Source of the DNA: Sebaldella sp. | GTDB lineage: Bacteria > Fusobacteriota > Fusobacteriia > Fusobacteriales > Leptotrichiaceae | DNA length: 33,164 nucleotides | Assembly: GCA_018058425.1 (NCBI GenBank) | Contig: JAGOZX010000031.1 | Span: forward strand, 1 to 33,164 | Reading direction: 5' to 3' | Shown here: positions 1 to 33,164 of the stretch, in pieces | Position numbering within the stretch: position 1 is the first letter of the stretch | Layout: the number at the start of each line of letters is the position of its first letter | Made by a program: the position numbers and the translations under genes | Notes under the pieces: generated by a model | What the model was told of the DNA's origin: nothing | The model's input: the letters and a program-made list of their open reading frames with translations, nothing else | The model's database searches: none

Positions 1-964
1 CATCTCTTACTTGTGCTCCTCTTAGTGTATATAAGTTATGAAGTGTATGTGTTGCATCCTCTGCACTATTTAATAATTTAAATTGTGGAAAATACATTAG
101 CATTTCTGATGGTGCTTCTGTTCCTGGAACTAGTGAAAAATCTATTTGAACTCCATCAATAGTTCTTGTATCATTTGTTTTCGTTATTATATCAGTAGGC
201 TGAATTAGCGTAAAGGTTCCTAATGATGTTGTTTTACCTAATCCTGTGTCTATTTGACCTTTAGCATCTTTTTTTAGTTGTGAACCATACATATAAGACG
301 CACGTCTACTCATAGCGTTTCCTGCATAAACATTTTCACTTATTGCTTCAGCTAAAAATCCTTCTGGAGCATATACCTTAACTTTACCAGACTTCACATC
401 ATCTTGATTAATTACACCCTTTACACCACCATAATGATCTGCATGGCTATGGCTGTATATTACAGCTACTACTGGTTTTTTAGGTCTATTTTTATAATAT
501 AGTTCTAAAGCTGATGTTGCAGTTTCTTTTGTCATTAATGGATCTATTATTATTATCCCTGTATTTCCTTCTATTATTGTCATATTTGATAAATCAAAAC
601 CTCTTACTTGATATACCCTGTCTGTAACTTTAAATAACCCATTTATATTATTAACTTGAGCTATTCTCCATAAACTTGGATTTACAGTAGCTGGGGCTGG
701 CTTATCATTTTGATATTTATAGCTTTCCATATCCCAAATATCTTGACCTTTACTATTCTTTATAATTAATGTTGGAAGTGTGTCTACAAAGCCTTTTTTA
801 GCATCATCAAAATCTTGTGTATCACTAAATGGTAGGTCTTTTAAGACCTGATTATTTATATCTGCTGTGGCTTTGGTAGCTTCCTTTGGTTCTTCTGCAA
901 AGGCTGAAACCGTCATTAATAATGATAATAATGATAATTTCAATAAAATGTTTTTATGTTTCAT
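1..964 (-). CDS. Linear alkylsulfatase, MBL fold (5' part; runs off the left edge)
   Basis: Translating the minus strand from the ATG at 964 gives 321 uninterrupted codons before the window ends. A Sec signal peptide comes first (KHKN, then a Leu/Ser-rich core ending SAFA). It is followed by the metallo-beta-lactamase zinc motif HSHADHYGG and, close to the edge, AEDATHTLHNLYTLRGAQVRD-like sequence (AEDATHTLHNLYTLRG at the edge), which is a hallmark of SdsA1/YjcS-type alkylsulfatases. Family members are about 650 residues and hydrolyse primary alkyl sulfates such as SDS to alcohol plus sulfate, so roughly half the gene is missing (dimerisation and SCP2-like C-terminal domains not seen). The start is fixed by AGGAGG seven bases upstream. 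The signal peptide implies a periplasmic enzyme. The fold and family are clear; the natural substrate is inferred. Confidence 0.9.
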   Translation of the reverse strand, partial: MKHKNILLKLSLLSLLMTVSAFAEEPKEATKATADINNQVLKDLPFSDTQDFDDAKKGFVDTLPTLIIKNSKGQDIWDMESYKYQNDKPAPATVNPSLWRIAQVNNINGLFKVTDRVYQVRGFDLSNMTIIEGNTGIIIIDPLMTKETATSALELYYKNRPKKPVVAVIYSHSHADHYGGVKGVINQDDVKSGKVKVYAPEGFLAEAISENVYAGNAMSRRASYMYGSQLKKDAKGQIDTGLGKTTSLGTFTLIQPTDIITKTNDTRTIDGVQIDFSLVPGTEAPSEMLMYFPQFKLLNSAEDATHTLHNLYTLRGAQVRD

Positions 965-1399
965 ATTTTTCCTCCTGTTTTATTTTGATATTTTTAAAAT
1001 TTCAACATCTATTCAGTTTAATTAAATATTTATTTTTAACTACTATAAATTTTATTACCCCAACTAAATATATTAAAACTAAAAACAAACAATTACTATT
1101 GATAGATCAATAATAATATATCATTTAGAATAATTAAATTCAATAAAAAAATATTTCTATCATAAATAAAAAATATTTTTTTAATTATTTTATAAATTTT
1201 ATCTTTTCTATTCCACCCTAATTTTAGTATACTACTACACCATTTTTGCTTAATTATATTTAATATACTAATTTCAAACCACTTTTTTATTAATCAAATA
1301 TTTATAAAAATAATTTTATTTCCCACTTCATTTCTATACATATTTTTATAAAACTCATAATGAACTTTTTTTTATATTTATTATAATTAAAACACAAAA
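965..1399. other. AT-rich intergenic region, no gene
   Basis: This is the spacer between the alkylsulfatase start and the terminator of the adhesin locus. Both strands are broken up by stops and no ribosome site precedes any ORF. The only structure I see is an inverted repeat, TATTGAT-AG-ATCAATA, at 1097-1112, which could be an operator for the sulfatase. I could not pick a convincing promoter. Confidence 0.5.
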
Positions 1400-1453
1400 A
1401 AACAAACTGTATCAAACTCTCATATGATAAGTCTTTAAGTCTACAGTTTGTTT
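1400..1453 (-). terminator. Rho-independent terminator of the adhesin locus
   Basis: AAACAAACTGTA (1400-1411) and TACAGTTTGTTT (1442-1453) form a perfect 12-bp stem around a 30-nt loop that can itself fold. On the minus strand the second arm runs into TTTTTTT. It lies 22 bases after the stop of the last small gene, so it ends the adhesin transcript. Confidence 0.8.
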
Positions 1454-1474
1454 CATAATTAATTTCAATATATT

Positions 1475-1738
1475 TTATTTAATCCCATTATCAACCTTAT
1501 ATTTTTCCATTTGATATAATAAGTCCTCTAACTTTTGTATTTCAGATACATTTTTATCTATCCTGTCATTTACCTTATTTAGTTCTTTTTCTAATCTATC
1601 TCCACTAGTTAGGTGAAGCCTTAAATTCTCCCATTTTCCTCTTGCACCTTCACGTAATTCTCTCTTATATTCATATGTGTTTGCAGAAAAACTTGCTGTT
1701 AGACCAAAAAACACCAAAAATATTATTATTTTTTTCAT
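1475..1738 (-). CDS. Small exported coiled-coil-like protein, function unknown
   Basis: The product has 87 residues. A signal peptide (MKKIIIFLVFFGLTASFSAN) is followed by a charged, predicted helical tail with heptad-like spacing (KELNKVNDRI...EIQKLEDLLYQMEKYK). AGGAGG lies seven bases before the ATG. It is the third of three small exported proteins after the giant autotransporter, with 35 bases separating it from its neighbour. Fusobacterial adhesin loci such as radABCD contain small exported proteins beside the large adhesin; here they lie on the 3' side. A helical FadA-like or periplasmic helper role is possible, but I see no diagnostic motif and do not assign one. Confidence 0.75.
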   Translation of the reverse strand: MKKIIIFLVFFGLTASFSANTYEYKRELREGARGKWENLRLHLTSGDRLEKELNKVNDRIDKNVSEIQKLEDLLYQMEKYKVDNGIK

Positions 1739-1773
1739 TTCTGCCTCCTTTTACAGCTCTTCTTCTATATTCT

Positions 1774-2064
1774 TTATTTTTTTACGCCCATTCTTGCCAT
1801 TTCATCAGGTATAAGTTCTTTTTCTTCTGTTTTTATCTTATTTAATGTAGTATCCCAATAACTTCTTTTTTCTGGTAATGTTTCATAAATAGCCTTTTGT
1901 GAATTTCTAAGATCTTTATTATTTGATAAAACTACATCACTTTGATCTAAATTATTTGTAATATTATTTTCAGTTATAACATCTGATTTTACTGTATTAT
2001 CTGCTGTTAATTCTGCAAATGCTACAATACTGACTAGCATTAAAAATATCATCTGTATCTTCAT
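1774..2064 (-). CDS. Small exported protein in the adhesin locus, function unknown
   Basis: The product has 96 residues. The N-terminal signal peptide (MKIQMIFLMLVSIVAFAE) has a likely AFA cleavage site. An Asn/Asp-rich linker follows, then a charged C-terminal part (RNSQKAIYETLPEKRSYWDTT). AGGAGG stands seven bases upstream of the ATG. It lies 18 bases after the upstream small gene, so the two are probably translated from one mRNA. The C-terminal pattern of aromatic plus charged residues resembles the tail of the 68-residue neighbour (SAWHKTEYNKVLKYL). That could mean a shared ancestry, but the similarity is weak. No family recognised. Confidence 0.75.
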   Translation of the reverse strand: MKIQMIFLMLVSIVAFAELTADNTVKSDVITENNITNNLDQSDVVLSNNKDLRNSQKAIYETLPEKRSYWDTTLNKIKTEEKELIPDEMARMGVKK

Positions 2065-2082
2065 ATCTGCCTCCTAATCTTA

Positions 2083-2289
2083 CTATTTTTTATTTTTCAT
2101 CAAATACTTCAATACTTTATTATATTCAGTTTTATGCCATGCACTATCTTTCTGGCTAATATAGCTCTGAATCTTATCTTCTTTTTCTGTACTTACACTT
2201 AAGTTCTCTTCTTTTACTTCTTTATTAACTTTTTCTTGGGCAAAGATAAAACTACTTAATATTATTGTTACTAAAAATATTTTTTTCAT
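2083..2289 (-). CDS. Small exported lysine/glutamate-rich protein, function unknown
   Basis: The product has 68 residues. A signal peptide (MKKIFLVTIILSSFIFAQ) with a likely FAQ or IFA processing site is followed by an acidic/basic stretch (KVNKEVKEENLSVSTEKED) and a basic C-terminus ending MKNKK. The ribosome site is AAAGGATGGTG, weaker than in the next two genes. It is the first small gene after the 11-kb adhesin, separated from it by about 150 bases that contain a large hairpin. Co-transcription with the adhesin is inferred from the shared strand and the single strong terminator at 1400-1453. Confidence 0.7.
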   Translation of the reverse strand: MKKIFLVTIILSSFIFAQEKVNKEVKEENLSVSTEKEDKIQSYISQKDSAWHKTEYNKVLKYLMKNKK

Positions 2290-2330
2290 GTCTTCACCAT
2301 CCTTTTTTTCTCTATGAATTAATTTTATTC

Positions 2331-2402
2331 ACTCTGAGGTTGAAATAAAAACAATAATCTTAGTGATTTTATTGACTTTTACTTTTATTTCAACCTCAGA
2401 GT
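2331..2402. repeat. Perfect 20-bp inverted repeat between adhesin and small genes
   Basis: The left arm, ACTCTGAGGTTGAAATAAAA (2331-2350), and right arm, TTTTATTTCAACCTCAGAGT (2383-2402), are exact reverse complements with a 32-base loop. Inside the loop CAATAA (2352-2357) and TTATTG (2369-2374) can pair again. In minus-strand mRNA this gives a very stable hairpin after the adhesin stop codon. No U-tract follows it, so it is not a standard terminator. It may be a processing or stability element, a partial attenuator, or a small palindromic insertion. Confidence 0.8.
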
Positions 2403-2436
2403 TTCATTTACTTCCTATTTCCATTACTATTACTCC

Positions 2437-5400
2437 TTAAAACACTGCTTTAAGCGATACTCCTGCTCTAAAGTCTTCTTGGTTATGGCTTCCTGCTGAG
2501 TACTCTCCTGTTAAGAACACTCCATATCTATCTTCTATTTCTACACCTAATTCAGCTCTAGTTTTTATTGTACCATCTTCTGCTTGTGGTTTTGCTAAGT
2601 CATGATAACCGTCTTCCACTGCTACTAATCTTGCTTTCTCTCTTTCATTTAAATCTGCTACTTCATATTCATATGCTAAATCTAAAACACCTTTTAATTT
2701 CCATTCAGTTTTAGCTCCTAATGGTATTGAACCATCTAATTTTATACCAGCTTTAGGTTTTACACTCCAAGCATCGTTTCCATCGACTTTAACTCTTTCC
2801 AATCCATCTTCTTCAAATGCAGGTGTCATTACATACATTATTTCTAATCCTATATATGGTGTAAAATTACTATTTTTATTTATAGTTATTTCTTTTCCAA
2901 ATAAGTTATTCGAAGTTATACTGTATGTTTGGAAAGTACCATTCATTTCTGATCTTCCTGATACATCCCAGTCTATATTTCTATCTACATCATGATTACT
3001 TACTCTACCTAAAAGATCATTTCTTAATATCCAGTCATTTGTTTGGTATTTATTATGAAAACCAATTTGAACTGTGTCTACCCATTCTTCACTATCATTA
3101 TCATCATTAAATTCAAAGCTTGTATGAGCGTAACCTAATGAGTACCCTATTGTATGCTTATATGTTCTTTCTATTTCTCTAAGTGCCAATACTCCCACAG
3201 TTTCATAATCATAATCTAATACTCCAGTTGTGTTTTCTTTTACACTTCCTTTTCCTGTTATTATATTTATTTTTACATTTTCTTTTGTATTATTTTTTGA
3301 ATTTTGTAATAAGTCTAATGAACTTCCAAATATATCAGCTATAGTTTCTTCTCTTTGATTTATATTCGCATAAACATCTCCTGCTAAGCTTGAAACATTC
3401 TTTCTGAAAGATTCTTCATTAGTTATTTGATCTATTTTGTCATAAATTTTCCCTTTTTCATCTTTACCACTAGAAGTTAGATAATTATCTTCTAATACTT
3501 TTCCAAATCCTTCATACCAAGTTCCACCTGTATATAAGTTATAGTCTTTTCTTTGAGCATAAATATCATATCCGCCTTTTAGATTTTTCACTGGTGTAAC
3601 ATTCCAAGTCAATGAACCACTTTTCATAAGTAGACTTCCTGTTGGTGTTGTTATTTGACCATTATTTATTAACAATACATTTTCTATTTTATATGTATTA
3701 GCTGTCGTCCCTTGTGTATATGTGGGTGCTATTGTTATAGGATCTATTACAGCTAAGCTGTTTGATTGAAAATATGGTTGTTCTGAAGAATATATAATAA
3801 AGTCATGTTCTTCATTGTCAGGCCCTATAGCTTTCCCCATCTGTAATCTAGTTGGATCTGGTGCTATAACTAAGTTTAATCCTTCTAATCTGAAATTATC
3901 ATTTACAACTACCAGACCAGATGTTCTTAGTATTGGTTTTACAAAATTACTTGATAGACTATCTATGTCTGTGGCCTTTGATGTAGAGGCTACTGATGGA
4001 TCAATATATATATTTCCACTATTAAGTATTACTGTTCCTGATGTTGTTAATAATCCTACACTGCTTGCTCCATATAATTGTATACTTCCATTATTTTCAA
4101 TAATTGAGTCTGATAACACATGAATTCCTGATGAATTATCACCTCTCATTATTATAGTTCCGTTATTTGTTACTTTAGAATTTTGTACTGCTATTCCTGT
4201 AGAATTATCACCTGTAAGTTCTATAAGTCCATTATTTACTGTATTCATATTAAGTGAATACATTCCAATTGCTCCCTGCGAGCTTGATGTTATATTCCCA
4301 TTATTTGTCATTACAGGCTGAGAAGATATAGACGATATATTTGTTACTGTACTATCACCATACATTCCAACACCATTTATCCCTACTTTTATTGTAGAAG
4401 AAGCTCCATTTGTAATAGTTGACTCAACTCCATATATTCCCACAGAGTAGTTGCTATTTGCTGTATCTATAGTCCCATCTGCGTTATAAACAACTATTGA
4501 ATCTCCTAAATTCATATTTCCATTATTTAGAACTGTTCCATTCTCTACATATATTCCTGTGTTTCCTAATCCGGCTGTTCCTATTATATCACCATCATTT
4601 ACTAGATTTCCTCCGATAATAACGAATCCATTATTATTATTTCCATTCATTAATACATTAGATGTATTTGAGACATTTGCAGCTTCTAAAGTAATTACAT
4701 ATGTAGAATCACCATTCATCTTTACTTCTCCAGTTGTAGAGGTATTATTAAATGTTCCCCCTTTTGTTAGAACAAATCCAAATGATCCTTGTCCCATCAA
4801 TATGTCATTATTAGAGTTTACATTTACTACACCTGTAGAAAGTCCATAAACACCTACTGACTGTGCTCCCATCTCTAACTGACTGCCTGAACTAAATGTT
4901 GCTGTTCCTCCATCAAAATATACTCCTATTGCCTGATCTCCAATTTTCAAAAGTCCATTTTGATTTACTATACTTCCAGCATTATAAATTCCTACTGATC
5001 GATTTCCTGCTGTTATATTGTTAGAATTTATTACTCCTGCTGTACCATTATCATAGTATATACCTGCGCTTGAATCTAGAATACTTGTAGAATCTCCTAC
5101 TGTTATAGTACCTGTATTATTTACTACTTGTGATCCTGCTCCACCTGTATATATCCCTACTGATCTGTCTCCTGTAAGTGTTATTGTCCCGGCATTATCT
5201 ATACTTCCTGTTAAGTTATCTGAATGAATTCCTATTACATCTATTTTTACAGCACTTAAATTTCCAAAGTTAGCAACTGTATCTCCATTTTTTATATAAA
5301 GTGCGTCAGAACCTTTACCTACTGTGATATCTCCATAGTTTGTAATTTTTGAACCGCTATCTTTTACACTAATTCCAGTAGCATTATCTCCTACATTTAT

Positions 5401-8400
5401 TATTCCTGAGTTATATGCTCTTGCTCCATTTTTAGCATATATTCCTGTTGAACTTCTTTGTAAGTTTATATTCCCTTCATTTACTACTTCATAGTCTGTA
5501 TATCCTGCTATAAATGGTACTGTAGAAGCAGCTAGTCCATCAACCGCTATTCCTGTCTGTCCTTCTCCTGTTCCATTTACAGTTACGTTAGTGCCAAATC
5601 TTATTACTGAATTTTCTCCTGTAATTGCTGTAACATTTTCAGTTCCCAACTCTACCACATTATTAAATGAATTAGTAAAGTTAAACTGCGCTGTTCCTAA
5701 TAAGCCTAAAATAAATGAAGCTCCTGGTGCTGTACTTTGTATTCTTAAGCTTTCTCCTAGTCCTGTTATACTACCTGTAGAATCAAAATAGAAGATTGCA
5801 CCATTTGTTCCAGTAACATTTACATCTATATTTCCAGTTGCTGTTAAGTTTTCATTTCCTGCTAGATATAATCCCACTGCATTATTTCCTACAAGGTCTA
5901 AAACTAGTGAATTTATTCCAACTTCAGTATTTTCACCATATATTCCTATACCATCTTCACCAACTTTTATTCCACCATCTACTGTTAATGTTGATCTATT
6001 AGCGAAAACTCCAACTCCCTCTGTAGAAGCTGACATATCTATCAATGAAGTACTTCCTAATGTAATCGTAGAATCTGTGATAGGTACTGCTACATCTGTA
6101 TTCACAGCTAATAGTCCAAATGATTTTCCAGATGCTGAAACAGATGATATTGTTCCATTATTTACTATCTCTATTTTCTTATCTCCATAAGCTGGTGCTA
6201 ATGCTCCTAAAAGGTTTACTCCGTATATCCCAACTCCAGAAGAATTTATATCTATAGTACCTGTATTCTCAATTCTCGAACCATTCGCTCCTAATAAGGC
6301 TATAGAATTATCTCCTGATAGTGTTATTGTTCCTGAGTTACTAATCTCTCCATAATCTGCTACTATAGCAACAGAATTATCTCCTGATAAATTTATTATT
6401 CCTCCTGCATTATCAATAACTATATCTGATCTAACACCACCAATAAAGTTCTTTTGTGCTATTGCTTTTTCATTATCTGAAAATCCTGTTATTATAATTC
6501 CGGGTGATAAAGTAACTTTAGATGAAGTAAATTCTGAATTATTATAAGCATCATTTGGATTATCCAAGTCTACATTTTGATCTATAATCAACTCACCTTT
6601 ATTTATTAAGAAAGTGCTAAATGATGTCACAGAAAGTGGATCTACATTAACTTTTGTCCCTGTTAACATTGTTAGTGATCCTGGTACTAAACTACTTAAA
6701 TTAGTGGTTCCTCCTGTTGATTCTATTACAAATAACCTTGCACTTTGATCTGTTAGATTTACATTTAAAGTTCCTGCTCCTGTAAATATACTATTTAAGA
6801 AAGTTTGTATTCCTGCATCAGAACTGTCTCCTTTTTGATAAAATCCTGTTCCTCCAGCTCCTATCTCAGCTTGTACTGTACCCGACACTAAGTTAAAAGA
6901 TCCTGTTGGAGCTAATCCTGTAAATGATGTATAGAATAATATTCCATTATCATTTGCTTTTATTGTTGCTCCATTATCTAAATTAATAACTGAATCTTCA
7001 GCATACAGTGCTACTGCTGATCCACTTGCTGAACCAGTTGCCTCTACCACTCCACCTGTTATAGACGTATTTGATAAATTTCCCTTACTGTAAACCCCTA
7101 CACTTTGATTGGCATTTACCGTTACACTTCCTCCTGATATATTTACTATTCCATTGTTATTATATATTCCTACTGATCTATCTCCAACTAAATTAATTAT
7201 TCCACTATTATTTCCTGTAGCTCCATTTGTTACTATGATTCCTTGTGTATCAGTAGGATAGTTTCCTAAAACATCTTGTTGTAATTCTATAGTCCCTGTA
7301 TTAGTAATAGTTGATAGACCGTCTACTCTTAGCCCTGTTGACTCAGCTCCGGTAATTAGTATTTGACCTTTATTTAAAGCTGTACTTGCTGTAACAGTAT
7401 CTGTAGAGTATATCCCTATTGAATTAGCTCCTATTGTAATTACTCCTGCTGTATTATTCAGTATTCTTGTTCCCTCTCCTGCATATATTCCTACTGAATC
7501 ATCCTTTAAGTTCATTTCTCCATTAAATACAATATCATAATTTGGATTTGATGGATCTGCCCAAGTACTTCCTGCATATTGTCCTTTAGTACCTATACCT
7601 ATTGTACTATTCTCCTCAGAAGTTATCTTAAAGCCTGTATCAAATAGTAAAGAAGCACTGTCTGTACTTATAACTGTTCCTTTTAGTGTGTTATTTAGTG
7701 CCTTTCTTATTACAATCTCATTATTTAGTACAACACTTCTATTTTCTCCTATCATCCCTACTACAAATGTTCCTCCATCTATACTTGTTACTTCTATATT
7801 TCCAGTATCAAATGTATTTATTCCAGATGTTGTATAATCACTTATTTTATATATTGCTGATCCGTCACCATTAATTTCCACGCTTCCCATTTGAAGAGCT
7901 GAATCCACTACTTCATCGAAATAATAGCCTACTGAATTTTCTCCTAATTTTCTTACTCCGCCAATTCCTGTAAGAGTACTATTTTTAGCATATATACCTA
8001 ATCCATTTTCTCCTACTTCTATTTTACCAGCACTGTTAAGTGTTGAATTTATTAACGAAATACCTATACTTCTATTTGTTGAAGCTGCGTTATTATCACC
8101 TATTATAATTTCTGATGCTGAACCTAAGTTTAAAGTAGACTTATTATTAGCTACAACTCCATTATTATCTAAGTATATTCCATATGTTTCTGCATTTAAT
8201 ATTCCTGCTGGTAATAATTCTATTTTCCCATTATGATTTATATTTATAGAATCATCACCATAACCTAAAATTGCTGAGCTTGTAGCTGTCGTTCCATCAA
8301 AATAATTTCTAGCATAAATTCCTACTGATTCTTTTCCTAATACATTAATAGTTCCATTATTTGTTGTTATTGAACCATTTGCAGAAAGTACTCCTACTGA

Positions 8401-11400
8401 ATTTTCTCCACTTAGATTTATTATTCCAGCAGCATTATTATTTATCAATCCATAATCAGCCGCCATCCCTGTTGCTTGATTCTTAGTTAGATTAATAGTC
8501 CCATTATTTGCAACCACTATATCATTTATATCTGTTCCTGCTGGTGTAACTCTTTTATAGTTAGTCTGTGCCATAGCAACTTGACCATCAAGTGAATCTG
8601 TAATTGTATACCCATTTGCTAAAGTTACTTTTGATCTAGACATCTCTACACCATTATAAGCATTACCTAAAAATGTTAAAGCCACATTTTCATCTATTAC
8701 TAAATCTCCAAGATTTATAGAGTATTCTTTATAGTCTGTTCCTGATGCAGTATTTGTAGTATAGTCAATTCCATTTACTATTCCTACTGATGGGATTCCA
8801 GATAAAGTTAATGTGTTTATAGGATCATTCCATCTTAATAAACTAGAACCATTTTCCATATCTAAAAACATTGTTCCTGTACTGCTACTTGATACTAAAC
8901 TATTTAACACTCCTGATATCCCTGTTAAATCCTGTCCTTCTACATAAAATGCCATTCCTCCATTATGAATTGTAGCAGTAGTTGCATTCATTATCTTTAA
9001 CTGCCCTGCTGTTCCAACTCCTCCTGAAGGATAATTATACATAAGCAGTCCTTCTGTTCCTATATCAAATGTTCCACCTGATACTGTTATTGTAGAACCA
9101 TCTGCATATAAGGCAACTGAACCATCGCTTACATTTATTGTTCCATTTGATATTTCTGTATTTGAACTTGCTCCTTTTGAATAAACGGCCACTCCTCCAA
9201 GAGAACCTAACGTTACAGTACCACCTGACATTTTAAAATTTCCTTGATTAAAGATTCCTGTTGATCCATTACCTGTAAATTCTAGTGTTCCACCTTTTTG
9301 GTATCCTTCACTACCTAATGTTACATATATTCCTGTTACATCAGTAGCAAAAACTCCTGGTGTTATTTCTTTAGCTGTTATTGATCCATTATTTATAACT
9401 CCTGCTTCTGTCAATACACTTTTTACAGCTGAAGAATAAAGACCCACTGAATTTGTTGAAATTTCTATATTCCCATCATTTTGAACTATTGAATCCAAGC
9501 CTTCTGCATACATTCCTGCTGAATTTGTCCCCATGCTTATCATATTTACTCCAGCACTATTTAAAGCTTTTGCTCCACCTTTTACATATATTCCTGTGGA
9601 TTTATCTCCAGTTAAACTTATATTTCCTGCATTTGTCACTTCATATGGACCAGCTATATATGATACTGTAGAATCTTTAGGTCCATTTACACCCACACCT
9701 ACTGTATTATTTCCAGTTGAAATTAAACTTGCTGTAGAAGTTAATGATATTACCCCACCTGTTGTTCCAAATATAGTCGCATTTTCTGTGCTTCCAATAT
9801 TAGTTGCTACACTGCTAGTGTAAGCAACTTTACCTACACTTCCTAAAATAAATTTATATGGAGTAACTATCATACCAGTTTGATTATCAATATTAGATGC
9901 ACTTAGGGTAAATGTCGATCCAGGTTCTAAACTTAATAATGAAGCTCCATCACCTGTAATAACAAATTTACCTGTTTGAGCCCCTGTTTCATTATATTGA
10001 CTGTTTCCAGCTAAGTAAACTCCTACTCCTCCAGCACCTATTTTAATACTACCTGAACTTGCATTTATCTGGCTTCCACCTATTGCATAAATTCCTGTTG
10101 AAGAACCAGCATTTATTGTTCCACCATTTATATTTACAATTGCTTTATCTGTAAAAATTCCTACTCCTGTATCTGAAGAAGACATATCTATATTTGACGG
10201 TGCATTTAATGTTATAGTTGCATCAGTTAACAGATTATTATTGTCTACGTATATTCCTACTCCTGATGAAGCTGCTGATCCGTTATATAAAATATTCCCT
10301 GTATTTGTTATGTTTACAGTCCCTGTTCCATAAGCTACTGTTAATGCATCAAACTTATTCGTTCCATATATCCCTACTCCTGAATTTCCAGTTCCTGTAG
10401 TTCCTACATTTATTGTCCCTGTATTAGATATAATTGAACTATTCGCCCCAAATATCCCTGTTGATTTATCACCTGATGTAGTTATAGTTCCTGCATTTGT
10501 TATTGTTGCAAAATCTCCTGCAATCCCTGTAGAGCTAGCTCCGCTTAAATTAATAGTACCACTATTATTTAACACTATTGCTCCTACTCCTGCACTTCCA
10601 GTGTAGTTTCTTTGTGCTATACCTATTTGATTACTTCCTGTACCAGTCACTGTGAATCCACTTCCTACTTGAATTGATGAAGATACGAAGTTTACTCTTG
10701 GGAAATATTGACTCCCTGTTCCTGATAATGTCGTATTTCTATCTACCAAAACATTTGCTTTATTTATAACAAAGTATCTATAAGTTCCTCCACTTAAATC
10801 ATTTATTGTTGTATTTGTTACTGCTGGAGTACCTAACACCCCTGCTAAAGCATTTAAACTAAGAGTTCCTGTTGGTTGATCCCAACCCACTAGAGTTGAA
10901 CCTGTTGCCATGTTCAAAGCTAAATTCCCAGTTGTTACTAAACTCGAGATATTTGGAGTATTTCCACCTGTTATGTAAAATGCTGTTCCTCCATTATTTA
11001 TATTACCAGTTGCAGTTCCAGATAAAGCTCCTGTTCCACTTCTATAAAACATTAAACTTTTATCGTTTACATTTATTACTGTTGGATTAAGAAGTCTTAT
11101 TGTAGCTCCAGTTTCAGAATAAAGAGCTGTTGAGCCCCCGCTTACTGTAACTGTTCCTCCATTTACATTTGTATTAGAGGCTGTTTTAGCATAAACTCCC
11201 ACACTACTTGGAGTACTAGCTGTAATACTTCCTCCTGTCATAGTAAATGTTCCCACATTATAAACACCTGCTGAACTATTACCTGTGATATTTATTATTC
11301 CTGAATTTGTTCCTGTTGATGTACTATCAACGACAACCATCCCTATTGAATTTGTCCCTGTAACAGATATTTGTTTAGTTGCTGTAGCTGTATTTATTAT

Positions 11401-13587
11401 ATTTCCACCATTTATAGAAAATAATCCTGCTGAACCAGTCCCTGCTACTTGTATAATTCCACTATTAGTTCCAGTGGCTCTAAGAGCTGTAGTACTAAAT
11501 CCATTAGCTATAATTCCTAAATCTGAGGTTCCATTAACATTTATTGTTCCTGTATTTATTGCTGTAGGAGTTCCATTTCCACCAGCAGCAACAGTTCCAT
11601 AATCTACTCTCATTCCTAGATTAGAAGGTCCGCTTACATTTATTGTTCCTATATTTGTAATATTATCACTAGGGCTTACCTTCAAGATCATTCCTGAATT
11701 CCCTATTCCTCCAGAAACATTTATTATTCCATTATTTAACACTAATCCTGTATATGCTCTTATAGAATTAGCTGCGGTAAGAGCTGTATCTTCTATAACT
11801 GCTATTCCAGAAGATCTAGAAGTTCCTACTCCATCTCCTCCAGTTATATTTATTGTTCCTGTATTATTAAATACCATATTTGTTTGACTTATTCTAGACG
11901 AAAGTTTTAAACCATAACTTTCTATTCCACCCATACTTATAGTACCTTGGTTTAATACTCTAGCTGGCACATTTGAAGAACCAGGAGCGTATACTTGTAT
12001 ACCTATTGACTTCTGTCCTTTAAAATCTATCAGACCAGTAGCCTCATTAGTTAATAAATAACTGTTATTTATATTACTGTCATTATCTTCAAAAGTTAAG
12101 ATTATTCCAACTTTATATCCTGTATACCCAGCAGCATTTCTAGTTACTACTATTTGTCCTCCTCCTGCATAAGCTGGAAGGTTTAAAGTAGCAGTTCCAT
12201 TCACAGGTAGCACTGCATTTAGTGCAGCATTACCTACTTCTCCTGCATCTGTTATTGTTTTTCTATTTATCATTTCTCTTTTTCCAGTTCCACCTAGATC
12301 ACTTTGTACTTCAAAGCCAACTACTAATGGTCCAATTAAATTAACTGTTCCATTATTTACAAGAGTTCCATTTGTGGCATTATCCACTGTGGCTATTCTA
12401 GAGCCACCAACTAAAAAACTTTGTGTATTCCAAGTTCTTCCTGCTCCAGTTTCTGTTGTTTTTTGTGCTGGTGTCAAAGTATTTATAGAGTCAATAGTTA
12501 AGTCTGAACCTAATGTAGCTGTTCCTCCTGCATTTTGTGATCCATAATCAAAGTATACTTTTAATAATGTAGAGTTAAATCCATAAGAAGCTCCCCATGA
12601 ATATCTAATCGCTGGCGTATTAGCTGTTAGTGTTGTTCCACCTAATCTTCCAGTAGTAGAACCTAATGTTATAGCATAATTGGTACCATTATCTCCAAAA
12701 GACATTGGATTTCCCGATAACGGTCCTCCATCTACTCCATTAGTCGTACAATTCGGAATCATATAATTACAAAATGACCCTAGCTTAATGTTAAAAACTG
12801 GAGGGCTTGATAGTGCTGGTGGTGTTATATTAAAAGTAATTGGATTAAATTCATTTGCTGATACGGTTGGTACTTGAGGTGTTGTTGGAATTTTTATAAC
12901 TGGTATATCATTAACAACTGGAGCTTGTATTTGCGGCTCACGTGGTGTTAATACTATAAATTTATTTACTTGAGGTGTTCCCACTATTACAATCGGTGGA
13001 GATGCCGTTACATTTACATCAATTGTTTCTGGAATTCTAGGTGTTGTTAGATTAACTGTTACAGGTGTAAAATTCCCAATATTTATTTCTGGAATTCCTA
13101 CAGCAACAGGTGCATCTAACTGTATTTCATATGGTATATTTTCAATAACATCAACTGAACTTTTATACTGTACTGTGGCTTCCTTTGATACTTTTACAAT
13201 TTTAGTTACAATTCCTCTTTGTGGCTCAGGTTCTAGCTCTGGCTGTTTTATAGGTGCAATTGCCTGATAAGGTTTCTCATCAGAGCTTCCACCTCTATGC
13301 TTATTTTCGTAAAAACCTGTGAAAAATACTTGCCACTCCAAATATTCTGGCTTTACAATGTAGTCCCCTTGTTTATATAGATCTTTTAATTCTTTATTTC
13401 TTGCTCTCAAGGCTTTCTCAATAAGATCATAATTTTTATTATTTGACACTCCAGAATTGAAATTCTCTGTCATTGTGTTTTGTAATTTATTATAATCATT
13501 TGATGGTATGTTATCAGTACTAGCTTGTGCTAATAACAACGAGCTGAGTGCTAACGTAAATAAAAGAATTTTTTTACTATTTCTCAT
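2437..13587 (-). CDS. Giant fusobacterial autotransporter adhesin (type Va)
   Basis: The product has 3716 residues. A signal peptide (MRNSKKILLFTLALSSLLLAQ) is followed by the fusobacterial autotransporter-associated N-terminal region, about residues 25-110 (ALRARNKELKDLYKQG, then YLEWQVFFTGFYENK). A Pro/Val-rich linker leads to an SFCNYMIPNC segment with two cysteines. The passenger is a very long beta-helix of short turns of the type NxGxIxxxGxxSxGIxxxxG. It contains three large related blocks starting near residues 930, 1615 and 2320. The last roughly 290 residues form the outer-membrane beta-barrel and end GVSLKAVF, with the C-terminal Phe expected for BAM-dependent insertion. RadD, Fap2 and related Fusobacterium adhesins share this layout; the ligand cannot be read from sequence. 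The start has GGAGAGATGAG just upstream. Confidence 0.93.
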   Translation of the reverse strand: MRNSKKILLFTLALSSLLLAQASTDNIPSNDYNKLQNTMTENFNSGVSNNKNYDLIEKALRARNKELKDLYKQGDYIVKPEYLEWQVFFTGFYENKHRGGSSDEKPYQAIAPIKQPELEPEPQRGIVTKIVKVSKEATVQYKSSVDVIENIPYEIQLDAPVAVGIPEINIGNFTPVTVNLTTPRIPETIDVNVTASPPIVIVGTPQVNKFIVLTPREPQIQAPVVNDIPVIKIPTTPQVPTVSANEFNPITFNITPPALSSPPVFNIKLGSFCNYMIPNCTTNGVDGGPLSGNPMSFGDNGTNYAITLGSTTGRLGGTTLTANTPAIRYSWGASYGFNSTLLKVYFDYGSQNAGGTATLGSDLTIDSINTLTPAQKTTETGAGRTWNTQSFLVGGSRIATVDNATNGTLVNNGTVNLIGPLVVGFEVQSDLGGTGKREMINRKTITDAGEVGNAALNAVLPVNGTATLNLPAYAGGGQIVVTRNAAGYTGYKVGIILTFEDNDSNINNSYLLTNEATGLIDFKGQKSIGIQVYAPGSSNVPARVLNQGTISMGGIESYGLKLSSRISQTNMVFNNTGTINITGGDGVGTSRSSGIAVIEDTALTAANSIRAYTGLVLNNGIINVSGGIGNSGMILKVSPSDNITNIGTINVSGPSNLGMRVDYGTVAAGGNGTPTAINTGTINVNGTSDLGIIANGFSTTALRATGTNSGIIQVAGTGSAGLFSINGGNIINTATATKQISVTGTNSIGMVVVDSTSTGTNSGIINITGNSSAGVYNVGTFTMTGGSITASTPSSVGVYAKTASNTNVNGGTVTVSGGSTALYSETGATIRLLNPTVINVNDKSLMFYRSGTGALSGTATGNINNGGTAFYITGGNTPNISSLVTTGNLALNMATGSTLVGWDQPTGTLSLNALAGVLGTPAVTNTTINDLSGGTYRYFVINKANVLVDRNTTLSGTGSQYFPRVNFVSSSIQVGSGFTVTGTGSNQIGIAQRNYTGSAGVGAIVLNNSGTINLSGASSTGIAGDFATITNAGTITTSGDKSTGIFGANSSIISNTGTINVGTTGTGNSGVGIYGTNKFDALTVAYGTGTVNITNTGNILYNGSAASSGVGIYVDNNNLLTDATITLNAPSNIDMSSSDTGVGIFTDKAIVNINGGTINAGSSTGIYAIGGSQINASSGSIKIGAGGVGVYLAGNSQYNETGAQTGKFVITGDGASLLSLEPGSTFTLSASNIDNQTGMIVTPYKFILGSVGKVAYTSSVATNIGSTENATIFGTTGGVISLTSTASLISTGNNTVGVGVNGPKDSTVSYIAGPYEVTNAGNISLTGDKSTGIYVKGGAKALNSAGVNMISMGTNSAGMYAEGLDSIVQNDGNIEISTNSVGLYSSAVKSVLTEAGVINNGSITAKEITPGVFATDVTGIYVTLGSEGYQKGGTLEFTGNGSTGIFNQGNFKMSGGTVTLGSLGGVAVYSKGASSNTEISNGTINVSDGSVALYADGSTITVSGGTFDIGTEGLLMYNYPSGGVGTAGQLKIMNATTATIHNGGMAFYVEGQDLTGISGVLNSLVSSSSTGTMFLDMENGSSLLRWNDPINTLTLSGIPSVGIVNGIDYTTNTASGTDYKEYSINLGDLVIDENVALTFLGNAYNGVEMSRSKVTLANGYTITDSLDGQVAMAQTNYKRVTPAGTDINDIVVANNGTINLTKNQATGMAADYGLINNNAAGIINLSGENSVGVLSANGSITTNNGTINVLGKESVGIYARNYFDGTTATSSAILGYGDDSININHNGKIELLPAGILNAETYGIYLDNNGVVANNKSTLNLGSASEIIIGDNNAASTNRSIGISLINSTLNSAGKIEVGENGLGIYAKNSTLTGIGGVRKLGENSVGYYFDEVVDSALQMGSVEINGDGSAIYKISDYTTSGINTFDTGNIEVTSIDGGTFVVGMIGENRSVVLNNEIVIRKALNNTLKGTVISTDSASLLFDTGFKITSEENSTIGIGTKGQYAGSTWADPSNPNYDIVFNGEMNLKDDSVGIYAGEGTRILNNTAGVITIGANSIGIYSTDTVTASTALNKGQILITGAESTGLRVDGLSTITNTGTIELQQDVLGNYPTDTQGIIVTNGATGNNSGIINLVGDRSVGIYNNNGIVNISGGSVTVNANQSVGVYSKGNLSNTSITGGVVEATGSASGSAVALYAEDSVINLDNGATIKANDNGILFYTSFTGLAPTGSFNLVSGTVQAEIGAGGTGFYQKGDSSDAGIQTFLNSIFTGAGTLNVNLTDQSARLFVIESTGGTTNLSSLVPGSLTMLTGTKVNVDPLSVTSFSTFLINKGELIIDQNVDLDNPNDAYNNSEFTSSKVTLSPGIIITGFSDNEKAIAQKNFIGGVRSDIVIDNAGGIINLSGDNSVAIVADYGEISNSGTITLSGDNSIALLGANGSRIENTGTIDINSSGVGIYGVNLLGALAPAYGDKKIEIVNNGTISSVSASGKSFGLLAVNTDVAVPITDSTITLGSTSLIDMSASTEGVGVFANRSTLTVDGGIKVGEDGIGIYGENTEVGINSLVLDLVGNNAVGLYLAGNENLTATGNIDVNVTGTNGAIFYFDSTGSITGLGESLRIQSTAPGASFILGLLGTAQFNFTNSFNNVVELGTENVTAITGENSVIRFGTNVTVNGTGEGQTGIAVDGLAASTVPFIAGYTDYEVVNEGNINLQRSSTGIYAKNGARAYNSGIINVGDNATGISVKDSGSKITNYGDITVGKGSDALYIKNGDTVANFGNLSAVKIDVIGIHSDNLTGSIDNAGTITLTGDRSVGIYTGGAGSQVVNNTGTITVGDSTSILDSSAGIYYDNGTAGVINSNNITAGNRSVGIYNAGSIVNQNGLLKIGDQAIGVYFDGGTATFSSGSQLEMGAQSVGVYGLSTGVVNVNSNNDILMGQGSFGFVLTKGGTFNNTSTTGEVKMNGDSTYVITLEAANVSNTSNVLMNGNNNNGFVIIGGNLVNDGDIIGTAGLGNTGIYVENGTVLNNGNMNLGDSIVVYNADGTIDTANSNYSVGIYGVESTITNGASSTIKVGINGVGMYGDSTVTNISSISSQPVMTNNGNITSSSQGAIGMYSLNMNTVNNGLIELTGDNSTGIAVQNSKVTNNGTIIMRGDNSSGIHVLSDSIIENNGSIQLYGASSVGLLTTSGTVILNSGNIYIDPSVASTSKATDIDSLSSNFVKPILRTSGLVVVNDNFRLEGLNLVIAPDPTRLQMGKAIGPDNEEHDFIIYSSEQPYFQSNSLAVIDPITIAPTYTQGTTANTYKIENVLLINNGQITTPTGSLLMKSGSLTWNVTPVKNLKGGYDIYAQRKDYNLYTGGTWYEGFGKVLEDNYLTSSGKDEKGKIYDKIDQITNEESFRKNVSSLAGDVYANINQREETIADIFGSSLDLLQNSKNNTKENVKINIITGKGSVKENTTGVLDYDYETVGVLALREIERTYKHTIGYSLGYAHTSFEFNDDNDSEEWVDTVQIGFHNKYQTNDWILRNDLLGRVSNHDVDRNIDWDVSGRSEMNGTFQTYSITSNNLFGKEITINKNSNFTPYIGLEIMYVMTPAFEEDGLERVKVDGNDAWSVKPKAGIKLDGSIPLGAKTEWKLKGVLDLAYEYEVADLNEREKARLVAVEDGYHDLAKPQAEDGTIKTRAELGVEIEDRYGVFLTGEYSAGSHNQEDFRAGVSLKAVF

Positions 13588-13639
13588 ATCTCATCTCTCC
13601 ATTCTACATTAATTTTCCATTACATTTGCTGATACAAGA

Positions 13640-13679
13640 ATAGTACCACATTAATAGTTGTTTTACAATTTTAAAATTG
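13640..13679 (-). promoter_or_regulatory. Autotransporter promoter with overlapping palindrome
   Basis: On the minus strand TTGTAA (13668-13663), a 17-base spacer and TACTAT (13645-13640), preceded by TG-G, form an extended -10 sigma70-type promoter about 50 bases before the autotransporter ATG. The perfect 14-bp palindrome CAATTTTAAAATTG (13666-13679) overlaps the -35 edge and could bind a regulator. Confidence 0.55.
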
Positions 13680-14130
13680 CATTTACAAATATTAAAATTT
13701 TGAAAAAATTTTTTCATCAATATTAAATATTCTTATTTTATAAACTAAATTTAACTTTATTTCCATATATATTTCATTCTTTAGAATAACTGTTATTTAA
13801 ATAAAAAAATAACCTTATTAATTTAAGTTAAAAAAATGTAAAAAATATAATTTTATTTTATAAAAAAATCATTGATCTAATAATTTTATTCTCAAAAAAT
13901 CATTTATTAATAGACAATAAAAAAATTATTACTTAAAATATAAAAATTTAATTATAAATAATTTTTTATTTAAATAAAATAATTTTTATAAATAAATAGA
14001 TAGTAATAAACGTTATTAAAATAGCTCATAAATTTATACAACGTTATGATATTTTATTATTTTTTTATGATATTTTTATATTTTTTTCATAAACTAATTA
14101 TATTAATAATAATATTTTCCTACTAAATAA
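13680..14130. other. AT-rich intergenic region, no gene
   Basis: This spacer of about 450 bases is almost entirely A and T. Stops occur in all frames and no ribosome site with a following ORF is present. I see nothing in it beyond what could be upstream AT-rich enhancer-like sequence for the adhesin promoter. Confidence 0.5.
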
Positions 14131-14161
14131 GGCTGCCTTAGAATTAATTCTAAAGACAGCC
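14131..14161 (-). terminator. Likely terminator of the flavin oxidoreductase gene
   Basis: GGCTGCCTTAGAATT and AATTCTAAAGACAGCC form a near-perfect hairpin about 30 bases after the stop codon. On the minus strand it is followed by TTATTTAG, so the U-tract is weak. It may stop transcription from both directions. Confidence 0.55.
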
Positions 14162-14192
14162 TATTTATATAATTTTAATTTAATAATTTTTA

Positions 14193-15317
14193 CTAATCTT
14201 CAAATGGAAACCATCCTGTTGTATCTAACATTGCAGAAAACAGTTTATCTGGTATAACTAGTTCTTTTTGAGGTTTTCTACTTATCGTCACAGTAATCTC
14301 ATCTTCTTTTTCATTTTGAATTTTTTCTATCCAATTTGGATCCATTATTATTTCTCTTCCTAAAGCAACGAAATCTGCTTTTGTTTCTAATGCATGTATT
14401 GCTTCATCTCCTGTATGTACGCTTCCTACTGCTACCAATGGTACTCTTTTATTTATTTTTTCACTAACTAATTCAGTCATAGATTTATGAATGCTTGTAT
14501 CCATACTTGGCTTTTCCCATACATCCATTACTGATATATGTAAATAGTCTAGATTTTTATTTACTAAATTTTCCACAAGATATAAAGTATCCTCTATTCT
14601 TATTCCCGGAGTTTCTATTTCTTCTGGTGAAAATCTATATCCAACTATAAATTCTGCTTTCCCACTTTCTTTCACTACACTCTTCACTTCATCTATAACT
14701 CTCATTGGAAACAATAATCTTTTCTCTAAGCTGCCACCCCATTTATCACTTCTTCTATTAGAATGTGGAGAGAAAAATTGTTGTATCAAATAAGTATTTG
14801 CTCCATGAATTTCTACACCATCAAATCCAGATTCAATAGCTATTTTTGTAGCTGCTCCAAATTCACTTATTATTTTTTCTATTTCGTCATCATTTAATTC
14901 ATGAGGAATTACATCTGGTGTTCTTGGACTTGGAATATTTCCAGCGCTCACTGTAATCCCATCTGGAACTAATTCTGGTCTTGCCATTCTTCCACCATGA
15001 TGAATTTGTAATATTATTTTTGTTCCATCTTTTTTCACTTCATCTGTCAGTACCTTTAGTTTTGGTACAGCTTCCTTAGCATAACTTGTAAACTGACCTG
15101 GAAAAGCTATTCCATTTTTTGATACTCCAATACAGGCAGTAATTAACATACCTAATCCCTTACTTCTATGTTTGTAATATTCTATTTCTTGATCAGATAT
15201 TGTTCCATCTGAATTTCCTGAAAAAGTGGTCATAGGTGCCATAACAATTCTGTTTTTTATCTCTACTCCATTTGTTAATTTTACAGTCTCAAATAATTTT
15301 TTAAATTTATCTTTCAT
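14193..15317 (-). CDS. Old Yellow Enzyme-family NAD(P)H:flavin oxidoreductase
   Basis: The product has 374 residues, typical for single-domain OYE proteins (FMN-binding TIM barrel). The N-terminus NRIVMAPMTT is the family's first strand. IHGANTYLIQQFFSP holds the His171/Asn174 pair that binds the substrate carbonyl or nitro group. SNRRSDKWGGSLEKR and the C-terminal VALGREIIMDP segment are FMN-phosphate-binding signatures. Enzymes of this type reduce activated C=C bonds in enones or similar electrophiles; the physiological substrate is unknown. No C-terminal FeS/Rossmann extension is present, which separates it from 2,4-dienoyl-CoA reductases. It is monocistronic, with AAGGAAGTGG before the ATG and its own promoter and terminator. 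Confidence 0.9.
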   Translation of the reverse strand: MKDKFKKLFETVKLTNGVEIKNRIVMAPMTTFSGNSDGTISDQEIEYYKHRSKGLGMLITACIGVSKNGIAFPGQFTSYAKEAVPKLKVLTDEVKKDGTKIILQIHHGGRMARPELVPDGITVSAGNIPSPRTPDVIPHELNDDEIEKIISEFGAATKIAIESGFDGVEIHGANTYLIQQFFSPHSNRRSDKWGGSLEKRLLFPMRVIDEVKSVVKESGKAEFIVGYRFSPEEIETPGIRIEDTLYLVENLVNKNLDYLHISVMDVWEKPSMDTSIHKSMTELVSEKINKRVPLVAVGSVHTGDEAIHALETKADFVALGREIIMDPNWIEKIQNEKEDEITVTISRKPQKELVIPDKLFSAMLDTTGWFPFED

Positions 15318-15357
15318 TTTATCCCACTTCCTTATTTATATTTTTGTTTATACAAAT

Positions 15358-15387
15358 AGTATATCAGAATATTCTTATATTGTTCAA
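15358..15387 (-). promoter_or_regulatory. Promoter of the OYE-family gene
   Basis: On the minus strand TTGAAC (15387-15382), an 18-base spacer and TATACT (15363-15358), preceded by TG-A, form an extended -10 promoter about 40 bases before the ATG. The palindrome AGAATATTCT (15366-15375) lies inside the spacer, a typical position for a repressor site. Confidence 0.6.
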
Positions 15388-15642
15388 CCGAAAATTTTAC
15401 AAATAATTTTTATTGAGTTTTTAAAATAAATGATAATTCTAATAACTTACCGTATATAGTTATATTTAATGTTCTTAAAAAAATTATCTTTATGAAAAAA
15501 GAAAATTATTATCTTATGAAATTTAAAAAATATATTTAAATCTACTTACTTTTATGACATGCCTCATTAAAATTAAAAATTACTAATTTTTGTATATAAA
15601 AAAGGAGACTTCTGTCTCATTCCTCAAGATAATTTTTATAAA

Positions 15643-15678
15643 AAAAGCAAGTTCCTAGTCATTCCAGAACTTGCTTTT
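15643..15678 (-). terminator. Rho-independent terminator of adhE
   Basis: AAAAGCAAGTTC (15643-15654) and GAACTTGCTTTT (15667-15678) pair perfectly around a 12-base loop. On the minus strand the stem runs into a T-tract. It lies just after the adhE stop codon at 15689. Confidence 0.9.
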
Positions 15679-15688
15679 CAACTCTACT

Positions 15689-18283
15689 CTATTTTGTTTC
15701 TTTATAATCTTTACCATAATAAGCTCTTAAATAAACTTCTTTTAATTCTGTAACTAATGGGTATCTAGGATTAGCTCCTGTACATTGATCATCAAATGCA
15801 TCTAATGCAAGTTGGTCAACTGCTTCCAAGAAATCCTTTTCAGGAACTCCAAACTCTTTTATAGACATTGGAATACCTATTCTCATTTTTAATTCATCTA
15901 TTGCTTTTAATAATTTTTCTATTTTTTCATCTTCAGTTTTTCCACCTAGTCCTAAGAAATCTGCTATTTTAGCATATCTATTTTTTGCATCTGGATATTT
16001 ATATTGTGGAAATACTCCCATTTTTACAGGGTTTTCTACAGCATTGAATTTTATAACTTCATTTAAAATCATAGCGTTTGCTATACCGTGAGGTACATGA
16101 AACTTTCCACCTAACTTATGTGCAAGAGAGTGACAAATTCCTAAGAATGCATTTGCGAAAGCCATTCCTGCTAAACATGAAGCATTTGCCATTTTTTCTT
16201 TTGCATTTATTGCCTTTGCTCCATTTTCCACAGATTCTGGAAGGAAATCAAATACTAATTTCATTGCTTCTAACGAAATAGGCTGTGTAAACTCTGTAGC
16301 TAGTGTAGAAACATAAGATTCTACTGCATGTGTTAATACATCTATTCCTGATGCTACTGTTAATCCTTTTGGCATTGTAAGCATTAATTCAGGATCTATT
16401 ATTGCCATATTTGGTGTTAGTTCATAATCAGCAAGAGGATATTTTAAACCAGTCTCATCATCAGTTATTACTGAAAATGGTGTTACTTCTGAACCTGTTC
16501 CGGCAGATGTTGCTACTGCTATAAATTGTGCTTTTATTCCCATTTTTGGAAATGCATAAATTCTTTTTCTAATATCCATAAATCTCATAGCTAAGTCATG
16601 AAACTCTACTTCTGGATGTTCATATAAAACCCACATAATTTTTGCGGCATCCATTGCTGATCCTCCACCAAGTGCTATTACAACATCTGGATTGTACTCA
16701 AGCATTGCTTCTGCACCTTTTTTAGCAGATGATAATGTAGGATCTTCATGTACATCAGAGAATATTCTAAAATCTACTCCTATTTCTTCTAATACCTTAG
16801 TTATATAATCTGCAAACCCTAACTTTGCTAATGATGAATCAGTTACTATAAATGCTCTTTTTTTAGTACCTTTTAATTCCTCTAAAGCCACAGGTAATGA
16901 ACCAAATTTATAATAAATTTTTTCTGGAACTCTAAACCACAACATATTTTCTCTCCTTTCAGCAACTGTTTTATAATTCAGTAGATGTTTTACTCCTACG
17001 TTTTCAGAAACAGAGTTTCCTCCCCAAGAACCGCATCCTAATGTTAATGATGGCTCAAGCTTAAAGTTAAATACATCTCCAATTGCTCCAAGTGAAGAAG
17101 GCATATTTATAAGTGTTCTTCCAGTTTTCATTTGTTTTTCAAATTTTCCGATTTTTTCTCTTTCAGCTAAATTTATATATAATAGTGAAGTATGTCCTAA
17201 TCCTCCAAGATCTATTAATTTCTTAGCTTTATCTAATGAATCTTCGTAATTTTTTGACTTATACATAGCTAAAACTGGTGATAGTTTCTCATGTGCAAAT
17301 GGTTCCTCTTCTCCTACTGATGTTACTTCACCTATAAGTACTTTTGCCTTTTCAGGAACATCTATTCCTGCCATTTGAGCTATTTTATAAGCACTTTGAC
17401 CAACTATTTTTGAGTTTAATGCTCCATCTATAAATATAGTTTTTCTTACTTTATCAAGCTCACCTTTTTTAAGTATGTGTGCTCCTCTTAATTCAAATTC
17501 ATCTTTTACTTGATTATATAATTTTTCATCTACTATTATTGATTGTTCTGATGCACATATTACACCATTATCAAAAGTTTTTGACATTAATGTATAGTTT
17601 ACTGTCATTCTAACATCTGCTGACTCATCTACTATAACAGGTGTATTTCCTGCTCCTACTCCTATAGCTGGTGTTCCTGATGAATAAGCTGATTTTACCA
17701 TTCCAGGTCCACCAGTAGCTAAGATAAGATCTGTACTAGCCATTAGTTCTCTTGATAGGTCTACTGTAGGCTCATCTATCCATCCTATTATATCTTTTGG
17801 TGCTCCAGCTTTTACTGCAGCTTCTAAAGCTATCTTAGCAGTATAAATAGTACATTTTTTAGCTCTTGGATGTGGTGAAAATATTATTCCATTTCTTGTT
17901 TTCAATGCTAATAATGTTTTAAATGCTGCTGTAGATGTAGGGTTAGTAGTAGGTATTATCCCAGCTATTACACCTACTGGTGTAGCTATTTTTTTTATTC
18001 CAAATGATCTATCCTCTTCTAATGTTCCACATGTTTTTTCATCTTTGTATTTATTATAAATGTATTCAGAAGCAAAGTGGTTTTTTATAACCTTATCTTC
18101 TAATATTCCCATTCCAGTTTCTTCTACTGCTAATTTAGCTAATGTTATTCTTTCATCATTTATTCTCAAAGCTACTGCTTTAAATATCTGATCTACCTGC
18201 TCTTGAGTATATTCTGAAAATTTTTCTTGTGCTGCTCTAACTCTCGCTATCATCTCTTTTAAACTTTTTAAGTCATTTACCAT
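15689..18283 (-). CDS. adhE: Bifunctional aldehyde-alcohol dehydrogenase AdhE
   Basis: The protein has 864 residues, the usual AdhE length. The N-terminal half is a CoA-acylating aldehyde dehydrogenase with catalytic Cys243 in GVICASEQS. The C-terminal half is an iron-dependent alcohol dehydrogenase with the NAD motif GGGSAMDAAK and the metal-ligand region GICHSLAHKLGGKFHVPHG. Together they reduce acetyl-CoA to ethanol, using two NADH. The soluble enzyme usually forms spirosome filaments. An ATG ten codons further upstream (18313) is in frame, but CGGAGGT sits directly before the ATG at 18283, so the shorter start is preferred. It is monocistronic with a strong terminator. Its promoter region has TTGTGAA sites that fit redox control. 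Confidence 0.96.
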   Translation of the reverse strand: MVNDLKSLKEMIARVRAAQEKFSEYTQEQVDQIFKAVALRINDERITLAKLAVEETGMGILEDKVIKNHFASEYIYNKYKDEKTCGTLEEDRSFGIKKIATPVGVIAGIIPTTNPTSTAAFKTLLALKTRNGIIFSPHPRAKKCTIYTAKIALEAAVKAGAPKDIIGWIDEPTVDLSRELMASTDLILATGGPGMVKSAYSSGTPAIGVGAGNTPVIVDESADVRMTVNYTLMSKTFDNGVICASEQSIIVDEKLYNQVKDEFELRGAHILKKGELDKVRKTIFIDGALNSKIVGQSAYKIAQMAGIDVPEKAKVLIGEVTSVGEEEPFAHEKLSPVLAMYKSKNYEDSLDKAKKLIDLGGLGHTSLLYINLAEREKIGKFEKQMKTGRTLINMPSSLGAIGDVFNFKLEPSLTLGCGSWGGNSVSENVGVKHLLNYKTVAERRENMLWFRVPEKIYYKFGSLPVALEELKGTKKRAFIVTDSSLAKLGFADYITKVLEEIGVDFRIFSDVHEDPTLSSAKKGAEAMLEYNPDVVIALGGGSAMDAAKIMWVLYEHPEVEFHDLAMRFMDIRKRIYAFPKMGIKAQFIAVATSAGTGSEVTPFSVITDDETGLKYPLADYELTPNMAIIDPELMLTMPKGLTVASGIDVLTHAVESYVSTLATEFTQPISLEAMKLVFDFLPESVENGAKAINAKEKMANASCLAGMAFANAFLGICHSLAHKLGGKFHVPHGIANAMILNEVIKFNAVENPVKMGVFPQYKYPDAKNRYAKIADFLGLGGKTEDEKIEKLLKAIDELKMRIGIPMSIKEFGVPEKDFLEAVDQLALDAFDDQCTGANPRYPLVTELKEVYLRAYYGKDYKETK

Positions 18284-18460
18284 TTTTTTACCTCCGCAAA
18301 TTATTTTTTTCACTTTGTTAATGTATAAACAGAATATATTTTTTATTTATAACTATCATATATTTTGCTTATTTATAAGAATCTATCTAATAAATATCCT
18401 GTTAAAATTTTTTATAACAAAATATTTTTTTATAATCATCCCCTTCACATTAAGTTATTT

Positions 18461-18581
18461 TTTTCACTTCAATTGTGAAAAACTAATAATATCTATAAAT
18501 TGCCTGCAAAAATTATTATTCACAATCTAATGATATTAACACTAACTTTCTATACATATAATTCTATAAGATTGTGAATAA
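18461..18581. promoter_or_regulatory. Three TTGTGAA half-sites around the adhE promoter (Rex-like)
   Basis: TTGTGAA occurs at 18473-18479 and 18572-18578 and, inverted, at 18519-18525. The last two belong to a perfect 13-bp inverted pair, TTATTCACAATCT (18516-18528) and AGATTGTGAATAA (18569-18581). The first is part of TTTTCAC-N7-GTGAAAA (18461-18481). The centres are 46 and 53 bp apart, near whole helical turns. TTGTGAA is the half-site of the NADH-sensing repressor Rex in Firmicutes such as Staphylococcus, and adhE is a classic Rex target. Full TTGTGAA-N4-TTCACAA sites are absent, so the regulator is an inference. Confidence 0.5.
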
Positions 18582-18589
18582 AATGTCAA
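18561..18589 (-). promoter_or_regulatory. adhE promoter
   Basis: On the minus strand TTGACA (18589-18584), a 17-base spacer and TAGAAT (18566-18561) form a near-consensus sigma70 promoter. The spacer contains TTCACAA, so a protein bound there would block RNA polymerase. The predicted start near 18554 leaves a leader of about 270 bases before the adhE ATG. Confidence 0.75.
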
Positions 18590-18620
18590 TTAAATTTTTG
18601 ATTAAACTAAAACTATTAAT

Positions 18621-18659
18621 ATGCTATAATAAAAATGATATTTTAGTGTTTTATAGCAT
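18621..18659 (+). promoter_or_regulatory. Promoter of the RlpA-like gene with flanking inverted repeat
   Basis: TATAAT at 18625-18630, preceded by TG-C, is an extended -10; the matching -35 is poor (TTAAAC at 18602-18607). The inverted repeat ATGCTATAA (18621-18629) / TTATAGCAT (18651-18659) covers the -10 and the predicted start, so it could be an operator or a 5' hairpin. It is divergent from the adhE promoter. Confidence 0.55.
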
Positions 18660-18702
18660 TAGAACAAATCAAAAAAATTTATTTTTAATTAAAGGAGAAA
18701 AT

Positions 18703-19074
18703 ATGAGAAAAATATTTTATATATTAATAGTACTTTTGTTTGTTACTTCATGTACAAGTGTAAATTCAGGAGGAGGAAGTTCTTCTGGAAAAGCTTCATG
18801 GTATGGAAATGAATTTAATGGCCGGGCAACTGCAAGCGGAGAAAAATTTTCTTCAAATAAACTCACTGCTGCACATCGTTCACTTCCATTTGGAAGCATT
18901 ATAGAAGTTACTAATTTAGAAAATAATAAAAAAGTAAAAGTGAAGGTAAATGATCGTGGTCCATTTGTTAGTGGGAGAGTTCTTGACCTTAGTGAAGGAG
19001 CATTTTCTAAAATAGCTAATAAAAATGAAGGTGTAATAAATGTAAAAATAAGGGTTTTAAAGTCAGGGGAATAA
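18703..19074 (+). CDS. RlpA-like septal/peptidoglycan lipoprotein (DPBB domain)
   Basis: The product has 123 residues. The lipoprotein signal (MRKIFYILIVLLFVTSC) has its lipobox Cys at position 17. A Ser/Gly linker leads into one double-psi beta-barrel domain with the RlpA signatures ASWYG, FNGRATASGEKF, TAAHRSLPFG and VNDRGPFVSGRVLDLS. RlpA proteins are envelope lipoproteins; some cleave denuded glycan strands. This one lacks the C-terminal SPOR domain that targets others to septal peptidoglycan, so septal localisation cannot be assumed. The frame is open further upstream, but AAAGGAG six bases before the ATG at 18703 and the signal peptide fix the start. Confidence 0.88.
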   Translation: MRKIFYILIVLLFVTSCTSVNSGGGSSSGKASWYGNEFNGRATASGEKFSSNKLTAAHRSLPFGSIIEVTNLENNKKVKVKVNDRGPFVSGRVLDLSEGAFSKIANKNEGVINVKIRVLKSGE

Positions 19075-19700
19075 AATTAGACTTATCTTTATAAACACTC
19101 CAATTTAATATGAAGGATAGCCTTATATAAAAACTCTCTTCTTGTTCTATAAAAGGTTATAAAGTTATGATATGGGAATTCGTACTTATATTATAGGTAA
19201 ATATAAAAATTCTGCCTTACTATATATATCAAGTTTCTATCTCTCTTATTCCTATATCTTAACTTAAAAAAAATCATAAAAAATTTTCCTTGCTCTTATA
19301 ACCCTAAAAAACTCACATTGTAAAACTATAAATATAATTACTAACTTAATATACTAAAGTACAAAGTAAACTTCACATAATTTTTTACACAACACTTATT
19401 TTAAAAGCTTTCCACACAATTTCACTACAAAACACCTTCATTTTTTTTTAATTTTTTAAAATTACTAAAATTTCATTACATTAATATTCTAATACTTACT
19501 TCCTTAAATTTTATTTTTATTATTTATGATTATAATTTATTTTCTTATTATTCTTTCTTTTACTTTTAGTACTACTTTTTCTCTATTTTTTTGTTTTTCT
19601 AAATATTTATTTTTGCACTTTCTAATTTTAATAATACCACTATAAAATAAAAAATAAAGATAAAATTATATTTAAAATAAAACTAATAAAAAATTGGTTT
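19075..19700. other. AT-rich intergenic region with few G on the plus strand
   Basis: No ORF with a ribosome site is present on either strand. From about 19240 to 19660 the plus strand has very few G while C remains common, a strong skew compared with neighbouring genes. I see no terminator hairpin after the RlpA-like gene and no recognisable RNA. Confidence 0.5.
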
Positions 19701-19701
19701 T

Positions 19702-19730
19702 TTGACATAAAATCCTATATATGATATTAT
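19702..19730 (+). promoter_or_regulatory. Promoter of the Opu-type transporter operon
   Basis: TTGACA (19702-19707), a 17-base spacer and TATTAT (19725-19730) with TG-A before it make an almost ideal extended -10 promoter. The start near 19737 leaves about 117 bases of leader before the ATPase gene. Confidence 0.8.
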
Positions 19731-19749
19731 TATTACAGGCTTTAATGAA

Positions 19750-19857
19750 ATGCTATCTGATAAAAAAACTAATACAGTGCCTAATAACATAAGTGAAAAA
19801 ACTTTTATTCAAAAAAAGATAGTTTCAAAAAACTTAAGAAGGAGGTATTTTAAATGA
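19750..19857 (+). CDS. Possible 35-codon leader ORF overlapping the ABC ATPase start
   Basis: An open frame begins at ATG 19750, just inside the predicted transcript. It encodes a basic hydrophilic peptide (starts MLSDKKTNTVPNN, ends NLRRRYFK), and its TGA overlaps the ATPase start codon as ATGA. The AAGGAGG that serves the ATPase lies inside its last codons, encoding Arg-Arg. No good ribosome site precedes it, so translation is doubtful. If real, it would couple ATPase translation to leader translation. Confidence 0.25.
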   Translation: MLSDKKTNTVPNNISEKTFIQKKIVSKNLRRRYFK

Positions 19858-20999
19858 TACAATTTCAAAATATCAACAAAAGTTTTCGAAATCAAAAGAT
19901 TTTGAATAATATTAATTTAAATATCAAGAAAGGAGAACTTGCAGTTCTCATTGGTCCAAGTGGCTGTGGTAAGACCACCACTCTTAAAATGATTAATCGA
20001 CTTATCCGCCCTACTTCAGGTCATATTTTTATAAATGGTGAAGATGTAGAGAAAAAGGATATCATAAAGCTTAGACGTAAAATAGGTTATGTTATACAGC
20101 AGACTGGATTATTTCCACATATGACTGTAAAAGAAAACATAGAACTTATTCCAAGGCTTGAAAAAGTGAATAAACAAAAGATTATAGAAAAAACTTATGA
20201 ACTAATGCACATGATTGATTTAAATCCTGAGGAATTTCTTTATAGGTTCCCTACCCAATTAAGTGGTGGACAAATGCAAAGAATTGGTGTTGCTAGAGCT
20301 TTTGCTTATGATCCTGATATTATCCTAATGGATGAACCATTTTCCGCTCTAGACCCTGTTAGTAGAAACCAGCTTCAGCAAGAACTTGTGGAGCTACAAG
20401 ATAAAATGAAAAAGACTATTGTTTTCGTCACTCATGATATGGATGAAGCAGTTAAGATTGCTGATAAAATCTGTATTATGAATAAAGGAGAAATAGTTCA
20501 ATGTGATACACCAGAAGATATACTAAAAAATCCAGTTAATGAATTTGTTAGTAATTTTGTTGGAAAAAATAGAATTTGGACTGTACCAGACCTTATTAAA
20601 GCAAAGGATATCATGAATGAAAATCCTATTACTGCAAATGCTAACGACACTTTAAAAGCTTGTATAGATAAAATGAGAGTAAATAAAGTAGATAGTATTT
20701 TTATAGTAGATGAGAATAACAGATTAGAAGGACTTATTACCATAAGAACCCTTCAAAATGTAAAAAGTTCAAATGTTCTGGCAAAAGATGTCATGAATAA
20801 AAGTTTATTCACAGTATACGAAAATTATAGCATTCTTAACTTATTACAATTAGTTAATGATAATGACTTATCTGCTATACCTATAGTAGACAGACAACGT
20901 AGATTAAAGGGATTAATTACACCTAGTACTTTGGTAAGTTCTCTTAGTGAGCAATACCTTGATAATGATGAGGCAGGTGATAAGAATGAACTTTCTTAA
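19854..20999 (+). CDS. Osmolyte (glycine betaine/carnitine/choline) ABC transporter ATPase
   Basis: The product has 381 residues. The ATPase domain (about 1-240) has Walker A GPSGCGKTT at 34-42, signature LSGGQ at 136-140, Walker B ILMDEP and the switch histidine in VTHD. Two CBS motifs follow (about 255-375: AKDIMNENPITA and AKDVMNKSLFTV). They make this an OpuCA/ProV-type subunit, in which CBS domains sense ionic strength or c-di-AMP. It energises import of compatible solutes at the inner membrane. AAGGAGG stands before the ATG, and the stop overlaps the next gene by 14 bases, so the two proteins are made together. The exact substrate is not readable here. Confidence 0.92.
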   Translation: MIQFQNINKSFRNQKILNNINLNIKKGELAVLIGPSGCGKTTTLKMINRLIRPTSGHIFINGEDVEKKDIIKLRRKIGYVIQQTGLFPHMTVKENIELIPRLEKVNKQKIIEKTYELMHMIDLNPEEFLYRFPTQLSGGQMQRIGVARAFAYDPDIILMDEPFSALDPVSRNQLQQELVELQDKMKKTIVFVTHDMDEAVKIADKICIMNKGEIVQCDTPEDILKNPVNEFVSNFVGKNRIWTVPDLIKAKDIMNENPITANANDTLKACIDKMRVNKVDSIFIVDENNRLEGLITIRTLQNVKSSNVLAKDVMNKSLFTVYENYSILNLLQLVNDNDLSAIPIVDRQRRLKGLITPSTLVSSLSEQYLDNDEAGDKNELS

Positions 21000-22566
21000 T
21001 TATGTATTTGGAAATTACCCATATATCTTAAGTCTGACTTTTGAACATATTAAACTAACTTTTATTGCAGTCTTATTTGCCATAGTTATAGGTGTACCTT
21101 TAGGTATACTGATTAACAACTATAAAAATCTATCTAAAGGAATTATAGGAGTCATTAATTTAATACAGGCAATACCAAGTCTTGCACTGCTAGGTTTATT
21201 TATTCCTCTTCTTGGAATAGGTGTCCTTCCAGCTATTGCTGTGGTAATACTTTATTCTTTGCTTCCTATAGTAAAGAATACTTATATAGGTTTATCTGGT
21301 ATTAACCCTCAGACAATAGAAGCAGCAAAGGGAATTGGATTAACTCGGTTTCAAAGGCTTTTTAAAGTAAAGCTTCCTCTTGCTCTTCCTATGATAATGG
21401 CTGGAATTAGAATTTCTGCTGTTACAGCTGTAGGACTTATGACAATAGCTGCATTTATAGGTGCAGGTGGATTAGGAGACCTTATATTTGCTGGTATACA
21501 GACTGTTAATTATAATAAAATTTTAGCTGGAGCTATTCCTGCATGTATACTTGCATTAGGAATTGACTTTATTGTAGGAAAAATAGAAAATTTAGTTACT
21601 CCTTTAGCTTTTAAAACTGGAAATGTAGAAATTTCTGAAAAAAGTATTATAAGAAATAGAAAAATGAGAAGATACAGTCTTATTGCTGTTATTTTAATTG
21701 GTTGTATTTTAGTATTTTCTCTTCTAGCTTCAATAGCTGAGAATAAGAAAAAGATAACTGTAGGATCAAAAAATTTCTCAGAGCAACTTATTTTGGGAAA
21801 TATAATTTCTGATTTAATAGAAGAACATACTGATTTAAAAGTAGATAGAAAATTAAATTTAGGAAGTACACAAATAACATTTTCAGGTATTGTAAATGGT
21901 GAAATAGATATTTATGTGGAATATACAGGAACAGGTTTAGTTAATATTTTAAATCTACCCGGAAGTTCTGATCCTGATGTTGCTTATAATAATGTAAAAA
22001 AAGTATTTGATGAAAAGTATAAGATAAAATGGTTAAAGCCTCTTGGGTTTAATAATACTTATACTATAGCCACAACTAAAGAAATAAAAGAAAAATATAA
22101 TTTAACTAAGATTTCTGACTTAAAAGCAATTAGTGATACACTTATAATGTCACCGACTATTGAATTTAATAATCGGAAAGATGGACTACCAGGATTTTTA
22201 AAGGCTTATGATATGAACTTCAAAACTGTTACTCCTGTGGATGGTGCGATGAGATACAGTGCTTTAGAATCTGGAAAAAGTCAAATTATTGATGCTTTTT
22301 CTACTGATGGATTACTTCTTGCATTTGATTTAGAAGTTTTAGAAGATGACCTTCATTTCTTCCCACCTTATTATGCTGTACCAATTATTAGAGGAGAGGT
22401 TCTAGCAGAACATCCTGAGCTTGAAGAAGTGTTGGATATGCTTAGTGGTAAGATAGATGACAAGACTATGAGAGAACTTAATTACAAGGTTGATAAGCTA
22501 GGAGAAGATCCTGCTAAGGTAGCTCATGAGTTTTTAGTGGAAAAAGGGTTGGTTAAGGAGAAGTAA
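20986..22566 (+). CDS. Osmolyte ABC permease fused to its substrate-binding domain
   Basis: The product has 526 residues. The N-terminal part (about 1-215) is a BPD_transp_1 permease with multiple membrane segments and the ATPase-coupling EAA loop (EAAKGIGLTRFQRLFKVKLP). After one more membrane segment (YSLIAVILIGCILVFSLLAS) comes an OpuAC/OpuCC-like binding domain from about residue 257 (ITVGSKNFSEQLILGNII, YVEYTGTGL). The binding domain is therefore tethered on the outer face of the inner membrane. This permease-SBP fusion is known in glycine betaine/choline transporters of several phyla. The ATG at 20986 is chosen over an in-frame upstream ATG because GAGGCAGGTGAT precedes it. It completes the transporter with the overlapping ATPase gene. 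Confidence 0.92.
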   Translation: MNFLNYVFGNYPYILSLTFEHIKLTFIAVLFAIVIGVPLGILINNYKNLSKGIIGVINLIQAIPSLALLGLFIPLLGIGVLPAIAVVILYSLLPIVKNTYIGLSGINPQTIEAAKGIGLTRFQRLFKVKLPLALPMIMAGIRISAVTAVGLMTIAAFIGAGGLGDLIFAGIQTVNYNKILAGAIPACILALGIDFIVGKIENLVTPLAFKTGNVEISEKSIIRNRKMRRYSLIAVILIGCILVFSLLASIAENKKKITVGSKNFSEQLILGNIISDLIEEHTDLKVDRKLNLGSTQITFSGIVNGEIDIYVEYTGTGLVNILNLPGSSDPDVAYNNVKKVFDEKYKIKWLKPLGFNNTYTIATTKEIKEKYNLTKISDLKAISDTLIMSPTIEFNNRKDGLPGFLKAYDMNFKTVTPVDGAMRYSALESGKSQIIDAFSTDGLLLAFDLEVLEDDLHFFPPYYAVPIIRGEVLAEHPELEEVLDMLSGKIDDKTMRELNYKVDKLGEDPAKVAHEFLVEKGLVKEK

Positions 22567-22593
22567 GAGATTTAATAATGTTTTTATTGTAAG

Positions 22594-22620
22594 GGACTGT
22601 CTTAAATGACAGTTCTTTTT
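22594..22620 (+). terminator. Terminator of the osmolyte transporter operon
   Basis: GGACTGTC (22594-22601) and GACAGTTC (22608-22615) pair with one G-U over a TTAAAT loop, followed by TTTTTATTTTATTT. It lies 27 bases after the stop codon. Confidence 0.85.
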
Positions 22621-22645
22621 ATTTTATTTATGAGAAAGCCTATCA

Positions 22646-22681
22646 ATTGTCATTCTGAGGAACAAAGTGACGTGAGAATCT
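22646..22681. repeat. Possible dispersed-repeat remnant (GTCATTCTGAGG type)
   Basis: ATTGTCATTCTGAGGAACAA, then AGTGACGTGAGAATCT, resembles the GTCATTCTGAG...GAATCT intergenic repeat seen in many unrelated bacterial genomes. Only one copy is in this window, so its repetitive nature here is inferred. Confidence 0.35.
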
Positions 22682-22727
22682 ATAATCTCTATAAATTTTT
22701 AAAATATAAATAAAAATTAAAAAATAA

Positions 22728-22756
22728 AAGACTTAATTTTATAAATTTGTTATAAT
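22728..22756 (+). promoter_or_regulatory. Promoter of hydrophobic peptide mRNA 1
   Basis: TATAAT (22751-22756) with TG-T before it is an extended -10. AAGACT (22728-22733), 17 bases upstream, is a weak -35. It aligns with the TGGACT that occupies the same place in copies 2 and 3, and may be what is left of an RNA terminator that once stood here. Confidence 0.6.
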
Positions 22757-22761
22757 ATCAT

Positions 22762-22893
22762 TAGCTTCCGAAAAGCTAAATATTCTTACGATTGGGGGAA
22801 TGTTATGTTAAAAATTTCTGTTATAATCATTTTTTACTTCATTATAGCTAAAGTTTTATACTAGAACATTCCTCGCCCTAATGGGCTTTTTTT
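22762..22893 (+). other. Peptide 1 mRNA: 5' stem-loop, SD-hiding 5'-3' pairing, terminator
   Basis: The predicted leader starts with the stem TTAGCTT/AAGCTAA, loop CCGAA. CTTACGATTG (22785-22794) follows and runs into the ribosome site GGGGGA. GGAATGTT (22797-22804), directly before the ATG, is exactly complementary to AACATTCC (22865-22872), directly after the stop. The pairing extends to 10 bp with one G-U and covers the ribosome site. GCCC-TAAT-GGGC-TTTTTTT (22875-22893) is the terminator. Full-length mRNA should be translationally closed until processed. Confidence 0.7.
22805..22864 (+). CDS. 19-residue hydrophobic peptide, candidate type I toxin (copy 1)
   Basis: The ORF encodes MLKISVIIIFYFIIAKVLY and stops at TAG. 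It is a single short membrane-spanning helix with a Lys near the C-terminus. Two other ORFs in this island encode the same kind of peptide (all end K-V/R-L-Y). That conservation, the ribosome site GGGGGA five bases upstream and the tight transcript boundaries argue that it is a real gene despite its size. In length and composition it resembles Ibs-type type I toxins, which depolarise the inner membrane. No homology beyond hydrophobicity can be claimed. Translation should be blocked by pairing of RNA 1 with the leader and by the mRNA's own 5'-3' fold. Confidence 0.75.
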   Translation: MLKISVIIIFYFIIAKVLY

Positions 22894-22917
22894 ATTTATA
22901 AATAGTAATTTTTATAC

Positions 22918-22945
22918 TTGCATTTTTTTATAAATATGTTATAAT
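22918..22945 (+). promoter_or_regulatory. Promoter of antitoxin RNA 1
   Basis: TTGCAT (22918-22923), a 16-base spacer and TATAAT (22940-22945) with TG-T before it. The same spacing and extended -10 recur at RNAs 2, 3 and 4. Confidence 0.7.
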
Positions 22946-22951
22946 TATTCT

Positions 22952-23014
22952 ATAAAACAATCGTAAGTATTTTAAATTTCGGATAAAAAAGCTGGACTTA
23001 GGTTCAGCTTTTTT
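22952..23014 (+). ncRNA. Candidate antitoxin RNA 1 (cognate of peptide 1)
   Basis: About 63 nt, bounded by its promoter and a strong terminator (GCTGGAC-TTAG-GTTCAGC-TTTTTT, 22991-23014). CAATCGTAAG (22958-22967) is perfectly complementary to CTTACGATTG next to the peptide 1 ribosome site. TTTCGGA (22977-22983) is complementary to TCCGAAA in the loop of its 5' stem. The middle pairs imperfectly. It has no ORF. It lies downstream of the target on the same strand, so it acts in trans rather than as an overlapping antisense transcript. Confidence 0.72.
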
Positions 23015-23118
23015 ATATGGTTAATTTCACTATTTAAAATTTTAAGAATCTCGTTTTCCTTCTTAAAAAATGTATTTACTAGTGAACAGTAAAGTCAGTA
23101 AAAATATCAATATAGCAG

Positions 23119-23146
23119 TTACATTTTTAGGGAAATATGATATAAT
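23119..23146 (+). promoter_or_regulatory. Promoter of antitoxin-like RNA 2
   Basis: TTACAT (23119-23124), 16 bases, TATAAT (23141-23146) with TG-A before it. The 16 bases before the -35 (from AATATC at 23103) match those before RNAs 3 and 4. Confidence 0.65.
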
Positions 23147-23151
23147 ATTCT

Positions 23152-23215
23152 TGTATAAAACAATCAAAAAATGATTGAATCTGTGAAAAAAGTTGGACTT
23201 AGGTCCAATTTTTTT
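23152..23215 (+). ncRNA. Orphan antitoxin-like RNA 2
   Basis: It has the same promoter layout, the same 5' start (TATAAAACAATC) and the same terminator plan (TTGGAC-TTAG-GTCCAA-TTTTTTT, 23193-23215) as RNAs 1, 3 and 4. The targeting part differs: CAATCAAAAAATGATTG can fold on itself, and CTGTGA follows. None of the three peptide leaders in this window matches it along its length. Either its target peptide lies elsewhere or has been lost. The terminator stem differs from that of RNA 1 by compensating changes, which indicates that it is still under selection. Confidence 0.6.
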
Positions 23216-23306
23216 ATGTGATTAATTTAGTTATACTATATTTCTACTAACTAAAAAACGTACCTAACAGTAAACACCAAAATGAAAAGTAATATCAATA
23301 TATCAA

Positions 23307-23334
23307 TTGCATTTTAAAAAAAATATGCTATAAT
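23307..23334 (+). promoter_or_regulatory. Promoter of antitoxin RNA 3
   Basis: TTGCAT (23307-23312), 16 bases, TATAAT (23329-23334) with TG-C before it; same layout as the other RNA genes. Confidence 0.7.
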
Positions 23335-23339
23335 TATTA

Positions 23340-23403
23340 TATAAAACGATCACAATGTTTTTGAATTTTGGATGAAAAAGCTGGACTTAGGTTCAGTTTT
23401 TTT
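23340..23403 (+). ncRNA. Candidate antitoxin RNA 3 (cognate of peptide 2)
   Basis: About 63 nt, ending in GCTGGAC-TTAG-GTTCAGT-TTTTTT (23380-23403). Three blocks match the leader of peptide 2. CGATCACAA (23347-23355) pairs with TTGTGATTG (23438-23446), one G-U. GTTTTT (23357-23362) pairs with AAAAAC (23432-23437). TTTTGGA (23366-23372) pairs with TCCAAAA (23421-23427). It does not match the leaders of peptides 1 or 3 as well. It lies directly upstream of its target on the same strand. Confidence 0.75.
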
Positions 23404-23410
23404 GTATAAT
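23382..23410 (+). promoter_or_regulatory. Peptide 2 promoter nested in the RNA 3 terminator
   Basis: TGGACT (23382-23387), 17 bases and TATAAT (23405-23410) form the peptide 2 promoter. The -35 lies in the stem and loop of the RNA 3 terminator, and the spacer contains its T-tract. The same arrangement with the same spacing is found at peptide 3. Confidence 0.7.
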
Positions 23411-23416
23411 TATACT

Positions 23417-23539
23417 GGTTTCCAAAAGCCTAAAAACTTGTGATTGGAGGAATGTCATGTCCATACTCCTAACTGTAATTATATTTTTTATGATTATAGC
23501 TAAAGTTTTATACTAGAACATTCCTCGCCCTAAATGGGC
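23417..23539 (+). other. Peptide 2 mRNA: 5' stem-loop and SD-hiding 5'-3' pairing
   Basis: GGTTT (23417-23421) and AAGCC (23426-23430) form the 5' stem with loop CCAA. GAGGAATGT (23447-23455), which contains the ribosome site, is exactly complementary to ACATTCCTC (23518-23526) just after the stop. GCCC-TAAAT-GGGC (23527-23539) would be the terminator, but its U-tract is broken (ATTCATTTAT). Confidence 0.65.
23457..23516 (+). CDS. 19-residue hydrophobic peptide, candidate type I toxin (copy 2)
   Basis: The ORF encodes MSILLTVIIFFMIIAKVLY, TAG stop. The last seven residues (IIAKVLY) are identical to copy 1, while the N-terminal half differs, so the coding sequence has been kept under selection for hydrophobicity and for its C-terminus. 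GGAGG lies six bases before the ATG. Transcription is predicted from the promoter nested in the RNA 3 terminator, so antitoxin and toxin genes form a compact tandem unit. Membrane toxicity is inferred from size and composition only. Confidence 0.75.
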   Translation: MSILLTVIIFFMIIAKVLY

Positions 23540-23563
23540 ATTCATTTATAAAGCTAGTTTCTC

Positions 23564-23597
23564 AGACTTGCACAAGTCTACTTGAAAATGGTAGAAT
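23564..23597 (+). promoter_or_regulatory. HTH gene promoter with operator-like palindrome
   Basis: TTGCAC (23568-23573), 18 bases, TAGAAT (23592-23597) with TG-G before it. AGACTTG-CA-CAAGTCT (23564-23579) is a perfect inverted repeat over the -35. Its position suits autorepression by the HTH protein encoded just downstream. Confidence 0.5.
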
Positions 23598-23645
23598 AAA
23601 TAAAATAATATTAAAATTTCATATCTATTAGGGGTGGGTAATTAT

Positions 23646-23870
23646 ATGATCAAATGTAGGCTGAATATTTTAATGGCTGAAAAAGATATAAGAAGTGTCA
23701 CTGAATTAGAAAGACGGCTAAAAATAAGAAATTTAAATATCTCCAGACAATCGCTACATAAAATTTATCACAGTATTGCTCTTGATAATACAAGACTTGA
23801 TACAATTTTGAAGCTACTTACTTTCTTTAATTGCAAGTTAGAAGATTTATTTATTTGGGATTCTAAATAA
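23646..23870 (+). CDS. Small Cro/C1-type HTH transcriptional regulator
   Basis: The product has 74 residues and is essentially one XRE-family helix-turn-helix domain. It begins MIKCRLNILMAEKDIRSVTE and has the recognition-helix region NISRQSLHKIYH; the C-terminal part (TRLDTILKLLTFFNCKLEDLF) is typical of the short YozG-like group. A GTG four codons earlier is in frame, but GGGGTGGG lies seven bases before the ATG at 23646, which is preferred. Such stand-alone HTH proteins are common in mobile or toxin-antitoxin-rich regions. The gene sits between peptide 2 and an unknown gene. Whether it regulates the RNA/peptide units is unknown; the palindrome over its own -35 suggests autoregulation. Confidence 0.8.
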   Translation: MIKCRLNILMAEKDIRSVTELERRLKIRNLNISRQSLHKIYHSIALDNTRLDTILKLLTFFNCKLEDLFIWDSK

Positions 23871-24022
23871 TTAGATCTTTTTTATTTTCAATTATTGTAA
23901 ATTTTTCTTTACTTTTAGTATAAAATACTATACAATAATTATATTAAGATAGACAATATAAAAAGATTTTAAAATGATTAATTTTTTTCTATCTTTAAAT
24001 AAAAATCTCAAGGAGGAACTAA

Positions 24023-24283
24023 ATGAAAAAAAGCCAAAAAGATCTTATCTTCTACTTTATGGAAGAAATCCAATTAAATGATGAAAGTGAAAATTCACTC
24101 TATAATCAGCAAGAAAAACTATTATCTGAACTAGAAGAAATCCCTATAAACTATCAAGAACTACAAGGTCTAATAACAAGATTATCTGATATGATTGTTA
24201 ACTTATGCAGTGAAATGAAATATACATATTTTGAATACGGTATCACAGCAAGACATGTCTTAGATACTACTATTTTAGAGTAA
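24023..24283 (+). CDS. Hypothetical 86-residue acidic protein
   Basis: A soluble, Glu/Leu-rich protein (MKKSQKDLIFYFMEEIQLND...), likely all-helical, with no signal peptide, membrane segment or cysteine cluster; one Cys lies in NLCSEMKYTYFEYG. AAGGAGG lies eight bases before the ATG, so translation is likely. It is convergent with the peptide 3 unit. The upstream region contains AGTAT-AAA-ATACT near 23919, which may belong to its promoter. I do not recognise the family. In this setting an accessory or phage-derived function is plausible but unsupported. Confidence 0.65.
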   Translation: MKKSQKDLIFYFMEEIQLNDESENSLYNQQEKLLSELEEIPINYQELQGLITRLSDMIVNLCSEMKYTYFEYGITARHVLDTTILE

Positions 24284-24320
24284 TTATTCTTAATTCCCCC
24301 TAATATTTTATTTTCAAAAT

Positions 24321-24339
24321 AAAAAAGCCCTTTCGGGCT
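24321..24339 (-). terminator. Terminator of peptide 3 mRNA
   Basis: On the minus strand AGCCC-GAAA-GGGCT is followed by TTTTTA. The GAAA tetraloop makes it stable. It starts 10 bases after the peptide 3 stop codon, beyond the TGTATTCC arm. Confidence 0.85.
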
Positions 24340-24349
24340 GAGGAATACA

Positions 24350-24406
24350 CTAGTAAAGTCTTTTCACCATAATTAAAAATATAATTATCACAAAAATTTT
24401 AAACAT
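24350..24406 (-). CDS. 18-residue hydrophobic peptide, candidate type I toxin (copy 3)
   Basis: The ORF encodes MFKIFVIIIFLIMVKRLY, TAG stop. It shares the aliphatic core and the K-x-L-Y end with copies 1 and 2 but is one residue shorter and has an extra Arg. GGGGGA lies five bases upstream of the ATG. GGAATACA (24414-24407), directly before the ATG, and TGTATTCC (24349-24342), directly after the stop, are exact complements. They differ from the copy 1 arms at three base pairs, each time with both sides changed. The unit (RNA 4, then peptide 3) is inverted relative to the others. Confidence 0.75.
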   Translation of the reverse strand: MFKIFVIIIFLIMVKRLY

Positions 24407-24416
24407 TGTATTCCCC

Positions 24417-24449
24417 CAATCTCACGTAAATTGGCTTTTGTGAAGCCAA
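24417..24449 (-). promoter_or_regulatory. Peptide 3 mRNA leader: stem-loop and RNA 4 target site
   Basis: On the minus strand TTGGCTT/AAGCCAA forms the 5' stem with loop CACAA. AATTTACGTGAGATTG follows (24432-24417) and touches the GGGGG ribosome site. RNA 4 can pair with all 16 of these bases (two G-U) and with TCACAAAA in the loop. Confidence 0.7.
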
Positions 24450-24453
24450 TATT

Positions 24454-24482
24454 ATTATACAAAAAAGCTGAACCTAAGTCCA
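24454..24482 (-). promoter_or_regulatory. Peptide 3 promoter nested in the RNA 4 terminator
   Basis: On the minus strand TGGACT (24482-24477), 17 bases and TATAAT (24459-24454). The -35 is part of the RNA 4 terminator stem-loop and the T-tract is in the spacer, exactly as at peptide 2. Confidence 0.7.
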
Positions 24483-24525
24483 GCCGATTTGTCACAAAAT
24501 TTAATTTACATAAGATTGTTTTCTA
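24461..24525 (-). ncRNA. Candidate antitoxin RNA 4 (cognate of peptide 3)
   Basis: About 64 nt with the terminator GCTGGAC-TTAG-GTTCAGC-TTTTTT on the minus strand. CAATCTTATGTAAATT (24518-24503) is complementary to 16 consecutive bases of the peptide 3 leader with two G-U pairs. TTTTGTGA pairs with the loop TCACAAAA. This is the longest uninterrupted match of the three pairs. RNA 4 is directly upstream of its target on the same strand. Confidence 0.77.
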
Positions 24526-24530
24526 CAATT

Positions 24531-24574
24531 ATTATACCATATTTTCCTAAAAATGCAACTACTACATGGATATT
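24531..24574 (-). promoter_or_regulatory. Promoter of antitoxin RNA 4 with conserved upstream block
   Basis: On the minus strand TTGCAT (24558-24553), 16 bases, TATAAT (24536-24531) with TG-G before it. The preceding AATATCCATGTAGTAG (24574-24559) matches the sequence before RNAs 2 and 3. Confidence 0.7.
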
Positions 24575-24622
24575 TATATCTATTCTAATGTTCCCATTTG
24601 GAAACGTTTTTTTCATATTTTA

Positions 24623-24650
24623 AGATAAAAGCCAAGTAATAATACCTGAC
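24623..24650 (-). terminator. Terminator of the VWA lipoprotein gene
   Basis: On the minus strand GTCAGGTA-TTAT-TACTTGGC, eight pairs with two G-U, is followed by TTTTATCTT. It lies about 47 bases after the stop codon at 24697. Confidence 0.7.
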
Positions 24651-24696
24651 TTTCTTCATAACTCTTAATATTTTTTCAATGTTATAAAACAAACCC

Positions 24697-26484
24697 CTAT
24701 TTCTTACCCTCATTTAATACTTTAGCTTTCTCCACTAATTTTATAAATTCAGCCTTATATCCATAATTATCTTTGCCAATATTATTCTTAGCTTGATTCA
24801 AAACATTACTATAAGTCAATGTTCCTTTATATTCAGAATCACGAAGTAACATTCCAAATTCTACTACTGAAAGTCCAAAGTTATAATCAATTGTATTTTT
24901 AGTTTTATAAATATCTGGACTCACTACTTTTACTATTTCTTTACTTGTATCTCCATCTGGTTCTTTATAACGTAATTTAAATGTAGCAACATCAGTACTT
25001 TCTTCAACAGATGTTTTTTGATACTTTAAATCCTCTACTTTTTTCTCAGAAAAATCTCCATTATTAGGAACTAATTCATAGAAAACTGTCACTTGATGTC
25101 CTGATCCCACGTCTCCAGCATCTTTTTTGTCATCTTTAAAGTCTTCATTATTTAATCTTCTGTCTTCGTAACCAATTAATCTATACTCCTTCACAGAAGT
25201 TGGATTAAACTCTATTTGGATCTTTACATCTTTTGCAATTGTATAAAGTGCCCCCTGTAAACCTTGATTAAATACCTTATCAGCTTCCTTAATATTATCT
25301 ATATAAAAGTAATTGCCATTTCCTTTATCACTTAAACGCTTGATTTTATCGTCCTTATAATTTCCCATTCCAAATCCTAAAATAGTCAAATAAATATTTT
25401 GATTTTTATATGAAGTAATAAGATCTTCTAATTCGGCATTTGAAGTCACACCTACATTAAAATCACCATCAGTAGCTAAAATAACTCTGTTATTTCCACC
25501 CTTTATTAGGTTTTCTTTAGCAAGCTCATAAGCTCTTTTTATTCCATCTCCCCCTGCTGTACTCCCACCTGCATTTAATTTATCCAATGCATCTATTATT
25601 TTTGTTTTATCTTTTCCAAAAGTTGGCTCTAATACCACACCTGTACTACTTGCATATACCACAATTGAAACTCTATCATCTGGATTTAGGTTATTCACTA
25701 ATTTCTTAAATGATTCCTTTAAAAGAGGTAACTTATTTGCATCAGACATAGAACCTGATACATCAATTAAAAACACATAATTACTTTTTGGTTTTTTGCT
25801 TTCTAAAAGACTTTCCCCTTGAATAGCAATTCTTAATATTTTATTATTTTTATTCCATGGAGAATCTCCCATTTCAAAGTTTACTCCAAATTTTCCATCT
25901 TTTTTTTCAGGTTTTTTATAGTCATATGTAAAATAGTTAACCATTTCTTCTATACGTACCGCATCCTTTGATGGTAATACATTTTGACCCATTAACATTC
26001 TTCTTACATTAGAATATGAAGCTGTATCCACATCTATTGAAAAAGTTGATAATGGTGATGATTTAGCATCTATAAAACCTGTCTCTTTGATTTCTGAATA
26101 TGATTCATTATGATTTTCATTCATAATAGCAACTACACCCATTGGTGTTGATCCATTAACTGTAATACTTCCTGCATTACTTGTGTATGATTTACTATAA
26201 CTGTCACCCAATTCACTCACACTGGATTTTCCAGCTAATTGATAACCATATACATTACCTCCACCTACAAAATTATTACCAACTATTATCACTTCTGATC
26301 TACTTTCAATTTGTTGTATTGTTCCATCTAAAGCTGCTGCTGTTTTTTCAATATCCTTTGTAGTTTCTAGCTGAATAGTTCGATTTTCCACTGTATTTAC
26401 AGCCTCATCCTTCACTACAGAACTACAAGCACTTAATGTTAACACCAATAATACCAATAATATTAATCTCATATCCTTCTTCAT
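24697..26484 (-). CDS. VWA-domain lipoprotein (YfbK/DUF3520 type)
   Basis: The product has 595 residues. The lipoprotein signal ends LTLSAC. A glycine/serine-rich segment leads to the YfbK-type N-terminal domain (FSIDVDTASYSNVRRMLMG, EEMVNYFTYDY). The von Willebrand A domain has the MIDAS motif DVSGSMSD and the ATDGDFNVG strand. The C-terminal DUF3520-like part includes RLIGYEDR and VVEFGMLLRDSEYKG. Such proteins are metal-dependent protein-binding lipoproteins of the envelope; their partners are mostly unknown. A longer frame begins at 26544, but AAAGGAGATGGG precedes the ATG at 26484, which also begins the signal peptide. The gene follows the Rep_3-like gene on the same strand after 235 bases, so an operon is uncertain. 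Confidence 0.88.
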   Translation of the reverse strand: MKKDMRLILLVLLVLTLSACSSVVKDEAVNTVENRTIQLETTKDIEKTAAALDGTIQQIESRSEVIIVGNNFVGGGNVYGYQLAGKSSVSELGDSYSKSYTSNAGSITVNGSTPMGVVAIMNENHNESYSEIKETGFIDAKSSPLSTFSIDVDTASYSNVRRMLMGQNVLPSKDAVRIEEMVNYFTYDYKKPEKKDGKFGVNFEMGDSPWNKNNKILRIAIQGESLLESKKPKSNYVFLIDVSGSMSDANKLPLLKESFKKLVNNLNPDDRVSIVVYASSTGVVLEPTFGKDKTKIIDALDKLNAGGSTAGGDGIKRAYELAKENLIKGGNNRVILATDGDFNVGVTSNAELEDLITSYKNQNIYLTILGFGMGNYKDDKIKRLSDKGNGNYFYIDNIKEADKVFNQGLQGALYTIAKDVKIQIEFNPTSVKEYRLIGYEDRRLNNEDFKDDKKDAGDVGSGHQVTVFYELVPNNGDFSEKKVEDLKYQKTSVEESTDVATFKLRYKEPDGDTSKEIVKVVSPDIYKTKNTIDYNFGLSVVEFGMLLRDSEYKGTLTYSNVLNQAKNNIGKDNYGYKAEFIKLVEKAKVLNEGKK

Positions 26485-26719
26485 TTCCCATCTCCTTTGT
26501 TTTTTCTTAGTAATCTTTAATTCAAATTGTATAACACCTTTCACAGTAATGTCAATATCTTTATTAAATATTTGGAAATAGTTTTAATATTTCTTTATTT
26601 TTTCACACCCATATTTAGAATCTTTATTTTCAAATTACTAATTTACCATAAAATAGAGAAACTTTATGTACAGTTCCTCAATTTATCACTATTCTCATCA
26701 TAACCTTTAAAATTCACCC

Positions 26720-27871
26720 TCACCCCTCTATCCTCTTATAAACCCTAATATACCTCTTACTAATATCCTCTGAATAATAAGCTCTTATTCTATAGTACTT
26801 ATTCTCATACTTCAAAAGTTTTTCCATGCTAACTCCATTTAAAATATCTAGTAATATAGCCAGCTCAAATCTTGCCTGTAGTAAAACCCTTCCCATTTTA
26901 TTCTTAAACTTAGAAAACTTTTCTATTCCATTTTTGATCTCTTCATATAAAATATAATCATCTTCTGTTTCTCTATTTTCAATATATATTTCAGTCAATG
27001 TTTTCAAAAACCTATCTTTCAAATTTAAAGAATTTAAATTTTCCTTAGAATAATTCACAGCCTTATAGACAAAATCATAACCTTCCTTATAATAATACTC
27101 TTCTACCTTCGCTCTTAGCTCAATATCTTCACTAAATTGTAAAGAAAACAATTCTAATAAGTGCTGTATTTTATTAAAATCATCTTTTAAATATACCTCA
27201 AATACTAAAAACTTCACTTTACTTTTACTATTTAAATTTTCTTTTACTTTATCCACAATAATATGATATTGAGAATAATTATTTATATCTTGAATAGTTG
27301 GATTTATTACCTTACGCTCTAAATCATATATTCTTTTATAAATATCCACAGTCTGCATTAACTCTTTATATCTATTTATTTCAATTTCTACTTTAAACTT
27401 CTTCTGCTTAGAATCACTACTTCTGATTATTTCTCTATATAAAATTAAACTTCTTTCTAACTCCAATTCTATAGACACCAAAAAATCCAATGTAGAAAAA
27501 TAATTCTCATTACCCACACTCTCTAAAATATCTAGTGGAAAAGTATAGTTTAGTATATCTTTTCTTATGTTATATGAACTCATCAAATTAAACTTTCCCT
27601 TGACCTCATCATTATCAGTAAACCCAATATTATATATTATTTTATTATCCAACAATCTATCCAGATTTTTTTCAAAGTCAAAAATCTCAATTGTATTGTA
27701 TTTTATATTCAAATCTTTAAATATCTTCCTTATTTCAATATTGAATTCTCTCACATCTTTATTTTCAGAATAAATTTTTTTCGCTTCAAAAAAAAGATAT
27801 TTAAATAACTTTTTTTGCTGATTATTTAAGGCTACCGATAGTTTTATCTTATTTGTTAAATTTGACTCCAT
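26720..27871 (-). CDS. Rep_3-like replication initiator-type protein
   Basis: The product has 383 residues. The N-terminal half resembles the tandem winged-helix fold of Rep_3 (RepB) plasmid initiators: an opening ALNNQQKKLFKYLFFEAKKI, then LVSIELELERSLILYREII, and the second-domain signature YKRIYDLERKVINPTIQDIN. In plasmid proteins these bind iterons and start replication. The remaining 180 residues are charged and helical, without a recognised domain. GGAGGTGG fixes the ATG at 27871, nine codons inside the open frame. No iterons flank the gene, and neighbours look chromosomal, so it could be a domesticated initiator or a remnant of an integrated plasmid. Family assignment is by eye and moderate. 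Confidence 0.55.
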   Translation of the reverse strand: MESNLTNKIKLSVALNNQQKKLFKYLFFEAKKIYSENKDVREFNIEIRKIFKDLNIKYNTIEIFDFEKNLDRLLDNKIIYNIGFTDNDEVKGKFNLMSSYNIRKDILNYTFPLDILESVGNENYFSTLDFLVSIELELERSLILYREIIRSSDSKQKKFKVEIEINRYKELMQTVDIYKRIYDLERKVINPTIQDINNYSQYHIIVDKVKENLNSKSKVKFLVFEVYLKDDFNKIQHLLELFSLQFSEDIELRAKVEEYYYKEGYDFVYKAVNYSKENLNSLNLKDRFLKTLTEIYIENRETEDDYILYEEIKNGIEKFSKFKNKMGRVLLQARFELAILLDILNGVSMEKLLKYENKYYRIRAYYSEDISKRYIRVYKRIEG

Positions 27872-28005
27872 ATATCCACCTCCATAATGACGATTCATAA
27901 AAGTATTTCTATCGTCTTTATCTAATTATAGTTTTTTTATCCTTAATATTCAAGTACTTTTATAATTTAGAAGACGACTTTTTTTAAAATAGAGTCAAAC
28001 TACAA

Positions 28006-28034
28006 TTGACTATTACCCTTTTCAGTATATACTG
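28006..28034 (+). promoter_or_regulatory. Promoter of the mannoside PTS operon with palindromes
   Basis: TTGACT (28006-28011), 16 bases, TATACT (28028-28033). The perfect 12-bp palindrome CAGTATATACTG (28023-28034) covers the -10, and AGTCAA (27993-27998) / TTGACT forms an inverted repeat on the -35. The TATA-centred palindrome resembles HutC/GntR-type operators, the family that includes MngR, but no regulator gene lies in the window. Confidence 0.55.
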
Positions 28035-28111
28035 TAGTATATTGAATCAACATGTATGACCTTACATAAAGTTACTTTATAAATAAAATATTTGAGAAAG
28101 GAGTGATTTCT

Positions 28112-28552
28112 GTGAATAACCTTTATAGCGAAAATCTTATTACTTTAAATCTAGATGCTAATAGTAAAGAAGAAGTTATATCAATAATGTCTGACTTACT
28201 AAAATCTGAAAATAGAATTACTTCTATTACTGACTTTAAAGAATCTATCTATGAAAGAGAGACAGAAAGTACCACTGAAGTAGGAGAAGACACCGCCATT
28301 CCTCATGGAAGATCAGAATGTGTACTTTATAATTCTGTATGTATTTCTTCTTTGAAAAAACCTGTTATTTGGAATGAAGTTACTGGTGAGACTGTAGAAA
28401 TTATTTTTATGCTTGCTGTGAAAAAAGATTCTACTGATACACATATAGAAATATTATCTGATTTAGCATCAAAAATAATGGAAGAAGGATTTATTGATAA
28501 AATTAAAAGCTCTAATAATAAAACCGAGATTTATAAATTAATTAACGGATAA
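28112..28552 (+). CDS. PTS EIIA component, fructose/mannitol family
   Basis: The product has 146 residues, a single PTS EIIA type-2 domain. The phosphorylated histidine is in TAIPHGRSE; the fold's HTHIEILSDLASK-like segment (THIEILSDLASKIMEEGF) follows. HPr passes its phosphate to this His, and from there it goes to the EIIB cysteine. Two GTG codons are possible starts; AAAGGAG is eight bases before the one at 28112, so that is chosen over 28103. EIIB begins 22 bases after the stop. It is the first gene of a PTS-mannosidase operon. Confidence 0.88.
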   Translation: MNNLYSENLITLNLDANSKEEVISIMSDLLKSENRITSITDFKESIYERETESTTEVGEDTAIPHGRSECVLYNSVCISSLKKPVIWNEVTGETVEIIFMLAVKKDSTDTHIEILSDLASKIMEEGFIDKIKSSNNKTEIYKLING

Positions 28553-28574
28553 AAAATACAAGGAGGAAACTATA

Positions 28575-28880
28575 ATGAAAAAAATCATTGCAATAACTGC
28601 ATGTCCAACAGGTATAGCTCATACATTTATGGCTGCTAAAGCATTAGAAAATGCTGGTAAAAAATTAAATTACGAAATTAAGGTAGAAACTCAAGGTGCT
28701 ACTGGTATAAAGAATAAGATTACAAGCCTTGATATTGAAGAAGCAGATGCTATAATATTTGCTGTAGAAACTAAAGTAAGAGAAGAAGAAAGATTTAAAG
28801 ATAAAAAAATACATAAAATAAGTGTAAAAGAAGCAATTAAAAATGCTGAAAAAGCAATCAATGACGCTTTAGGAGAGTAA
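28575..28880 (+). CDS. PTS EIIB component, fructose family
   Basis: The product has 101 residues, matching a lone fructose-type EIIB domain. Cys10 in ITACPTGIAHTFMAAKALE is the phosphorylated residue, within the characteristic CPTGIAHTFMAA loop. GIKNKIT and the ADAIIFAVE strand are further family marks. It is cytoplasmic and transfers phosphate from EIIA to the sugar during its passage through EIIC. AAGGAGG precedes the ATG. In E. coli the mannosylglycerate and fructose transporters carry this domain fused to EIIC; here it is separate. Confidence 0.92.
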   Translation: MKKIIAITACPTGIAHTFMAAKALENAGKKLNYEIKVETQGATGIKNKITSLDIEEADAIIFAVETKVREEERFKDKKIHKISVKEAIKNAEKAINDALGE

Positions 28881-28929
28881 ATATATTTCTATTATTTAAA
28901 AACTTTATAAAAATTTTTAGGAGGAAAAA

Positions 28930-29985
28930 ATGAAAAACTTTTTTATTGATTTGAAAAGACATTTCTTAACAGGAATCTCATATATGATTCCATTAGTAAT
29001 TGCTGGAGCTGTTATTATGGGAATAGCTAGAATAGGTTCATCTTTTTATGGAATACAGGATATTTGGGATGCTTCACATACACAAAGTGCTCATGCATTA
29101 GTAAGATTATTTCACACTATGGATGGCATAGGAGGTTTGGCTTTAGGGCTTATGCTTCCATTTATTGCTGGGTTTATAGCATATTCTATTATTGATAAAC
29201 CCGGAATAGTTCCTGGATTTGTAGCTGGTTTATTAGCTAAGGATATGAATACTGGTTTTATAGGCGCTTTAGTGGCAGGTGTGCTAGCTGGATATATAGT
29301 TAAACTTATATTAGATAAAATACAGTTACCTGATTTTGCTTCTGGTATAACAGCCATATTTTTAGCCCCTGTACTCGGTACCTTGATAACATGTCTGATT
29401 ATGGTATATATAATTGGTGTACCAATTGCCAACTTAAATAAAGCTTTAGAAGTTTGGCTTACAGGTATGTCTGGTACTAATAAAATAGTTTTAGCTGCAA
29501 TTGTTGGCGGAATGGTTGGTTTTGACTTAGGTGGTCCTGTTAATAAAGCTGCTGTTACCACAGCCATGGCATTATTAGCCTCTGGAATAACTACTCCTAA
29601 TACTGCTGCACAAGTAGCTATAATCGTTCCTCCAATTGGGTTAGGATTAGCTACAGTATTTGCTAAAAAGAAATATGATGAGTCAATGTTAGAAGCTGGT
29701 AAATCATCAATTTTAATGGGACTTGTAGGAATCTCTGAGGGTGCAATACCATTTGCTATAGAATCGCCGCTAAAAGTTATTCCAATAAATGTTATAGGCT
29801 GTGCTATTGCTTCATCTTTAGCAGTATTATTTGGAACTAACAATACCGCACCTATTTCAGGATTTTATGGTTGGTTTACAGTTGAAAAATGGCCTTTATA
29901 TGTACTATCTATATTTATAGGAGCTTTTTTCATAGCTTTCGCTAATATATTACTTAGAAAAACTATCACTGAAACAGCAAATTAA
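28930..29985 (+). CDS. PTS EIIC component, fructose family (mannoside permease)
   Basis: The product has 351 residues, a full-length stand-alone fructose-type EIIC. It is strongly hydrophobic, with multiple membrane helices. Family features are GISYMIPLVIAGAVIMGI near the N-terminus, GGPVNKAA, and the sugar-binding GISEGAIPFAIESPLKVIP segment. It moves the sugar through the inner membrane while EIIB phosphorylates it. AGGAGG lies six bases before the ATG. The next gene, 16 bases on, is a GH38 mannosidase, so the likely substrate is an alpha-mannoside such as mannosylglycerate or a mannose disaccharide, entering as a 6-phosphate. The substrate is an inference from context. Confidence 0.9.
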   Translation: MKNFFIDLKRHFLTGISYMIPLVIAGAVIMGIARIGSSFYGIQDIWDASHTQSAHALVRLFHTMDGIGGLALGLMLPFIAGFIAYSIIDKPGIVPGFVAGLLAKDMNTGFIGALVAGVLAGYIVKLILDKIQLPDFASGITAIFLAPVLGTLITCLIMVYIIGVPIANLNKALEVWLTGMSGTNKIVLAAIVGGMVGFDLGGPVNKAAVTTAMALLASGITTPNTAAQVAIIVPPIGLGLATVFAKKKYDESMLEAGKSSILMGLVGISEGAIPFAIESPLKVIPINVIGCAIASSLAVLFGTNNTAPISGFYGWFTVEKWPLYVLSIFIGAFFIAFANILLRKTITETAN

Positions 29986-30001
29986 TAGAAGGAGTTTGAT
30001 C

Positions 30002-32692
30002 ATGAAAAATTTACACTATATTCCGCACACTCACTGGGATAGAGAATGGCATAAAACTTTTGAAGCTTTTAGAGTAAGGCTTTGTTACAGCATGGAAATA
30101 ATGCTTGATACCTTAGAAAATGACAAAGCTTTCAGTTATTTTATGTATGATGCGCAAACATCAATTTTGGAAGATTACCTTACTATCTTTCCAGAAAATA
30201 AAGATAGATTAAAAAATTTAATTAGTAATAAAAGATTATTTGTAGGTCCTTGGTATACTCAACCTGATTTTTATTTAATAAGCGGAGAGTCTTTTGTTAG
30301 AAACTTGCTTATTGGTTCAAACATTGCTGAGGATATGGGACATTCTATGGAGGTAGGATATATTCCTGATTCTTTTGGACAAGCCGCTCAAACTCCACAG
30401 ATTATGAAAGGATTTGATTTAAAATCAATATATGTTTGGCGTGGAATAGCCCAAAATGATATAGACGATTCTGTATTTTTATGGGAATCTCCAAATGGAG
30501 ATAGTATGCTGAGTATACATTTCCCTCTTGGATATGGTTATAACAGATACTTGCCTTATGATAAGGAAAAAGCTGCTGAAAAAATATTAAAAACTGAAAA
30601 AGAATTAGAAAGTAGATTTAAAGACGGTGAACTTCTTCTTATGGGTGGTGGAGATCATACAACTATACAAAAAGGACTTCCTGAACTTATCGATTACACA
30701 AACCAGTACTTTCAAAAAAATGATTTAGATATGAGTATAAAAATATCTAATCTAGAATTGCATACAGATTCTCTTTTTAAAGCTTTAGATAAAGACAAGA
30801 GAGAACTACAAGTATTAAAAGGTGAACTTAGAAACCCTAAAGAACAAAGAGTACACTTTGGTGACTCTTCAAGTAGAATGGATGTTAAGTATTTAAATAA
30901 AACTTTAGAAAATGAAATTTCTTATAAAATTGAGCCTATTTCTACAATTGCTCACTTAGAAAATGGAGTTTATTCTAATGGATTAATTAATAAATCATGG
31001 AAATATTTATTTGAAAATCAAGCACATGATAGTATTTGTACTTGCTGTACTGACGAAAGCCATGATGATATCTTAAATAGATTTAAATACTCTACACAAA
31101 TAAATAGAGAACTTGAAAATATGTTTTTTAGATACATGGAAAGAGAGCTTGATATCTCTTCAATTAAAGGCAGACCAATTTTATTAATTAATTCTCTTCC
31201 ACATAAGAGAAACGAAATGATTGAATTAACAATTTACACAAAAAATAAAGATTTTAATATCTATACTCCAGATCAAAAAATAGTTCCTTATGAAATTATT
31301 TCTACTAAAGATGTTGATCTTTCAGAAACTAATATTAGTTTAGCTATGGATATCGCATCTGAAAATTATATTTTAGACTCATATGCTAAAAATCTTAAGT
31401 ACTCTTTTATTGAAAGTAAAATTTTAGTTTCTCATGAATTTCTTCCAAATATGGGTTATATTGTTCTGGACATCAGAGAAAATGAAACTAAAATCTCTAA
31501 TGAAAAATTAGTTTCAGGTGACAAAAATACACTTGAAAATAAGTATCTTAAGATAAAGATTTTAGATAACGGTTCACTTGAGATATTTGATAAAGAAAAT
31601 GAAAGTACTTTTACAGCTCTTATATTTGAAGAAAAAGGTGATGATGGTGATGAATATGACTACTCTCCACCTAAAAACGACTTAATTTTCACTACTGAAA
31701 ATAACAAAGCTGAAATTAAAAAATTATACGAAAATAACTTTGAATGTGCCTTTGAAATTACACATAATATGATAATACCAAAGTATTTAAATTCTGATCG
31801 TAATGCTAGAAGTACTGAGACAGTTGATTTGCCTATAAAATCTATTATAAAACTAAAGGCTGATTCGAAAGTTTTAGATGTGAAGGTAAGTGTAAATAAT
31901 AAAGCCAATGACCACATCATAAAGGTTTTATGTAGTGCACCTATAAAAACATCATGTTCTTACGCTGAAGATCATTTTTCTGTAATCAAAAGAGACAATG
32001 TAATTGTCGCTCCAGAAAACTGGAGAGAGCAAAATTATAAATCAATAGCACTTCCTATATATCCAATGCAAAAATTTGTTGATATCAATGATGGGAAACT
32101 TGGAATAGCTGTATTATCAAAGGGGTTACCTGAATATGAAATCTATAATGATAATACAATAGCTCTAACTCTCATGAGAAGTGTTGGAATTATGGGGAAA
32201 GCTGATTTACTAATACGTCCTGGAAGAGTAAGCGGTATTGAATTTGCTACTCCCGATTCTCAAATGATTGGTGAATACGAATTTGAGTTTGCTATAGTTC
32301 CTCATTCTGGAGATTTTGAAGAGGCAGGAATTCCAAGATTAGCTTCTTTATATAATTCTCCTGTTATTTATAAGCAGTTTTTAGAAGATATAAGAACTGG
32401 AACTAGACCTATAAAAGCAGAATATATAGAGGTAAGTGGAGAAAATATAGAAGTAACAGCTATAAAAAAATCTGAAAGAACTAATGATGTTATTATAAGA
32501 TTATTTAATCCTACTTTTGGATTAAGTAATAACAACAAAATAAAAATAAATTTTCCTCATAAGTCTATTATTATAACAAATTTAAAGGAAAATGCTAAGT
32601 TAGAGAGTTTAGAAAATGGAAATGAAAAAGGCGAGTATTTATTACCTGAATTAAAAGGTTCTGAAATACTTACTTTAAAAGTACTTATTTAA
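30002..32692 (+). CDS. Alpha-mannosidase, GH38 (MngB-like)
   Basis: The product has 896 residues, close to E. coli MngB (about 880). The zinc-binding HTHWDREWH (His11 and Asp13 as ligands) is at the N-terminus. The nucleophile is Asp123 in YIPDSFGQAAQ, and the later zinc ligand is His342 in NQAHDSICTCC. The C-terminal half is the beta-sandwich region of the family. It has no signal peptide, so it acts in the cytoplasm, cleaving the imported phosphorylated alpha-mannoside to mannose 6-phosphate plus the aglycone. AGAAGGAG lies seven bases before the ATG at 30002; a TTG two codons earlier is less likely. It is the last gene of the PTS operon and is followed by a terminator. Confidence 0.92.
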   Translation: MKNLHYIPHTHWDREWHKTFEAFRVRLCYSMEIMLDTLENDKAFSYFMYDAQTSILEDYLTIFPENKDRLKNLISNKRLFVGPWYTQPDFYLISGESFVRNLLIGSNIAEDMGHSMEVGYIPDSFGQAAQTPQIMKGFDLKSIYVWRGIAQNDIDDSVFLWESPNGDSMLSIHFPLGYGYNRYLPYDKEKAAEKILKTEKELESRFKDGELLLMGGGDHTTIQKGLPELIDYTNQYFQKNDLDMSIKISNLELHTDSLFKALDKDKRELQVLKGELRNPKEQRVHFGDSSSRMDVKYLNKTLENEISYKIEPISTIAHLENGVYSNGLINKSWKYLFENQAHDSICTCCTDESHDDILNRFKYSTQINRELENMFFRYMERELDISSIKGRPILLINSLPHKRNEMIELTIYTKNKDFNIYTPDQKIVPYEIISTKDVDLSETNISLAMDIASENYILDSYAKNLKYSFIESKILVSHEFLPNMGYIVLDIRENETKISNEKLVSGDKNTLENKYLKIKILDNGSLEIFDKENESTFTALIFEEKGDDGDEYDYSPPKNDLIFTTENNKAEIKKLYENNFECAFEITHNMIIPKYLNSDRNARSTETVDLPIKSIIKLKADSKVLDVKVSVNNKANDHIIKVLCSAPIKTSCSYAEDHFSVIKRDNVIVAPENWREQNYKSIALPIYPMQKFVDINDGKLGIAVLSKGLPEYEIYNDNTIALTLMRSVGIMGKADLLIRPGRVSGIEFATPDSQMIGEYEFEFAIVPHSGDFEEAGIPRLASLYNSPVIYKQFLEDIRTGTRPIKAEYIEVSGENIEVTAIKKSERTNDVIIRLFNPTFGLSNNNKIKINFPHKSIIITNLKENAKLESLENGNEKGEYLLPELKGSEILTLKVLI

Positions 32693-32697
32693 TAATT

Positions 32698-32722
32698 GGA
32701 TCTCTTTGGAGGTCCTTTTTTT
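32698..32722 (+). terminator. Terminator of the PTS-mannosidase operon
   Basis: GGATCTC-TTTG-GAGGTCC (one G-U pair) followed by TTTTTTT, five bases after the mannosidase stop codon. Confidence 0.88.
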
Positions 32723-32760
32723 ATGGTTATGATTTGTTTCTATGATTGATTAGGAAATAA

Positions 32761-32794
32761 AAAAATACCAGAGTTTCTGTGAGCTGGTATTTTT
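32761..32794. terminator. Bidirectional terminator at the end of the CRISPR-like array
   Basis: AAAAATACCAG (32761-32771) and CTGGTATTTTT (32784-32794) form a perfect 11-bp stem with A/T tracts on both sides. It can stop plus-strand read-through from the mannosidase operon and also minus-strand transcription leaving the array. Confidence 0.8.
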
Positions 32795-32813
32795 ATAATA
32801 TTAGTTGATGTTT

Positions 32814-33164
32814 TCTAGTATAGTTATATTAATAGCAGATGAGGGATCAGATTACTTATGTAACATAATATAATTTACATTCTAGTTTCCTGTAAACATT
32901 TTACCTCCTTCTTAATCCAAATTATGTAACATAATATAATTTACATTCTAGTATAGTTATTAATAGCTGTATACGTAACTGCGCAGACTGGTAATCCTTA
33001 CGTATTTACATTCTAGTATAGTTATATTAATAGATATTTTGTAAATTTAAATTGTCTAATGAAGAGTTAATTTACATTCTAGTATAGTTATATTAATAGC
33101 AGATAGAATGCTGATAAATTAGTGGCAATACAGACAGAAAATCTAGTATAGTTATATTAATAGC
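32814..33164 (-). CRISPR. Degenerate CRISPR-like array, continues beyond the right edge
   Basis: Six copies of a 30-31-bp repeat lie 64-67 bp apart (common core TCTAGTATAG at 32814, 32881 (cut short), 32947, 33012, 33078, 33142). Full units are at 33004-33033 and 33070-33100, with spacers of about 35-36 bp, for example 32968-33003 and 33034-33069. On the minus strand the repeat begins GCTATTAATATAACTATACT and ends AGAATGTAAAT; an ATGTAAAT end resembles the 5' handle of type I-B crRNAs. The copies at 32814 and 33142 have lost this handle, the copy at 32881 lacks the other half, and 32947 has a 2-bp deletion. Degeneracy at the left is what is expected of the leader-distal end. No cas gene is in the window. 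Confidence 0.55.

Follow-up and report, generated by a model that had tools for sequence, protein, structure and literature searches.

An island of micro-ORFs and small RNA genes

The window (the whole stretch of DNA analysed, 33,164 nucleotides of a Sebaldella sp. contig) contains an island in which three hydrophobic micro-ORFs of 18-19 aa, T1 to T3, lie together with four small RNA genes, R1 to R4. All seven elements had been claimed by a sequence-only reading, and each was found where that reading had placed it. The features are as follows; the T genes are called toxin genes, with toxicity inferred.

22751..22756, +: -10 box of toxin gene T1, which has its own promoter and no upstream sRNA (sequence)
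22761..22779, +: T1 5' hairpin TTAGCTT-CCGAA-AAGCTAA, loop complementary to R1 (TTTCGGA) (pairing and covariation)
22785..22794, +: T1 leader site CTTACGATTG, complementary to the R1 5' end (pairing energies, re-dealing test)
22794..22802, +: T1 ribosome site GGGGGAATG, the 5' arm of the long-range helix
22805..22864, +: T1 micro-ORF, 19 aa, MLKISVIIIFYFIIAKVLY
22865..22874, +: T1 anti-SD AACATTCCTC, the 3' arm of the long-range helix
22875..22893, +: T1 terminator GCCCTAATGGGC and U run (sequence)
22918..22945, +: R1 promoter, TTGCAT ... TATAAT
22954..23016, +: sRNA R1, partner of T1, encoded downstream of T1
23157..23217, +: sRNA R2, an orphan for which no matching leader was found
23343..23405, +: sRNA R3, partner of T2, tandem upstream of T2
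23382..23410, +: T2 promoter within the R3 terminator, TGGACT - 17 nt - TATAAT (promoter scan and sequence)
23417..23430, +: T2 5' hairpin, loop complementary to R3 (TTTTGGA)
23435..23446, +: T2 leader site, complementary to the R3 5' end
23446..23454, +: T2 ribosome site GGAGGAATG, the 5' arm of the long-range helix
23457..23516, +: T2 micro-ORF, 19 aa, MSILLTVIIFFMIIAKVLY
23517..23526, +: T2 anti-SD AACATTCCTC
24459..24522, -: sRNA R4, partner of T3, tandem upstream of T3
24454..24482, -: T3 promoter within the R4 terminator, TGGACT - 17 nt - TATAAT (promoter scan and sequence)
24431..24449, -: T3 5' hairpin TTGGCTT-CACAA-AAGCCAA, loop complementary to R4
24416..24431, -: T3 leader site AATTTACGTGAGATTG, complementary to the R4 5' end
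24412..24416, -: T3 ribosome site GGGGG, the start of the long-range helix 5' arm
24350..24406, -: T3 micro-ORF, 18 aa, MFKIFVIIIFLIMVKRLY
24340..24348, -: T3 anti-SD GTATTCCTC

R1 to R4 have in common the terminator hairpin TGGACTTAGGT and a TATAAT promoter, and their 5' starts, AAAACAATC or AAAACGATC, lie at 22954, 23157, and 23343 (+) and at 24522 (-). Thus, the earlier claim of a shared promoter layout, 5' start, and terminator held, but R1, R2, and R3 are a tandem duplication (spacing 201 and 188 nt), so the four genes are not independent inventions. The claimed tandem, same-strand arrangement, neither antisense nor divergent, also held; R3 and R4 lie directly upstream of their own toxin genes, whereas R1 is downstream of T1. 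The claim that each peptide gene has a terminator held only in part. It is weak for peptide 2 because the GC hairpin after that gene lacks a clear U run.

Small RNAs complementary to their own toxin leaders

Among all RNA-leader combinations in the window, the three cognate pairs were the best (-23 to -28 versus -15 kcal/mol for the best wrong one). R1 with T1 gave -23.3, R3 with T2 gave -24.0, and R4 with T3 gave -27.8 kcal/mol, while the wrong combinations (9 of 9) ranged from -15.1 to -5.5 kcal/mol. Across 38 units, the mean was -25.8 kcal/mol for cognate versus -9.3 kcal/mol for non-cognate combinations, and the cognate partner ranked first in 35. When 87 units were taken without hand-trimming, the energies were -27.8 (cognate) versus -17.0 (non-cognate), with the cognate within the top three in 70. 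The covariance model that located these units describes the toxin mRNA only; the upstream sRNA is not part of it.

Two blocks of the leader make up the target. One is the 5' hairpin loop (7-8 bp), and the other is a single-stranded stretch immediately before the ribosome site (10-16 bp), which ends at the first G of the SD. For this stretch (block 1), 323 of 351 positions were paired in the 27 units of the genus, versus 211 +/- 8.7 after the sRNAs and leaders were re-dealt; the maximum in 20,000 re-dealings was 249. A-U, U-A, G-C, and C-G pairs were all seen at single positions. G001d was misplaced in the anchored test, an error that works against the score, not in its favor. For the hairpin loop (block 2), for which some anchors were misplaced, 216 positions were paired versus 180.5 +/- 5.6 when re-dealt.

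We considered whether AT-rich repeats and tandem duplication could have produced the complementarity as an artefact, given that R1 to R3 are tandem repeats in an AT-rich region. However, re-dealing partners among the paralogues destroyed the pairing, which refutes this explanation, and dinucleotide shuffles seldom reproduced it: in 56 of the 87 units the pairing was stronger than with all 100 shuffles of the upstream DNA. The pairing is likewise present in other genera and among Fusobacteriaceae, where in 11 of 14 units it was stronger than with all 100 dinucleotide shuffles. An artefact is therefore all but excluded. Because cognate energies are more favorable than non-cognate ones and the pairing covaries, we conclude that the sRNA-leader pairs are private and have coevolved, as had been claimed for the three pairs in the island. 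This rests on computed complementarity and covariation, without binding data.

The toxin mRNA has a predicted long-range helix, and its promoter overlaps the sRNA terminator

Within the toxin mRNA, a covarying 5'-3' helix joins the ribosome site to sequence 3' of the stop codon. In 40 sequences, 92% of the cells of this helix and the 5' hairpin were paired, with 107 double changes, and the covariation was 0.502 versus 0.188 when shuffled and no more than 0.08 when slid. The predicted mean unpaired probability of the SD fell from 0.43 without the 3' end to 0.25 with it, so that the site is partly closed already in its absence. In many Leptotrichia-type units the helix yields little or no predicted SD closure, and the lock is thus less certain there. 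The sequence-only reading had missed this helix, the 5' hairpin with its second pairing site, and the wider family; it was incomplete rather than wrong.

In a typical unit, the sRNA gene is followed in tandem on the same strand by the toxin gene, whose promoter overlaps the sRNA terminator. The toxin -10 lies 1-13 nt (median 2) past the sRNA U run.

This layout raises the possibility that the 'sRNA' is merely the leading segment of a single long toxin transcript, acting as a cis attenuator that either terminates early or, on read-through, folds onto the leader and hides the ribosome site. In its favor, sRNA and leader are on the same strand within about 150 nt and are separated by a terminator, pairing in cis would be expected of read-through transcripts, and the toxin -10 box is less clear in Fusobacteriaceae units. 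Nevertheless, TATAAT directly precedes the toxin 5' hairpin in nearly all of the 38 units scored, and orphan sRNA genes occur. In addition, three pairs cannot act in cis because the sRNA lies downstream (R1/T1), is a second one upstream (G001a), or has been split off (G000i). The true partner of G001a is an sRNA further upstream with its own promoter and terminator (-27.1 versus -11.7 for the adjacent sRNA). That of G000i (-24.3) is on a different contig; both ends read into an IS-like end, and the pair was apparently split by an insertion. We consider the attenuator unlikely and mostly rejected, and favor separate sRNA genes.

A multi-copy family in Fusobacteriota

A covariance-model search, confined to Fusobacteriota genomes, gave 88 matches to the toxin transcript in 28 of 98 genomes (~85 loci, mostly unannotated). 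Members were found in the window's genome, Sebaldella termitidis, Leptotrichia-like genera, and Fusobacterium varium, with up to 13-14 copies per genome. S. termitidis carries copies on its chromosome and both plasmids (pSTERM01 and pSTERM02), and further mobile copies are on one F. varium plasmid and one T4SS (conjugative) element. Weak Fusobacteriaceae matches (E around 1e-3) were accepted on independent sRNA pairing, not on model score. A hit without an sRNA and with a score near threshold (G003j) was not accepted, and antisense hits, of which G000:C20:675-807 (+) is one, reflect the self-complementarity of the helix and are its mirror matches.

Outside this search, an exact DNA pattern of ribosome site and anti-SD gave only two chance-like matches in GTDB genomes, in unrelated organisms, a result that may hide near relatives; viral contigs yielded no match. 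Two loci picked up by pattern, L001 and L006, were rejected as units since neither sRNA nor toxin was present. There was no match in phage records, nor in a tblastn search of one 29-aa peptide against plasmids.

The peptides are 18-21 aa long (29-37 aa in Fusobacteriaceae), and a synonymous/non-synonymous rate of about 4 indicates purifying selection on the micro-ORFs. Rfam returned nothing above gathering score in the window, with only far sub-threshold matches in the island, and in the loci of 18 relatives it returned only one tRNA and one TPP riboswitch, both outside the units. No Pfam or NCBIfam match exceeded the cut-off in a scan that covered only relatives of at least 20 aa. At 18-19 aa, the window's own peptides fall below the length needed for profile searches and were compared only with the Ibs model; Pfam Ibs_toxin (PF13956) did not match these ORFs even at E 10.

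In four units (G003g, G003h, G003i, and G088g) the toxin ORF is dead and the sRNA is retained. No target could be recognised for at least eight sRNAs. One of these is R2, for which no good partner was found among the collected leaders (best -15.3, in another genome). Conversely, T6 (G000:C96) has an intact ORF and no detectable sRNA partner among the collected sRNAs. These orphan searches were limited to model hits rather than whole genomes. At G001:C49, an sRNA-leader unit precedes a DUF1275 membrane-protein gene in place of a micro-ORF.

These observations bear on whether the family is instead an ordinary riboregulated set of small membrane proteins, that is, stress or membrane-tuning peptides rather than a toxin-antitoxin system. 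The purifying selection, the merely inferred toxicity, and the unit that drives a DUF1275 protein speak for this view. However, copy numbers reaching 13-14 per genome, copies on plasmids and a conjugative element, the double translational lock, repeated toxin death with the sRNA retained, and orphan sRNAs all fit addiction/anti-addiction better, and we regard the alternative as unlikely.

Comparison with known type I systems and a proposed mechanism

Two general features of type I systems are present: a small hydrophobic peptide under coding selection, and an RNA complementary to the toxin mRNA (complementarity and coevolution, no binding data; toxicity inferred). AapA/IsoA of Helicobacter and Campylobacter likewise has a small hydrophobic peptide and a full-length mRNA made inert by long-distance 5'-3' SD closure (PMC6733600, PMC8167048), a closure that is weak in many Leptotrichia-type units here. 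Yet IsoA is antisense to the toxin gene, whereas the Fusobacteriota sRNA has its gene at a separate site, in most units in tandem upstream, and its pairing is confined to the leader. Furthermore, closed aapA1 mRNA is reported to resist its own antitoxin (PMC8167048), while the predicted fold leaves the Fusobacteriota pairing site open (mean unpaired probability, 0.72).

TisB/IstR, ZorO/OrzO, ShoB/OhsC, and DinQ/AgrB of E. coli also pair a hydrophobic-peptide mRNA with a separately encoded sRNA whose complementarity is limited and falls in the 5' UTR, upstream of the start codon. These pairs are divergently transcribed (PMC4147584), whereas the Fusobacteriota units are tandem in nearly all cases, belong to a different phylum, and differ further in the toxin promoter located in the sRNA terminator, in having two target blocks, and in the anti-SD lock. 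E. coli Ibs/Sib shares the multi-copy habit and a very short (18-19 aa) hydrophobic peptide, and Ibs peptides resemble these in size and composition. However, Sib is a ~140-nt antisense RNA spanning the whole ORF (PMC4147584), and the RNA here is ~63 nt and not antisense. Ldr/Rdl (the LDR repeats of E. coli) resembles the family in its tandemly repeated multi-copy chromosomal cassettes and ~60-nt antitoxin RNA (PMC4147584) but has an antisense Rdl, 35-aa peptides, and no tandem sRNA.

The anatomy, pairing, coevolution, long-range helix, ORF conservation, and distribution are shown computationally. Most likely, the three toxin genes of the island belong to a new type I toxin-antitoxin-like family with a doubly guarded mRNA, apparently the first in Fusobacteriota; this supports the earlier claim of a multi-copy, type I-like system of no named family, with RNA expression, repression, peptide toxicity, RNase III involvement, and biological role inferred. 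Each micro-ORF encodes a single-span hydrophobic peptide, which we infer to be toxic through membrane action if over-made. As a first guard, the ~63-nt sRNA, normally expressed from its own promoter directly upstream on the same strand and private to its own toxin mRNA, would bind the leader through both blocks. This should keep ribosomes from loading onto the mRNA as it is made and probably recruit RNase III. As a second, once the 3' end is completed, the anti-SD after the stop codon would shut the ribosome site in the long-range helix. With the toxin promoter lying inside the sRNA terminator, transcription of the sRNA may in addition hinder that of the toxin gene. The toxin would act upon processing of the locked mRNA, or upon decay of the sRNA, as might follow when a plasmid or conjugative element is lost.

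According to a 2025 paper, type I systems were known only from Proteobacteria, Firmicutes, and Tenericutes before its own cyanobacterial case (PMC12390103). Fusobacteriota would join these with about 85 mostly unannotated loci, one of them on a Fusobacterium varium plasmid. The unusual gene layout places a toxin promoter inside an antitoxin terminator, and the family supplies dozens of naturally orthogonal sRNA-mRNA pairs with which to study how two RNAs can change in sequence without losing their match.

In a bolder reading, which taken as a whole could as easily prove wrong as right, the sRNA, terminator/promoter, hairpin, and leader would form a Fusobacteriota RNA control cassette that is portable and diversifies in specificity, with at least three unrelated-looking peptide classes, many private pairs kept orthogonal within one cell, guardian sRNAs that outlast dead toxins, and capture by the DUF1275 gene at G001:C49. 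That unit may represent reuse of a toxin's RNA switch for a normal gene.

Small RNAs and putative toxin leaders of the island

The sequence-only reading had placed in one island three ORFs for hydrophobic peptides of 18-19 aa (T1 and T2, plus strand; T3, minus strand) and four genes for ~63-nt small RNAs, or sRNAs (R1 to R3, plus; R4, minus), and all were found at those places. We call the peptides toxins, although their toxicity, their expression and any RNase III involvement are inferred. R1, R2 and R3 represent a tandem duplication with spacings of 201 and 188 nt, and T3-R4 is a further copy of the unit on the minus strand. The best energies had been expected on the three cognate pairs. When all RNA-leader combinations of the window were computed, this held: predicted pairing was -23.3 (R1xT1), -24.0 (R3xT2) and -27.8 kcal/mol (R4xT3), with all non-cognate combinations at -15.1 kcal/mol or weaker. 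A good pairing partner for R2 was sought among the leaders, and none was found. Other features of the window are:

23634-23870 and 24023-24283: small HTH_26 regulator and 86-aa ORF, between T2 and T3; similar ORFs lie near the Sebaldella termitidis cluster (L120) and near T6, a unit on contig G000:C96 of this genome (L008)
2437-13587, minus strand: ORF for a 3,716-aa repetitive autotransporter-like surface protein

Distribution and layout of the family

A first covariance model of the toxin mRNA gave 41 matches in 9 of 98 Fusobacteriota genomes; rebuilt on 40 sequences, it gave 88 in 28 genomes, including 14 in this genome (one a mirror match), 10 in G001 and 10 in S. termitidis ATCC 33386 (G003; plasmids NC_013518.1 and NC_013519.1). 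Most of the genomes in g6, the largest sister genus, had matches as well; we take g6 to be Leptotrichia (not proven). Matches in Fusobacteriaceae were weaker. Genome G032 is Fusobacterium varium, with plasmid AP017969.1. In Fusobacteriaceae (L119, L089, L090, L114), the same control by sRNA and leader governs a second class of peptides, which are 29-37 aa long (one example ends in WWWYKNK); some of these units are on plasmid-sized contigs, and some occur in near-identical copy pairs.

The order sRNA promoter, sRNA, terminator, toxin promoter, hairpin, leader, SD, micro-ORF, anti-SD is nearly universal. From the sRNA U-run it is 1-13 nt (median 2) downstream to the toxin -10, so that sRNA terminator and toxin promoter overlap; TGGACT of the terminator and TATAAT of the toxin promoter are 17-18 nt apart in many units. 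The claimed tandem, same-strand layout held in nearly all units, with the order of T1-R1 reversed (R1 downstream). Known leader-pairing systems are divergent (PMC4147584). A review allows for parallel orientation (PMC8167048), and the tandem layout is therefore uncommon but not without precedent in the literature.

No Rfam family is applicable, and no Pfam or NCBIfam profile scored above cut-off among relatives' peptides of at least 20 aa, to which that scan was limited; the 18-19 aa peptides of the window were compared with the Pfam Ibs model only, without a match. This is consistent with the earlier failure to recognise a named family. The open-licence literature searched gave no report of a type I system from Fusobacteriota. 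A 2025 paper counted only three phyla with type I systems before its own cyanobacterial case (PMC12390103).

Coevolution of sRNAs and leaders

The toxin models contain toxin mRNA only, which makes complementarity to the sRNA an independent line of evidence. Among 38 units, the cognate sRNA averaged -25.8 kcal/mol vs -9.3 for others, and was best in 35. When 87 x 87 untrimmed combinations were compared, the cognate sRNA ranked first in 51 units and within the top three in 70; 56 of the 87 units (11 of 14 in Fusobacteriaceae) were unmatched by any of 100 dinucleotide-shuffled versions of the DNA upstream. In block 1, the leader stretch just upstream of the SD, 323 of 351 positions pair in fixed registers, compared to 211 +/- 8.7 with partners re-dealt, and single positions show several Watson-Crick combinations. 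Block 2, the loop of a 5' hairpin, shows the same trend under re-dealing. These tests uphold the earlier claim that the pairs have coevolved, beyond mere common ancestry; what they show is computed complementarity, without binding data.

Predicted fold of the toxin mRNA

Two elements had been overlooked: the 5' hairpin in each toxin mRNA, whose loop is the second sRNA pairing site, and an anti-SD (ATTCCTC-type) directly 3' of the stop codon, which pairs with the ribosome site. This long-range helix covaries already in a MAFFT alignment of five sequences. With 40 sequences, 92% of cells are paired, with 107 double changes, and covariation is 0.502 vs 0.188 in shuffles and <=0.08 with partners slid. 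Fitting of the latter alignment to the model biases its counts towards the model; the five-sequence alignment involved no such fitting. Predicted openness of the SD decreases from 0.43 without the 3' end to 0.25 with it, and the sRNA target, 12 nt just upstream of the SD, remains open (0.72). In many Leptotrichia-type units the predicted SD-closing effect is weak or absent.

We propose that the ribosome site of the nascent mRNA would stay open for as long as the 3' end is lacking, with the sRNA as guard at that stage, and that in the finished mRNA the long-range helix would take over, by analogy to AapA/IsoA, where a long-range interaction guards the finished mRNA (PMC6733600). Unlike in AapA/IsoA, the sRNA target here stays single-stranded in the predicted closed mRNA.

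Exceptional units

T1 lacks an upstream sRNA and is fitted instead by R1, downstream. In unit G001a the adjoining sRNA fits poorly (-11.7), and a second, ~180 nt further upstream, gives -27.1. The toxin of unit G000i sits where a contig ends, and the sRNA that fits it (-24.3) sits at the end of another contig. At both places (G000:C124:218 and G000:C172:97) the sequence runs on into a GGGGCTGTCTCAAAA/TTTTGAGACAGCCCC end, and therefore an insertion element has probably split the unit. These exceptions favour an sRNA acting in trans. Both readings are inferred from sequence alone.

Decay and possible reuse

Dead toxins have lost the start codon (G003g, G088g), are truncated (G003h, G003i) or carry an in-frame stop (G088d); their sRNAs still fit or almost fit. 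A search of the four genomes of the genus with an sRNA model gave 43 sRNA genes, of which roughly a dozen have no accompanying match to the toxin model. In G001:C49 (~1250-1500, minus; L156/L014), a family sRNA gene, promoter and leader precede, with no micro-ORF, a gene for a 225-aa DUF1275 membrane protein (Pfam E 2.5e-59), and sRNA and leader pair at -26.3 kcal/mol. An ordinary gene may have captured the toxin RNA switch; fusion of gene and toxin leader by a deletion is as plausible as selection for a new use.

At T6, the ORF is kept and the sRNA is reduced to its terminator. Upstream of both T6 and T1 are copies of a dispersed palindromic repeat, TCATTCTGAGGA..GACGTGAGAATCT, present at 57 places in the genome at <=2 mismatches, including window 22650-22681. 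Its paired changes (TCATCC..GGATCT, TCATTG..CAATCT) indicate a conserved hairpin.

Genomic surroundings

Two units of this genome are inside a type IV secretion/conjugation region (L064, G000:C76:9000-23000) with genes for a coupling protein, VirB11-like and VirB4-like ATPases, and ArdC. The S. termitidis cluster has an HTH_26 gene and a Bro-N gene in its vicinity. On pSTERM01, a unit is flanked by MazEF on one side and a YARHG gene on the other, and TIR and SIR2 proteins are encoded close by.

Follow-up and report, generated by a model that had tools for sequence, protein, structure and literature searches.

Among the described toxin-antitoxin systems, those closest to the present locus include tisB/istR-1, zorO/orzO, shoB/ohsC and dinQ/agrB, in which the antitoxin binds the 5′-UTR of the toxin mRNA and the two genes are divergently transcribed (PMC4147584). 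The locus studied here, located in a 33,164-nt stretch of Sebaldella sp. DNA (hereafter the window), has in common with them a small hydrophobic peptide and a short antitoxin RNA that is complementary to the toxin 5′-UTR and not antisense to the ORF. It differs from them in that the antitoxin lies upstream on the same strand, the toxin promoter and the antitoxin terminator form one fused element, and the pairing extends up to the Shine–Dalgarno sequence (SD). That is to say, in place of the usual (not strictly defining) type I layout, with the antitoxin opposite or divergent to the toxin, nearly all units have it upstream on the same strand.

In the Ibs/Sib and Ldr/Rdl systems of E. coli, the antitoxin gene lies opposite that of the toxin, and the Ibs peptides are similar in length to those of Leptotrichiaceae. 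Small hydrophobic toxins in repeat arrays are the common feature here, and the Ldr repeats are in tandem (PMC4147584). Pairing along the whole toxin ORF, as by an Ibs/Sib-type antisense RNA, was not found; the pairing stops at the SD. In AapA/IsoA and hok/sok, the SD of the toxin mRNA is closed by long-distance pairing with the 3′ part of the mRNA. The present units likewise have an anti-SD, whereas those systems have a cis-antisense antitoxin and different peptides. The type III systems ToxIN, CptIN and TenpIN carry tandem RNA antitoxin repeats, a terminator and the toxin gene on one strand (PMC4147584). There, however, the RNA directly binds the toxin, which is an RNase, while here there is a peptide of about 19 aa with its own promoter, and the mRNA leader is the target; the ORF of about 19 aa has no Pfam match and is not a ToxN-like RNase. 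The family would be filed, pending toxicity, as a variant of type I.

In a 2025 paper, type I systems were given as coming from Proteobacteria, Firmicutes and Tenericutes only, before Cyanobacteria were added (PMC12390103). In the open-access literature, we found no report of type I systems in Leptotrichia and nothing on an antitoxin terminator that contains a promoter. A same-strand family of Fusobacteriota, on chromosomes and on both S. termitidis plasmids, would widen the type I range and the known layouts. Our main reading, to which we give a probability of about three in four, is that we are dealing with a type I toxin-antitoxin-like module of Leptotrichiaceae, arranged in tandem on one strand, in which the antitoxin terminator is fused to a weaker toxin promoter.

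Layout of the tandem units in the window

The window contains three short hydrophobic ORFs and four short RNA genes. The order on the plus strand is peptide 1, RNA 1, RNA 2, RNA 3 and peptide 2, and on the minus strand RNA 4 is followed by peptide 3. The features are as follows, with the kind of evidence in brackets.

22728-22756, plus strand: toxin 1 promoter AAGACT-N17-TATAAT, extended −10 (TGTTATAAT), no terminator hairpin upstream (sequence)
22761-22892, plus strand: toxin mRNA 1, approximate; 5′ stem-loop, SD GGGGGAAT, ORF, 3′ anti-SD CATTCCTC and terminator GCCCTAATGGGC-T7 (sequence, predicted fold)
22805-22864, plus strand: peptide 1, MLKISVIIIFYFIIAKVLY (sequence)
22952-23016, plus strand: antitoxin RNA 1, downstream of toxin mRNA 1; −10 at 22940-22945, terminator stem 22991-23008 (sequence, predicted pairing)
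23153-23216, plus strand: antitoxin RNA 2, solo; −10 at 23141-23146, stem 23193-23208 (sequence, predicted pairing)
23341-23404, plus strand: antitoxin RNA 3; −10 at 23329-23334 (predicted pairing)
23381-23410, plus strand: fused element of RNA 3 terminator and toxin 2 promoter; stem 23381-23396, T-tract 23397-23403
23382-23410, plus strand: toxin 2 promoter inside this fused element; TGGACT 23382-23387, N17, TATAAT 23405-23410
23417-23545, plus strand: toxin mRNA 2, approximate; leader, SD GGAGGAAT, ORF, anti-SD CATTCCTC and terminator
23457-23516, plus strand: peptide 2, MSILLTVIIFFMIIAKVLY (sequence)
24459-24528, minus strand: antitoxin RNA 4; −10 at 24536-24531 (predicted pairing)
24454-24485, minus strand: fused element of RNA 4 terminator (24485-24466, then T-tract) and toxin 3 promoter
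24482-24454, minus strand: toxin 3 promoter inside this fused element; TGGACT 24482-24477, N17, TATAAT 24459-24454
24320-24448, minus strand: toxin mRNA 3, approximate
24350-24406, minus strand: peptide 3, MFKIFVIIIFLIMVKRLY (sequence)

The promoter of toxin 1, absent from the initial annotation, has no terminator in front of it and its antitoxin RNA 1 lies downstream, which makes it a natural control for the fusion. Beside toxin 1, at 22650-22690, there is a repeat (TGTCATTCTGAGGA...GACGTGAGAATCT) which is also found beside a decayed unit (L072) and has the look of a dispersed repeat.

In most units the peptide has 18-21 aa and is hydrophobic, in the manner of small membrane-type toxins, and would presumably be toxic. 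The peptides fall into two main sequence types, one with KVLY/KILY at the end and the other with YRITR/YRLTR, and an anti-SD stretch follows the stop codon in the toxin mRNA. The antitoxin RNA, of about 65 nt, is complementary to the toxin mRNA leader and is located upstream on the same strand in nearly all units. In the window, each cognate RNA pairs with one toxin mRNA leader, mRNA 1 being the best partner of RNA 1; the duplexes are predicted at −26.7 kcal/mol for RNA 1/mRNA 1, −24.0 kcal/mol for RNA 3/mRNA 2 and −33.1 kcal/mol for RNA 4/mRNA 3. Among 12 Sebaldella units, the cognate mean was −24.9 kcal/mol versus −9.2 kcal/mol for mismatched pairs, and the cognate RNA was the best partner of every leader (permutation p ~1e-5); over 59 units the means were −26.8 and −12.8 kcal/mol. 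Moreover, the alignment showed double-sided compensatory changes in 21 of 32 pairs, and many of these pairs join the antitoxin to the leader. Predicted pairing that is specific to each unit, together with these compensatory changes, thus argues for an RNA complementary to the toxin mRNA. From the sequences we infer that the antitoxin is expressed and neutralises a toxic peptide. For RNA 2 (23153-23216) no matching toxin leader was found anywhere in its own genome; it is perhaps an orphan antitoxin, directed against a lost or an incoming toxin.

Homologous units and conservation of the fused element

The locus is apparently a member of an unrecorded type I toxin-antitoxin-like family of Leptotrichiaceae, which extends over Sebaldella, Leptotrichia and relatives of these. 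Homologous units were found in all four Sebaldella genomes examined, and the plasmids NC_013518 and NC_013519 of Sebaldella termitidis ATCC 33386 carry one unannotated unit each. The covariance-model search placed units in 18 of the 33 Leptotrichiaceae genomes; in 65 other Fusobacteriota it gave a single doubtful match (G041), which was dropped as it had no peptide. About 60 units were retrieved and inspected, all within Leptotrichiaceae except this match; they share descent, and unit counts are therefore not independent. Neither the RNAs nor the peptides matched a family in Rfam, Pfam or NCBIfam. When the exact terminator pattern was scanned against genome contigs, only two Acinetobacter bouvetii sites appeared, which were judged to be chance, and the phage records held nothing but a 35-base match to the promoter region in enterococcal phages.

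The motif TGGACT-N17-TATAAT, which had been noticed in both tandem units, does occur at 23382-23410 (plus) and 24482-24454 (minus), exactly twice in the window and not once in 100 shuffles, and in both units TGGACT is the 5′ arm of an intrinsic terminator, that is, a GC-containing hairpin followed by a T-tract. The −10 indeed adjoins the T-tract, at a distance of one base and not the two first given, since a single G separates the T-tract from TATAAT. RNAs 1 and 2, as had been described, retain the terminator hairpin, TGGACT included, and lack a TATAAT behind it. Over the whole AT-rich genome the motif by itself is not uncommon: G000 has 8 copies, 3 of them in family units, and reversed controls gave 17 matches over four genomes. 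T-runs beside TATAAT are not enriched as such either (477 versus 510 in the reversed control). Therefore, the significance of the motif must rest on its conservation at homologous units.

Of the 60 toxin-linked units, 55 have an exact TATAAT; the six solo antitoxins (RNAs 1 and 2 of the window, L071, L100:460 and two in L094/L017) all lack it. TATAAT abuts the T-tract of the terminator in 47 of 59 units. As a point against, other terminators in the same sequence occasionally have TATAAT beside the T-tract as well (3 of 51 cases). The leader hairpin begins 3-7 nt past TATAAT in 47 of 58 units, where the start of the transcript is expected, which supports TATAAT as the −10 of the toxin promoter. 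The fused element is conserved across genera. As to the expected retention of TGGACT-N17-TATAAT in homologues, it is the fusion of terminator and −10 that is kept; the stem letters differ outside Sebaldella, N is 17 or 18, and the GGACTTAG proposed as invariant is so in some Sebaldella units only. In 12 Sebaldella units, the −10 is displaced from the T-tract by about 11 bp, or about one helical turn (the subfamily of L057-L062, L055, L059 and L068-L070, where the extra bases lie between T-tract and extended −10). Since these 12 units and toxin 1 lack the exact fusion, it is not obligatory for a unit to persist.

Proposed action of the fused element and competing explanations

In the proposed module, a strong promoter would produce the ~65-nt antitoxin RNA in excess, and its intrinsic terminator would be merged with a weaker, mostly extended −10 promoter, the toxin mRNA starting about 14 bp on. 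The 5′ part of the antitoxin would cover the toxin leader from the 5′ stem-loop up to the SD, as the covariation suggests, and once the toxin mRNA is complete, its SD would be shut by the anti-SD past the stop codon, according to the predicted fold. The fusion may have three effects: both genes would be held in one cassette of ~200 bp; the toxin −35 region would be tied to the terminator stem and the promoter held weaker than that of the antitoxin; and terminator failure would be made harmless, because the read-through RNA has antitoxin and leader side by side and would fold on itself. The predicted probability of an unpaired SD is 0.003 in the read-through RNA versus 0.11 in the toxin mRNA. 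In the unfinished read-through RNA, the SD is predicted to be not clearly more closed than in the unfinished toxin mRNA, so the self-silencing would rest mainly on the antitoxin/leader duplex. The model thus predicts that the read-through transcript silences itself by folding of antitoxin on leader, and that leaky termination yields no toxin.

The dual role first assigned to the stem, as terminator and as −35, finds partial agreement. T.GA at N17 or N18 is widely kept (39 of 45 adjacent units), its A is present in 44 of 47 adjacent versus 4 of 10 displaced units, and toxin 1, whose hairpin is gone, still has GACTTA at the same position. On the other side, solo antitoxins retain TGGACT without any promoter, and the toxin hexamer matches TTGACA in at most 4 of 6 positions (mean 3.1 of 6). 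The match to the hexamer scores 3.3 where the −35 should be; most other places lie near 2.4, and one spacing of no relevance gives 4.0. An extended −10 (TGnTATAAT) occurs in about 70% of toxin promoters, and a promoter of this kind can do without a −35. In the stem, the T and G of the 5′ arm are fixed and the 3′ arm is variable; this asymmetry was rejected as proof of a −35 and counted as weak support, since G-U wobble alone eases 3′ arm changes at T-A and G-C pairs. In summary, the odds of a real −35 role are about even. The antitoxin promoters are far nearer consensus (exact TTGACA in 25 of 63, mean 4.7 of 6), so that a −35 bound to the stem would leave the toxin promoter weaker than theirs.

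Whether the fused element is itself a selected cis-regulatory element, by which toxin transcription would hinge on that of the antitoxin on the same DNA molecule, as a layer of control additional to pairing, is a separate question, and we put this at somewhat under an even chance. Its negative form is the view of the initial annotation, that the polymerase terminating the antitoxin blocks the toxin promoter in cis in addition to pairing, the stem being the true −35. By geometry, the toxin −10 and start must lie beneath a polymerase that stands at the T-tract, and some cis interference, of one sign or the other, is therefore likely; the fusion is kept across genera, the antitoxin promoters are much the nearer to consensus, and in vitro the polymerase can linger on DNA for hundreds of seconds after termination (PMC6978322). 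However, the exact overlap is missing in toxin 1 and the displaced subfamily, and TGGACT persists in promoterless solo antitoxins, which leaves this full version rather unlikely. In the positive form, with an effect of opposite sign, the polymerase that has released the antitoxin would stay on the DNA and reinitiate at the promoter a few bases off, so that antitoxin transcription feeds the toxin and the two RNAs stay proportional. The efficiency of nearby reinitiation depends mainly on distance, and with a promoter at 37 bp it reached 46.8% (PMC7957599); here the toxin start lies ~14 bp from the terminator. That value was obtained in vitro only, with the E. coli enzyme, and most secondary starts in a different in vitro system were antisense (PMC6978322). 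The sequence gives nothing to separate this form from the negative one, and we consider it improbable.

Compaction without any mutual effect on the DNA would mean that a single fusion of −10 and T-tract took place and was passed on by descent, the match of stem and −35 coming from chance and descent. T-runs beside TATAAT are frequent by chance in the source genome, the stem is conserved in solo antitoxins too, most toxin promoters have the extended −10, and the stem agrees poorly with a −35 (mean 3.1 of 6, with a local peak of 3.3 against typically ~2.4); against this, the 17/18 spacing and T.GA persist from genus to genus as the remaining stem varies, and the A of the stem is relaxed once the −10 moves away (4/10 versus 44/47). 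We regard such a history as doubtful. Very improbable is a type III-like arrangement, in which the toxin would have no promoter and be expressed through read-through of the antitoxin terminator. The order of RNA genes, terminator and toxin on the same strand is that of type III loci (PMC4147584), but TATAAT tracks the presence of the toxin, the leader hairpin stands at the predicted start site, the read-through RNA is predicted to silence itself, and the toxin is a peptide of about 19 aa and no ribonuclease. For the same-strand type I-like module preferred here, the ~47 natural fusions, the 12 shifted variants and the one promoter without a terminator form a ready test set for a terminating polymerase versus a promoter a few bases away.

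Variant units and neighbouring genes

Some units depart from the common form. One S. termitidis region (L055, G003:C1:1402300-1416000) holds four units over ~13 kb. In the same contig, a decayed unit (L054:694-813, minus strand) has the toxin start ATG changed to ATA along with the −10 TATAAT changed to TATAAA. At L095:746-859 (minus strand, G001:C49), a full gene for a DUF1275 (PF06912) membrane protein stands where the toxin peptide is expected, behind antitoxin, terminator-promoter and leader, and the predicted antitoxin/leader pairing is kept at −24.6 kcal/mol; it looks as if an ordinary gene, that of the DUF1275 protein, has taken over the control module. Elsewhere in the window, at 2437-13587 on the minus strand, a repetitive autotransporter-like protein of 3716 aa is encoded.
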